In this document: piece after piece, positions 1-64,000 of the stretch
Position numbering within the stretch: position 1 is the stretch's first letter
Layout of the letters: every line of letters begins with the position of its first letter
DNA from: Aphelenchoides besseyi
Lineage: Eukaryota; Nematoda; Chromadorea; Rhabditida; Aphelenchoididae
Assembly: GCA_024699855.1 (NCBI GenBank)
Contig: JAMPIQ010000003.1
Coordinates: 1,798,001 to 1,862,000, forward strand
Direction of reading: 5' to 3'
DNA: 64,000 bases
Position numbers and translations under genes: made by a program
Notes under the pieces: generated by a model
Databases searched by the model: none
What the model saw: only the letters and a program-made list of their open reading frames with translations
What the model was told of the DNA's origin: nothing

Positions 1-1134
1 TTACTCTCGAAGTTTTTTTAACGGTTGCATTTCCGGTTGCATCGTTCCGTTCTCAGGATTTACGGTAGTCAAAATGCATCTAAACATTCAAGAATCTTAA
101 AAGCTAAGGGAATAACATACCGCGAACAAGCTTTGTAGCAAACAAACTCCGCATCGCCAATTCGTACTTCCAACCAACGATCTTCGTCGTAAGCCGAAGC
201 TTCGGAAACGACGATAACCGGTCTGAAATTGTCGACGCTAATCGGCTGAAAGATTTGAATTGCAATCAGAAGCCCATTGAAACTCACATTCAAACTGTCA
301 GCTTTGAGACGGAAATTCAAATCATCAACCGATGCCAAAGTGTTTATCATAAAAGCGGCGTCGTCCGCATAAGAGATCTGAAGATCTAAAGAAGTTAAAC
401 TCAAAAAACTAAAACAAACGTGATCTTGAAAATCTGCTGGAACTGGATTGGCCCACGCCTTCGTGTTGACAATCGAATCGCGTTCAGTAAAGAGCTCGGG
501 CGAGAAGCGTAGAAGTCGAAGTTGTCGTTTGTTCTCCGGATCCAAATACTCCGAGAAGGCGCTGGCAATCTCCTCGCCACAATCCAACCCATCAGTTCGC
601 TTATTCTCGTGCAAACTAAACACTTTAAAGAACAAAAACCATTTGAGCTCACATCGCTTTTTTCACGTCGTTTCTTCGTGACACTTCTTCCAAATCGACT
701 TCGACGTGACGACCATTCGGAAATTGAACTAAAAGACGTTGATCTTTAACGTCCACCTCAATCAAAACCATTCGCGGACATTGACGAGCACTGATCAATG
801 TGTTTCCTCTCAACTCGTCGACAAGCACAAACTCCCGATCAACTCTCTGACCGTTTTTGGGCCCTCGAATCTCACAATCCAAATACGTAGTCTGAAAACG
901 AACGAAAGAAATGGTTGAGAAAACTTTGTCTACCTCAATCTTTTTACACGACTTCACGGGATAAAGACAAAGCTGAGCAACTCGTCCGGCGAGTGTGAAC
1001 GGCGCATTCCAATACGCTTGAGCTTTTCGTTGCTTATTCCACGAGTAGACAACGAAGATCGAAGCTGCTGTAGCTCCAATTCCGAGAAGATATGAGGCCG
1101 TCAAATGAAACCGCAAACCCTCATAAGCGCCCAT
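1..1134 (-). CDS. mARC-like MOSC-domain molybdenum oxidoreductase (partial, C-terminus off the left edge)
   Basis: The protein is related to mitochondrial amidoxime-reducing component, a molybdenum-cofactor enzyme of the outer mitochondrial membrane that reduces N-hydroxylated substrates with cytochrome b5. The start is taken at MGAYEGLRF because a hydrophobic anchor (about residues 10-27) follows it. Next come a MOSC N-terminal barrel (YPVKSCKKIE, then DREFVLVDE and SARQCPRMVLI) and the MOSC core (NFRPVIVVSE, EDRWLEVRIGD). Introns of about 40 bp lie near 890-932, 614-650 and 393-436. An intron near 115-155 separates ACSR from CIL, so the Cys pair of the family motif ACSRC, which includes the cofactor ligand, is intact. 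The sequence then runs to base 1, where a GT donor seems to leave the window. The family call is strong from colinear motifs; the exact paralogue cannot be named. Confidence 0.88.
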
Positions 1135-1711
1135 TCGGAAGTAGTGAAAATAAACGAACACAAAAGTCACGTTGTTTTCGATGAGCAACAAAAAGCAGAC
1201 TGCGCTTATCATTTTCTTTTCAATTGACCTTCAGTTTTTCGCCGGTCATACTCGGAATATTCTGCAACGAAAACGTTTTTCAAGTTCCAAATTGTTCGAT
1301 TGCTCTTCTGCGCCGATCAGTGGAGTTCATTCGATGAATTTGATTGCGAAATCAACTGTGAAGAGAAGTTTGTCTTGAAATCGATTGCTCACAATCTTTT
1401 CATTGACCTCTTCGTTTGAATCCTTGAACTTGCAATCAACTCTTCGGAGCTGTTTTCCTTGAAAGTTGATTACAAATCGTAAGTGATGGAAATACAAACG
1501 ATCAACAATTTCTAACTTAACAAATTTGATTTCTTTTATTGGACGAGAAACAAAAAATTCGGACATTGTTTTGTAGCAGAAAGCTGATTGCTAGAAAAAA
1601 CTTGATTGGAAATTGACAAAGTTCTTCAAAAGTGTCATCAAAGATCCACTAATGCAATTGCCTTTTAGCTATAAAACACTTTATTAGCTAAATGGAGTTT
1701 GCAATTTGAAC
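1135..1711. other. Intergenic stretch with one weak minus-strand ORF
   Basis: The minus strand holds a 79-codon ORF at 1327-1566 starting MSEFFVSRPIKE. It has no recognisable domain and no clear splice partners. It could be a small gene, or a 3' remnant linked to the decayed gene on its right. I see no RNA gene or repeat here. Confidence 0.3.
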
Positions 1712-3443
1712 TTACAAGCTTTTCTCTTCAATTTCAGAAACCATCCGATTGATTTGTTCGACCAATTTCTTTTCTGATACTACGAACTGTTTTTGCATCA
1801 TCTTAATTAGCTCTTTTGTTTGCTCATTCTCTTTGCGTTGACGTCCATAATCTCCTTCGATCTCTTCCTTCCTGCTTACAAGACGTTTAGTTCTCTCTTC
1901 TGATTCTCGAATTTGTGCATCGTACTCCTAGGATTGCTGCTCGAATTCTTCGTTCTGTTCTTTCATCTCGTAACAAAGTTTCAGTAGTTCGGTTGCATGT
2001 TGGTTTTGAAAAAGAACCATATTGTTTTTGTCGGTGTATTTCTCGGAAAGTTTGTCATTGTTCATCAACTTTTCGAATCATTTGTTCACAAAATTGCGGC
2101 TCATATTCAAAATTGAGTTTTGCTTTGGGTCTTCCAAGAGCGTTGTCCTTACAAACTTTGCACCGCACTGGAAAGTCTACACGGCCATCAACTGCAGCTT
2201 TGACTTGGTTGACAAACTGCTTCAGCACATCGCGACAAAGATCGTTGATTCGAAATTTGATCTTCTAAAACAAAGACATTAAGTACAACAGTATAACACT
2301 TACCTGATCGTGATTATCAAGTAATTGCTCGAAGGTTTTTGGAATGGTTTTGAGTTGCTTGGCAAGTTTGGCACACGTTCTTTGACCATTCATTTCATTC
2401 GCATCCAAATCACTTATTGTCTTCACAACGAACAAACTGCACATCGAAGTTCGGCGTTTATTGCTGTAACAGTTAGACTTCTATTTGTCGTTTTAAATCA
2501 AACCAACCATCAACCTTTCCGTCTATGAAATCTAAATAGCGAACCACTGGAAGAAAAGCAACTTTCATCGCTGCACGATTGAAAGAACTGCAGATGTCGT
2601 CAGTTTCACTATTTGAAGGTGCTAAGTACTCAGCACAAGGTCCATAATCAAGCTTTTCATCGAAAAAACCTTCAAAAATAAAGATAAATTTCTAAAATGT
2701 ACAACATACAAATTTTGTTTATAATAAACGTTATCACCTGAACTGTTTCATCTCCACTAAGTTTAGAAATCTTTTTGACAACTTCACTAGCAACATTCAA
2801 GCATACGAAAGGATGGGTGTTGGAATATACAGAGTTGTAGTAAATTTGAAGTGACAAACTTGGTGTTTTTATCGATGCCCAATACTTACCGTAGCATGTG
2901 TAAGATACAACATGGTTGCAAAAGTTGCCGCGTAGTCTTTAAATGGACGTTGAAAAGGAAATTCGTCAAGATTATGCATCAAAAGAACCTTAAAACTCGA
3001 GTCGTCTGAAGCCTAAACCAAAACGTTGATTACTTAGAGCGTTCTTGCTATTACCTTAATTGCGTACTACTTAGGCCAAACATAAACGCCAATAGTTTCA
3101 CGCTTAGGATTATGATTTTCCATGAAACCTTCACATGGAATGTTGTACCAATCGACATCAGCCGGACTACCGGCTTCCAGCCATTCCAAATATCGAATGA
3201 AGCAAGTGAGCAGAAAGCATTTACTCATACGGAGCTTACCGACCACATTCAATACACAGATCTTAAAACAAGAGCAATTAGAAGAGAGGACACAGATCGC
3301 AAACTCACATTTTCGTCGGCATTTTCATTTTGTTCGAGAAGCTCAACTAACAGATTGGTATCAAAAACGTACTCCTCGTTTTCGAGTTTGACGATATTCA
3401 GCGGTTCGCCTTCGATTGTCGTTAGCTTCGGATTCGCAGTCAT
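1712..3443 (-). pseudogene. Degenerate atlastin/GBP-like large GTPase
   Basis: The conceptual exons follow the order of the atlastin/GBP GTPase family, which fuses ER membranes or acts in immunity. A beta-strand N-terminus (PLNIVKLENEEYVFD) is followed by the P-loop region and RYLEWLEAG, then the switch region (PKRETIGVYVW, matching SERETTGIQIW of atlastin). After that come FKVLLMHNLDEF at the G3 position, a segment ending LPVVRYLDFIDGKVDG, and NEMNGQRTCAKLAKQL, which matches the NGxxITCRGL part. A coiled-coil tail closes the gene. The key residues are gone: the P-loop reads GKLRMSKC instead of GxxxxGKS, and G3 DxxG is replaced by HNLD. In-frame stops follow VYVWPK and RQIEV, and there is a frame jump plus a TGA after RKVDEQ (about 2068) and a TAG in the coiled coil (about 1930). 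I infer a dead paralogue, although an unusual gene model could avoid some of the stops. Confidence 0.7.
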
Positions 3444-4246
3444 TTCGTTGCAGCAGTTGAGTACTCTGATCAAACTCCAATTAACATTTTATGCAAAGAA
3501 AATACAGGCAGACAACCAGTGGATATCCGAAGATAAAAGTGACTGAACGGTTGCTGTTCGCTTAAACTTACGATCGAAGAGAAGTCTTCGATAAAATCGA
3601 AGGTGAAACACAATCAGTTCTCATGAACAAACGTCCACGAAATTGAATCAAATTGCAATTACTTTAAGATGATCGAATGAATTGAAACACAATCGCATTT
3701 AATTCAGATGGACATGTAAAATGGGAGGCGTGGAAAACAAGCAGATAGCGGATGTGAGAAAGAAGAGTGTACGGTAAAAATGAACGAAAAGAGCATTTTG
3801 TTTCGGCTTTGAAGACCATTGATGCCTAATGGATCATCGATGTAAAGCCGAGTGTTGTTGTTTTGCAGCTGCTTTAACGAAGGTTTGAGAAATAAGCGGC
3901 AAAGAAATCAGAGAGAAAAAGACCAAAAATGATTCTCAGTTTTTCCGTTTGATTGACGCCAACTTCAAATGCCACAACAGCGCTTCCATTACACTCAACC
4001 GATTCGTTTACAGAAATGCAACGATAATTAAATTTCCTAAAACAAAATGTTTCAAGAAGCTCTGATCCTTCAACTGACGCAAATCGCCAAACACCATATA
4101 ATGACGCTACAGTAAAAGAACTGAACATCACGTAGTTACTAGATACTTTAAACTCAACAACCGAGTGATGTAAACACCCGATCAGAAACCATTTTGCATT
4201 TAAACTTTTGAGGGAGCATTCATTTCGATTGGTGTTCATTGAAGAG
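3444..4246. other. Intergenic region with a possible minus-strand gene remnant
   Basis: On the minus strand, about 4190-3874 can be read as a short Cys-containing segment (YRCISVNESVECNGS) ending in a hydrophobic tail (LRIIFGLFLSDFFAAYF). This loosely recalls the GPI-anchored-type proteins at 29.0 and 45.7 kb. I found no signal peptide or full exon set, so it may be a remnant. The rest shows nothing definite. Confidence 0.25.
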
Positions 4247-5220
4247 ATGGATCGTGGATTTGAGTTCGTGGTTTTGGGCGCAATCTCCAGTACTCTTTCA
4301 ATGGCTTTGTGGTCGATCGTCGGATGCAGTCGAGCTCGTTTGGCTCGAGTTTGTCGAGCACCCAAAACTCAAGCGACGATCGAAGCTGCAGCGGCGCTTG
4401 AAAAGCAAAAGAAATCCAAGTCGTTGAAATTGAATAAAACACAATCGGAGCGTTCGAAAAAGAGCGGCAATTCAGCGAAGGGTCGATTCAAACGTCTTTT
4501 TGGGACTTCGAATCGTCCAACTGCTTCGAAGGTGCGTTTTCTGTTGTTGACAACTCCAACGCTCTTTCAGCCAACAGAAGTGAAGATGTCAACTGCACGT
4601 GGACGTACACCGCAAAAAGACTTTTGGGATCAAGTGATTCGTGATCAAGAACGAACTGCTCGAGAAGCTCGAAAGTCAAAGAAACGGACTGCTGAGAAGA
4701 AGGTAAGTACCCATTACTCATATCCGTTTAATTAGTTTATAGAAGGAACGTCAAGTGGAATCGAAATCGGGACTATCGGACATCCACTCTCAAATCGTAC
4801 ATCGTATTAATTCGCAACGTGTTCAAAATCAATTGGTATGCTTACACATTGTTTGACTTCAACTTTTTTCCCAGGACCCACCGTTCAGTCATCGATCTCC
4901 AACGAAACGTTCAGAGATTCGTGCGATTCAGACGCCAAAGTCGGTGATTTCGACTTCAAAGCCGACTGCACTCTCATCGGAAACAGACGTTCAGCCACTT
5001 GTTGTCATTCCTGCTAATCGCCAGTTCAGTCGTCCAGTAGTTTCGAAAGTCAAAGCCGCTCAACAACATGCAGGAAACAAGTGAGTTGAAGATCAATCGA
5101 TTGAGTCATTGAATTGATTTCAGAGCTCGTAATCCAAAAGCAAAGAAACCGAAAAGCGGCGGTCGTTTGAGTTTGCTCCGCAAAAGTTCGAAACAGAAAA
5201 CGAAAACTGCGGTTCAATGA
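4247..5220 (+). CDS. Basic single-pass membrane protein, function unknown
   Basis: I do not recognise the family. The first ATG in frame gives MDRGFEFVVLGAISS, with one hydrophobic segment at about residues 5-24. A long, very basic and disordered tail follows, rich in Lys, Arg, Ser and Thr. Five exons are visible, with introns near 4529-4569, 4704-4741, 4837-4874 and 5081-5122, all with GT..AG ends. The last exon ends RKSSKQKTKTAVQ and then TGA. A polyadenylation signal (AATAAA) lies about 50 bp downstream. The topology suggests a short anchored N-terminus with a cytoplasmic or nuclear-facing basic tail, which is inference from composition. The open frame across four clean introns supports a real gene. 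Confidence 0.7.
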
Positions 5221-5617
5221 CTTTGCTTCTTTATGATCTTGTAGTCAACTTGTTGGAATGTTTTGATCAAATAAAAGCTCTACGGTTGTTTCGATCAGAA
5301 TCTGCGAGTGAATGTGTTCGAATCGATTAAACGAGAATTGTGTTCACTGTTCCGTTAATTGACAAGTACTTTTGGTGTTTTTGTTGGTAAAAATGAGCTT
5401 TAAAGGCTATCAGATATGTTCGGCTTTAGAAAGTGATAACAATTCTTGTCACTGTGGTAAGCTTCTCCATAATCGAGCTTCAGATCGAATTATTGACTTT
5501 AGATTGTTCCGCTTGTTTCCACAGTATTCGATGTTTGTCTGATGATTCCAAGCTAGTGCTGTGCAGTTTTTCTGTACCGAGGCATCGACACGAAAGTAGC
5601 CGATCAGTACACGGTCT
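5221..5617. other. Intergenic region
   Basis: The region holds the 3' end and poly(A) signal of the gene on the left. A plus-strand open stretch (5433-5621) with a hydrophobic start and several Cys residues lacks an ATG and convincing splice sites. It is not called. Confidence 0.4.
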
Positions 5618-7096
5618 CTAGAACTGCCTGCAAACAAGACGATTACACGTAAATTGGACAGTAAATGAAAGTGATGATATCAATAAGCAATAGGTTAGCG
5701 AAAAGTTCAAACGTGCACATGAAGAATGTGACCAGTCGATGTGGGCTGAAGAACGTTTATTGTCGTCTTGCCGAACAAACTCACTAATCAGATGGCGGCG
5801 GTCAACTGCCAAATCTTCAAGTTCGATAAGTTTAAAACTTTTGGGATCGTAAAGAAAACCGTACAGTTCAGACAAACTAAAAACCAAAGAATGTTAAAAG
5901 AAAATTGTTCGCAACATTAACTCAATTTGGGTAACACAATTCGATCTCATTTGCTTCAAAGTATTGAACTGGACATTACGTGAATGAGGGTCGCTAAGCG
6001 AATTATTTTTGGGTTTCAGTTCAAGCCAATTAACTCAAGTTGCGATAGAGAAGTTCTACTTTCTAATAAAACGACTACCTTTTTCATGAAGTGAAATTGC
6101 AGAACATTTGGCTGCAGTAGGACAGAGATTAACGCCATTATGCAACTTTTTAACGCAACATTTCCTGTTAGAATCCATTGGGCTTTACAATTGAATTCTC
6201 GTTTATTTGACTGCAAACAACGAAAATAATCACAACGACTGATCGGCAATGAAATGACCATATTGATCCAACGAGAGAATGGAACGATTGTCGAGCAAAA
6301 TGCGTTTGACACGAAGATTCGATGGACTAACAGAGTCGAAGTTAAGATCAAGTTTAAGTGGAAGTTCGCGACCGTTAACATCCAAAACCAAATTGAGTTT
6401 TCGCGTGACTGGATTGGCGATCTTCTCTATGGATAACAAAATGAACATTGCTTGATAACTCGGTTCCTTACCACTGTTCTTCGGTGAATTGGTCGATGAA
6501 TTCGCTGAAGACGTTGAATTGGTCTCCGAGTTGTCCGCAGCCAAGTAACTGAAATTATTCGAACACTTTCATTCAGCAATAAACTCACATTGGCGATTGG
6601 ATGAGCGGAGAAGCAGCAGCCAATTTCAACTGAGAGCGAATGTCACGTTGTGATTTGGTCCACTCATGTTCACTGTCCGTCGGAGTGGATTGATTAACTT
6701 CGGAAAACTGACGAGTCGGTTGATGTTTGTGGGCTCCAATCATTTCAACCAAACTCGTCGAGCATGCCGGATCGCGAATTGCCTTCTGTTTTGCATATGA
6801 ACGTCGAGGCGAAAGAGGACGTGGAGTTGGCGGTGCGTTCGATTGATGATTTAAAGACTGCCCGTTCGAACGGTTGAGATTTCCGTTCTTCACTGACTGG
6901 CGGATAAAAGCCGAAAGACGAGACTTGCGAGGTGTTTGATTGATATGACGAGTCAACTGAGGATTGAGCTTCACGGTTCCGGATTGTTGCATTGGAATGC
7001 TCGACTCGTTGTCCGTTTGAGTGGAAACTGAACGGCTCTTACGCGAAAGCTGAAAGATAACCATAACGCGTATAGTCAAGAACTAACTTTTGACAT
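5618..7096 (-). CDS. Hypothetical protein with disordered Ser/Thr-rich N-terminus
   Basis: No family recognised. The start is an ATG at 7094-7096 (MSK), followed by a short intron whose acceptor TTTCAG precedes LSRKSRSVSTQTD. The N-terminal 160 residues or so are disordered, with proline-rich (PPTPRPLSPRR) and Ser/Thr-rich runs and many potential phosphorylation sites. A more ordered region follows, with alternating hydrophobic residues (IEKIANPVTRKLNLVLDV, NLRVKRILLDNRSILSL). The later exons (FNCKAQWILTGNV; LSELYGFLYDPKSF; HIDWSHSSCARLNFS) join over 30-130 bp introns, and the C-terminus is hydrophobic. It is divergently transcribed from the CK1-like gene at 7264 with only about 170 bp between the start codons, so the two probably share a promoter region. 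The 3' exon joins are less certain than the 5' half. Confidence 0.6.
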
Positions 7097-7263
7097 TTCC
7101 GTTCTTGACCGAAATAACTGAACGTTTCTGAAACGAATGACTTGGGTTGTCATTCAAATTTCTGCAACAATAAAAGACTCTCAGTCAATGTTTCAACTTC
7201 ATTCCGCAGATTTCTGTGGTTGTGGAGAGTCGCTCATTTTTCATCGCCGTCTCTTCGATCAAG
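7097..7263. promoter_or_regulatory. Shared divergent promoter region
   Basis: This 167-bp gap separates the start codons of two divergent genes (minus at 7096, plus at 7264). It must carry both 5' regions. No TATA box is obvious. The inference rests only on the head-to-head layout. Confidence 0.5.
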
Positions 7264-9159
7264 ATGCCGAAAGACAAACATTCCAAGAAGCGCCGTCGTC
7301 GTCGACATCGTGCTTCTCGTCATCCCAAGTCCAAACCAAAACGCGTTCCACCACCGCCGCCTTCAGTGCCCAGCGAGGAACCTGCCGACGATCCGGTCCA
7401 GAACATGGAAATGGCGAAGAATCTCGCGTTTGTTCAAGCTCGTCTTTCGCGAAACACCAAAGTTCGTACGGAGACAGCCGAGTAAGTTTTGAACTTAACA
7501 TTCTCACTGATCCAATACTTTCAGATACACTGTTATTCGTGAAGTCTCTGCGGGAACATTCGGATTTACGTATCTCGTCAGACAAAAAGAGGGCAACTTC
7601 TATTATCTGCGCACGGAGCCAATGACCGCCAATCCCGAACTTCGCGCCTTCAAGTTTCTGAAGGTGAGCACCAAGAAAGAACCATCGCTAATCTCTTTCT
7701 TTCAGTTCGAGTTGCTCATTCTTCGAAAAAGTCGTGACTTGGAACGCTCAGCTACCGAACATTTTGTTCGTCTCTACGATTCGGGGTGCACTGACGACTT
7801 CAAGTTCATGGTCACTCAGGCACTGGGCGAAACTCTTCACGACATCACTCGCAAACAACTTCACTCGGCATTCAGTGCTTCAACGGCTCTTCGCGTTTCG
7901 ATCCAAATGCTTCGTGCACTGGCCGATTTACATCAAGTTGGTTTTGTTCATCGTTTCGTTCGTCCACAGGCTTTTGCTATCGGTTTGGGGGCCAAAGTTC
8001 GTACTGTTTACTTGGCTGATTGTGGTCTTCCATGGATGTACCGTGATCCGATCAGCAAAGCAATTCGGTAAGCCGACACACACAACATTCAATCCTTTGT
8101 TTCCAGTATTCCACGCAAATATGTTCGCATGATCGGTTCTTTGCGTTACATGTAGGTTTGAGGGTCTGACTGAACCCAATTGGTTGATTTCAGTTCACAC
8201 AACGTTCATATGAATCTTGAACAATCACGTCGTGATGATCTCGAGTCGTGGGTCTATTTGAGCATGGAGTTCTTTGATCTTATGTGTTTACCATGGCGAG
8301 ATGATCGCGAAAGCAATACGGTCATGCACAAGAAGCGCAAGTTTATCGATGGACAATGTAAGTTGTGAATCGAAGGACAGAGCTTATAAGTTCAGATCCA
8401 ATGTCATTTCCGAGCTCGAGTTTGCGTTACAAGTTGCTGTTGGACTATTCGGCGAGCATGAAATATCACGAACGTCCTGACTATCCGCACATGCAGCAAG
8501 TTCTTCAAGAGATTCGTGCTGAACGCGGTTTGAACTTCGATCTTCCGTACGATTGGGAGGTTGGTGACTTCGAAATATCGATCTTCAGTCTCTATTTCAG
8601 AACTTGTCTTCTCAACCGCCAAAACAACCAGTCACTCAGCCGATTGGTCAACCAGTGTCGTAAGCTGATTGCTTTCACTATGATTTCCAATTTGTATTTT
8701 AGTGATACTCCAGTTGAACCGAAGACCGAAACGCCTACTCCAACTGAACCGAACACCAAGACTTCCGAATCGGCAGTAACCGAAGACGAATTGGAAGAAG
8801 AACAGGAAGCAGCGAAGCCGTTGCCAATACCAAAGAACCCGTCGACTAAGAAACCGCCGACCAAGAAGTCCCCGACTTTTGAAGAACCAGCGAAGCCGTT
8901 GCCAATACCAAAGAAACCGTCGAATCTAACTCCAACTCAACTGCCAACGCCGCCAAGTTCGGCCCAAGCAGAAGTCCAGTATACGCTCAAGAACTACGTG
9001 GCAAACACGAGCATCGGAAATCATGCGACAGTCGACAAAATGATCGAAGCAGACATGTCCAGCAGCTGCAAGAACTTGGCCGATGGACGTCCGAAACCAA
9101 CGGGAACTCCGAAGAGTTTGAGCGAGAATTCGCCATCTTCCGATATCGTCTTGCCGTGA
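7264..9159 (+). CDS. CK1/TTBK-family pseudokinase
   Basis: The basic N-terminus (MPKDKHSKKRRRRRHR) and a proline run lead into a worm-type casein-kinase-1 fold. The glycine-rich loop GTFGFTY is followed by RTEP, where the VAIK lysine should be, so Lys is replaced by Arg. The catalytic loop reads HRFVRPQA instead of HRDxKPxN, losing the catalytic Asp, Lys and Asn. The metal-binding DFG is DCG. The C-lobe CK1 features (RRDDLESWVY, LPWR) are kept. Introns of 40-50 bp lie near 7482-7524, 7663-7705, 8069-8105 and 8153-8192, with further ones downstream. A tail of about 200 residues has two copies of an AKPLPIPK motif. The fold call is strong. Loss of catalysis is inferred from the missing residues, so a scaffolding role is likely. 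A poly(A) signal follows at about 9181. Confidence 0.82.
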
Positions 9160-9231
9160 ATCTCGAATTACAGTGTGGAGAATAAAAATTGAAATTGAGT
9201 TTATTACGGTCGATTAGATTATGTACAACAT

Positions 9232-9894
9232 TCACTGGCTGTTCAAGATCAGTGGTTGTTTGCGAAGATACTCGGCAATAGCACGACCGGCAGGTGCTAA
9301 AAACAAATCTTCAATTCTGAAGTAATCGGAAACCTACAATAGAAAAGTCGACCAGCAGTCGGGAAGTTGTGTTTGAGATCTTCGACGGTCTCCGAGTCTT
9401 GACGGTCGACGAGTTGAATGAACGAACGACCAAAATTGCGAGTCATTTCATCAACCTAAACGAGCAGAGTGATTGCAGAGAACAGCGAATTACTTCGTGG
9501 AAGTATTTTCGGGTGTTGGGTTTCAATTTGGCTTCTTGATCGGCAGCCATGGCTGTGAGCTGAGCAGAACGAATTCCAACGATTTGATCCAATCGGGGAC
9601 TATTTTTTCGGATGTCACTTCGAAGTTTTTGGATACTGGAGTATTCCGAAAGATGGTGGGCGATTGCGCGAATGGCAAGTGCATCGTGAATGTTCAATTG
9701 AGCCAAATCGTTTCGAACGGAAATTGGAAGACGATCTAGAAACTAGCATGTTTTGATTTCGACAGTCACTCACTCAGAAGATACTCGGGAACGAAGGAAA
9801 CGAGTTTGTCGTCGTGGATCTCGCTGTTGATGCTCTTGCCATGACACAAACCAAAAGTCAAGGTTGAGAAGAAGAAGAGAGGAGTTGAAAGCAT
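9232..9894 (-). CDS. Secreted fatty-acid/retinol-binding (FAR)-like protein
   Basis: The first 18 residues (MLSTPLFFFSTLTFGLCHG) form a signal peptide. The rest is an alpha-helical protein of about 180 residues spread over four exons. It has the FAR layout: FVPEYLL near the start, a helix with HHLSEYSS, then RKNSPRLDQIVGIRSAQL, KLKPNTRKYFHEV and a C-terminal DLKHNFPTAGRLF. In the known family these proteins are secreted, bind fatty acids and retinol in a helical cavity, and are specific to nematodes. Similarity is in pattern and helix order rather than strong identity, so SXP/RAL-2-like proteins are an alternative. Introns lie near 9336-9352, 9459-9495 and 9735-9774. The gene is convergent with the pseudokinase, with about 70 bp between them, and has a clear TATA box. 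Confidence 0.6.
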
Positions 9895-9940
9895 TGTTGA
9901 TGAACAGAAAGGTTGTTGTTGAATATCGGCTTCAGCTCGT

Positions 9941-9949
9941 CCTTTTATA
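9941..9949 (-). promoter_or_regulatory. TATA box of the FAR-like gene
   Basis: The minus strand reads TATAAAAGG about 47 bp upstream of the ATG at 9894, the expected spacing for a strong TATA promoter with a short leader. Confidence 0.6.
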
Positions 9950-10097
9950 GTCGAAAGTTAAGGTGTTTGCTCAGTTGAGGACCAAAAAAACAGGAGCGAA
10001 GATCTCGCTAATCGAATAACATATTTCTGCAATTCCATTGGCTGTTCAAATGTTATTGTAAATATTTTCGATCACAACGACCAGTTCGGAGATTATT

Positions 10098-10470
10098 GCT
10101 CTGCTGAAGAAGCAGAGCGTTCCAAAATTTCCAATTCAACCATTCAGTTGAATGTGTCTACTAACCTTTTTTGAGGTTATTGAACCTGAAAAGTCAGTTG
10201 ATCGAATGGGACTCGTACTATCGGATGCCCTCGAATAGCTATGGGTTGAACGCGTCTTTCGGACTCAATCGCTCTCTTCTCCACTGCGCTCTTTTTGTCG
10301 CTATCCGGAGGTCAACAGTCACTGTTGCAGCGAAGAGAGTGACCAACGAGCAGAACAGGTCGCCAAAAAGCGAGTTTCCCATCGGTTTGAGGTCAAGTCC
10401 AAAGACTGTTCAAGCCGCCCGGACCTTCTCCCGGTGTCTTATTGACCTTTACTTGAGGTTAGTATTCGGA
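10098..10470 (+). repeat. Hairpin-rich dispersed repeat, copy 1 (candidate structured RNA)
   Basis: The sequence is shared with a diverged copy at 14612-14915. It starts with a perfect stem-loop GCTCTGC/GCAGAGC (10098-10118), then a 21-nt block identical in both copies (10119-10139, beginning GTTCCAAAATTTCC). A second hairpin follows, CATTCA-GT-TGAATG (10141-10154), then a third, AACC/GGTT (10163-10178). Looser similarity continues (GGGTTGAACGC, TCGCTCTCTT, GAGGTTA) to about 10470. The second stem has a different sequence in the other copy but still pairs. It could be a structured ncRNA family or an old transposable-element-derived repeat; no coding frame explains it. The strand is arbitrary. 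Confidence 0.55.
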
Positions 10471-11177
10471 TCAGCCCTTTCGTAGTGGTAGATCATAAAT
10501 TTTGGATTGTTCTGCTCATTAGAAGTGGAACCAATAAAATGGCTGTGAACACAATTTGATTTTGTTGGTTGATTTCCAGTTTGTAAATCCTTCTGATCAC
10601 CACCAAATCCACGTTTTTTGAATGTCGACGACCTCGACAACTTCCTTCTAAGCATCCAGTAAACTCAGTTGGTCTCCAGCTCTTATTGACTGGGTATTTC
10701 AGCAGGACGTCGTTCGGAAAGCAAATTTGATTCCTCGTTCGAAGTTGGCAAATACGATTTACGATGCTGTGAGAGTTGGTGTGCTAAAATGTCTCATCGT
10801 CCAAACTATGACTCCAATTCCAAGATTGTGAGCAGTCGCATTACAGAAGAGGAGTCGATTGTGACAACCAAAAGAAGATGTTCACAAAGAAGTACATGAT
10901 TCCAATGATGAAGAACAGTCATGAGTGTAGAAGCTTCTGCGAAACAAACCGCAATTTCAAAGTCTGTCGAGTGTCGTTTTTGTTGTTTCTGTGATTTGGG
11001 ATCATAAATGAGTGGGTTGAAATGATTTCAATCGGATTCTCTCGCATTAGAAACTGAAATGGAAAATTGCATCTTGCGTTAAAACGTTTTCTCAACCTCA
11101 AAGTTCCTCGTCATGTCTGTTTCTATCTTCGACTTTCCGTTTTGTTGCCCTTTCGATTTCTCTGTTTATTCGGTGAG
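10471..11177. other. Intergenic region upstream of the ENTH gene
   Basis: No convincing gene. Only short ORFs without splice support are present. The proximal part (about 11060-11177) is pyrimidine-rich and may contain the 5' leader of the epsin-like gene. Confidence 0.4.
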
Positions 11178-11989
11178 ATGTTCCCGATTCTATGGCGTAC
11201 AGTCAAAAACACCGCGTACTCAGAAGTTCAAGTTCGAATACGAAAAGCCACATGGTGAGTTGTGTTTGGTGTTTTGCGTTGAGTTTGTTTTCAGCAACGA
11301 CAACACTTTTCCGTTACTCGGCGATCTCAACTATTTGGCTCATCAGACCCAGAACCCACTTCGTTTCGTCGAAGTGATGGGCATCTTGTGGAAGCGGTTG
11401 AATGAGGACGCAAAGCTGTGGCGACACATCTACAAGTCACTTATTGTTCTGGAACATCTGCTCATTTGCGGTCATTCGAACGTCGTCGAACAGGCTCATG
11501 AGAACATTTGCGTTCTTCTGCGTCTTCAAAACTTCCAATTGCACGCCGGAAAAGTCGATCACGGATTGGTGATCCGAGAGCTTGTTGCGCGTGTTCTCGA
11601 GCTTTTGAACTCACCAGAAAAGTTGAAAGAACAACGAAAAGAAGCTGCAGAGAAGAAACAACGTCGTGCGTCAACTCCCGCCCCAGTAGCTTCCAATTCT
11701 GTTCAGGTCGCTAATCAGTCAAAGAAACGTCAGTTTGGTGATCATTCGATTCACAAACTCTTTTTGTTCAGAACGTCGTTCCGAGCTCTTGGCGTCTGCA
11801 CCGAAGAACAAAGAAGAAGAAGGTGCTCAGTTGCAACTCGTGATCGCTCTTTCTCATCGAATAGCCGACAAACCCAATCGTTCAACCAATGAGTTCGGAA
11901 TCGAATCGGCTTTTGAGTTTGCTTCTCAAGAGAAATCGGCGCCTTTTTTCCGCTCGCCAGCGGAGCGCTCGAATTTGAATATTTTTTAA
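11178..11989 (+). CDS. Minimal epsin: ENTH domain plus one UIM
   Basis: Epsins bind phosphoinositides through the ENTH domain and help form clathrin-coated vesicles. The start MFPILWRTVKNT aligns with the amphipathic helix 0. SEVQVRIRKAT, then an intron near 11255-11295 and NDNTFPLLGDLNY continue the ENTH fold, with MGILWKRLNED, WRHIYKSL and LQNFQ at the conserved places. After a Lys/Glu-rich linker and a second intron (about 11729-11771), a ubiquitin-interacting motif appears (KEEEGAQLQLVIALS). The protein then stops after about 50 more residues, ending SNLNIF. Normal epsins carry DPW, clathrin-box and NPF motifs in a long tail; none are present, so binding to AP-2, clathrin and EH proteins is probably lost. 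It is either a functional mini-paralogue or an early stage of gene decay. The reading frame is intact. Confidence 0.78.
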
Positions 11990-12747
11990 ATCGATGCGCT
12001 TTTATACTTGTCATCAGAAGGGTAACCCTAATATCGCAAATTACCGAAACTGCAAGAACGATTTCATTTTGATGCTTCTTTTAAATACTAAATGAAATCA
12101 CGCAAATTGTTTTGGAATAAACTTGCCGTCCACTTTGTTGATCAAAGTTCAATTTTCTCTTATGAAAACATCGGAAAAAGTGGCTAATTGCTATTGACTT
12201 ATTACAACCGGTCGCATTCACTGTGCAGTTCTAAGGACAAAATTTGAAAGCCATTCGACCTTGTAAATTGTTTTCCTTCGACTTTGTCCTGGACCAATTG
12301 CTCGTATTCAAGAAGTAGATTAACATTTAAAAAACAATACTACATCTGCATAAACCGATCCAAAGACGTCGTGCAGACATATTCGCTGGATGATATCCAC
12401 GATAAGCAAAAGGGTTTCATACGTCTTGAAAAAATTCCTCAAAGAGTTTGAACGAATTCAAAAATTTGTAGATGAAGTTGACGGTTAGTTCAGATTTTGA
12501 ATTGAAAGTAACTAATTTGATCAAACAAGCGTTCCGATAAAATGGAGATGAAGGAAGCAAGTGTTAATGAGATTGTTTAGGACTGAAAAATGCCCTTTTG
12601 GATTTGTGCTTTGTCCACCGACGATTGTTGGCATTGGCGCGTCCTTTGTTCGGCTACCCAGTTTTTCTTTTCATTAGTACTTGCTTCTTTCAAGTTGTGA
12701 ATAAACCTTTTGTTATTCTAGACGTTGGTTTGCGAGACCGAACAGAA
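11990..12747. other. Intergenic region and unresolved 5' end of the next gene
   Basis: No clear gene. An ATG at 12590 sits just after a TTTAG that could be a splice or trans-splice acceptor, and its frame is hydrophobic. It may be an upstream exon of the gene called from 12748, but I could not find a consistent donor. Confidence 0.35.
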
Positions 12748-13435
12748 ATGGTCAATCCGAATGTGCGCGGCATCAGCGAAGACGGTGTTCGATCTCCAAG
12801 CGCACAACCAGAAGCTTCTCCTAAAGAAGCATCCGTACCTGATCTTCAACCAGCATTGCCTGCTGCAAACTTGAAAACTGAAATGGAATTGCCATTAGAT
12901 AGTATGTTGTTTATGGAGGGTTTGACTAAATGTCCGACTTTAATTTATTACGATTTTGATTTCGTAAGTCTCGAAAATTCTTCTGCTATAAAGAGTTCAT
13001 TTCAGTTATCAAAACAGTTCGGGTCACTCCCTATTATACATTGGAAACAATACTCGAACTGCAAAATTCTGATGCTTCGACTGAAAACATTGAAGTACGA
13101 AGGTGAAGTGGAGCTCGGCGAATCGGTTTGGACGACGTCAATCCCACGTTACGAGTTAGCCAGGAAGGAGAATCGAAACTCATTTGTTGTTTGTTTCGCT
13201 AAAACTGATTCGTTAGATTTGCTTCTACGCGCTGGACACAATTTAAATCCGCATGTCACTTTCGTTGAACTTGTTGATGATTTGGTTTCTTCATTGGGCA
13301 TTCAGTCGTCTCTTTTCATTGCCAGTAAGCATGATCGTGAGTTTTTAATGTTGCAATGTGGAGATTAATCCCAAAGTTTTAGGTGTTTCTGTGCGACATT
13401 TGGATCTTAATTCGAAGGGCATTTTCGTGCCATAA
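12748..13435 (+). CDS. Hypothetical protein, family not recognised
   Basis: The N-terminal 50 residues are disordered and rich in Ser, Pro and Ala (PSAQPEASPKEASVPDLQP). The C-terminal part looks globular, with KILMLRLKTLKYEGEVELG, SVWTTSIPRYELARK and HVTFVELVDDLVSSLG. An intron near 12965-13005 (GTAAGT..TTTCAG) fits the frame. A second at 13323-13381 (GTAAGC..TTTTAG) replaces the unspliced end with SVSVRHLDLNSKGIFVP and then TAA. The start is uncertain: the frame is open upstream of the chosen ATG, and an earlier exon is possible. No signal peptide is visible from the chosen start. Confidence 0.5.
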
Positions 13436-13819
13436 GTTGGCTCATGGTAGTAATGTCGTTTATTTGTTAACTGACACTTTTTGTTGAATATTTGTTAATG
13501 CATCAATAAACAAGTTAAGAAGAACTGACAGCTTTTTTCGTCAAATATCGACTTTCAAGATTTTGTCCAATTAAAGTTCCAGTAATCGACTATCGTTTGT
13601 TTGGCTGCACGTCAGACCGTAGGAGTTCTAGAATAGTGAATATGTGCACGTCACTCATCCGTTTATCGAATTCAACGCATCAGCTGCTCTTATCCTTCCA
13701 AAGAATGGGAACTGGGCAAAACTAATAGGATTGATTTTACTCGTTCGCCGTTTTCAGTTCAAGTCGTAGAGCATTAGGCTAGTCACAGCTAGACTTCGTG
13801 TTGTAAAAACCATGAAATG

Positions 13820-14110
13820 AGATACAAACCTAAAGGTTAGTAAACCCAACATATTGCTCGAAGCGACGATATTAATACAAACGCCGAAAAACATGATGTT
13901 GTAGAACATTTGTAGAGGACGACGATCCAAGGTTACCGATTACTCCAAAAAATTATAAGGAAAAACAAAATAAACGACAAGATTACTGGCCCTTTAATTG
14001 ATTCGGGGTCTTGTTGGTACACAATGTAAAACCAAACTCTCATTACTAACCATCTATGCATTGAGCTTACGATATTGGCATCATCATTTTCATTGGACGA
14101 ATTCATCTTA
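13820..14110 (-). pseudogene. Possible chemoreceptor-like membrane gene fragment
   Basis: The minus strand contains MNSSNENDDANIV, a possible intron, then a strongly hydrophobic segment (GPVILSFILFFLIIF), a frame change, and RPLQMFYNIMFFGVCINIV followed by another hydrophobic stretch. The pattern (N-terminal glycosylation-type start, TM1, short loop, TM2) is like the 7TM receptors elsewhere in the window, but no further transmembrane exons follow and the frame is broken. It is probably a relic. The identity is weak. Confidence 0.25.
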
Positions 14111-14611
14111 AACAAAGACAACGCAACCCGATGACAATTGAATGACTTTTAGTTTTTGTAATGAGCAGATACACTCGAAAGTCGGGAAATGTCGTTCGGA
14201 GTTGTCACTTGGTTTTGTGGACCGAAAGTTGAATGGAAAACAAAATCGTAAATAAGAGCATGAGGAATTGCCGCATTCGAGCAGCTAGATATCCGGGATC
14301 TGCTTGATAGAGTTTACTGATTGAGTCGAACAGACCTCGTTGAGGTTTCGAGAGATTTTTCTTTAAACGGCGTCTCTTAGTTGTTGGATACTCGTGGGTT
14401 TCAAATTAGAGGACTTTGACGACTAACCAAAAGACTCTAAACGACAAAAATGATCGAATCAGAAATTTCGTGGTACTGGCAAACAGTCGAAGTTCGTTCG
14501 ACCATTGAATCACCCGGTTGTGCGATACAAACTGGTGCATTCAATGTTACGGCAGAATCTCACTTAGCGAGTTAATTTCTAGACAGCTCCAGGTTATTCA
14601 TCAGAATATGT

Positions 14612-14915
14612 GCTCTGCCATTGAAAGCAGAGCGTTCCAAAATTTCCAATTCAAATCACGACTTCGTCGGATTCGTATACCAACCTTTTTGATAGGTTAT
14701 AAACCTGAGGAGCTGAATGAAATAAGCGCATAACCTGCACCTTTCAAGTCTTTGAAACCCATGGGTTAGACGCTTTTTTCGAGCGCATTCGAGTCGTCGG
14801 TCGCTCTCTTGTTGACGCGCACTCTTTTCGTTGGAGGACGTTGAGGCCGATTGGTTGCGAAGATCGAGTGTTTTATTGGAGGTTAATTTAAGGTCATCTT
14901 ATTCGAATGTCTAGA
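14612..14915 (+). repeat. Hairpin-rich dispersed repeat, copy 2
   Basis: This is the second copy of the element at 10098. The first stem GCTCTGC/GCAGAGC (14612-14633) is identical, with a different loop. The 21-nt conserved block is at 14634-14654. The second hairpin is CGAC-TTC-GTCG (14659-14669), unlike the first copy in sequence but paired in the same place. The third hairpin AACC/GGTT is at 14682-14698. The remaining similarity (ATGGGTTAGACGC, TCGGTCGCTCTCTTG, GGAGGTTA) fades by about 14915. Confidence 0.55.
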
Positions 14916-15533
14916 AGTAGTCTGTAGGAGAGAGTTAGGTACGATTAGAAATAACAACAATCAATTGGTCAAGGAATGTCATTTGTTTCTGATAACCAAC
15001 CTTCTTATCAATCACTTCTTATCAGCAATGTTCATTGTGTTTCAGTTTGAAGTTCAGCAGAATGTTTACTTCTGGTGATTGTTGGGACTTGCAAGAACAC
15101 TTGAACGATTGTGCAACAGAGGAATGACCATCAAATTGACGACCAGTGACATGAAAACCACGTACCAAGTCGAGACTTTAGGTATGTATTCCAAGTAGCT
15201 GTGAGTAAAGACTTTGGCTAAAACCACCACTCAGTGAGCTTTCGAAGACATCAGTTCTTTCCCCAATTTCATTGCAAAAAGTTCCATTTGATTGACTCCA
15301 TCGAAACGACCGATCAAGAACTAAATGATCTTCTTGAGTTCTTACCGTAGACGACTTCTTGGTTAAACTAGAGAGCTGAATATTTAGAGTTTACATAATT
15401 TAGAACTTGGATTTCGATTTGCTTTCAGTCACTTTTTTCATATAGAAGTTCTTTGTGAATGGTAGTCTTCGACTTTGTTCTTGGCGGCTGTTGGAAGTCG
15501 ACGTCTAGACGCTTCAATGGTGGAGCTGTTTCG
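14916..15533. other. Intergenic region
   Basis: No supported gene. This is the upstream region of the type I membrane protein gene. An in-frame ATG at about 15459 could extend that protein, but the extension would bury the signal peptide. Confidence 0.4.
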
Positions 15534-17086
15534 ATGTTGTTTGTCGTTGTTTTGGCGGCCATGTTTGTAGCAGCCGAGTCGGCCAATTGTTTGAACGGAA
15601 AGTGAGTTTACAGCTTAAAGAACATGACTTATGACCATACAGAACGTTGAAGGGTCCGTGCAAACAGATGTCTGTCAATGTGAAGAGCAATTCGGATACG
15701 ATCACAGCGATTATGGAAATCAAAGCAGGATCGGGAGACTTCGAGTGGGTTTATCATCAAACGTTCTTAAATGTTCTTGTTTAGTGGTTCAATAATAATC
15801 GGCAATTGCATCATAAAAGGCGGGTTTCTTTCAATGAGGGCTCAAGGTTTTAAACCGGGTATGTCCAAATTACAAATTGCGTTTAGCTGCTAATTTTAAA
15901 AGATAATGGTCCTGATCTATACGGTGCGCCAATCAAAATTGAAGCAACACCTACAGCAGTTACGTTTCAATCAGGTTCAAACGCAAAGCACAAAGTTTGC
16001 AAAAAATCTCCATTCGCACTCGGAGACGATGGAAAGGCACAAACAACCATTACGCTCAACCTTGATCAAGCAGACGTCGTCGGTTTGAAATTGGTTTGTT
16101 TCTGATCCCTTCAGTTCTTGAATTCGAGTTTCCAGGACGATTCACTCACTGTTGTCTTTGAGGACGAAAATACGGAAAAAAAGTTCTCTATATGGGGCAT
16201 TGTAGTCATTTGGTGAGTACTCAGATCGATGGAAACTAATCGTCGATTTCAGTCTTACTGCTTTATTATTGATTTTGGCCATTATCCTGATTACGCTTGC
16301 CGTTGTAATCAGTTGTTGCTGCAAGAAGGACGAAGAATGCGATGCAGACGTTAAATATGATGGCATGAATAATCCGGTCAAGAAGTCAGTCAAGCAAGCG
16401 GCCATAGTGGAAAAGCCGAAGGTTCCAGAGAAGATCGTGACAAAAGTGAATCCAAAGACAAAACAACCTGAAATGAAAAAGACTCCCGAGTTCCAAGTAC
16501 CTGAACGATTCTGTTGGCCATCTGATCGTTTTACAACCGAGTATTGTAAGACGTTGTGTGCGTTTATACCACTGACCCAGTTATCGCTCTATGAAATTGA
16601 AACCCGCGCTCTTGCCTTTTTGAAAAAGCATCCGATCGAGAACAAGGAACAATTGAAGCTTATTAAAGAGGAAGAGGAAAATTGCAAACGAATAGCCCTC
16701 TGCAAAGTAAGTATTTTTTATCCATTCATTTCTTGTATTTGTAGTATACGGAAAGTGGAAGAACTCGATCACCAGAAATGTGGCATACCGCGATGGTCCT
16801 TCGCGTTATTATTGATTGTTGGGAGCGGTTGGAATATTCCAGAGAAGCCGTATCGTACGCCAGAAGAATGGCGGAAATAAGTCGGAGGATGAAGGAAAAA
16901 GAAGCGAAGGAAAAGGAAGCCAAGGAAAAGGAAGCAAAGGAAAAGGCAGCGAAGGAAAAGGAAGCGAAGGAAAAGGAAGAGAGGGAAAAGAAGAGGAAGG
17001 AAAAAGAAGCAATGGATAAATCGAAAAAGAAAACTTCAGCGAAAGACAATGACAACGCATATCCTAAGGAAGAGACTTGCAAGTAA
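15534..17086 (+). CDS. Type I membrane protein with unassigned Cys-containing ectodomain (family A/B, member A)
   Basis: The start MLFVVVLAAMFVAAESA is a signal peptide. The ectodomain of about 140 residues begins NCLNGKTLKGPCKQ and contains IIIGNCIIKGG, PIKIEATPTAVTF, KVCKKSPFALGDDGK and LDDSLTVVFED. A transmembrane segment (TALLLILAIILITLAVVI) ends in a CCCKKDEE palmitoylation-type motif. The cytoplasmic tail of about 250 residues has a FCWPSDRFTTEY region and then a long Lys/Glu repeat (KEKEAKEKEAKEKEA). Introns at about 15602-15642, 15744-15781, 15859-15901, 16096-16136, 16213-16252 and 16708-16744 keep the frame. The gene 19567-21077 is a paralogue with the same layout. I do not recognise the ectodomain, which looks like a beta-sandwich. 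An adhesion or receptor role at the cell surface is inference. Confidence 0.75.
16890..17012 (+). repeat. In-frame Lys-Glu-Ala coding microrepeat
   Basis: About eight imperfect copies of a 15-bp unit (AAGGAAAAGGAAGCN) encode KEKEA repeats in the cytoplasmic tail of member A. They predict a highly charged, probably single-helix segment. Such repeats change length easily. Confidence 0.8.
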
Positions 17087-17676
17087 CTGGTGTTTGTTTC
17101 TTCATCGGAAATAAACGTACTTCTTCTGACGTTTGCTGAATACGTGGACATATTCTAGAATACGAACATTAGAGGAGACTTGTTCTCTGGTTTAGGTTCA
17201 TATCCCAGTTCCTCAACTACTCTTCTTTTTACTTGCTGATAAGCTTGTTCATAGCGATAATCATGAGGACAATCACTCCGCTTTCCCTTAACATTCTTCC
17301 ATTCAAAGGGAATTTGTCAAACATTGAATTCTGGTTCTTATCGGTCAACAAGATGGACTGCAGTTGAAAATGCCAAGTTGAGCAGAGTCTCCGGCTTCCT
17401 AAAACATACCGTATATTCCGAAATAAAGGGATATGCTCTTCAATTTGTCGAAGTGTCTGTGAATTAGAGAGTGTCCGGTTATTCCAGACGGACCCTCGAT
17501 CTCAGCATATACGGTACTTGTTTTGATCTAAACATCCAAGTAAACGCCCAATTCTCTATGTCGTTTTGATCATTAAGTTTTCAAATAGCAGCGAACAAAA
17601 AGGTTTATTCGAACTTACTGGTAGATCATTCAAATGACATCAACCACTAGCTATTAAAATTTTTATTTGTTTACGA
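17087..17676. other. Intergenic region between convergent genes
   Basis: The 3' end of member A (AATAAA near 17110) and the 3' end of the minus-strand gene meet here. I see no other gene. Confidence 0.4.
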
Positions 17677-18358
17677 TTAGACACGAAAATTGGATGAGTT
17701 GAATTCTTGAGAAAAATGATTCCGAGGAGCTGAAGACGATTGAACGGTGGCCGTTATTGTCGCCTGATTGTAATCGCCAATCCAAGCCAATGGATCTGCC
17801 GGTTGAGCTTCCAATTCTGTGGTTGTGTTCGGAACCAGTGAGAAAACGTCGATAAGCGGTTGAGACTCATCGGCTGCCGTCGTCACTTGTTGATCTACGG
17901 AAAGACCGAGAACCGCCTGAAAACGAATAGATTAGTGGCTAGAAAAACCAAAAAAAACAAACCGGTGAAGAAGGTGGACACTCGGGAACGAAGAGCTCGT
18001 CGTCAAGCGCCGCCGTTCGGTTATTTGAGGGGCGAGAAGATCTTTCCAATTTCGTAGGGGAAGGGAAGAATCGGCGTTTGCTGAGAGGTCCCGTTCGTGC
18101 TGCGTTTGAGGATGGCAGCCAATTGGAGAGCGCTGCTTTCGCGTGTGCAGAGATCTTTAGACCTGCCGACCGACTGCGCTCTCCGATCAAAGTGTCGGCG
18201 GTTGCAAGTGAAAGGACGACCGAGCGTGAGCTCGGTTCCGAGAAAGCAGTGAAACGAGTGCCGCGCGAAAGACCACGGGTCTTGCAGTGCGATGGTGTTG
18301 GTTCTGAGAGACGAGCAATTCGAACTCCCGGTGAGCAGAGGCGACGAATCGAATGCAT
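17677..18358 (-). CDS. Hypothetical basic protein with acidic C-terminus
   Basis: No family recognised. From MHSIRRLCSPGVRIARL the frame stays open for about 130 residues, rich in Arg, Ser and Pro. It crosses a 46-bp intron (near 17922-17967, GTTTGT..TTTCAG) and continues with AVLGLSVDQQVTTAADES and DPLAWIGDYNQATITATV before ending SSNFRV. The second exon is acidic to neutral and resembles the short-motif tails of regulatory proteins, with no domain I can name. The open frame across a good intron supports a gene; the start could lie elsewhere. It lies next to the gene at 18407-18967 on the same strand with a 48-bp gap, a spacing compatible with a downstream member of an operon. Confidence 0.5.
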
Positions 18359-18406
18359 TCGGTTTGTAAATAAAAATTTATATAACAATAAACAAAACAA
18401 TTAAAA

Positions 18407-18967
18407 TTAACAAGAAAAATCGCGATACTCGTTAGATATTTTCTTGATCACTGAGGCCGGCGATGCTCTCTTTTGTCGAGCCACGTCCAGATGGTTGGCA
18501 ACCATTTCCATTAGGTCGGTATTCTGCTTGTCTGGCGTCCAGTCGTGTTTGTGCAGCAAAAATTGGTTGCGCGTGCTGTGTCCTTCGTCTGGGATGAAAG
18601 CATAAGTATATTCGTAATTAATGCGTTTCATCAGTTCGTCGATAGGTGGTAGATCCCGTTCGTGGTAGGCGTCGTGATCAGCACGTCGGGTCTTCTGATG
18701 TTTCGCGCATAAGAGATGCGCTTCAGGGGATTTTTGCCGTACCAACTGGCAAAAGGCTATCAGCGTTGCGGTTCCATCGCACTGGTTCCACAACCATCCA
18801 GTCCTTTCCACAGGATGTTGACAACCTCCAAAACGGTCTTTGAAAAGACAGAGCCGCTGTTGTTTACGATTGTATTTGCTGAAATCAAATCAAAACAGTT
18901 AATAAAAAAAGCGCAAAACTTACATGTCGAAGAATGTTTCGAAATCCTTAATCCCGAATTTGGCCAT
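18407..18967 (-). CDS. Small hypothetical protein
   Basis: The start MAKFGIKDFETFFDI is joined by a 50-bp intron (about 18876-18922, GTAAGT..TTTCAG) to KYNRKQQRLCLFKDRFGG. The product is about 170 residues and soluble, with scattered Cys and His (LFKDRFGGCQHP, LLCAKHQKTRRADHD) that do not form a finger pattern I can name. It ends NEYRDFSC and then TAA. No signal peptide or membrane span is present. It is the upstream gene of a same-strand pair with 17677-18358. The call rests on the open frame and the good intron. Confidence 0.55.
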
Positions 18968-19566
18968 TATCGTAGTCGTTGTTGACAGACGAGATGTCAA
19001 TAGACAATATCACTAATAACTGACAGTCATTCGAATCACGGCCTCCGACCATTGTTGTCAGTTGATGTCGTAAAATTCGATTAAAACTTCGAGTCATTAT
19101 GACCACAAGAAAGCTTTGGTAGCCGGTTTGGTGATAACGTAACAGTTGATTGAGCAGCTTGTTTTCATACCGCGAGTCATCTTTGTTAGTTGAATTGTTT
19201 CAGTGGCATATTTGCTGTTTTCTGTGAGTTGATTGCTTGTTGTGCACAATTTGATTGCTATGTTGTGTTGGTTTACGTGACCTTCTAACTGCTCAATTCC
19301 ATCCGTTCAAATCGTTCTCTGAGGGTTGGTTGTTTTGACTAGATAAAGTTGCGTGGCTTTTGATGATTAATGCCGTTAGCGTTGAACAGTGTAAGATCGA
19401 TCCAAAAGCACATTACATCAGACTGATAACAATTGGGGAAAATTGATCGTTTGATTAGTGCTATACGAATTTGCATAATTTTCACACCGAGCTTTGAAAC
19501 TTCGTTTTTTCGTCATTTGAGCCAAGTTCCATTGTGCTCAGGTTGCGTTCTTTCGCTTCGATCACG
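18968..19566. other. Divergent intergenic region
   Basis: The region separates the minus-strand small gene from member B on the plus strand. Only short frames occur. It should contain both promoters; no clear element is visible. Confidence 0.4.
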
Positions 19567-21077
19567 ATGCTCCGCTTTTCGATTTGGCTCTTGGTCATCT
19601 GTGGATCGATTGGCCAAGCACAGAAGTGTATTGAGGGCCGGTAAGTCGAGAAGAATATGGAGAAAATGATTGGTTGATTTCAGCAACATCACTGGGCACT
19701 GTTCGAAATTTCAAGTGACGGTCAAGAGCAGCCGTCCAGAGATCAAGGCGAAGTTGTTCATCGCACCAGGAAAGGGCGAGTTCAAGTAAGTTGGAGAGTT
19801 GTTGACTATAAATTTGTTGATATTTCAGCGGAACCATAAAAATTGGAAGTTGCGAGATCAACGGCACGATTACGTCGACTAAACAAATTCAAACACTTAC
19901 TATTGGTTGGTCTTTGCGATCAAACTTTTCATCATAGCTTTTAGGCAGTAGAGATTCTTTCTCGTCGCCAATTACAATCGTTGCAAATACCACGGGCGTT
20001 GCAATGCAAGAAAACACTGAAACTCCCAAGGTAGTGTGCTCGACCGCTCCCTTTACTTTAACTGATGGAAAATTGACGACGATTGTTGGCCTCAAGATCA
20101 AAAAGAAGATGGGAGCTTATTTGATTCTGGTCAGATTCCTTTGACTATTTTTATTCTGCGTTTGTATTTCAGGACGATTCGATCGAGTTTGTCAAGACCG
20201 ATAAACAAAAAGACGATGGTCAAGACGTTGGATTGATTTGCGGGATCGTGGGTGGTGTTGTGCTGTGAGTTCAAGTCTTCTTCTATTCTCAGTTCTTTTC
20301 AGCATCTTCATTGCTTTGGTTTTGTTCATTGGCGGTTGCTGCTGTTGGTGCAAGGAGGTTAGTTTTCAATCGTTCATTCATCCAATTCACTTTCAGGACA
20401 AAAAGAAAGATGTGAATGACAAGAAGGAGGATTCGAAGATCAAAAAGACTTCGCAAAAGAAATCGGTGACTGGAAAGTCGACTTGTCCGACTCCAGTTCC
20501 GATGGCACAACCGAAAGCCTCGATGGAGTGGACTGCAAAGGACGAGACAATGCGCACTGCTGAAGGAACTACCAGCCAATCAAATCTCGATTCAATGTGA
20601 GTTTGCATTCGGACATCAGCACCTGAAGACCTTGTTTCTAGTGGTGCGGACAGGGCTGGTTTGATCGTTCAAAACATGAAGAAACGTTCCGATAAAGAAC
20701 ATGAAAGGGCGGTCGGACGAATCCAAGAAGCATCTCAATGTCGAGTGACTGCCAAGGCCGATCCGTTCATCGGAGACTTGAAGGCTGAGACCAAGAAGTT
20801 GGAAGAGCAGCTTGCGGCATTGGAAAGTCAAGATGTCAAGAACGAAGCGGCTATTGCGGAAACAAAATCCAAAATTGCGGAGTACAAGCAACGCAAAGCC
20901 AAATTAGGCCAAGACACTCTCCGCGGCGCGAACGTTGTTGCTACCGCATCAACTCAAGCATCGGCCTCCACTGCTCGTTCAACTGTCACAGCTGTTCAAC
21001 CGACTGAGTCGAACACCACTGCCAACAACACCACCAACGATGTGACGAGCAAAGAAGCAACCGAGAGCAAGATCTGA
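19567..21077 (+). CDS. Type I membrane protein with unassigned ectodomain (family A/B, member B)
   Basis: The signal peptide is MLRFSIWLLVICGSIGQAQ. The ectodomain aligns with member A: KCIEGRNITGHCSKFQVTV, IKIGSCEINGTI, SPITIVANTTGVAM, KVVCSTAPFTLTDGK and LDDSIEFVKTD. After DVGLICGIVGGVVL a transmembrane segment (FIALVLFIGGCCCWCK) again ends in a Cys cluster, then a Lys-rich tail. The last exon encodes a coiled coil (KAETKKLEEQLAALESQ, IAETKSKIAEYKQRKAK) and a Thr/Ala-rich end. Introns of 40-60 bp keep the frame throughout. Members A and B share signal peptide, ectodomain, TM and Cys cluster but have unrelated cytoplasmic tails. A separate minus-strand frame over 19889-20101 is a shadow. Function is unknown. 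Confidence 0.77.
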
Positions 21078-21321
21078 GGCATTTACGAATAAACGTGTAA
21101 AACAGAAGTTGTTGTTATCTATTAGAAAGCCTCAATATTTGCTGTCGACATGACTTGTAAGTTGAAATGATTGCACAACTGCGATTCGTTGAAATTTGTC
21201 GTGATTGGCGTCTTGGTTATTCGTTTTCAATTTCCGGTTGAACGCTTTTATGAATCTGCCTCGATATTACTGACTATATGAACGTTTTATTCTTGACTAT
21301 CCATTCAATTTTAGTTCTGAG

Positions 21322-21672
21322 ATGCAAGTACTCTTTCTTCTAATTACAATTGTTGTTATCGCTCAGGCGGCATCGCAGGAGCATCGGTGTCCTAATGGTA
21401 ATCCAGCGTTTGTCAGTTAGTTTCTCTTCTATCTACATCTCGTGACGAGAATCCGATTTTCAGCTTGTGATTCAAACGACGAGTGTGCATCTTTTGCGTT
21501 GTCTTGCACATCAATTGCTGGACAGAATTTGAAGTTTTGTTGTGAGCTCCTTGGCATCATAAAAAGCTGATAGTCGATCTTAGGTGATGAGGACCAAAAG
21601 TTGCCAATAACAAAACGTCCTAAATCACGTGGAGGCCGTGGTCGACGGGGACAACGCAACAATCGTGTTTGA
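21322..21672 (+). CDS. Small secreted Cys-rich peptide with RGG-type basic tail
   Basis: The start MQVLFLLITIVVIAQAASQ is a signal peptide. Two introns (about 21398-21462 and 21542-21591) join EHRCPNG to ACDSNDECASFALSCTS, then FCCDEDQKLP. The mature peptide is about 60 residues with six Cys residues in a C..C...C....C....CC order. The tail is basic (RPKSRGGRGRRGQRNNRV). Each exon is too short to stand out alone. The layout is that of secreted antimicrobial or signalling peptides of worms, but I cannot assign a family. It lies about 245 bp downstream of member B on the same strand. Confidence 0.6.
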
Positions 21673-23323
21673 AGCTATTCGCTGAAGTAGTTTATTTGTG
21701 AATTAATTGATAACTGAACTGATGACCGTAAACTCGTAAATCATTAGTGTAGCTTTAAACATCAGAATCTTTAACGAATTCGACAGCACTTGTATTGGAA
21801 GATAACTTTGAACAAATTTAGTGAATCTTTACCGCTCCATTCGTACAATAGACATTCCAAGAGGATACGGTCTTGTAAAGGTGTTTGTGACCGACAATTC
21901 AAAGACACACATCATTCATTTCTTTGGCTTCAATTCCGTCAGTATTTCCGTTCAGTCTTCTATGACCCATTCTGAGCAACTCTATCCTTTAAACTAATCT
22001 TTCAACTTCATGTCTTTTAGGACTCAGTGATCGATGGCATCATCTAGCTCGTGAAGATTCAAAAGCATTTCAGGATTCTTTCTTTTAACTCATTGAACTG
22101 CAAAATAACTGGAGAAATTGAACAACATTGAAAGCTCAACAATGACTCATACATGAGATGATGCTTTCAGCAATTCGATTGAAAAGCGGTCATTCAAGCA
22201 CTTCTTATCTCTTGGATTAAGTAACACTGCAAACGTGGATTCAAAAGAAATTCAGCGAATTGGTGAAGTTTGTAGTCGATGTCACTGTCTACTGGAACAC
22301 CTCATCTTCTTTTATTGGCCGACTCCAATAACTAAAACGAAGACGGAACTCAACCGAGCACAAATTAAAAGCTCAAGTGCAAATTCAGAACAACTGTCGT
22401 TGCTACCTTACATAATTTCGATCACTGAAGATAATGAATTTCGCTGGAGATCCCGTTTAATTCGACCGATATTCCTACGCGAACGCCACGAACAGAAGTT
22501 TCTATCAAACACCATTTGAAATGTTTGATCGTGCCAATGCAATCTTTTTTACTGTCGATTTTGCTAGATATTGTCACTTCCACATCAAGAAGTTCGTTTA
22601 GACCGGAACATCTAAATCACTTAATTCTTGCAGCAAGTTAGCTCCGAGTACCAAAAAACTTACGATCTCCGGCTTCGTTGCATTGATACCACTTACTGTC
22701 GGTGTAATCATTCCAACTTAGCAACTGCACAACCCAAGAAATAACCACTGGATTTATACTTTCGTGGAAAGCCCTTTGCCGGAAGTTTTGTTGTACTTGA
22801 TTTCAAGTATGTGCATGCGGTTAAGGACCGAATTACTAATTGCCTCTCAAAGAGATATTTATGCGACAATTAGCTGCATGTATCGCAAAATAGCTGCTAC
22901 TGTTCGTTTGCACTGACCATTCGTATTGCCGTTGCATCTGTTCGATTGCTGAGACGTGAATGGCCGAAGTTGAACAAGAAAGCCAAGCTACTCAAAAAAC
23001 GTTCACGAAAGTCCTCATCTTCCGATCCGTGATTCCATTTATTCCAATGACTCTTTCAAATGTTATAGTGACGATACTCACTTTCGTTCGCACATCTTTC
23101 GAAGTCAGGCAGCTAACATCTGAGATGATCAAGATACAAGTGTGTTGCCATTTCGTTTCAAGTCTATTCGGAGAAAAGTTGATACAAACATCATAATTTA
23201 GTAGGAATCTTAATCTCCAGGCATTCTCCAAATACAAAAAAGGTGTAGCCGTTTCAGTGCGCTGGCTATGTACAATTGAAGAACTTTCGGACATAAAAGT
23301 CTGTTCATTACTCGTTACAAGCA
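21673..23323. other. Long intergenic region
   Basis: About 1.65 kb with no gene I can support. Open stretches at 22235-22519 and 22960-23196 lack domains and splice partners. Confidence 0.4.
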
Positions 23324-24505
23324 ATGGCGTACTTCGTCCACAATCCCTATTTCTTTGCAAACGTCACAAACCAGACCTTTGAGTCAACAACGTCAGGTCG
23401 TGTATTCATTTGCAACTACGCTGCTTCATCGTTTTTTTGGTTTTATTCTCATTACACTGGTCATCTACATGATTCTATTCAAAAGTCCACCTTCATTGCA
23501 GCATTTTCGAAAGATTCTTCTTCTAATTCACTTAATCGATCTTATGGTTTCGATCGCCTTTATTTTAGGAACAACTGTAAGTCGTAAATATTTGATCATA
23601 ACCAGAGATTTCAGCGTATTCGTTATGTCAACGATATTGGTCTTTATAGCATTTTCGGAATAATGAGATGGACACCATTTGGTGTTCAAATGATTGGCCA
23701 CATTATTGCCGCAGCATCATATATTTTGCTGTATACGATTCTACCTTTACCTCTGTGGTATCGAGATCATTTACTTCGCTATGGGCCGCCATCTAACTTG
23801 ACATTCTTTCGATCTATCTTCGTAGTTTTTATGGTTTTAGGTATTAATACAAGCCTTCTTGGGAGCGCGATATGCACCACAGATCGTGAACAAGATTATT
23901 CGTCAATGTGGTTTCAAGAAACGCCCATCCCGCCGGTAGTTGTCGTCGATCCTCAGGTTTGTCTATTCAATAAGTACTATAATCACTTGTTCAGCGAAGT
24001 TTCATCGCATTTCTGTATATAAATTACAGTCGAATAGTGATTCTTGGCAGTTTCTTCGTGTCTGTTTTAATTGTATGGCGTACTTATCGATTCCTCAAAA
24101 CTCAAGTACAAGAAAGTGGTCGTCGTTCGAAGTCCATGGACCAATTCACACGTGTAATATTTGCGCAGGTGAGAAAATGGCTGATTGAAGTGACTTTTGG
24201 TTTCAGATGTTAATCCCAATACTCAGTCTATTTCTGCCTATGCTCGTCATTATCATTTTGCTTTATGTTGGGATTACTAGTGACATTAGTCAATATTTCA
24301 TAGTCATGCTGTTAAGTTGGATTCCGTGCTTGGATTCCATTTCCACTCTCGTTTTCATTGTGAGTCTCAAAATAACAACAGAACTTAATATGCATTTCAG
24401 GTGCCATATCGACGGGCAATTTACTCCAGAATTAAACGGTTGACTGGTTCATCAGTTTCATCTGTTCCACCAATTGTAGTAACTGCAGTGAACAGTCTTC
24501 AATAA
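23324..24505 (+). CDS. Nematode 7TM chemoreceptor
   Basis: Membrane segments in order are HRFFGFILITLVIYMILF (TM1), LLLIHLIDLMVSIAFIL (TM2), MIGHIIAAASYILLYTI (TM3), SIFVVFMVLGIN (TM4), RIVILGSFFVSVLIVWRTY (TM5), LIPILSLFLPMLVIIILL (TM6) and FIVMLLSWIPCLDSIST (TM7). The end VPYRRAIYSRIKRL is the PYRxxI signature of str/srh/srd-type receptors. Introns near 23578-23614, 23957-23997, 24170-24207 and 24361-24401 keep the frame. The loop before TM5 has the usual acidic and Cys residues. The N-terminus is a problem: the ATG frame (MAYFVHNPYFFANVTNQT, with glycosylation sites) and the TM1 frame differ by one base, and I see no intron to join them. It is either a frameshifted allele or has an unseen upstream exon. 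The role would be a sensory neuron GPCR. Confidence 0.75.
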
Positions 24506-25176
24506 TGTAAAAGTGATAGTTGAATGAAAATAAACACTATGTAGGAGTTTAACAGCAAAAGTGAGGGCCATTTTTCTCGGGATGAAGAGTGAGCTCGGAA
24601 GGTCATGGGACTTTAGTTCTCTTTGCTATTCGACTTGAGCAGCTTTTCTTGATCAGAAACTGTTCAGTTCTTCATTCTGGCTCGTTGACAACTTGCAGAT
24701 TGAGTTGCTTGTTCCATTGGATTTCTACAATCGTCTCATCTACTGAAATTCGTATCAAAATGACGTTTAAACAGTTTCTTGTAACAAAATTTCCACGAAT
24801 AATCGGTTTTGATTCCGATGAAGGACCGTTTCTATGGCATAAAAAAAGGTGTTCATTGACGTTGATTCGATTACTCGCTTATCCGAGCAAACCCAAATGA
24901 CCGCTAAGCATCAAATCATTTTTTCTGAGAATCAAAATTTCAGTCAAAAGCAAAAAAATGAGGAGCGAAAAAAAAGTTGTTAAACTCGATGACTTTTAAA
25001 GGGATACTGTTATCATATCAATTGCTTTAACGTATTCAACCATCAAGTAGCAACAATCGATTACTAAAAACGTATCGTTCCGGAGCACAAAGAGCGAAGT
25101 TGGGCGACACGCCGATTGCTCGCAGACGGTCGTGTGTGTGCCCTTCAAAAGCGATAGACAAACTATCTCACACAAC
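24506..25176. other. Intergenic region
   Basis: Contains the receptor 3' end (AATAAA near 24530). No further gene is supported up to the tRNA. Confidence 0.4.
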
Positions 25177-25258
25177 GGTGAGATGGCCGAGTGGTCTAAG
25201 GCGCTGGTTTAAGGCACCAGTCTCTTCGGGGGCGTGGGTTCGAATCCCACTCTCATCA
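25177..25258 (+). tRNA. tRNA-Leu (anticodon AAG)
   Basis: Acceptor stem GGTGAGA pairs with TCTCATC (one G-U), with discriminator A. A D-arm with the A-box (TGGCCGAGTGG) is present. The anticodon stem CTGGT/ACCAG encloses loop TTAAGGC, giving anticodon AAG. The long variable arm (TCTCTTCGGGGGC) is typical of a type II tRNA. The T-arm GTGGG-TTCGAAT-CCCAC includes the B-box. There is no intron and no encoded CCA. Confidence 0.96.
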
Positions 25259-26025
25259 GTAAACTTTTGGTTTTCCACTTTTACGCTTTCAACGGATATT
25301 CACATCCTGAATTTTAATTCTTGGCTGGAACCCTCTACCTCTCTCAAAACTAAGTCTGGTGATTTGTTTTTGAGTGCATGAATGCTCACTCAACCAACCA
25401 CTTCATCTCCAATCCTTGCTTTTACCTAATCCTGTAACAAGGAGTCAAATTCGTGCTTTTACAGCACTTAAGATGTTAATTGGGTTGAAAAATGAATTTG
25501 TGTTGGTTGTGCCATCAATTTTATCGAAAGGTACACTTAATTGTAGCAATTGAACGCTTACAATATTTGACGTGCTTATGTTTGGTGCTCAACAGAACAT
25601 TACCCTCAACGCTCATTTTGTGTGAAACAACAAACAGATGAGTTGGAATTTCTAAAATTCACAACCAATTCCTCGGAATTCTTTGCGTCAACTAAGCGAA
25701 ATGTGAAGACCATCGATTATACTTTTCAATTCAAACCATCACACTCAACCGGTAAATGTTCGATTAAGTTGTGGTTGACAAGTGAGTTAATTGCGATAAT
25801 TGTTTCTTGTCATTCCAATAGAATAAATCATAACCTTCAAATTCATTTTTAAATACTAAATCTAAGTGAACGTGGCAACATCTTCTATTTGATTTCTTCT
25901 TCAAATCATCACCTCCAAATGCCCTCTAATCCATTGCACATGAAAGTTGACCGTAGAATCACTTGATAGCTCTGCCTCTATTCACTAGTGCTTAATCGAT
26001 CGGTTAAGCGGGCGTTAGATCACAA
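25259..26025. other. Spacer between two tRNA genes
   Basis: No supported gene. An open stretch at 25622-25852 has no ATG in a good context, no splice sites and no domain. Confidence 0.4.
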
Positions 26026-26097
26026 GCCTTGTTGGCTCAGGGGCAGAGCGTCTGTCTAGTAAACAGAAGGTCAACGGTTCGATTCCGTTACAAGGCA
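26026..26097 (+). tRNA. tRNA-Thr (anticodon AGT)
   Basis: Acceptor GCCTTGT pairs with ACAAGGC, discriminator A. The D-arm contains TGGCTCAGGGG. The anticodon stem TCTGT/ACAGA encloses loop CTAGTAA, giving AGT. The T-arm AACGG-TTCGATT-CCGTT is complete. A run of T at 26105-26111 serves as the Pol III terminator. Confidence 0.96.
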
Positions 26098-26269
26098 TTT
26101 GTCTTTTTTTTCCACATCTCAAGAATCCACCTTTTCGACGACATCAATTCTCCACTGATCAGCGCAAAATTTCTGAAAAGGACTGTTTTGAACACAACCT
26201 TGTATGAACTCGACAAAAAGCTCTCCAATCAAAAGTTCAACTCGACAGTTTATTCTCAAGGAGTTCAAA

Positions 26270-27218
26270 TCACATCTTCGCGTCGGCAACAATCTCGTCC
26301 GTACGCCCAACGAAAAGTGTCAGTTGAGTTGAACCGCCGAGTAACGGAATTCGCGGATGAATTCGCTCGTGGCCGTCGTAGAGTTTGTCGTACGATTTGG
26401 CAAAGACTGGACGGAATCCCATCTGAATCCTAGTGGCTGCAATTTTCGTGCAATTAACTTACTTGTTTTGCTACATGCTGAGTTGCACGGGCTGTGATTT
26501 GTCCGTCTGCCCAAATCAATCCATCTTTGAGTCCTATTTTCAGTTGTTCGTACAACAATTTGCGAACCAAACTGCCGCTAAAACCACAGAGTTGTGATTG
26601 AAATTGTGTTCTTGTGCCCAACAAAATCGCCGCGTACTGCCGACCAGTCCAGACGAAGCAATTCGTTCACATCGGTGGGCAGAAAGTTGTTCAAGATCTC
26701 AACACAATCGTAGGCGGGACCCACCACTCGACGAGCACGACGTGATGGAATCCAATCGGCCAAACTGTCGATAACTAAAACAAATGAAATGTCATTAACC
26801 TTTTTCCTACCTTTTTTGTAATCCGGCAACACACGGGCCGAAACCATACGATCGCGTTGTATCTTCAAACGAGTGGCCGTAGAAGCATTAATCAGCTCTT
26901 CGGTTTCACGATCAAAAGCCATCAAAGTGTACTGACCGTTGAGCCCACGATCGACGATTCGCTCAATGAACGGACGAATTTCATTCGCTGATGTTCCTGG
27001 AAATCGAATTCAAATACCGCGTAAGCAAACTGATCGGTGGAACAACAAGCTGGTTCACGTTCAGCCGCGATTTTGGACAGAAAATCGACCAAACGTTGTC
27101 GATCGGACTCTGTCGCTATTTCAACTCGAACATGACGTCCGATGTGATGGACCTCAAAGTCGCAAACAAACTTCCAGTCGAGCGACGATTGCCGATAGGA
27201 AAGATCGACAATCAACAC
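26270..27218 (-). CDS. GNAT-like N-acetyltransferase
   Basis: The first clear exon contains HHIGRHVRVEIATESDRQ, a typical opening of worm GNAT enzymes, then FLSKIAAEREP. Next come RPFIERIVDRGLNGQYTLM and AFDRETEELINAS. After an intron (about 26775-26811, GTAGGA..TTTTAG) are LADWIPSRRARRVVGPAYD and EILNNFLPTDVNE. A later exon reads VRKLLYEQLKIGLKDG, which fits the acetyl-CoA-binding helix region. The last exon, after a 40-bp intron (about 26423-26462), starts MGFRPVFAKSYDKLYDG, the usual GF..Y motif near the end of GNATs. The join near 26550-26620 is unclear, and no ATG opens the first exon, so the 5' end is not resolved. GNATs transfer acetyl groups from acetyl-CoA to small amines. The call is from motif order, not strong identity. 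Confidence 0.5.
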
Positions 27219-27428
27219 GCGGCAGAAAGAATCGAGAAGTAGACGGACTGATCATGAAAACGAATTGAAGAATGACTGGGAAATGATTTGAGTTTCATTC
27301 TTTACCTATTCGCTCTTCTGGACGGTCATACTAACGGGGCTCATGAACAAGATCGACGACTTGACTTCGACGAACACGATTCTTTGCAGACGTTACCTAG
27401 TTATTCGACGTTAGGGGAGTTCACAGAA

Positions 27429-28497
27429 ATGAACATAAACGATTTCTATTTAGGCCAAGGAGGTTTCGGTCAAGTATTCGCTGGTCAAAAAACATGCGGG
27501 AAAGAGCAGCACATGGTGGCCATCAAAATGGAAAAACAATTCCGCAAACGCAAAGACTCCGATCCCCGTCGCATGGTCATCGAACAAAAGGTGCTGATTT
27601 TACTGAGAGGAAAAGTAAAGTTTGAAGTCGCATATATTCATCAGACGGTTTCTTCAGCCTCACATTCCACTGATTTATGCTTCTGGAAAAACTGAACAGA
27701 AACGTCCGTACATTGTGATGTTACTGCTGGGTCCCTCGCTCTGGGATGTGCAACTCGAACAATCCAACAAGCGTTTCAGTTTGCGCACCATAATTCGCGT
27801 GTCCCAACAAATTCTCTGCGGTTTGCAGTACTTGCACGAAGTAGGATACATTCGCAAGTTCTTTTTCTTGACTACCACTGAATTCGAGTTTCAGATCGTG
27901 ATCTGAAATCTGCTAACACGTGTGTGGGCAGAAAAGATCCACAGAATGTGTACATCATTGATTTTGGTTTGTTTTCTTCCCACTACCCAGCAGACTTAAT
28001 ATCCCAGGAATGTGCCGTCGATTCGTGTTGTCCAACGGTCAGCAACGTCCACCTCGAAAGCAAACAGTAATACGTTGCACCTACCGGTATGCATCGATAC
28101 GAATGCACGAGAGAAAGGAAAGTGGACCGGCAGATGACATTGAAAGTTGGCTCTACGCTATGGTCGAAATGCACAAAGGAAAACTGCCGTGGAAATCACT
28201 CGATGATTGCGATCAAATTTACAAGATGAAAAAAGAAACTAAGATAACCGACTTGACTGCTGGTATGCCCGATCCTTTTCTTAAAAGCTGGTACTACGTA
28301 AGCCAATTAAAATGGGACAACACTCCCGATTACGATCACATCCACTCACTTTGGCGCTCGTGTTTAAAGTCGCTTGATGACTACAACAAGAAGCTTGATT
28401 GGGAACTAACAGACGGGTATGTTTCCATTGAATGATGGATAATAAGCTTTCTAGTGTCACAGACAAGAAAGCAAATGTCGTACCGATCAAAAACTAA
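27429..28497 (+). CDS. CK1/TTBK-type protein kinase (catalytic residues intact)
   Basis: The first in-frame ATG gives MNINDFYLGQGGFGQVFAG with a normal glycine loop. VAIKME carries the ATP-binding lysine. After intron 1 (27615-27657) come RPYIVMLLLGPSLWDV and GLQYLHEVGYI. The next exon supplies HRDLKSAN and IIDFG, so the catalytic Asp and Asn and the metal-binding Asp are present. The C-lobe has ADDIESWLY and KLPWKS as in worm CK1/TTBK kinases. The intron inside HRD (27856-27896) begins GCAAGT, not GT, and ends TTTCAG, a GC-AG intron. A last intron (about 28417-28455) leads to a short tail ending VVPIKN. The upstream frame is open but without ATG. Worm kinases of this class are mostly expressed in the male germline; that is family knowledge only. 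Confidence 0.82.
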
Positions 28498-29023
28498 CCG
28501 CAATTACCCGGCTAATCAATCTAACCAATGAATTGCTGACATTTATTCATTTGTGTTTATTGAGATTATGTTGTAGGAACTAACAAGCAAATAAAATAGA
28601 AAAGGAGAGTTCTTGTTAAGACAATAAGAGAGTGCTAGTCGTCACAACCTCTTTGAGTTTGCTGTCGACGACTTCAACAAAGGGATTATCGATTTCCAAA
28701 CGTCAATGGCTTTTGATCTCAAATCACTGAAATCAAATCAATCTCATTAGTGGTCTTAAACACACCCTAACAATTTCTGATGTTTTTTCTTTGTTGGTTA
28801 AACAATTTAGTGCGAAGACGCCAAAACAAATCAGATGGTCGACAACGGAAAAAAAGCGACTGAACGAGACTCAAATCCAATCAACAAAATAAAGGACTTT
28901 AACTGATTTTTTGCACATTTTAGTTAATAGTCCGTATGCAAATATCTTAGAAGCAATTCAGTCAGTTCTTCGAGGCATCAAAGTCATTGTTCGAACATTC
29001 ATTGTAGTGGTTCGGTTTTTCCC
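28498..29023. other. Intergenic region
   Basis: Holds the kinase 3' end (AATAAA near 28592) and the upstream region of the next gene. Nothing else is seen. Confidence 0.4.
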
Positions 29024-29851
29024 ATGAATCTCGTCAACATACTCAGTGTTTTGCTTATAATAACAGTGGGAAATGTTAGCGCAAAGATGAGTGATTATGC
29101 GTGTATTAAAAACGGCAGTAGAGATACATACAACGATATGTAAGTATTTCCAAATTACGTTCCCCAACTAATTGGATTGTTCGGAACTTTTTGGCAATGC
29201 AAAACCGCCGAACTGACTGTGGAGTGGACGAAACCCTACTCGCTGTTAATGGAAGTGTTTGCGAAGGTCAATCAAACTGCTCAGTACGTGGTGATTTGAC
29301 GGTCAAATAAAACTGTTTCAGATTTAAACTCCAAGTTGAAAATTGTGTTTTGAGCTTCCAATCTCAACCGAGCGGAAACTCGACTTGGAATTGGAAACTC
29401 GGTTCAATTCTATTTTCCATTCTTTAACATCTTTGTTTCTAGATTCATACGCAAAAGTGTTTGAAAGTCCATTTACGTTAGAAGTAACCAATAGCAATCA
29501 GTTGCTTGAATTGTACAGTCAGGTTAATGTCGGTTGCCGCGGACAGAAAACTCGAACGGATGATGGAGACGGCAAACTGTGGATGATCGTTAAAATCGAT
29601 ACCTCAGAAACAGTCGGCGAGGTTAATATGAAGTTAAGCGTAAGTTCTCGTTCTAATCCTTTAATATACACAAAAATTAAGGCGAGAGAACTTGCTGAAT
29701 CTCCGCATTCAAAGCCAGCAATCGAAGAAGAAGAATCCGGTAACTAATTAGTTTACTTTTTGACTCAACATCGTTTTTAGGATCAGGAATTCGCAGGATG
29801 TCTGTTTATTGGCTATTCGTTATTCTTGTCATAACTCTAATTGTGTTTTAG
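29024..29851 (+). CDS. Secreted, probably GPI-anchored protein (family C/E, member E)
   Basis: The signal peptide is MNLVNILSVLLIITVGNVSA, followed by CIKNG. Later exons give TAELTVEWTKPYSLLMEVF, VENCVLSFQSQPSGNSTW with WNWKL, NVGCRGQKTRTDDGDGKLW and MIVKIDTSE, an alternating pattern that suggests a beta-sandwich. The end is EESGSGIRRMSVYWLFVI followed by hydrophobic residues and TAG with no cytoplasmic tail, the form of a GPI-anchor signal. Introns near 29284-29320, 29411-29444, 29640-29681 and 29741-29780 are good. The first intron has a donor (GTAAGT at 29140) but no AG before the next coding block, so either the acceptor is unusual or this copy is damaged. The gene at 45730-46594 shares the layout. 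The role is unknown. Confidence 0.6.
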
Positions 29852-30200
29852 TTGTTCTCCTCAAACAATAAACTCGTATGCAACTTAACATCATAATTCT
29901 AATCGCAAATGTTTAGTTCGAATTAAATTGTTCAAATGACAAAGTCGTTCGTGTGCATGTGGTCAAAAGTGATGGAACGAATGTGATAGATCTCGAATAT
30001 CAGCACAGATGCTACAGAAGTTTATTCGGCAGAATTCGGATGCAGTTTACAAACTAATTCAACTTTTTGTTTGTAATGGTGATAAGTAGTTTCCACGCTT
30101 TGTACTTTTGAAGACAAATAAAGCCAATAAACAATGTGCAAATTTATTTGAAGAGCAGTTATATACAATTTTACATCAACATTTGTACTCATTCACATGT
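29852..30200. other. Short gap between convergent genes
   Basis: Contains two poly(A) signals (AATAAA near 29868 plus, TTTATT near 30147 for the minus-strand gene). No gene is seen. Confidence 0.4.
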
Positions 30201-31454
30201 TCATCCACTACTTGAGCTAGCCTTGTAAGCGGACCATTGTTGTTCAACAGTTTGACCGGTGATCTGCTTCCAAGTGTCGTTGTTGGCGTAGTTGCCGCTG
30301 CGGAGAATCGAATCGAACTGTTTGACGGCTCCGGAACGTTGCTTCTCGACCCAAACCAAGAAGGCGGCAGTCACTACGTATCCCTTGTCGTAGTTGTCGG
30401 AGCTTGTTGGCGGCGTCAATTTCCATCCAACATCCGCATTTGCAATTCCAAACTTGTTTCGAGCAAAATCGGCGATTCCCTCGGTCATCCATCCGGGAGC
30501 ATTCGAACCGTAGGCTTGGACGATATGCATTCCTTCGTGAGTCATGACATCAACGTCTTTTGGTTTGTTCTTGAAATAATTAGCTGAAATATTGATGGCA
30601 CCATTAGCGGCAAATGCAACTCCATTGTAATCGGGATCGATGTTCAATCCAACGCGTTTGAGAGCATTCGAATTGTACTCCTGAACAAGTTTCGGATAGA
30701 CGGTGAAGAACGTCGTGATCAATCGGTCGACGGTGTCTTTTGGCAGACCAGAAACCTTGTCATAGACAACCAACTGATAGTCGCCGGACTGATAGACGAT
30801 GGTAGTTGGTTTCGGAATGGCTTTGTAGATGGCCCATTGCTCTTCAACAGTCTTGCCGGTGATTTGTTTCCACGTGTTGTTGGTGTCGTATTTGCCACTA
30901 CGAAGAACAGAATCGAACTTTTGAACGGAGCCGGGATATTTTTTCTCCAACCAATCCAAGAAACCGCCAGTGACCAGGTAAGAACTGTCGTAGTTTTGGT
31001 TGCCTTGTGGATATTGAAGCGACCAACCGGCATCTGCATTTGCAAGTCCAAATTTGTTACGAGAAAATGCGGCGATTCCTTGGACAAACCAGTTGGGAGT
31101 GTTTCCTTTGTATGCTTGGACAACATAAGTGAGAACAAAAGTGAGAAGATCAACGTCTTTGGGATTGTTCTTGATGTAGTTGGCATCAAGAGTTATTCCA
31201 CCGTTACTGGTGCTTGTTCCTGCTGCAGGATCCAATACGAGAGTTACACGTTTTGGAGCATTCGTGTTGAAGAATTGAAGCATTTTGGGATAAGCGGTAA
31301 AATAGACGTTGATCAAACGGTCTTGAAGAGCCTTTGGAACTCCGGAGTTTTTGTCCGTATAGAGTAACTGATAGTCGCCGGATTGATAGACTAGTTGAGA
31401 GCTGCCCAAGTGGATGATTGCCGAGAATAGAAGGAATACAAGTGAGTTATTCAT
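30201..31454 (-). CDS. Tandem basic-secretory-protein (BSP)-like metallopeptidase, intronless
   Basis: The signal peptide is MNNSLVFLLFSAIIHLGSS. Two homologous domains of about 195 residues follow, each starting YQSGDYQL. Both match the BSP / 'peptidase of plants and bacteria' family, with ...NWFVQGIAAFSRNKFG or APGWMTEGIADFARNKFG, then a W and a GY.VTAAFL type helix, and NDTWKQITGQTVEQQW at the end. Domain 2 keeps the zinc motif HEGMH. Domain 1 reads VLTYV at that place and has lost both histidines and the glutamate, so it is a non-catalytic copy. The 417-codon frame has no intron, which is striking in this window where other genes have one every 100-200 bp. The family is best known from plants, bacteria and fungi, which suggests horizontal transfer followed by internal duplication. 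Likely secreted. Confidence 0.87.
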   Translation of the reverse strand: MNNSLVFLLFSAIIHLGSSQLVYQSGDYQLLYTDKNSGVPKALQDRLINVYFTAYPKMLQFFNTNAPKRVTLVLDPAAGTSTSNGGITLDANYIKNNPKDVDLLTFVLTYVVQAYKGNTPNWFVQGIAAFSRNKFGLANADAGWSLQYPQGNQNYDSSYLVTGGFLDWLEKKYPGSVQKFDSVLRSGKYDTNNTWKQITGKTVEEQWAIYKAIPKPTTIVYQSGDYQLVVYDKVSGLPKDTVDRLITTFFTVYPKLVQEYNSNALKRVGLNIDPDYNGVAFAANGAINISANYFKNKPKDVDVMTHEGMHIVQAYGSNAPGWMTEGIADFARNKFGIANADVGWKLTPPTSSDNYDKGYVVTAAFLVWVEKQRSGAVKQFDSILRSGNYANNDTWKQITGQTVEQQWSAYKASSSSG

Positions 31455-31504
31455 CTTCAAACCGATTGGAATGAAAATTGATGGTTTAATCGTAGATCGG
31501 ATAC

Positions 31505-31514
31505 TCTTAAATAC
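31505..31514 (-). promoter_or_regulatory. TATA-like element of the BSP-like gene
   Basis: The minus strand reads TATTTAAGAG about 50 bp upstream of the ATG, similar in spacing to the TATA box of the FAR-like gene. Confidence 0.4.
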
Positions 31515-32485
31515 CGAAAGTTTGAGTATTAGACGGAAGTTTCAACCTTCGGATTTGTGTGTTTAGTGAGTTCAGTCCCAAAAACGACTGTTTTTTGGTC
31601 AAACCGAACGCTTGTCATTCTAATCCTTGCGGTTCCTTGTTTAAGCACCTGCGTTCATTCCAATAATCTTGTCTACCAATTATGTTAAGCCAAAGAGAAT
31701 ACTTGGAATTGGGAAGTTCTCATGTGTTAATTTCAATTTCAATATTTTGAAATAAGTTATTGGACGTTTAATCTTTTAACACGTTGAGCTGCAATGAACA
31801 TAGTCAACTTTTATATTCTTACTGTAATTTCAAACAAACACATCGATATAATAACTGATCGTTTTTTAACTTTATTTCATCTAGATGGCTTTTTTTGGTA
31901 TTGTTTAAGATCTTGCATATACAGTTTCTCATCGGGTACTCGAGCGGATTCGTATCGCAAACGAAAGCTTGCAGGTTTTCGGGTACATTTCTTGATCTAT
32001 GTTTCAATTTTGAACGTTAGCTTGTGGTAAACCAAAAACGAGTAACTTTTTATAACCGCTGAACAATACAAACGCTTCTTGATCAAAAGCAGCAATTGAT
32101 CGCACAGTACTTTGTTCCCCATGGCGTTTTTCCGATTCCTCGCGGTAAAACACTTGACTTCAAATACGTTTATTTTGCCGCCGTCCAACTCATTCGATAG
32201 TTTTCGCTCGTTTCTGTTCGTTTGCTTTTCTGATGTGTCGTGTCATCTTACAAACAAGCAAGTGACGGCAAAATGTAGTTCTCGCAGTTGTCTCGTGGAG
32301 TCGCAGTACAACGGTTGCAATAAGTCTTTTTGTTTCTGTTCGGTCGCGCAGTGGACGCAGTGAACAATCTTAGTGGGAGAAATACTTTTATTGGTGGAAT
32401 AAACAACAAAAAACACAGAACCTAATAATGGGACGGGAGAGCGGCCGGGCCTTTTAACAAAACCCCGAGCCCACTAACAACAGAA
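31515..32485. other. Intergenic region
   Basis: About 1 kb, AT-rich. Short frames only (for example 32112-32363); none has a domain or consistent splice sites. Confidence 0.4.
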
Positions 32486-32702
32486 ATGCCAAGCGGCAGG
32501 AACAGTCGGCTTGAGACTATGAGGTCCGAACAGTTTCAGAAGTCGACAATACGAACAGCTATCTTTCAAATGACCCACCGACGATCACACGTAAGCGATC
32601 TCGATCAGAATTCTACATTAGAACAATTGTACACACGCATTGAGGCAAGTAAGTGTATTTATTTTTGTCTTAACTCAAATTTAGAACTTACAGCAAAGAC
32701 TC

Positions 32703-33112
32703 AGAACAACTCAACGTGCGATGGAACGCCGCGTACTTGGCATCAGACTCCGCGACAAAATCCGAAGCGAAAACGTCCGAGCACAAACGCAATTCAAAGA
32801 TGCGGTGGAAGACGCTCTTCAAAGAAAACTCAGATGGGCCGGACATGTGGCACGACGGAATGACAATCGATAGACGACCAAAACCACTTTTTGGCGACCA
32901 TTTGATTGCAAACGTCCACTTGGAAGACCTGCTGATAGATGGCGAAAAGACTTGGAGCGCACGATGGGAACGTCATGGCCACAAATCGCCCAAGACCGGA
33001 GCGAATGGAAACAGAGGTCGAAGTATTCGCATCAACTTATCATTTAATCCAACCTGCCTCTTATTTCACATTGTATTGATAGTTGATTGAAACGAATAAA
33101 CTTGTAACTTGT
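32703..33112 (+). mobile_element. 5'-truncated RTE-type non-LTR retrotransposon
   Basis: The 410-bp fragment carries the last part of an RTE reverse-transcriptase ORF: RTTQRAMERRVLGIRLRDKI, LRWAGHVARRND, an internal TAG, then RPLGRPADRWRKDLERT and APQIAQDRSEW-like residues. These are hallmark motifs of the C-terminus of RTE/CR1 elements. The 3' end is AT-rich (GAATAAACTTGTAACTTGT). It is flanked by an exact 11-bp target-site duplication, AGCAAAGACTC, at 32692-32702 and 33113-33123. The element is dead. Confidence 0.85.
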
Positions 33113-33445
33113 AGCAAAGACTCGATCAAGCTGATTTTGCACGCATGCATTTCGAGAAGAAGTATCGGAGCAAGAAAGAAAATTGAGTTGCTCAAAGAAC
33201 TTCAAACAAAAAATGATGCAATCCATTTGATTCAACAGCAAGATAACTTGATTGAATGCTTGAAAATGGTAAGCATCTTTAGTTCATTGTCTAGTAACTT
33301 TTTAATTTTTAGAAATTGCAAAGAACTCAAACTTCTAGGTATTCATTGCAATCGACGGCTTGTCCATCGCCCAATTCAACTTTAAATTACCAGCCACCAC
33401 CTCCGCTATTCGATTTACCATCACGTGGGTTTCCTTCCGCAGTTA

Positions 33446-34871
33446 CAGTAGCGAGCAAAAATCTGGACACTTTTTTATGTTCAGTTAGAAGCGCATTTAG
33501 TTGCGCTGTTGTTTGCGCATTTAAAAAAAGTTGTTTAAAGAAATGTAGAGCATTGTCTTAGCTTCAATTTGACACCAAATATGCATTATTCTGAACGTTC
33601 TCTATAGAAATTGGTTTTGACAACAGCAAATCGGTTGAAAAATCTCGAGCAAAAATCTGGACACTTTTACAGACATATGAAACAAACAGAAGAAAAGTCG
33701 GTTTATTTGGCTGATTTTAATAAGTTGAGATCAATATTTTGTCGCGGATCCTTTTTGCTTGATTACGGCTGCGCACCGGCGGGGCATTGACTCGATCAAT
33801 TTGGAAAAATATAAAGTGGGGATTTGAGACCATTGATACGAAAGTTCAGCGAAAAGTTCTTCCCGTTTTTTGAACTTTTTACCACGGAGACCTTCTTGGA
33901 GTTTTGACCAAAGATTCTCAATAGGGTTGAGGTCCGGAGACTGAGCCGGCCACGGTAAAACTTTCACTTTCTTTGACCCGAGAAATTTTTTGACCGATTT
34001 GGCGGTATGTTTGGGATCATTGTCGTGTTGAAAAACCCATCCCGGAGTCCCTTTTTGTTGTGCCCAAGGTAACATGATAGTTTCCAAGATATTCTTGTAC
34101 TTGAATTGATCCATGATACCGTCAATTTGAAACAACGGACCCAACCCTTCCAGACTAAAACAGCCCCAGACCATGACATTACCACCGCCGTGTTTTACCG
34201 TACCAATAGTGTACTTCGGATCAAATCGAGTGTTGGACGGACGACGGATGTAACGAATACCATCAGAATTGCACAGATTGAACTTTGATTCGTCGCTCCA
34301 AATAACTTTCTTCCAGTCGTCGATCGTCCATTGCGCATGCTCTCGGGCAAAAGCCAGTCGTTTCTTCTTGTTGATTTCAGAGATGAACGGTTTCTTGGCA
34401 GCGATTTGACCATGTAATCCAACTTCTGATAAGCGTCTTCGAACTGTGTGAACTTGAATTTGTGAGACGCCGGCTTCTGTGGCGAATTCGGATGCCGATA
34501 ATTTCGGGTCTTTTTTGAAACACGCACAAGTTTACAGTCGGTTCTAAACGCACTGAACAATAGTAGAAGTTTAAAACTAATCCCGAAGATGTCTTACGTG
34601 GTCGTCCACGTTTTTCATCATTCACCGGCTTCTTGGCACGTACGTCAACTTTCCGGACGGCACTTTTGCCCATTGATACGCGATTTCCAATTTCTTCGAA
34701 TGTCAGCTCGTCAACATCTCGCAATTTTAGAATCAACTGCTCGATTTGTAGACTAGTTTTAACTCTTGGAGTCATTGCAGTAAATGAATAACAAAAACAA
34801 TGAAAAACAATGGGGAAACCGAAAGAAATTTCTTATAAGAAAAAAAGTGTCCAGATTTTTGCTCGCTACTG
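33446..34871. mobile_element. Tc1-like DNA transposon (TA target site)
   Basis: The 1426-bp element has terminal inverted repeats of about 31 bp beginning CAGTAGCGAGCAAAAATC. It is bounded by TA at 33444-33445 and 34872-34873. A partial internal direct copy of the TIR (GAGCAAAAATCTGGACAC) occurs at about 33647. It encodes a minus-strand transposase with a frame break. The insertion point lies in a 43-bp intron of the surrounding gene. Confidence 0.93.
33731..34775 (-). pseudogene. Tc1-family transposase, frameshifted
   Basis: The N-terminus (MTPRVKTSLQIEQLILKLRD, then EEIGNRVSMGKSAVRKV) is the paired-type helix-turn-helix. An AT-hook-like RGRPRKTSS follows. The catalytic core is present in another frame: VIWSDESKFN (first Asp), FQHDNDPKH (second Asp) and NPIENLW (Glu). 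I count 34 residues between the second Asp and the Glu, which gives the DD34E signature of Tc1. The frame breaks between the helix-turn-helix part and the core, in a small stretch around a run of six A near 34515 (CAAAAAAG on the minus strand). An intron-like stretch near 34560-34605 also sits in the linker. The copy cannot make full transposase without repair, but divergence of the TIRs is low, so the insertion is fairly recent. Confidence 0.85.
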
Positions 34872-34918
34872 TAACATTAATTTCTAAAGTTTTAGCGTTT
34901 CTGAAAAAGACAGATTAG

Positions 34919-35592
34919 ACGAATACAAAATACCGGAAGTATACCTAATCTTGCATGAGCAATAAGAATGGAGTTCCATTGAAGATTTTTATTCCTTGAT
35001 TTTGTTAACAATTGTATACCATTAGAATTGTTGTAAAATATTTAGTTTTGTTTATTGGAAAATAAAGTTCGTCTTGTTAAGAACATTAGGATATAATAAA
35101 AGACAATCTCAATTAGCTAACTATCACTTGTTCTCCTCTTTGGGAAGTATCTCGACGATCATTTCGAAACCTCAAGTTTACAGCAATTGAGTGCTCAGGT
35201 GATTTTAGTTCGTTAAAACATTAACATCATTGCTCAATTTTGTTCATGAATCTTACAGTTTTTTGATTATCAACATTAATGGAGTGTTAGTTCTGAGCTT
35301 TGAACAAAAGAACGTTTATTGTTTTAACAATTCACCTGAGGTGAACTTTCAGTCTTGTAGTTTAACTGAGTCGTTGTAATTATTCGTCAAGGATCAAACA
35401 CAGACAACATGTGGGCTTAATTAAAAGTCCACATCTGATCACAAGAACGATTTGTTTGCACAGAAAGCGTCTTTTTTGTTGACGACACGAAAATCGATGC
35501 TCGAAATTCTCCGCTTCAACGATCGAATTTCTCTCCGGTTTGCTTAAATTTTCCGTTTATTTTATTGTTGGAAATGATCTGATTCGATCGCT
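34919..35592. other. Intergenic region upstream of sut-2
   Basis: No gene is supported. The region is AT-rich and likely carries the sut-2 promoter near its right edge. Confidence 0.4.
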
Positions 35593-38017
35593 ATGTCTTC
35601 GGTTGTTTCATCCGCTAACTATGCGTTCACGAAGAAATTACGGGTAAGTCGAGAATCTCATTTTAACTTCTTCGTTCCAACTTCTAGGCAGCCATCAAAG
35701 CCAAAATCGAGGAGATGGGCGTCGATGCCGATGACGAGCTTCCCGACTACGTGATGGTGTTGGCGGCCAATAGAAAGGAAAAACCACAAATGAAATCTGA
35801 TCTGCAGCTTTTTCTCGGAAAATTCACGAGTCCATTTGTCGATTGGTACGGAGAAGTTTATGTCGATGATCGAATTTTGATCTTTAGGTTGTTTCAAGCA
35901 TTCGATCGAATTCAGAAGAGCGGAACTGAGACTTCGGAACGCAAACCCGATCCATCGCCACCACCACCGAAAAAAGAAAAGAAACGGAAAGAGGATGACT
36001 CGTGAGTTTGAATCCAGTGACTGACGTATTTCTATTGTTTTAGTTCGAAAGATTCGAAGAAGTCGAAAAAAAAGCCGAAGATTGAGGCTCCAACAAATGC
36101 CGATTTGAAGCGACCGGCCAACTTGAATTCACGCTGTGGTCCGCTACAAAATGCTGTGGTTTCGATTCTAAAGACCAATCCACCAATCGAGTAAGCAGCC
36201 TTTTTTTACATCTTTGCATTTTTCTGGTTCTCTAGGAAAGCTCGGGAGTCGGAGAAGAAACACTCAAAAGACGATCGTCATTCGTCGAAAAGGAAAACAG
36301 AAACCGAAAGAGTCGAAGTTAAAAGGGAATCTAGACGGCGAATCGAATACGAAAACAATCACAGAAAGTCACCCGAAGCTCGGAAACGACGAGTTGATGA
36401 GCGAGAAGAGAAAGTGGTAGTCAAAGAAAGGAAACGGGATCACAGATTGAAACACGAACGTCAAGTCGACTCACCTTTGGAAGTCGGGGACTCACCACCG
36501 CGTTTTCAAGCTGTGAAGAAAAACGATAGAAAGGTAAGTTACAACAATAAAAAATTGTTGATGAGCTTCTTTAGGACACGAAACGAGAATCTCCCGTCCC
36601 TTCTTTCCGTTCCGTTCTTCGAACTCGATCTCCATCAGTTGAGATCAAACGAGTTGAGAAACGGAAAAAAGGTTTTTTATTCTTTCTAGTTTTGCTGATT
36701 CAAATGTTCAGATCGGACCCCCGAAATTATCAAACTGAGTCCCGATCCACCGCAAAAGACTGTCGAAGAAAAAGAAGACAAAAACTCCACGACTTTCATT
36801 ATTCGCGTTGGAAACAAAGAAATTCGTCGAACTGTCGCGAACGATCCTCCCGATCCTCATGGCGCCAACGACAAGAACAATGCAAATTTTGTCGAAAAGA
36901 AACGAAAACGTCGAGCTGATGATCCCGGTAACTTTGCTGCTCACGAATTAAACAATTTTCTTTTGTTTTAGGTCGAACTGCTGCTCGTTTGCTTAGCAAT
37001 CAACTGAAGGCAACGGTTGTTGAAAGGCCACGAATTACCGCTCCAGCGGCAAGCAGCGAGCCAGTGGTTAAGAAGCCAAAGGTGGTGGAACAATCTGTAG
37101 TTAAACAACAAATTACTTCGGGAGTTGAAGCAGAAATAAAAACTGAATCGGTTAGTTTTCCTTTTTTTTACAGTTAGATATTCGAGTTGTTCAGCTGTTG
37201 AAACCGTTGGCCGCAAATTGGAATGGACGAATCACGATTGAAGACGAGAGCAGCGACGAAGGTAAAGAGATAGATCATTTCTTTTGATTGTTTGAATTCA
37301 GATGAACAGCAAATTGACAAAGTGATTGCGGCACTTGATCGTGATCAATTGACTAGTCAAATTCTTCCGACCGCAATGCTTACACGTCCAACTTACTATC
37401 CAGTTGGCGTTCAACAACAAGTCTTGAGTGTAAGTTTCCTCATTTCGATTCATTTCTATTTTGGTGTTTGCAGCAATCATCGAGTGTGTCTTATGTCGCT
37501 CTCCCGACCGTTCAACAACCTCAACGCTCAAATGAACGATGTCGATTTTGGCCGAACTGTGATCGGGGTGAAGCCTGTGTTTTCCATCATCCAACAAAAC
37601 CATGCGCCACATTTCCGAATTGTGTTTTTGGCGACAAATGTCTGTACATTCATCCGATTTGCAAGTTCAATACTCGTTGTACGCGTGCGAATTGTCCGTT
37701 CACTCATGATCTGAAGGGAACAGCAACGTAAGTTGTGTCTCCGAGTTTTTATTCTTTTTCCAGTCAATTACTCCAAGCAATTCAACCGGCAGTTCCATCA
37801 AAGACGTCGATTCCGTGCAGATACCAAGGAAAATGCACAGATCCAAATTGCGCATTCTTCCACCCACCCGTGAGTTTTCGTCTTTTGATTTAAAATCAGA
37901 AATGGGGTTTAGGATTGTCGTTATGGTATGTCTTGTACCAATCCTCGATGCACGTTCTCTCATAAACGTCCCGATTTGAAGAAGTTCCAGTGGACTGCCA
38001 CATCGACGAGCTCATAA
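35593..38017 (+). CDS. sut-2: ZC3H14/Nab2-type poly(A)-binding zinc-finger protein
   Basis: The family binds poly(A) RNA in the nucleus and limits tail length; the worm member SUT-2 modifies tau toxicity. After MSSVVSSANYAFTKKLR and an intron, the PWI-like N-terminal domain reads AAIKAKIEEMGVDADDELPD, YVMVLAANRKEKPQM and DLQLFLGKFT, closely matching ZC3H14. A long Lys/Glu/Ser/Arg-rich middle follows. At the end are five CCCH fingers: CRFWPNCDRGEACVFHH, CATFPNCVFGDKCLYIH, CKFNTRCTRANCPFTH, CRYQGKCTDPNCAFFH and CRYGMSCTNPRCTFSH. Introns are 40-55 bp. The protein ends TATSTSS. The domain order and finger number match the orthologues, so the assignment is firm. It is convergent with the small membrane gene at 38389. 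Confidence 0.92.
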
Positions 38018-38388
38018 CTTTTCTTTTGTTTTACCGGTATAAACGTTGTCATTAATAAACTTTAACCTTTTTTGTATTGTTTTGATCGGTTTAGTGCAAT
38101 GCTGACATTCGGTTCATTGGAATGTCTTTAAGAACATCTTCCTTTCGTAGCTCATCGCTCTTCCACTTACCGTATTGAAAGCTCAAGCGATTATCTCTTT
38201 GAAAAAATTGCACAAGGTAAGCGAAAGGTCGGGAATAAGCCACAGTTTTATTTTCAGGAATGTGGTTGTGAGTTCTGTTCGAAGTCAAAATCGGTCGAAG
38301 TGACGAAACAGAAAAAGAAGTGGATTTTCTTTTAAGCTTACGAGTTGAGATAAAGATTTGGGTTTCCAAATGAGTTTATTTGGAATAT

Positions 38389-38954
38389 TTAAGCAAGAGC
38401 ATTGGATGAAGCCATTGCTTTCCAGTTTGGAGAAATATCGGGAGTTTTCGTTGCACTGCGATTTCCTTCTAATGGCTTGTTTTTTTGTTCGTTAGATCTT
38501 TGTGTCGGTGGACTGACCGACGGCTTGTGATTCGGAACCAAAAAGTAATTCGATGGCTGAAGTTTGGCCTCCGCTTCTTTCGCTGCCATTAGCTTTTCTT
38601 CTGTTTGGATCTGAGAAACAACCATAAGGTTTGAGTTGAAGTGAAAACTTACGCTTCTTTCCGGTCGCTCTTTGTTTCTGATCTTTGTACAAAAGATTGT
38701 GATTGACAGCCCGATGGTCACAATCGTCAAAACTCCTTTTCCTCTGAAGTCTCTTTTTCAATTGAAATCCTCCCGAGCACTTACAACCCAATCAGCAGCC
38801 ACAGAAGTGGTAGTCCCGTAACACCGCAAGTTCCGTCGTTCTCTCCATGGACATCAATCGAATGATAACCGCTAAATGAACAAGTTTTTGAGTACTAGCA
38901 ATAGCCAACTCACATGACTTCAGTGATCAAAAGAGGAACAAGAATAAGCAGCAT
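38389..38954 (-). CDS. Small single-pass membrane protein, unassigned
   Basis: The start MLLILVPLLITEVM acts as a signal peptide. A very short extracellular part follows (SGYHSIDVHGENDGTCGV), then a hydrophobic segment split by an intron (GLPLLWLLIG / VLTIVTIGLSITIFC) that makes one transmembrane helix. The tail of about 90 residues contains an Ala/Glu helix (EEKLMAAKEAEAKLQPSN) and a Ser/Pro end. Introns near 38606-38653, 38739-38788 and 38887-38913 are acceptable. It is not a family I can name. Other genes of this size and shape are common among unnamed nematode membrane proteins. A start a little upstream (38957 or beyond) is possible but would not change the signal peptide much. Confidence 0.6.
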
Positions 38955-39247
38955 CGCAAGTGCGTGCGAACAAACCGAAATGACTGATTCGAATCAACAG
39001 CCAACAAAAATGCAATTACTTTTCCAAATGCAAAGTTTCCAATTTGTGATATTGCTACTTAGATGTGTGTAAAATGAATATTAAATTGAGATTTCATTCT
39101 TCTGAAGTTTAACTTTACTTTTAAACCCAAAAAAAAGATTTTTGACTGTTGAATTAATGTTTTAGTAACTAGCTTTTTACTATTAATATACTCTTTAATA
39201 AGCTCGGATCTTTATTGTACTATGCATATAATACGGAAATCTTAGAG

Positions 39248-40730
39248 TTATTGCTTAGAATTAGGAAGACGAAAATGTTTCTTGAGAGGTGCCCAATCGC
39301 GATTGTACTTCTGATCAACATGGTTTTCGCGGGCCCAATCAGTCACAACCATACTGAAGGAGCTCTCAAACATGAATGCCTAAACTCAATTTCGCTGCTT
39401 GTAATTGATTCTCACTAACCATCGTTCCATCTGCTACTCGTTGTGGTTTCAGTTCTTCGGTCGACGCTCGTTCGAAACAAACTGCATCAGGACCATGAGG
39501 TGTCATTATTGAGTGCAACGAGCCACCGCCCGGTTGGAAGGCACCTGCTTTAGCTTCGTAATTTCCAACAATCAATCCCATGTACTCGCTCATACAGTTG
39601 CGATGATAATACGGTGGTCGGAACGTGCGTTCTGCTACACCCCAACGTGGTGGAAATATCACGAAGTCGGCAATCGCAACGCCAACTCGTGGTGATGGAG
39701 CGGTCAAGACGGTGAAAATGGAGGGATCGCAATGGTCGACAGAAACCGTGTTGATAGTCATGAATTTGCGTAAATCGTATTTGAATGGAACGTAGTTGCC
39801 GTGCCATGCAACAACATCAAAAGCCGAATGATCCTGTTGAGCAACGAAGTAATGTCCTTGATACTTCGAAATGACATCGAATCGACAGTCTCGATCTTCG
39901 AACCACGCAGTTGGCGTTTTGAAATGCCGAGGATTAGCCAATCCATTTGCTCCGATTGGTCCCAGATCCGGCAGTTGAAAATGAGTGCCGAAGACCTCGA
40001 GTATGTAACCACGAGCTTCGTTCTCGACATCAACGGCAAATCGAATGCCTTGAGGAATCACGCAAATTTCCAGTGGGTCAACACGCATTCTACCAAATTC
40101 GGTAGTTATGTTCAAAGAACCAAGTTGTGGAACTAAAAAGAATTCCACTTATACAACTCAATGTGCATACCAATCAAGAAATCGCCGTCTGCATTGTAAA
40201 AACACTTGTCTTTCATAATTGTGTTGCATCTGAACATGTGTATCGCTATGCCGTTTCGAACTGTCGGATCGCCTGCACCACAAAAAGTTGTCAATCCCTA
40301 AGAATTATAATGAAAGCTAATCGTTTTGAAGTACCTGAACAAAATCGACATGTTCCTTTTCATCGAACATTGGAAGTGGAGTCCATCGAAATTGATTTGG
40401 AGTTGGTGGAAACGAGTCGAAGCGACTAGCCAACGATTCGGGTGTTTTCGTTTCCACGAAAGGCTCGTGATGAACAGATGGTTGAATTCGATATAACCAC
40501 GATCTTCTGTTCTCACGTCTCGGAACGGTAAACGCAGTTCCGGAAAGCTGTTCGGCATACAATCCGTAAGCACATTGCTGGGGACTGTTTTGATCTTTGG
40601 GCAACGCATCTGGACATCGTGGATCTTCGCTGGTGAACTCGTTTCCAAATCCACTCAAATACGACAACTAAAATGTTCGATCAAAGTCAATCAACGAACA
40701 AAATACCTTGGAAAAAGCTTCAGCGGACAT
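39248..40730 (-). CDS. hgo-1: Homogentisate 1,2-dioxygenase
   Basis: The enzyme opens the ring of homogentisate in tyrosine and phenylalanine breakdown. A short first exon (MSAEAFSK) is joined by a 39-bp intron to [18 protein letters not shown]. The central part (EVCVIPQG-like [39 protein letters not shown]) is very close to the human enzyme. The iron site is intact: [14 protein letters not shown] supplies His and Glu, and [12 protein letters not shown] the second His. The C-terminal exon is found after an intron near 39380-39422 and reads [16 protein letters not shown], then [15 protein letters not shown] and TAA, so the protein is complete. The unspliced frame that ends at 39366 is an artefact. 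Introns also lie near 40130-40165 and 40300-40340. Confidence 0.95.
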
Positions 40731-40989
40731 TCTCGATCAGAAAATAGCGACAAACTGATAACCCGAATTGATAATCAACAGTCGAAACGTGCGCAATAAA
40801 AAGGGCGAAGATCATAAGAATGAGCAAACCGATTGGTCTGTCAATGAAACTCGCGATCACGACGTTCGATTTGAGTTGTTTACTATGCGGACATTTCTTT
40901 CTTTTACGTGCGTTTCCTAACACTTTTCATTTGATCTTATTCTTATGCTATTAATATATTTGCACAATGTAAGGTTTATGAGAAGCCAG

Positions 40990-42240
40990 TTAAAAGCGAT
41001 TGGAAGCATCAGCAATGGTTGCTGAAAATCGACTTCTTTCGCGTTTTCTATCATTATTAATCTGTTGGATTGCTGTCGTGGTTGTTGAGAATGATAGAAG
41101 TTGGAACAGCGCGCTGCGTATTCGACCAACAAAAACGATTGTAAGCAGCACATTAGCAATTGGATTAAGTTGCAAAAGTAAGTTGCTAGTCAAATTAACC
41201 AGCGGTACCCCAGTGCAATTCGAATTGAATTCACTGACGTAGATAATTGGTAGAACAATAAGACTAATGGAAACTATTGCCTAAATTAAACTGATAATTT
41301 GCTATTGAATAGAATCCTACGTATACGATCATCACCCTATTGAACTGCTGATGCAACTTCGTACGCGAACTAAATGAGATTGAACGAATATGTCGGCTGC
41401 TTGCAATTCCAAAATAAATGGCTACGAGATAGCCCGAGATCATAACCATCAAAATCGCCTGATTCAAGTATTGATTTCGAGGATCTTGCTGAAATACGTA
41501 TAAGTCCCGTAAACTGGTTGAACAAACTAAGTTGGTGCCGTAGAGTTTCTGAGGTTGAATATTCGGATAACCAGAATACTGAAGGATTACCGTAGAAGCG
41601 AAAACGATATGTTCATCTTTCCATGCTTGATAGTTGATCATAGTTAATGTTCCACAAAGAAACAATAAGAAGATGAGAATTAAAATGAACACAAAAAGTC
41701 GAAACCCTCGTGGAGCAGAGCCACTAAAAAAGAGTCGATGAGAACCTGAAAACAGCACTCACTGAACTAACAAATGATGTCGATAGAAGAACTGTATTCC
41801 AATGCAAGCCCAATGAAAATCAAACAACATTGCTGCGAGAAACATGGAAAGATCGTATAATCGTGGGTATCCAAAATCGAAACACGAATTTACTATCGCA
41901 ATAACATATCCGTAACTCGAAGTCGTAAACTGATAAAATCAAAAGTCAATCGTCTTCCTTGTAAACTTACAGGCGCAATCATAAGTTGCACAAGTGACAT
42001 GCAAACATCCACAGAAAGACCAATCCAAATGACCGGACGCAGATATTTCAGTTCATTATTCTGATGTATAAGAAGATAGGCAAGAAGCAGATTGAGAACG
42101 ATTGTAATGATGGTTATTGAATACGTTAGAATTCTGTGAACATCCAAAATCCACGTGTTGTTTTGAAATGAAAGACTATTAGACGTGTCGTTGAATTGGA
42201 TGACGGATCTTCCAGAGCTATCCAATAGAGAACAGTTCAT
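40990..42240 (-). CDS. Nematode 7TM chemoreceptor
   Basis: The protein starts MNCSLLDSSGRSVIQFNDTS with glycosylation sites. TM1 is YSITIITIVLNLLLAYLLI, then ELKYLRPVIWIGLSVDVC (the loop LRP motif before TM2). After an intron (about 41927-41967) comes TTSSYGYVIAIVNSCFDFG, DLSMFLAAMLFDFHWACIG (TM3) and FFYRHHLLV. Another intron leads to GSAPRGFRLFVFILILIF (TM4). TM5 is ILMVMISGYLVAIYFGIA, followed by SSRTKLHQQFNRVMI. The last exon, after an intron near 41275-41320, gives TM6 (IVSISLIVLPIIYV) and TM7 (NPIANVLLTIVFVGRIR), with a Ser/Thr/Arg tail. The receptor is complete. Sequence style (APRG before TM4, QxNRxMI before TM6) matches the neighbour at 42759. They are head to head, 518 bp apart. Confidence 0.83.
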
Positions 42241-42758
42241 AACAAATTTTATTCTTTTAATTGTTATTCTTCAAGGATAGACTGACCGTTCTTACTTCAT
42301 TCACGTCGTTTAAGGCGATAAGTCAATATTGTATTTCGTCTCCAATAGTTTGTCAATCGTTGAAATTGTATCATAGAAAGTCTACGAAGTTCCTAGAAGT
42401 ATCTTAATTCTTAAGATTAAAATTTGAATTCCTATAATTTTAGGGAACTGAAGAATTGTCGTCAAAGACGTTTGAGTTTTGTGCTCATTATACACATCGT
42501 AATCGATTAAAAGTGAACAGTGTTTATTGTCTAAACAAAGTCTTGTGTGAAATCTTCTCCAAATGCAACAGGCATCAAATCTGTGTCATTTTTGTTCGTT
42601 AGATCATCGAATTTGTTCTTAGAACTTGAAAATTGGAGTTTATCTGGCTATATACTAGAAAACAGAAATTTGTGGTAAACAAGCCATGTACAAATACGCG
42701 AAAGAGACATATATACGACATCCAACTCGTAGGTTACTTTAACATTCAATACGGTCAA
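42241..42758. promoter_or_regulatory. Shared upstream region of two head-to-head chemoreceptors
   Basis: The 518-bp gap lies between divergent start codons of two related receptors. It must hold both promoters. No clear motif was found by eye. Confidence 0.45.
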
Positions 42759-43957
42759 ATGGGTTGTTTTCAAATCGATGCTGACGGCAAGGAAATAGTC
42801 GAATTTCAAGACGATGTGGTTGATGATCCGACGAACGTGTTATGTAAGTTGCTGTCAACAGCATGTTTAACTGTCAATTTAGTGTTCCATCAAGTTTACA
42901 CGTCACTGGTGACTGTTACTGCCATCGTTATGAATCTAGTTGTCGGTTGGATTATTTGGCAAAGTCAAAATAATGTCTGCAAAATGAGACCGATACTTTT
43001 GACTCACTGCGTAATCGATGTCATTTGGCAAGTAAGTTAAAAACAAATAAAGATCCTATGACGAATTCTAGACGATGAACTTGATTCTGCATCGCTTTCT
43101 TATAGCAGGATATTCGCGCAGCATATATTTCTTTAACAACGGCCTTCATCTGCCGTTGAGTTACAATTACTTTATGATTGCTCGGCTGTTGAGTATATTT
43201 ACTTTGCTTTCTCACGACTTTGTTCCGGTACAGTTTATCTATCGCTACTATTTGATCAGATTGTAAGTGCAAAGACAGACGTTCACACGTTATCCATCGA
43301 GCTTTTAGCGGTGATCGTCCACGAGGTTGGAAACTCATTTGTTTTCTTCTCAGTTGTTCTGGGACTATTTTCATTCACTACTATTTTGCTCTTCACGTTT
43401 CCCCAATAGCTCCACAAATGAATTCAAAGTTTCTGAACGACTCGATGGTCATTCTCAATCACTACGGTTATCATTTACAGCCGAACGAGATTTACGGAGG
43501 AATGGTAAAGTGTTACATAACACATCTTTTTGATCTAAGTTTGTAGATGCCGAGCAACGTTTTTACGTGGCGAATATACGCTTCACTATCCAGCTACTTG
43601 ATCATCGTTGCTTGTGCTGTTTTGGTTCGCAGACATCTGCGTGTGAAGATATTCAGTTCGGTCACCAGGCGCTTGAATGCTCAGTTAGATAAAATGCTTG
43701 CTGCATTGGTTGGTTACAAGAACGATAGCAATAAGTAGAAAATCTTTTAGGCGCTCATACCAATTTTTGCGAATATCTGGCCGGTGTTCTTAAACGCCTG
43801 GATCGGAACGATGTGCGATGTTCCAAAATACCTCAACTTATCAATTGTAATGGTACTCGTCTTTGCTCCTTTGGCCTATCCTTTGCTTTCCCTTTGGTTT
43901 ATAAAACCATATAGAACGAGTTTTGTAAAGATAATTCGATGCTCATCTAATAGCTGA
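42759..43957 (+). CDS. Nematode 7TM chemoreceptor with SINE-derived stop
   Basis: The start MGCFQIDADGKEIVEFQ leads into DDPTNVL and, after a 41-bp intron, LFHQVYTSLVTVTAIVMNLV (TM1). VCKMRPILLTHCVIDVIWQ is the loop before TM2. Further exons give GLHLPLSYNYFMIARLLSIF, FIYRYYLIRL, GDRPRGWKLICFLLSCSG (TM4), the extracellular loop, SYLIIVACAVLVRRHLRV (TM5), IPIFANIWPVFLNAWIG (TM6) and IVMVLVFAPLAYPLLSLW (TM7). It ends FIKPYRTSFVKIIRCSSNS. The PYR motif places it with str/srh-type receptors. The TGA at 43955-43957 uses the first base pairs of an inserted SINE: the codon AGC is in the target duplication and TGA spans the border. Without the element the frame would continue for about 30 residues to a TAA near 44336. 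The receptor core is complete. Confidence 0.83.
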
Positions 43958-44254
43958 GGACAGCGTGGTGCAAAGGTAACACGTCTGCACAGAGTTCGGT
44001 GGCTCCCAGGTTCAATCCCTGGTCGAGCTGTAATGCGAACTCCGCTGTTCTCGCCCCACCCAGGCGGTACCAATTCTGGAAGCCAATGGGTACCTTGAAT
44101 TCAAGGGGAAGCACGGGGGCGCTGTTCAGAGCTGGCAACTCGCAACAGCAATGCCCTTACAATATGCCAAGACCCGAACATAATAGGGCGTTCGGAGCCT
44201 CTCCATCGCTTGCGATTGAATCAAAAGAGGGGATTTTTCGTGCTTTTCGTGCTT
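43956..44254 (+). repeat. tRNA-derived SINE with target-site duplication
   Basis: The 299-bp element has a tRNA-like head: ACAGC..GCTGT can pair as an acceptor stem, GTGGTGCAAAGG fits an A-box, and CCAGG-TTCAATC-CCTGG is a perfect T-arm with the B-box. A GC-rich unrelated body follows (CGGTACCAATTCTGG, GGGGGCGCTG). The tail is a tandem TTTTCGTGC. A 10-bp exact duplication, TCTAATAGCT, flanks it at 43946-43955 and 44255-44264. These are the marks of LINE-mobilised SINEs. It does not match any functional tRNA well (the anticodon arm is poor). Confidence 0.8.
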
Positions 44255-44554
44255 TCTAATAGCTCTCAGAACAACATGAGTTCGAAAAACGTATCTCAAA
44301 ACCTATGGGTTTCATCTGTGGCGCTTAGAAGTACGCGAATAAGCTAATTCCCTGAGAATTAATCTATAGCCAAAATCTCGTTGTTCTTATTGAAAAATCA
44401 CTTTAGTAATTTTAATCTTGTTTAACTACAAATTGGACTTTATGAATTCAAGTTTATTAGTTTAATTGTGGAGAAATTACTCGACGTTGATACAAGTAAA
44501 TAAGATATTAGCTTCATTTTCGTGCATATGACTCTTTAATGCGATTTCTGCATG

Positions 44555-45076
44555 TTCAAAAAACGAATTGAGTCGACGATATTTGTACATCGAAAGTGAT
44601 TAATTGTATTGAAATCACAAGTCCAATGGCCTTGAAGAATATCACGTGAATGTTGATGCCAAGTAATTTGCAAGCACGGTTATCGTTCCGATTGTGCACG
44701 AAACTAGTCAAATGGATGCGCATATCAGTTTTTCCTTTGTCAATGTACGGAACAACTTTCACTGGAGGACATACGACAAACTCTTTAGGAGTAGTTTAGA
44801 GGGTACACGATGAACGGAGCCAGAGAATTAACAAGACTAATAAAAAAATCGCGATCAATGCGGTAGACGGAATATAAATCCGCTCACCTTCATGCAATAC
44901 GTACCATCGCTCCATCGTGCGCCAAGCATCCGATCCAGCAATTGGAACGCGCAATTCGCACGTTTAGTTTTCGCAGATGTGCGCAAAATTTTCAATTGCC
45001 AATTCAAATGTTCTCGAATTGTTACCGTATGTTTGCGAAAAGCAAACTTTTCGGTGTTCTCAGCGAATTTACTCAC
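44555..45076 (-). pseudogene. Fragment of a C/E-family ectodomain gene
   Basis: On the minus strand, 45076-44888 reads EHLNWQLKILRTSAKTKR, then ANCAFQLLDRMLGARWSDG, which follows the same W.LK...K...C...LG..W pattern as the exon CGWKLKSNNKRERG... of the gene at 45730. A further piece (KVVPYIDKGKTDMRIHL, 44760-44560) lies downstream. No signal peptide or anchor signal is found, and the unit sits beside a ribonucleotide-reductase fragment. I infer a partial third family copy. The pieces could also be exons of a single odd gene. Confidence 0.4.
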
Positions 45077-45513
45077 TTGGAAATCTCTGTTGGAAGCACG
45101 AGCGTAGAGATTGCTAGTGAATGGTTCGAAGGCCTTGTTGTTGCCGAGGATTTGAGCAGTTGAAGCGGTTGACATTGGAAAAATGAATAAGCCGTTGCGA
45201 TGTTCGTGCTTCTTGATCTTCTCTTTCAGTTCTTCATAATTTCACAGATTTAAAAGCCGATCGTTCCACATGTCGTATTGAAGGACTCTTTTTGAAGCTA
45301 GCCATCCCCCGTACGTTTCGTAAGGTCCACCTTTTTGACCAATTCATACGAAGCTTCCAATGAATTGCAGTAGATGGTCTCGAAGATTTGCTTGTCCAAT
45401 TGATGAGCTTCGAAACTAGTGAACAGATAGCGCATCAGGATGAACGCATTGGTCAAATCTTGAACTTCAGTATCAATTGGTCGATGACGACAATGTTGAT
45501 TACAGGATTCCAA
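45077..45513 (-). pseudogene. Ribonucleotide reductase large subunit fragment
   Basis: The minus strand encodes a segment that lines up with the middle of RNR R1: [39 protein letters not shown], then, one frame over, [23 protein letters not shown], a stop, and MSTASTAQILGNNKAFEPF, TSNLYARASNRDFQ. In the real enzyme these steps are QLADAFILMRYPFES, ETYEGSPVSKGILQYDMW and MPTASTAQILGNNE. The fragment keeps the exon end and a GTGAGT donor (45076), so it came from genomic DNA rather than from mRNA. A frameshift and a stop make it dead. No other R1 exons are present in this window. Confidence 0.82.
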
Positions 45514-45729
45514 ACTTTTATCTTAAGCAAATTTGTAAGATTTTCAATAAAAAAACTTAGTAGTAGCTACAAGTTTTTGCTGATTGAAAAGTTTTATTGT
45601 TCAAACAACAGTCAACGAACTGAATGGTTTCAGTTACTTACGAATTCGAAGACAAGACGATTGTTGGAGAATTAACGACGAAAGTTTTTATTTTGACATC
45701 ACAGAGCGCAACAACACAAAAATGACCGT

Positions 45730-46594
45730 TCAATCGAGGACAAAGTACACGATACAAAGCAAACCAACCAAACTCATCGACTTGACACTCGCCGAACCTA
45801 AACGAACTGTCTAACTGCTAAGAATCCCATTTCTTACCAGCAGCCTTTGGAGTAGTTGTCTCCTCAATGACAGTAATAGCAATCTCTTTGTACTCTTTGA
45901 TCATGCTCTGTTTTTTTTCCGTGGATTTACAAACGGTTGTGATTGCTTAACTTTTTCATAACTTACGACAACATACAAATAATTATGTTTGGGCTTTTTA
46001 AGCACAATTTTCGTAGCAAACCAGCCATTTCCCAAGTCTTTTCGAACTACGTTGTTGCACATGTTTATACCACGTTCACGCTTATTGTTGCTCTTTAACT
46101 TCCATCCGCATTGGAAACTTTAAGCTCGAATTTGCTAATTACACCTCCATGGTAAGACGGTTCAATAGCTATAAAAGAATGTAGCCTTCGTGATTGCAAA
46201 AGGCGAGATACTAGGAAGTCCCAATTCATCGCCATTTGTCAATTTTTCGTCCACAACCTTCACACTGCAATTGTTGCCAATAAAGTGCTTGCGTCTGAAT
46301 AAAAAGAATGAATTAACGACTTTGTTCACCACTTACTCTGTATCATCTCGTCGACTGGGACGATATTCTATGAACAGAATCTTGCTGCTATGCCATTGAA
46401 CGTTCAACTCGACGTCGGATGAATACTGTAAAATCATGCTGAAGAGTTAAAGTAAATTTGATAGTAACTTACAATCCGGCTGGTTGAGGGCCACCAATAT
46501 CACGAATACATGAATCTTCATTGATTGCGAGAGCACAAGCGATCATTTGAAGAACAAGCAACGTTAAAAGCAAAAGATGAACCATTTTGTCCAT
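45730..46594 (-). CDS. Secreted, probably GPI-anchored protein (family C/E, member C)
   Basis: The start MDKMVHLLLLTLLVLQMIAC is a signal peptide; a pyrimidine-rich AG just upstream could be a trans-splice acceptor. Exons then give NEDSCIRDIGGPQPAGF, MILQYSSDVELNVQWHSSK, ILFIEYRPSRRDD, GNNCSVKVVDEKLTNGD, then after a poorly resolved join near 46100-46190, CGWKLKSNNKRERGIN, MCNNVVRKDLGNGWF and ATKIVLKKPKHNYLYVV. The last exons read SMIKEYKEIAITVIEE, TTTPKAAG and SASVKSMSLVGLLCIVYFV with stop after LD. That short hydrophobic end without a tail suggests a GPI signal. The shared pattern with 29024-29851 (Cys spacing, VELNVQW / AELTVEW, W.WKL, C-terminal hydrophobic end) supports paralogy. The domain is unassigned. 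Confidence 0.6.
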
Positions 46595-47336
46595 CGACTG
46601 GGAAAGCAGAACAATCGTCGACAATTCAAAAACCAAGAAACAAACTAAATGAGCAATCTTTTCATTTTGATCCAACGTCAATTTGCATATTTCAGCTTCA
46701 ATGCAAATTAAATCATAATGTTCTAGAGATGTCTTCTTTCAACAACCTATAAAATGATTGCAATTGCATACATTCTTCTAGCAGTCAGCCTCTGCCCACT
46801 CAGTTCTTAAGAGTATTTTGATTGAAGATAATAAGATCAAACTTTTATACTCGAATGACCGTAACTTAGTATTACCAGCAATGAATATCAGAGTCGCTCT
46901 GCTATTTCGATTCAGTAAAAGTACCACAAATTATTCTAATCACAATCTGATGTTCAACTTCACGGTTTCAATAAAAAAGTTTATTTAACACAAAGTCGAT
47001 TACAAAAAAAAGTTTCGATTATATGCCAAATCACAACAATCGCCGCCAACGCACAGCCAAAATCTTCGTTGTTCCAATGGTGCACAAACTCGAGAATCCA
47101 CTCCGGTTCTCTTACCTTTGTTTATTTATAAATTGAACTTCTTTTTATGAATCCAAGTTTTTTCTTAGCATTGAGCTAACACAAAATAACATGCACATAT
47201 GGAAAATGAACGGAAAGCAGAAATATCATTGAGTTGAGGATTATGAACAAAAGAAAATGAACCTCGTAGTTTAATATTTGACTTTTGTGGCGTAGAGATC
47301 GAAATGAAATGCAAGTGATATAATCGAAATGACTAT
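46595..47336. other. Intergenic region
   Basis: No gene is supported. It contains the promoter side of member C and the 3' flank of pcf-11. Confidence 0.4.
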
Positions 47337-50300
47337 TCAAGACTCAATTGAAAGGCTTTCTGTTCCAACGGTTTCATCAAAAGTTGCATCCGCTTGACAG
47401 GTTCGATGATATGGCTAAACAGTTCGAATAAAGATAAGCTCTAATCCGCAAACCGACCTTTCCATTCATAATCACCGAGTTCTCCAAACGCCATTCATCG
47501 GCATCCGCGTCGAAATATTCTCGGAAGTCTTCGCGACAAACTTCACAGATTCGAAGATCTGTTTCACTCGACATCGCGTCCTCACCTTGAACCTTCGTCT
47601 CTTCGTCCAATGAGATCTCGGTAGTTGGTTCTTTGGTTGCTGTTTGATTGACCACATCGACATAAGAAAAGTCGACCCATTCCTTTAACTCAAAAGTAAG
47701 AAACTGGAATGACTACGAACTCACATCTTCGCTTAAATAGGGTCCACGTTCTTGGACCGGTTGATTGCCGATTTCTCGTTGAACGTGCTCATCGACATGT
47801 CGTTTGTATTGAACAGAATCACGATCAAAGATTTGAACCCCACAATCCGGACAAACAGATCGCGGTTCTAACAGAGAGCGAATGACCGATTCGTACCAGC
47901 TAAAACAAACTAACTGATAACAACAGAAGAGTACTCACATGTGCAAATCGGAAGGATTGAATGAAGAAAGCGCAGAACCGGGTGCTTCTCGATCGGCTCC
48001 ACCCAAAATCGCTGCACTCGCAATGATCGGTGGAGTTACTTCTCGATTGATGGGTTTCCTTCCTGTCACTTGAGATGAACGTAACGCGGCACCCAAATTG
48101 TCCAGAACTCCCGTACGTTGCAATTTGGCCAACAAATCTCCAAGTTTGTCTAAACCCGAAAATAAGAAGAATGCACAAACTGATAACTAACCTTTCTCTT
48201 CTTCCACTCGTTTTGGCGGTGCGATTGGTGGGTTGACGTTCATTCGTGCTGCTTGAAGATGACGGGCCAATTCATAACAAGGATCTTGTTCGATTTTGAC
48301 TTCTGGCGGCGGTCCACCCAAACGAATTTCGTGGCGTTTACCGTTGATTGTAGCAACAATTGGTGGTCCCGATCCAAACGCTCCACGAAACGGAAAATCT
48401 CCCATGTAAAGTTCGCGAGACGGAGCGCCAAAACGAATGTAATGCATTTGACCATCGATTTCGATGGGTTTAGTTTCGTTGAAAGCCAACCGATGAGCAA
48501 CACCGTCGACGATCACATCTCTCGGATGACCGCTGAAGAAGACTCGATGTGGAACTCCGTTTCGTTCAATGACCGCAATATCGTTGATGAACAGAACCTA
48601 AAAAAGAAGTTTAACAAGATCTCTCAATAGTTCGCTTACCTCGTATGCTTTTCCGTCGACAAAAATACGATTGTTGCCCATGGCATTTGGGAGTCGAGGC
48701 GCATCGTTTCGAATCTGTGGAAGTGGAGTGCCGTAACGTGGAATTGGAAACGTAGACGGCGGATTGATCACCGGTGGTTGAAAGGGCGGATAAGCCGGGG
48801 GAAGTGCTGGCTGTTGGATAGCTGGTTGAGGAGGAACATCAAAAGCGTGAGATCCAAGAGCAGCAGTCGGATGAATAACCGGACCAGGAGAGTTTCGATG
48901 TGGAACTAAAAGACCAATTGAATTCAGAAGAATAGCCGTTAACTTACTTGGTCGATTTGCAGTCCACGATACTCCGTCTGTGGAACATTGAGAATCAGTT
49001 CGACGACGTTTTTCGGCTGGAGCGGGAGCTCGACGTGGAATTTTTCTTTTGGTTTTCGAATTGTCAATTGTCAACAAAGGTGTCAGTTTAGGAGCATTAG
49101 GCGTTTCAACGGTCCCATTCAACAAACGTCCAAGATCCGCTGCTGTAGTCCCGGCTTGAGCTCTTGATGGAGCCGATGGTTTCTTGGTTTTCTTCGGAAT
49201 TTTGAAAGTTTTCACCAAACTTTTCGATGGGCCGTTGATCGGTAGTTTTCCGTTTTTCACTTCTTTTAGTTTCGTTTTTGGAGCTTCGACTTTAGGTTCA
49301 CTTGTGTCCATCGGTTCATCTCGGACTCCTGTCGGCTTACGAGGATCAGTTGCACGACGAGGATCAACAACTGGCGGCCTGAATTCTGTTTTCTTGACTG
49401 CTGGAGCTGCAGGAGTAGTTTTCTGAAAGATAAAAATAAAAAGGAACGAAAAAGCAAACAAACTTTTTGATTTGGAGGTGAAATCTTCTGGAGCGCTGCA
49501 CTGATTGTGATTGGAGGTTTCGGAGTTTGAACGGTGGGTTGCGAATCGGAATCCGTTGACTCAGAAGATGAATTGGCTTTTGGTTTGAAGTTCGGATTCA
49601 CGTAGATCTTTCCGCTATTCGCCAAAACTCCATTGGTTGTTGATGGCAACTTCGACGAAGTGGTTTCTTTTGTTTGGGGAGATGGATCAACTGCTGAAGC
49701 CGCTGGACGAGTTGAAGCAGTTGATGTCGTGATTGTGGTTGAAGTCGAAGTATTCGAAGTGGTCACACCGTTCGTTTGTGGAGTTGAAGTGATTGGTGGG
49801 ACGGTGCGAGAGAAGGAAATTGGCCATTTGACATCAATCTGATGAATCTCCAAGTCCAAAGAGTACAACTGGCCGCGTGGAAAAATATCCGTCCACGTGC
49901 TTCGCAGTTTGAACAGCAAAGCACGAGTCTTCTCGTCGCTCTGCAAATTAATAATAAAGGAAATGAAGTTTATTCGGAGAGAAAATGAACAAGAAGGATA
50001 AGAGAGCAATTCAATCAGCTTTTCAGTTCTCAATCAAAGAACATGAACTGGTTCCTCAGCATCGGTTTCTTCTAATCAACTCGATTGCTTATTGATTCTA
50101 TTCAATCAGACACCTCATTTCGTTTCTTATTTTGATTTCCGAGTATACACTCAATTGGACTCTCAATTCTTCTGCCCGACTTCAAACGAATCTTCGGGCC
50201 TTCTCACACTTTCGGTTTTTGTTTCTTAACTCAAGCTCATCAAAGTGAAGAACTGCGAATGAAAATGGAGTTATCAAAGATTTTCATTTCTCTTTTAAAA

Positions 50301-50696
50301 ATACTCGTGTTTACCCGTTGAAATACATAGACGAAAATCTCCACCAAACACTCGGCAAAGTGCTCGACGTAATCGCCGGTCTCGCGCAAATTCTTCACAA
50401 TCGAATCGATCAGGTACAAGCGTGCGAGCTGCTGATTATTCGAAACCTAAAAACAAAAATTAGAATGAAAATTCAAATGGGAAACGAACCTCAAGAATCG
50501 ACTGTTTGATCACGTTGACGATTCCTTCTGAGTGCTTGGCGTAGTCTTCGGCTAACATTGTCAGAATGTTGATCTTCTGTTTGTTGTTGGAATCCAAAGT
50601 CGAAAGCGTTTTCCTGCAAATTCGAAACGTAAAACGAAGAGAAAACAGCGAAACTCACTGGTAGTCGCGACATGCCTTTTCGAGGGCTGTAGTCAT
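47337..50696 (-). CDS. pcf-11: Pcf11-type pre-mRNA cleavage factor subunit
   Basis: Pcf11 joins the RNA polymerase II CTD to 3'-end cleavage and termination. The N-terminal exons encode the CTD-interacting domain: MTTALEKACRDYQ, TLSTLDSNNKQKINILTMLA, EDYAKHSEGIVNVI, QQLARLYLIDSIVKNLRET and GDYVEHFAECLVEIF. After a longer intron (about 49941-50314) comes DEKTRALLFKLRSTWTDIFP and LYSLDLEIHQIDVKWPIS, as in orthologues. A Ser/Thr/Pro-rich linker follows. Four or five FxFR/HxxR-like repeats (HRVFFSGHPRDVIVDG, HYIRFGAPSRELYMGD, HEIRLGGPPPEVKI) come next. The C-terminus has two zinc-binding motifs (VCPDCGVQIFDRDSVQYKRH and CEVCREDFREYF ... YHRTC). The last intron is near 47395-47437. The ATG directly follows TTTCAG, a likely trans-splice site. 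Confidence 0.92.
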
Positions 50697-51137
50697 CTGA
50701 AACGACAAAATGAAGGACCTTGTATACAAAAATCAATCGATAGATCGAAGCGGAGTCCATTAACAAACCGCGTGAATGTGCAGAGGAAACAAACACGAGG
50801 AGCGAAAACCGACCGCCGCGTCTCCAACCGAAAAAATTTCCCGAAAGCACCACGACGCCGCTGCGGAGAAACCAAGTGTGCGTCCTTTTCGCTTTTGCGT
50901 GCGTCTTTACCTAGCATTGAAATCCGTGGACTGTGATAAGAGGCGGGTAATGAATTCCAGTCACGGAAAACCCCAACAATAAAACGATCGTTCATTTGCA
51001 TTCGATCAAAACGAGTTCTCTAGTTTTGGAATTGCGTCCATTGGCCTTTTAAGATGTTTACTGTAGACTATGAAGATCAGAAGCACACTCAAATGTTTAT
51101 TTTGGTTTATACAATCAATTACAAGGAAAGCAATAGT
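50697..51137. other. Region upstream of pcf-11
   Basis: Several overlapping short frames but nothing coherent. The first 300 bp are GC-richer and include the pcf-11 promoter. A TTTATT near 51095 may belong to the inverted-repeat segment. Confidence 0.4.
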
Positions 51138-51446
51138 AGCATATATATGCTCAAACCAGCTCAATCGCTCACACCCTCAAATCCCACCAACAAAATTATA
51201 CATATTTTGCGATTAAGAAGATAAAATGCCTCAAATCATGTGCATTATCTTCACTTCCACCACAAAAATTCTCTCATTCCAACTTGAGATTCTGGCTCAA
51301 CCCAATCACCGTCGTCCCTCTTATTCCCATGGCCAAAATTTAGTTTACAATAAAATGGTTTAAACTGATGTATTTGAGTTATGAACCTGTAATAATCCAG
51401 CTACTATTGTAAATGTTTATTTTTGGTCAGTTTTGATGCTGATGCA
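51138..51446. repeat. Left arm of perfect 309-bp inverted repeat
   Basis: Every base matches the reverse complement of 53256-53564 by eye, from AGCATATATATGC to GATGCTGATGCA. The arms are about 1.8 kb apart. The right arm contains the last six codons and 3' UTR of the membrane gene at 52755, so this arm is an inverted copy of that gene end, including its poly(A) signal. Confidence 0.95.
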
Positions 51447-51789
51447 CTGTATTGACTAATTTTGTCATTGTTTCTGTCCCGTTCCGACTGTGGCATTCTT
51501 CACAGTCGGCGTGGATACGTTCTTCTCGACTTTTTCTCTTGTTGTTACTCTGTAATTCTCTCCCATCGTACTATTTTTGTTTGCTGTGTATTGTACTTAA
51601 TAAACCCGTCTCCTCCGATCCTCGGACAGAACGGTTTGCTTTCGCATAAATTCTGGCGGGAAGCGTTTCTTTTGAAATGTTTTTCGATTTTTGATTTGAC
51701 AATCAGAGATTGTTTTCGTGATTTGGATTATTCCTTTGACTGTTCTTTTGTTGATTTGCTCATTTTCAGATTGTGATTGAGCGATCAAA

Positions 51790-52603
51790 ATGGCGGCTGC
51801 AATTCGAGAATAGTGGGTTGTTTACAGATTTTATCTTATTCAACCACATTTGTTTCAGCGACTACTTGTTCAAAATTCTGTTGATCGGCGATTCGCGTAT
51901 TGGAAAATCAGCGTTGATGTGGCGTTATTCCGATTGAGTCTTTACTGAACCCTACATTCCAACCGTCGGCCTTAAATTTGTAAGTTTATTTCATGATTTC
52001 ATCAGAATAATTTCAATTCTTTTCAGAAAGTCCGAACAATAGAGATCGAAGGTAGACGCGTCAGATTGCAAATTTGGGATGCTGCCGATCAGGAAATATT
52101 GCGCGATTTGAATTCAGATTACTACCGCGACGCTCATGGAATCATCGCTGTCTACGACATTACCAATGAAGTAAGATTTCCGAACTTATACTGCTACTTT
52201 CTCATCATTTTCAGTACTCCTTCAACAATGTGACGCAGTGTTTGCAAGAAATTAGTTTTGACGAATCCCAGGGCATCAGCAAGCTTTTGGTGGGCAACAA
52301 GTTGGATCTCTCGAGCAAGGCGCTGTCAACTACAACACTGCCAAGGTAAGTTGAAGTTTCGAATGAGATTCTTTATTACCTTTATTTACTTTTAGTCATT
52401 CGCCGACGAGCTTTCAATTCCGTTCATTGAGACATCCGCTCGTGTTGATAATGAAAATGTTGGACATGTCGAACAGGTAAGCAACTTGAGTTTAAGATCT
52501 TACCTTATTCTTATTTTAGGTTTTCACCACAACGGCAGCCGAAATCAAAAGACGTGTAGATGCGCAACGAACTGTTGGTCAGCGATGGTCGGCTCTAACC
52601 AAC
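51790..52603 (+). pseudogene. Degenerate Rab1-like small GTPase
   Basis: The exons match Rab1: MAAAIREYDYLFKILLIGD, an intact P-loop (GDSRIGKS), EPYIPTVGLKF, KVRTIEIEGRRVRLQIWD, YYRDAHGIIAVYDITNE, YSFNNVTQCLQEI, KLLVGNKLDL, SFADELSIPFIETSAR and TAAEIKRR. Two defects break the frame: a TGA in the switch I region after RYSD (near 51937), and a one-base shift between SSKA and the VNYNTAK segment (near 52322). The G3 motif is WDAADQE rather than WDTAGQE. The exon end at 52603 has a donor (GTAAGT), but no prenylation Cys pair follows. Introns are retained, so it is a duplicated gene, not a retrocopy. Whether the last exon splices into the membrane gene is unknown. Confidence 0.8.
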
Positions 52604-52754
52604 GTAAGTTATTTTGAAGAATTATTCAAAAGCGGGGCGTTTGAGAGGCTTTTTGATTTTGTTTATTTTGAAATTGGGTAGATTTAAAAATGCCGTGCGA
52701 CTTTTCACTTGGATTAGTGATTAAAACATTTAGAAGCAACAACTACTAATTGCA

Positions 52755-53275
52755 ATGATTGTGGCTGCCATCATGCTAATTTGTTGTATTGCCCTTCTAC
52801 TTATAGTTCATTTTTATCTTGGACCTAAAGATGATGCTACTAGAGAAATTTGTGCTTTAATGACGCCAGCAATTGTGGTTTTTTTTTTATCTTTGCAGAA
52901 AGCGTCGTTCTTAAAAGCTCAATCAACAAAAATTCATTCTACTTTTAGCTTATTTTGCAATCAATTCCAATTGTTGTCGTTTGTTTGGGCATTCTTGTTG
53001 CAATCTTGCTTGTTCCGGGTCTCGATCAATCAGTTTATTCACATACACGCCGAGCTTTATACCTTGTTGTCGGATCTTTTGTCTTCTTGACTGTATGTCT
53101 TTTACTGTATATATCACTTGCTCTGTCGTCAACTTGTCTAATTTTGCGAAAATGAATGTCTCCAGGTCTAATTGTTTTATTTTCTGTTCCTCTGGTCTTC
53201 GTCTTCTTGTCCACTCTTGCTTTGATTCTCTCTGTCTTCTACACCATTCACCAAATGCATCAGCATCAAAACTGA
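52755..53275 (+). CDS. Multi-pass membrane protein, unassigned
   Basis: Hydrophobic segments are MIVAAIMLICCIALLLIVHF (TM1), a weaker MTPAIVVFFLSLQ (possible TM2), IPIVVVCLGILVAILLVPG (TM3), LYLVVGSFVFLTGLIVLF and VPLVFVFLSTLALILSVFY (TM4-5). The end is HQMHQHQN and then TGA; those last codons are in the right arm of the inverted repeat. An intron near 53099-53165 (GTATGT..CTCCAG) is good; the joins between 52860 and 52950 are not resolved. The gene sits directly behind the Rab1-like pseudogene, and its first exon has an AG acceptor at 52733, so it may be spliced onto Rab-derived exons. I do not recognise the family; four-span proteins are common in worms. Confidence 0.5.
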
Positions 53276-53564
53276 CCAAAAATAAACATTTACAATAGTA
53301 GCTGGATTATTACAGGTTCATAACTCAAATACATCAGTTTAAACCATTTTATTGTAAACTAAATTTTGGCCATGGGAATAAGAGGGACGACGGTGATTGG
53401 GTTGAGCCAGAATCTCAAGTTGGAATGAGAGAATTTTTGTGGTGGAAGTGAAGATAATGCACATGATTTGAGGCATTTTATCTTCTTAATCGCAAAATAT
53501 GTATAATTTTGTTGGTGGGATTTGAGGGTGTGAGCGATTGAGCTGGTTTGAGCATATATATGCT
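53256..53564. repeat. Right arm of perfect 309-bp inverted repeat
   Basis: Reverse complement of 51138-51446. It begins inside the coding end of the membrane gene (codons for MHQHQN), covers its 3' UTR with AATAAA and extends to AGCATATATATGCT-type sequence. The central 1.8 kb is not repeated. Confidence 0.95.
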
Positions 53565-53789
53565 GCTGCAATAAAAGCTATTGATTTCAAATTAACCATT
53601 TTCTTCTAATGAAAACCGACGGGATGCAAACGCGGCCTTCACAGTTGGAGGTGAGATCAGAAAAGCGGCGAATTGGTTTCTATCGGGCATTCAAATTAAA
53701 TCGGCGGTTAGACTCCAACGATTTCGGAATTTATTGTTCGTATAAAAGTGAGATTTTGTTGTTTGAAATTTATTTTCATCGACGGCAAG

Positions 53790-55220
53790 ATGCCAAAACA
53801 GGAAGAGTTTCTGACGTTTGGTTTGGCGGTGATGTGTGCTTTTGCCGTTGGATTTGCAACTATTGCGGGCATCAACGTGTTCAACGAAATACAACTAACA
53901 ACCGATGAGTTGAATGCTGAGATATTTGCGTTCAAGGTGAAGTTAAAGTGTTTGTAAACGTAACAACATTGTTCAGGAATCATCAACTGAACTGTGGGAC
54001 GCGTTGTTGAGTGCAAGTGCGTCATTGGACGCCAAAGCACTTCGTGAACGACGTCAATCGTATGTTTCTGCTGTTTCCAATGGTTACTCTGCCGCCGTTG
54101 AAACTCCACCACCGAAAACTCAACCGGAAGCTCCGATTTGCAGTGAGTGATAAGCGAATGAACGCGATTCATCTTTAGATTGTCAATTGGACAAAGAAAA
54201 CAAGTGTCCGCCGGGACCTCAAGGAGCGAAAGGTTCGTGTTATATAAAGCAACCATTTATAATCTTAGAGTAACTGTTAGGAGAGAAAGGTCAAAATGGT
54301 GAAGATGGAACTGACGGCATTCCTGTTTGTTGTTCATAGATAGAACTTTAACACGTAGGTGTTTTTAGGGTGTACCAGGTCTTGACGCCGATGATGTTGA
54401 GATCCAACGACAAGACTACGGAATTCAATGTTTCTATTGTCCTGCTGGAGGTAACAAATCTCTTCACTCTTCCTTAATTTCTCATTTTAGAACCGGGACC
54501 TCAAGGTTATTTGGTTGAACTTTTCTAATCGCGTAAAAGTTTTTTAGGGCCAGTAGGAGCAAGAGGAATGCAAGGTCGGAATGGACTTGCTGGTATGCCA
54601 GGCTTCAGCGGTTAGTTTAATTGATTTTGTCGATCAAAACACGCTTCAGGACGAGATGGTTTTCCCGGTGAAGTTGGTGCTCAGGTTTGATTAAATTTGG
54701 TTATTCATATTAATGTCTTCATTCTGAAGGGAGCTCAAGGCGAACGAGGACCTCAAGTCGGAAATCAACAAACTATTATGTATTCAAGTTTATTCTAGGG
54801 TGCAACTGGTAATAAAGGACGACCGGGACGAGATGCCAGTAAAAACAAATGTTGCTTTTTGTTTCCAATCTCAATTTTCAGGAGTTAAAGTCGGAATTCC
54901 GGGTCCGAAAGGTATGATTGGAGAGTTAGGTCCCGTTGGAGATGCCGGCAAAAATGGAAAAGATGCAGCGGTAATCTAATTGATCAATACAACGATTAAA
55001 CTTTGGAATTAGAACGGAGAAGACGGAGATCAAGGCGCTCAAGGCGATCGAGGAATTGAAGGAATGAGCGGCAAAGTCGGAACGATTGGTGAGAAAGGAG
55101 GTGAGTTTCAAACTGCTCATCTGTTCTACGCATCATATTTCAGATATTGGATCTCCCGGTGTGGATGCAGCCTACTGTCCTTGTCCCAAACGTAGTGGTA
55201 ATCATTATCCGACAGTCTAA
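53790..55220 (+). CDS. Cuticle collagen with many small exons
   Basis: The start MPKQEEFLTFGLAVMCAF is the usual N-terminal membrane/secretion segment. LRERRQSYVSAVSNGYSA carries the RxxR site cut by subtilisin-like proteases. Gly-X-Y blocks follow: CPPGPQGAK, GEKGQNGEDGTDGIP, GVPGLDADD, a CFYCPAG interruption with paired Cys, EPGPQ, GPVGARGMQGRNGLAG, RDGFPGEVGAQ, GERGPQ, RVKVGIPGPKGMIGELG, NGEDGDQGAQGDRGIEG and DIGSPGVDAAYCPCPK. The end is RSGNHYPTV. More than ten introns of 30-45 bp divide the Gly-X-Y region, some exons being under 40 bp. Nematode collagens mostly have a few introns, so this is unusual. The product is a structural cuticle protein assembled as trimers. Confidence 0.88.
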
Positions 55221-56762
55221 CGAACACAACTTCATTGATTGCAATAAACTCATTTATTTAATTTGTCAGATTTCAGTTAAAAAACCAACAATACGGTTTT
55301 GCTTTGTCAATTGAAACAAACCAAAATGTTAGTTTTTTATCCAAAATCTCATCAATCTATAGCAATACGATAGTTGGAAGAGCTGAAATGATCATCTTTA
55401 ACTTTAAATGCCAATAATGTCATGAACTCAAATATCTAAATACGACACTCGAATCAAAAAGCATAAACGACAACATCTCTTTTTGTCAGTGACCAATATC
55501 GTAAGTTGTAATTAACCACAATACACGAGACAATTTTCCGAGTGATGTTAATCAGACGGTTTTTCGAGTTTGGTCGACGACTAAAATTTACTTCCGTGGT
55601 TGCTACGGACGTAAAGAAGAACAACAATTTTGTGGATGGTACGCAGTTTTGTACTCTCCAGTCAAAACTTCTAATTCAAAACAACCAATGGGCTGTGACG
55701 TGCTTAAAGCCCAGGACTTGGAATAGAAATGCAGTAACTAAAATGAGCGTTTGTAGCGGTCATTCAACTCGTGACCTTACAATATTTTTGCAGACATAAA
55801 GAATCGACTACGCCTTCAGAGTTTTGTTTGTGCTAAGCACCGTAGTATCGAATCGCTCTATTTCTTCATCTTAGTAATCCAAGACTTTCTTCATGGATTA
55901 CCTTTTTTAAAGGTAAGAAGCTACTTACCCAATTCGTTTGCGGTTGCCAATTCGTAAGACGTTTGGGATTAGAAGTTTCGTGTGTATATCAAGTTATCCT
56001 TCTCGCTAATTGCACACGTATATTTGCGTTAAGCTCAAAATCTTATCGATAATCTTTGACAATCGTTGTGGTAAACGAGACGCTGAAGACTGTCACTTAC
56101 CGTAGTAATTCAGCGGACCTTATAATTTGGATACCAAAGGAACGAGGAAGTGAGCATTGGCTCTTCTTACTTGAATGGCATCCGGGTTTCGCAAAAAACG
56201 TCTGTGCCTTTTCATTTGTGATTCACACCTGCCGCATCCTAGGGTTGATCTCTAGTGTTCGCTATACGTGTTAATGTTGCGTTCACGTTAATTGGAAGGT
56301 AAAAATTCAATCCACTTTCGTGACTAAAAGCTCTTAATCTTTACGTTTGATCTATGGCGTACTGTAAAATGGGCGTCGCATAAGTACGTGAGCTGACTGA
56401 GTACAAAAGAATAAGCTCATTCCGTGTTGTTTAAGTGGCGGTAATCAAAAGAGGAAGAGCGTAATATGGTTTCATTTCCAAACCTTTCTTCCCTGACATT
56501 TTACTTTGCGTTCTTCGCTTTCAGCTTTTTGTTTTACTTCCGATTAACATCATTTGTTTACTTCCACAAAGGTCCTAGAATTCCGGGATAGGAACGTACA
56601 ATTAAAGTAAAACTGCGTGTGGTAAATTGGTTTTTAGCGTGTTGATCGCTATTAAACAAAAATCTCGAATATCACGCAATTTCAAGTTTATCGTCATGTC
56701 CCAAAGATTCGATTAGAACTCGGTCGGTCACATTCGCCGACAGTTTCTATTGTACACTCACG
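55221..56762. other. Intergenic region
   Basis: About 1.5 kb without a supported gene. Short frames at 55542-55799 and 56056-56274 have no domains. The region upstream of 56763 should carry the receptor promoter. Confidence 0.4.
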
Positions 56763-57973
56763 ATGACCACCTGTTTCCAAGCGCCCAATGGCACACCGAT
56801 CGTCGACATGGATCAAACAGTTCCGTTGCGTAACGAACTTCTCTTCATTCACTGGTTTCTGAATGCCGCAATTGGAATCAGTGCTTTCATTCTGAACTGT
56901 CTCTTGTTCTATTTTATTCAAACGAAATCAGAACAAATGAACACGATGCGTCCGCTCTTGAATTCGAGTTGTATAATCGATTTGGTCTTATCGTTCACGA
57001 ATACGATGGCCGGACCGTTTCTGAACACAAGTCACGGTCATTTCATATGCTTTTGGAACGGCATTTTTCCGACTAACAATCGTCATCTGGTGGCACTAAC
57101 TGTCAGTGTCATCGGATGGTTTACGATTGGCTCTTGGGGTTTTTTGGTTAGTTAATCTCTAACGAAAATAGAAAGCTTACGATTTTAGACACCTGTTTTT
57201 CTTTACCGTTTGAACATCGTCAAAACGTAAGCTATGAACAGGGATGCAAATCTAATCTATTTTAGCGGCAATCGACCACAAGGCTTTCTATTGGGATTTT
57301 ACATCTTCCTCGGCGTCTTAGCCCTTGCCACTGCAATGTTCACTGCCTTCAACATCTACATCAGTCCGGCTGAGTGGTTTCGGATCAATGCGGTCAAGAT
57401 ACTTCGAAACAGCGGTTACGATATCAGTCCAAATTGTATCGTCGGCGCTCATGCGGTAATTTGAAATCAACAGAAGTCAAAACTAACTCTTGGGTTTTAC
57501 AGAGCGAACCAAAAATGGGCACCTACACGAACTATTTCACTGGCGTTATGCTGATTTCCTACGGTACGATCATCTACACGGAAATTGTTCGACGTATGTA
57601 TTTACGTCATTTGTACTCGCGAATGAGTAGCGCGACAAAGAGAATGCATCGTGATATGAATCGAACATTTTTGGCGTTGGCCATGTGTCCGGTGATAACA
57701 AGTGTATTTCCGTCGGTCTATATCAATTATACGATTGGATCGTGTCAACACTTTCCAATTCCGATGGTCATTCACTCACTAATCGTCGTTACAACTCCGC
57801 TCATCAACGCCTGCACGACGTTGTTCTTCGTTCGCCCGTATCGTCGTACGTTGCTCAAATGGTTCCGTTTAATCGACAAGAATGCTCGAGTTCGCGACGG
57901 GACAACAGATACTAAACCCGCTTCTCAGCAGCAAAACTCAAATACCGATCAATCTTCGCTTCAGGTGTTTTGA
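56763..57973 (+). CDS. Nematode 7TM chemoreceptor
   Basis: The start MTTCFQAPNGTPIVDMDQ is followed by TM1 (FLNAAIGISAFILNCLLFY), QMNTMRPLLNSSCIIDLVLS (TM2 with the MRP loop), LVALTVSVIGWFTIGSWGF (TM3), TPVFLYRLNIVKT, GNRPQGFLLGFYIFLGVLAL (TM4), YFTGVMLISYGTIIYTEIV (TM5), KRMHRDMNRTFLALAMCPVI (TM6) and VIHSLIVVTTPLINACTT (TM7). It ends FFVRPYRRTLLKWFRL with a Gln/Ser/Thr tail. PYR and the NRPxG motif match the other receptors in this window. Introns near 57150-57187, 57228-57267 and 57456-57500 keep the frame. The gene is complete and likely expressed in sensory neurons. Confidence 0.86.
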
Positions 57974-58533
57974 TGTTTGTTTTCGAACGGTGGGGATTAG
58001 GGAAAGCAAGTCGATTGGTCGCGTTGGAACTTGTGGGTTGTGGTACAAAAGTCTGTAAATTGTGGGTACGGTGGGGATCTTCAAACAATTTGTTCAAACT
58101 TCTATTTGATCTCGTGATTATTGTAATTTGTATTTGGATTCGGATAAACAGTGACGATTGTACAGCGTGCGGTTGTCAGTTTGTAATGCAAATTGCGGCA
58201 ACAATGTCACTTGTTTACAACGTTCAATTCGTTGGAATAACGTTGGGCTTCGTAGTTGAGGAGTAGTAAGAAGTTGTTTAATTGAGTTTAAAGAGTGTTG
58301 CAAGAAGTTGAGCGTTTCGATTGCCACGAATACTTCGATAACAGAGTTTCCGAGTATGAAAGCCATACACGACAAGTGTACGTATTTTCTGACCATCTGC
58401 TCGTAAACAAACAAATGAATCGGATAACAGAAATCGATGTGAACCGGTAGTTAGCAAACATGTTCGGAGATTGAAATTACAAAAGATTCGAAAATCAATT
58501 CATCAGTCTGCCTCACTGTTATAGTTTCGAAAA
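57974..58533. other. Intergenic region
   Basis: No gene supported between the receptor and the next small secreted gene. Confidence 0.4.
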
Positions 58534-58901
58534 ATGTTCGCACTCAGACTTTTCGTTGCTCTTATGGTTATCTCTGCACTTGCTGTTCAATCAAATGCTC
58601 TGAAATGCCATGTTGGTATGTTGACCGGTCACTGAGTTTGAAACAAAAGAGTTAAGGTTACGAAAAATTGCCGAATCTGAACACCGTTCAAGAGTGCAAG
58701 GAAGCTGGATCGGCGTGCGTTCTTCTGACAAGTCATCACGACAATAGTCGATTTGCGTTTGTTTCATTAGCAGAATTTTGAACTGAACTGCGGGTTTTCA
58801 GGAGCTGCGAACATAACAATATGTGCAAAGGCAAAAACGAGGTGGAAACCGAAGATTTTACAGTGAAATGTTGTCGTACGGAACTTTGCAACAAACTTTA
58901 A
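58534..58901 (+). CDS. Secreted three-finger (Ly6-like) protein
   Basis: The signal peptide is MFALRLFVALMVISALAVQS. The mature part begins LKCHV, and introns (about 58616-58654 and 58759-58800) join GYEKLPNLNTVQECKEAG, SACVLLTSHHDNS, SCEHNNMCKG and TVKCCRTELCNKL. The Cys order (C..C..C..C..C..CC..CN) and the terminal CC...CN are those of the Ly6/uPAR three-finger fold, with eight Cys. There is no GPI-type hydrophobic end, so it is probably secreted. The exact splice point of the second intron is inferred from phase. Related worm proteins act at the neuron surface or in immunity, but the specific role is unknown. Confidence 0.65.
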
Positions 58902-59311
58902 GTGAATGCATTGAGATTGTTGGAATCACGTAAAATGTTAATAAACACGTGTTAGCAGCTTGTCTTGTAAAGTCGATTAATAGATAGCCGTCTAGTTGAA
59001 TACGTGTGCAATACATGATCAGTTGTGTGTTGGCGACCAAGTTCATAGCTCAAACATTCACGCATTTTGATGTTATTTGTGAAGATACATTTGAAGTGCA
59101 TAAGATTCAAGAGAGCTGTAAGACTAATCATTGCGTTTTCTAAATGATGTTGTCTATGAATCGCATAAATGAAAGTTATTGGACGTCTTGAAGATAGTAA
59201 ACGTGTTATTTCTAGTTTTGACAAATACCCGATAGTTATTCAAACACAGCAATTGTTTATTAGCGTGCAGCAAATATACAATTTGCAAATAACAATGATA
59301 ATGTCAGTTTA
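58902..59311. other. Gap between convergent genes
   Basis: Contains an AATAAA near 58939. No gene is seen. Confidence 0.4.
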
Positions 59312-60728
59312 TCAAGGAGTCGGACTTCCCGATCCTGATCCGGCCGTGGAAGCTCCAGAACCTAAATAAGAAAGTTGAAGAACGACAACACCAAAAATAC
59401 CGCTTCCTGGCGCACCATTAGTTGTTGGATTTCCTGAACCTAAAGCCAACAAAAAATAAGAAAATTTGAAGATTTAACTACCACTTCCTCCAGTCGAGGG
59501 GAGCCCACTACCAGTTGACGGAGCGCCAGAGCCTAAAAAATACATTAGATCAAAGTTATAATTTGCTCTTACCCGATGCATTGCCCTGTTGTGGCCCAGT
59601 TCCTGTAAGAATTGTTTAAATAGTCAAAGAATATTAACATACCAGAACCGCTGCCCGATCCTCCAGTGTTTGGTTGTGTTCCTGTTCCTTTAATAAGTTG
59701 TTTACAGATCAAAAAACTGATGCTTACCACTTCCTGCTCCACTTCCCGATCCACTGCCTGATGCACTTCCTGACCCACTGCCTATAAGATAGATATAAGT
59801 TAAAAGTTGAAGAAAATGTATAAGTTTCGAGTCGCAGTTTGTCTCTTAAATAACCGACCTGGTTGCGGTTTTCCACTTCCAGAACCCGATGGTTTTGGTG
59901 GTTTCACTGGTTTCGGTTTGGATTTGCATTCATTCTTATGCTTTCTGCAGTACGCTTTACATTTGCTGTTGTTTTGGTACTTGACAGCTCGGCATGTGGT
60001 CGGCAAACAATCGTTGGCAAAACGATTTTTGTTGCAGTTCAAACACATACTGAAACAACACATTGATTTCAGTCTACAACAACAACCTACTTGCAAGACT
60101 TCGCGCACATGCTTCGTTTCACATCAAAAAAAGTAGCATAGCAAATGTGTTATATAAACGCCAAACCTTTCGGGAAATATTGACTTTCACAAAAACCTTG
60201 ACGTTTCCACGTTGCGCAACTAGAAAACTGTAAAGAACCCAGAATGATAAGCGATCTTACGTTCCATAGTTGTCGCGACAATCTCTTCCTGACGCTTCAC
60301 AATGTCCGCAGGTCATCTTACAAAAGTCAGACATGACACGTGCTAAATTATTCATCGAACAGAATCCAAGAAAACCTCTGCAATTGAGAGCCAAGTTTGA
60401 ACATTGCTTCTGATTTTTGCTCGCTCTTCTTGGACGTATCTTCAGCCCACGAATAGGACCCGAAGCGCTACGCCGCTTTTTTCCTCTTCCTTTCTTATGT
60501 GCAACCCTTTTGTGAGCTCGATTTCTGTGAACGACGGCACGATGAGCACCAGCGTGATGGGCATTTGTTTTGGCATGAATAGCATGTGCACGATGCTGAA
60601 CAGTGGATCCATGTTTTCGTCTAGAATGATTTTGAACCTGAAAACTTTCTAGCTAATTAGTCTATGATCTGAAAACCCACAGCATAGACGCTTATCACTA
60701 AGAGCAGAAGAATAATTTGAAGTCTCAT
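59312..60728 (-). CDS. Secreted ShKT-domain protein with Gly-Ser-rich tail
   Basis: The signal peptide is MRLQIILLLLVISVYAVG. A basic, His/Lys/Arg-rich region follows (HRAHAIHAKTNAHHAG, HKKGRGKKRR). Then a six-Cys ShKT/SXC domain: CSNLALNCRG, FCSMNNLARVM and FCKMTCGHC. A second Cys block runs RDCRDNYGT, SCATWKRQGFC, MCAKSCK. A third reads CLNCNKNRFANDC and KAYCRKHKNECKS. The remainder is a string of short exons, each coding GSGSG, PSTG or NPTTNGAP runs, ending GSGSPTP. At least eight introns of 40-60 bp are used. ShKT domains are common in worm extracellular proteins; the name comes from a sea-anemone peptide, and toxicity is not implied. The role may be in cuticle or mucus. Confidence 0.72.
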
Positions 60729-61366
60729 CGTTCAATTCACCCAATAGCCACTAAACAATACCACTTGATTTTTGATATTTTCCGTTTCGTTCGTATTTTA
60801 TATGTTTTTGTTATATTTACATGTGTTCTTGAACTTTGTGTTCGTTTTTGATCCACCACCACGCATACAGATAAAGTTCTGAGGCATGTTGCTGATCCCA
60901 CCCATCAGCTTTAAAGCCACCAATCTGCTTCTTTTTTCTGTTTGCGAAGTCGATTTTACCTTTTTTACTAATGCAGTACAATATCTTTTTTTTAGGGAAA
61001 AAAGACATTCGTTGATGTTTGATTCATTTGTCTTTTCATCAGAGTATATGTTCTCCTTCGTCCGCAGTCAACCTCGTTCGTTTCACATGCAGCTAAACAA
61101 ACTTGGTAAGTCTCTTGTTAATTGCAACCGCAGAAAGCCCTTGAAATAGTCCTGGTGTTCGTAAAATTCGTTGGATTTTCATTTTATAATATTTGTTAAA
61201 CTAATCAAAATTCAAGAAAATCGAATCGAGGAAGATGAGTTTGAACGAGTAAATCGAATCCAGTTAACTGTGGGCGGGTAAACAGATGAAATGCATAGCT
61301 ATCCGAATGCTGCGAAAGCACTGAGCAAATTAATTTGCTGTTTCAATATTTGCGGTTTCAACGATC
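60729..61366. other. Intergenic region
   Basis: A minus frame at 60817-61008 (MSFFPKKKILYC...) is basic and Trp-rich (LYAWWW) but has no partners. Nothing else is seen. Confidence 0.35.
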
Positions 61367-62852
61367 TCACATGTTTATTGTCTTTCCAACTCCAATTGAA
61401 ACTGATGAAATGACCTTTCTGATTTCTTTGAGGCGTTCAAACAACATTTCGAGTATTAGAACTACCATCGCAATGAACAAAACGCATAAACAAACTAAGC
61501 ACATTCCACTATACGGTGTGAAGCCTAAAAGGTGATAATTAGACCATGGCTTCATTTTTACCCAATGGCTGTTTGTATATTGCTCTATTGTTATCGTCGC
61601 AAATGTTCATAGTGTCCATGTAGGCCATGTACTTTCCCATAATTCTGCGTATTGTTGCAAAATTCGCATCGATTCCACGATTAATCAACGGTAACATCGG
61701 ATGGTTCTTGCGCATTATAAGATGAGCATCGAGAACGGGCATATTGTCATCAAATGCTTCCAACCCGCAGTGATGTAAAGACTCGTAATACGACGGTTCA
61801 TCGACCAAATGCAACAAAATAGCCGATTCAGTTTCCACCATTCTCAGAGCCATTTGATCACTATCAGCAATTTTCATCGGATTCTTTTCCAATGCTCGAA
61901 GTAAGGGAGCTGAAAACCATAATGCTCGAGAAATGTTCAAAAGTTGTTCTGTCCACTCGGAATTATGCACGACGAGACAATGGTCACCGTTTTGTATATG
62001 ATAAATTATCTCTGAAATCGAGTCGACCTCAAAATACCAATGTAACATCGATCCTAAGATGATTGAACTGAACACTCGAAGTAACACGGTTCCTTGCAAA
62101 AGAGTAAAGACGAAAAACGCAAACTTTCCACTTCGCAATGTGAAATGAACTTTCTCTGGTTGCATCATTCCAACTTTCAAAACCTGCCAAGCAGACTAAA
62201 TCAACATCTACAACTGTCTATTTTGTTGATCGGCCAACCTCTATGATATCCGGACCTTTACGTCTCTTCAGCTGGGTTTCTACTTGTCGTATAAGTACAC
62301 ATAGAATCCATTGTATTATCCACGCTAAACCTAACACAATCCATGTTGCCGAACTGTATGTCTCGAAGAAACTCCAAATATGTTCGTAGCGACTTATTCG
62401 TTGACGTTTCAGAGCCCGAGTTGAAACCTAAGAAGCGTTTAGTTGTTGCTTTACACTCGTTCTTACCTGATAAATCGGATGCGTTAACGAGTATCTTTTG
62501 TCTCGCAATGCTGTTTTCTGATATGGTGCAGCAATCAGATCGATCATCGGATTGTCGATTACCGAGTTCATTTCATTACGCACAAAATTACCCTAGAAAA
62601 ATCAAACTGTTAAGCTCGATCTGTTGTTCAAACCGAGTACGTCAAGTTGAGATCAGAATAAGTGAACGGAACAATTTTGAGTCCAACTTCTTTGGTGATA
62701 ACGTTTATTATTTCGACTAAAAGTCCCGGGTACTTGCAGTAGTTTGAGACACGTAGATGAGGAAGTTGAGAGCAAAACGGCGAGACAATCGGAAACTTTG
62801 AACCGTAGAACACATGAATTGTTCGATTATGGTCCATCTTAGCCAATTTCAT
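61367..62852 (-). CDS. Divergent ionotropic-glutamate-receptor-like protein 1
   Basis: The fold is that of worm iGluR-like receptors with a short ligand domain. S1 reads FPIVSPFCSQLPHL and CKYPGLLVEIINVITKEVG, then NEMNSVIDNPMIDLIAAPY in the next exon. TM1 is YSSATWIVLGLAWIIQWIL. FTLRSGKFAFFVFTLLQGTV and LLRVFSSIILGSML are the pore and TM3 region. S2 includes EPSYYESLHHCGLEAFDD, VLDAHLIMRKNHPML and GIDANFATIRRIMGKY. The last exon (after an intron near 61504-61543) gives TM4: GFTPYSGMCLVCLCVLFIAM. The N-terminus has a MKLAKMDHNR start without a clear signal peptide; an upstream exon is possible. The classical ligand residues of AMPA or NMDA receptors are not evident. It is a paralogue of the next gene and is transcribed the same way. 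Confidence 0.72.
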
Positions 62853-63015
62853 ACAGAAATATATGTGCAGAATTACGCAAAATAGACGCTTAGACACGTG
62901 AATGTAAAAGATCACACATTCTAAGCTGTTTTGAGCGGAAATAGTGCAATTTGATCATATGGTTTCGAAGCAAACAAAAACGTTTGGAGAATGGAGTAAG
63001 ACATGTTTATCTATT

Positions 63016-64000
63016 CTAGTGATTAGAAGATACAACAACTGAGTTGTGTTCTCTACGACCGAGCATTATTTCTACTCCAAGAATAACTAATGCAATGAAA
63101 GCAATCGCAAAACATACGACAAAAACTCCGGTGTATGGTGTGAGTTCTTAAACAACGATATTAAAAGGAGTTTTGTCGGCCACTTACTCAACGCTTCATA
63201 GCCCACAGTATCGCCACAATGTACATTGTTCTTTGCTCTTTCACTATACTTGGCAAGAATCCGTTGAAATAACAATCGATTTGTTCGAATAGCTGAATTG
63301 ACGGCCGACAAATGAGGATGATTTTTTCGAAACATCAAATGAGCACGTACACGTGGCATCGAATCGTACAGAGCGGTCAGTTCACAGTGTTTCAAGGATT
63401 CAAAAAAAGAACGATCATCGTCTTGATTGAACAAAATCCCACGATCTTCAACTACCAAATTGATCACTTCTTCTATTCGCGGTAGCACATGAATCTTGTT
63501 TCCAGTCAACGCAGAACGTAGTTCCGAGTACGGGTATTCTGTGGACGTGTTGATCTTCTCGAATATCCATTTCTGTGGATTCGTAGCTGCGATGTAAAAC
63601 TCGTTGTTTTGAAGATCTTGTAGCAATTTGGCCATCGTTTCGGGATGACGATTTTGATTCGAATGAATGATATTCGCCAAGATACATGAGCTATAAACAC
63701 CTAATAGCACTGTGCCTTGAAGAAGCGAGAAGAAGAACAACGACAACTTTCCAGATTTCGTTTTGAATTCAACATTGTCCGGCTGCATCAACATGATGCG
63801 CAGAATTCTCCAGGCAACCTAAAATTTCTTCTTCAATAAAGACAAAACTGAATGGACCTCGGCCGGACTTGGTGTTGATTGTTGAGTCAAGTTGGATTCG
63901 CAACAATAAGTGATCAAGCAGAAAACAAATTGCAGAATCCACGCAACGCCCAATGCGATCCACGTTTTATTGTCGTAAGTGGCAAAGAAGCTCCAAATTT
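63016..64000 (-). CDS. Divergent ionotropic-glutamate-receptor-like protein 2 (partial)
   Basis: This is the paralogue of 61367-62852. The visible part begins inside TM1 (IWSFFATYDNKTWIALGVAW, ILQFVFCLITYCC). After an intron (63824-63864) comes RILRIMLMQPDNVEFKTK, SGKLSLFFFSLLQGTVLLG (pore), then S2 pieces (DRSFFESLKHCELTALYD, VRAHLMFRKNHPHLSAV, AIRTNRLLFQRILAKY). The TM4 exon (after an intron near 63146-63190) reads TPYTGVFVVCFAIAFIALVI and ends VVVSSNH. The N-terminal ligand part lies beyond the right edge. The two genes align through most of S2 and TM4, which implies a local tandem duplication. Confidence 0.72.

What the first reader, a model, noticed from the sequence alone, without database searches (positions are those of the whole stretch)
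30201..31454. Intronless tandem BSP-like metallopeptidase: probable horizontal gene in a worm
Seen: one uninterrupted 417-codon frame with a signal peptide and two copies of the same domain. Known: basic secretory protein (BSP) metallopeptidases are mainly plant, bacterial and fungal. Inference: acquisition by transfer, then internal duplication. The second copy keeps HExxH (HEGMH) while the first has lost all three zinc-site residues at the same place (VLTYV), so one half may have taken on a structural or inhibitory job.
Basis: partly seen in the sequence, partly recalled or inferred. Interest (0 to 1): 0.86.

Follow-up and report, generated by a model that had tools for sequence, protein, structure and literature searches.

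The report
Borrowed worm enzyme with dead twin
A plant-parasitic nematode carries an enzyme gene most like bacterial ones that has doubled in length, and one half has lost every residue of its active site yet is still conserved, so the dead half probably has a job of its own.

Summary
The frame is real: 417 codons, window 31454 to 30201, minus strand, no intron, two full BSP (PF04450) domains. The genome is Aphelenchoides besseyi or a close sibling (COI 100% identical). The gene lies inside a 9.97-Mb contig and has 16 other places in the genome by my grouping; contamination is very unlikely. Nearest named relatives are Bacteroidota and one A. bicaudatus gene; in trees it sits among bacterial rows. 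The second half keeps HExxH and ExxxD. It is a maintained pseudoenzyme. One paralogue has dropped the dead half, and 66 of 181 retrieved relatives carry a siteless half-domain in the same N-terminal place. What the dead half does is unproven.

The parts
30201..31454 (-). Whole coding sequence of the two-domain BSP protein, 417 aa, no intron
31395..31454 (-). Hydrophobic N-terminus, residues 1-20, probable signal peptide
   Evidence: by eye; helix 3-15 in the model; nearly the same start in paralogues
30813..31394 (-). First BSP domain (D1), residues 21-214, catalytic site lost
   Evidence: 56.5 bits to PF04450
31125..31139 (-). F106-V-L-T-Y110, where HExxH should be
   Evidence: same in all 10 copies that hold the whole stretch
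31068..31082 (-). Q125-G-I-A-A129, where E-G-I-A-D should be
30210..30806 (-). Second BSP domain (D2), residues 217-415, site complete
   Evidence: 80.4 bits to PF04450
30525..30539 (-). H306-E-G-M-H310, presumed zinc site of D2
   Evidence: H306, E307 and H310 invariant in the alignment of 34
30468..30482 (-). E325-G-I-A-D329 of D2: presumed third zinc ligand and its partner
   Evidence: invariant in the alignment of 34; ligand role inferred from gluzincins (recalled)
31455..31690 (-). Conserved upstream stretch with TATA-like TATTTAAG at 31506-31513, probable promoter
   Evidence: alignment of six copies; function inferred
30143..30148 (-). AATAAA poly(A) signal, present in all six copies aligned

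Best explanation
This is a secreted zinc hydrolase of the BSP family that an Aphelenchoides ancestor took up from a bacterium, probably of the Bacteroidota. In this lineage the domain was copied head to tail. The second copy (D2) remains the enzyme: a gluzincin-like fold with HExxH and a downstream ExxxD. The first copy (D1) lost all metal and catalytic residues before the gene spread to its present copies, but kept its fold and is still selected. Most likely D1 is a non-catalytic partner of D2: it covers or docks against D2, or binds a substrate or target surface, so that the protein works as a regulated or targeted hydrolase outside the cell. Shown: frame, domains, loss of site, selection, relationships, copies. 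Inferred: secretion, zinc binding and activity of D2, and the partner role of D1. Likelihoods: transfer from bacteria 0.9; D2 a metal enzyme 0.8; D1 functional but non-catalytic 0.85; D1 a regulator or docking module for D2 in particular 0.4.
Against: No activity, expression or localisation data. BSPs are not classed as proteases in MEROPS and barley PR17 cut neither casein nor gelatin (as told in PMC9322406), so 'peptidase' may be wrong. Among the six other copies D1 is looser than D2: pooled over 15 pairs, 59 silent and 27 replacement changes in D1 against 117 and 18 in D2, dN/dS about 0.13 and 0.04 (pairs not independent). A paralogue has lost D1 and its D2 stays constrained (dN/dS 0.2 against the window), so D1 is not needed for D2 to be kept. 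The pTM of 0.69 does not establish how D1 and D2 pack. No plant or fungal BSPs were in the tree. The half of the tree that holds the worm rows also holds 2 Bacillota, 1 Eremiobacteraeota and 1 Pseudomonadota row, so the donor phylum is not fixed. The nematode-type rows do not form one clade in the free tree (3 changes; one clade not rejected, p 0.41), so more than one transfer is possible.
Confidence: 0.6

Rival explanations
1. Host-facing mimic: the protein goes into the plant and the dead half acts as a non-catalytic look-alike of plant PR-17 (BSP), for example by competing for its partners.
For: A. besseyi is a crop parasite; plant PR-17 proteins belong to this family (PMC11327054 passages); PRp27 acts in immunity without its metal site (PMC9322406 passages); soybean NLRs carry BSP as an integrated domain implicated in virus recognition (PMC10934728 passages); plant-like mimicry proteins (thaumatin-like, cystatin-like) are proposed in Bursaphelenchus (PMC3689755 passages).
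Against: The named relatives are bacterial, not plant. Aphelenchoides also feed on fungi (recalled), so digestion is enough. No gland expression data.
Confidence: 0.15
2. Plain digestive enzyme; D1 is a passive spacer kept only for solubility or folding, with no binding role.
For: D1 keeps 15 of 25 conserved columns while losing the site; D1 is looser than D2 among recent copies.
Against: dN/dS over the whole of D1 is still 0.08-0.13, lower than I would expect for a mere spacer (judgement); the D1-less paralogue remains constrained, so D1 is not needed for folding of D2.
Confidence: 0.2
3. D1 is a decaying duplicate without function.
For: All site residues lost; broken copies and fragments are common in the genome; D1 looser than D2 among recent copies.
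Against: 33-35 silent against 13-14 replacement changes in D1 between the window and each of six copies, dN/dS 0.08-0.10; loss concentrated at the site, 5 of 5 against 5 of 20 other conserved columns.
Confidence: 0.03
4. Bacterial contamination of the assembly.
For: Intronless, bacterial-type protein.
Against: Interior of a 9.97-Mb contig with homogentisate dioxygenase and ENTH-domain frames in the same window; copies on contigs C1 and C3, most in a repeated stretch; TATA-like and AATAAA elements in all six copies aligned.
Confidence: 0.01
5. Old animal gene kept by vertical descent and lost elsewhere.
For: A second Aphelenchoides species has BSP (P0052).
Against: No other hit named as an animal in two searches (70 hits; 120 shown of 2188; most unnamed); rows are mixed with bacterial ones.
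Confidence: 0.06

Closest known systems
Bacteroidota BSP-like proteins (Chitinophaga, Mucilaginibacter, Pedobacter), PF04450
   Same: Same domain, 36-49% identical to the query among the first 20 hits, same HExxH and WxxEGIAD motifs
   Different: Of 181 retrieved relatives only P0001 has two full domains (over 100 bits each); 66 have one full domain plus an N-terminal half-domain without the site
Aphelenchoides bicaudatus 'Secretory protein' (P0052)
   Same: Nematode, single BSP domain with intact HExxH
   Different: One domain, 41% identical to D2 and 32% to D1
P0001, metagenome protein of 437 aa, host unknown
   Same: Two full BSP domains after a hydrophobic start
   Different: Both domains keep HExxH; its duplication looks separate from this one
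Plant PR-17 / PRp27
   Same: PF04450, secreted, HExxH (PMC9322406 passages)
   Different: Single domain; plant defence protein; not in my tree
M1 aminopeptidases (gluzincins)
   Same: Nearest solved folds; HExxH plus a downstream Glu in a W-x-x-E-G motif (M1 motif recalled)
   Different: 14 residues between HExxH and that Glu, not the 18 recalled for M1; only chance-level sequence matches to solved chains

Membership tests
BSP family (PF04450) | Profile score over the curated cut-off | tested here: met
   133 bits whole; D2 80.4 and D1 56.5 bits against 23.8
BSP family (PF04450) | HExxH and downstream ExxxD in D2 | tested here: met
   H306, E307, H310, E325, D329
BSP family, catalytically competent | HExxH and downstream ExxxD in D1 | tested here: not met
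   F106, V107, Y110, Q125, A129; D1 is a member by profile but not a competent one
BSP family (PF04450) | Metal-dependent peptidase activity | not testable with these tools
   In doubt for the family too: no casein or gelatin cleavage for barley PR17 (as told in PMC9322406)
Horizontally acquired gene from bacteria | Nested among bacterial sequences, embedded in the host genome, no close animal orthologues outside the clade | tested here: met
Pseudoenzyme kept by selection | Site lost, fold kept, dN/dS well below 1 | tested here: met
M1 aminopeptidase | HExxH-x18-E spacing (recalled definition) | tested here: not met
   14 residues lie between H310 and E325 (sequence)
Transposable-element cargo | Transposase or terminal repeats on the repeated unit | tested here: inconclusive

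The most novel reading that the evidence does not exclude
A dead BSP module placed in front of a live one is a recurrent design: Bacteroidota made it with a truncated half-domain, and the nematode made it again after transfer by duplicating the domain and erasing the site. The dead module would then be a built-in regulator or targeting arm of BSP enzymes, of a kind that my paper searches did not bring up.
Probability: 0.25. Interest if true: 0.75.

Novelty: new variant of a known kind. Interest (0 to 1): 0.58.

Why it matters
Gene transfer into plant-parasitic nematodes is well known, but here the after-life of a transferred gene can be followed in one genome: domain doubling, complete erasure of one active site under continued selection, spread to many copies, and a natural paralogue that has shed the dead half. 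That makes the role of a pseudoenzyme partner directly testable. I found no solved structure of a BSP by sequence, its biochemical activity is not settled (PMC9322406), and it includes plant defence proteins, so a pair made of one dead and one live domain is a useful handle on the whole family.

Tried and rejected
Considered and rejected: contamination; D1 as a decaying copy; one ancient tandem shared with P0001 (p 0.010 for the D1s and 0.017 for the D2s together; I named these groups after seeing the first tree, so the p values are somewhat flattering); M1 membership (spacing). Not settled: one or several transfers (one nematode clade not rejected, p 0.41; P0052 is a long row and its place is unsure) and the donor phylum.

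Led nowhere: NCBIfam had no model for this protein; solved structures by sequence gave only chance-level matches; Pfam gave nothing above cut-off for the 249-aa companion frame. Searches that could have shown a report of BSP in nematodes (listings, of which I opened PMC11327054, PMC9322406, PMC10934728, PMC3650047, PMC3689755 and PMC3956754 by passages) brought up none. The library lacks most subscription journals, and the Aphelenchoides transfer paper (Lai et al. 2023) was seen only as an entry in a reference list, so the gene may be in its tables. The A. besseyi transcriptome paper (PMC3956754, passages) lists 26 metallo families by MEROPS, which does not class BSP (PMC9322406).

Dropped before counts: 178 domains taken as bacterial were thinned at 62% identity to 31 for the first tree; for the second, 69 of 80 loci had a frame with both motifs (I asked for them, so rows with altered sites could not enter) and were thinned at 68% to 32. 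Six other retrieved rows were added to the second tree by hand, and long rows of the first (P0063, P0069, P0032, P0021 among them) were left out. In the first tree the nematode-type rows needed 4 changes and P0052 joined the long row P0063, which I distrust. dN/dS used 6 of the 8 other full or near-full two-domain copies; the two frameshifted ones (L016, L017) were left out, and codons with a stop in L012 and L015 were skipped. Among those six copies single pairs of D1 give up to 0.82 on 1 silent and 3 replacement changes, too few to weigh alone. Two fragments that hold only part of the lost-site stretch (in L021 and L024) are not in the 10 of 10. The relatives were picked by similarity to an alignment with HExxH, so 'all 178 with HExxH' is biased; PMC3650047 (passages) reports substituted sites in some BSPs.

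Full report
What is there. The frame runs from ATG at 31454 to TGA ending at 30201 on the minus strand, 417 codons, no intron. Pfam gives BSP (PF04450) at 1.6e-38 in two stretches, and a six-frame search of the genome scores each half above the cut-off: 80.4 bits for the second half (D2) and 56.5 for the first (D1), against 23.8. The halves are 56% identical to each other. The N-terminus is hydrophobic and looks like a signal peptide (by eye; helix in the model). There is no cysteine and there are four N-glycosylation-type triplets, one of them at residue 2 inside the presumed signal peptide.

Where it is. The mitochondrial COI of the same assembly is 100% identical to the Aphelenchoides besseyi entry, so this is the rice white-tip nematode or a cryptic sibling. 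The assembly has 47.4 Mb in 31 contigs, and the window lies at 1.80-1.86 Mb of the 9.97-Mb contig C3. Homogentisate dioxygenase and an ENTH-domain protein are encoded in the same window (2 of the 10 frames scanned had a Pfam family). Contamination is very unlikely.

The family in this genome. The search with the protein gave 23 matched stretches, a lower bound, which I group into 17 places: 5 uninterrupted two-domain genes (the window's included), 2 with one stop codon, 2 with a frameshift, 1 uninterrupted single-domain gene, 1 diverged and broken single-domain gene on the 70-kb contig C9 (46% identical), and 6 fragments. Apart from the window copy and its sibling at C3:1.297 Mb, the full copies lie, wholly or in part, in a repeated stretch of about 6-7 kb that also holds a 249-aa frame with a hydrophobic start; six long copies of the stretch are 94-99% identical, and two places show one unit followed directly by the start of another (L012, L021). 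The companion frame has 35 matched stretches of its own, many outside BSP loci, and one flank of the unit matches an old dispersed repeat (40 scored of 57 candidates). The window copy shares with these only the gene, some 235 bases upstream and a short, gapped stretch after the stop that holds AATAAA. It shares further flanking blocks at 90-91% with the C3:1.297-Mb copy.

The dead half. D2 keeps 24 and D1 keeps 15. D1 lost all five residues of the presumed metal site (H to F106, E to V107, H to Y110, E to Q125, D to A129), three residues of the conserved Y-x-x-V-A loop, and one alanine; one leucine is changed in both halves. That all five site residues are among ten lost of 25 has a chance of about 0.005 if losses fell at random (asked after seeing the pattern). 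The same lost site is in 10 of 10 copies that hold the whole stretch, so it most likely predates their spread.

Selection. Between the window gene and six other copies, D1 shows 33-35 silent and 13-14 replacement changes (dN/dS 0.08-0.10) and D2 23-27 and 8-10 (0.08-0.11) (Nei-Gojobori counts of my own script). The six comparisons share most of one branch and are not independent, and two of the six copies carry a stop. Among the six copies themselves D1 is looser than D2: pooled over 15 pairs, also not independent, 59 silent and 27 replacement changes in D1 against 117 and 18 in D2, or about 0.13 and 0.04. Both figures are far below 1: D1 is held by selection, over the longer span as tightly as D2, more recently somewhat less.

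A natural deletion. The copy at C3:1.297 Mb (L018) joins the signal peptide straight to D2; about one repeat length is missing, as expected from recombination between the two similar domain starts. Its D2 is 96% identical to the window's, with 13 silent and 10 replacement changes (dN/dS 0.2). So the live half can stand alone, though its constraint looks weaker.

Origin. The first protein search gave 70 relatives; those with an organism name are Bacteroidota, apart from A. bicaudatus P0052. The profile search found 2188, of which I saw the best 120, none named as an animal. A scan of bacterial genomes kept 80 loci, most from Chitinophaga, Mucilaginibacter and Pedobacter. In the 46-row tree D1 and D2 of the worm are sisters (100/99), the two halves of P0001 are sisters (97/94), and both sit among bacterial rows. 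The side of a starred branch (98/98) that holds the eight nematode-type rows has 12 others: five named Bacteroidota loci, two Bacillota, one Eremiobacteraeota, one Pseudomonadota and three retrieved proteins (P0002, P0011, P0018). Bacteroidota are thus the likeliest donor, not a certain one. Two separate doublings are favoured: grouping the D1s or the D2s costs 45 log units each (p 0.010 and 0.017). The first tree agrees on the worm halves (99/93) but does not join the halves of P0001. One clade of all eight nematode-type rows is not found but not rejected (p 0.41). P0001 comes from a 1,358-base metagenome contig and its host is unknown. No plant or fungal BSP was available, which is the main gap.

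Structure. The AlphaFold model from 34 sequences has pLDDT 88 and pTM 0.69, and the two halves have the same order of strands and helices. The nearest solved folds are M1 aminopeptidases, in line with a gluzincin-type site, HExxH plus a Glu in WMTEGIAD. The spacing (14 residues) differs from the 18 that I recall for M1. How the halves pack is not established.

How it may work. D2 is probably a secreted metal hydrolase. Evidence from the family is mixed: PRp27 of Nicotiana benthamiana binds a metalloprotease probe through HExxH, three site mutants lose the label but stay stable, and H122F still raised immunity; barley PR17 cut neither casein nor gelatin (PMC9322406, passages). So BSPs can act without the metal site, which makes a selected dead half believable. 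I prefer a partner role for D1: docking, covering or targeting D2. In favour, 66 of 181 retrieved relatives (P0001 and P0052 counted in the 181) carry an N-terminal half-BSP that ends at profile position 111-118, just before HExxH at 120, none with HExxH, at 13-54 bits (low scores in a small set, so the weakest may be chance). The same order, dead module first and live module second, thus seems to have arisen in bacteria and in the worm. Against it, the L018 paralogue does without D1.

Compared with what is known. Membership of PF04450 is met for both halves; catalytic competence is met by motif in D2 and not met in D1. Substituted sites in some BSPs have been noted (PMC3650047, passages), and BSP occurs as an integrated domain of soybean immune receptors (PMC10934728, passages). 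My searches of the held library brought up no report of BSP in nematodes (listings; six papers opened by passages), but the main Aphelenchoides transfer paper was not readable here. I therefore call it a new variant of a known kind.

Noticed in passing
Retrieved relatives, e.g. P0191, P0192, P0193: 66 of 181 retrieved BSP proteins carry an N-terminal BSP-like half-domain that stops just before the HExxH position; those with names are Pedobacter, Mucilaginibacter and other Bacteroidota.
   Followed up: partly
L010:315-7254 and copies on C1 and C3: A repeat of about 6-7 kb holds the BSP gene and a 249-aa frame with a hydrophobic start; two places show a unit directly followed by the start of another.
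   Followed up: partly
L010:888-1637 (+): The companion frame belongs to a larger family in this genome: 35 matched stretches on C1, C2 and C3, no Pfam family above cut-off.
   Followed up: partly
L018:4637-5293 (-): Single-domain paralogue in which the signal peptide runs straight into the live domain.
   Followed up: yes
L023:4710-5321 (-), contig C9: A diverged single-domain BSP gene, broken by a stop and a frame change, with a mariner-like frame nearby (name recalled from motif).
   Followed up: no
P0001: Metagenome protein with two full BSP domains, both with HExxH; its doubling looks separate from the worm's.
   Followed up: partly
window 33731-34531 (-) and 32674-33090 (+): Frames that look like a Tc1/mariner transposase and a non-LTR retrotransposon tail close to the gene (recognised by eye, not tested).
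   Followed up: no
L011:718-2949 (-): Gag-like frame (DUF1759) of a retrotransposon next to one copy of the repeat.
   Followed up: no
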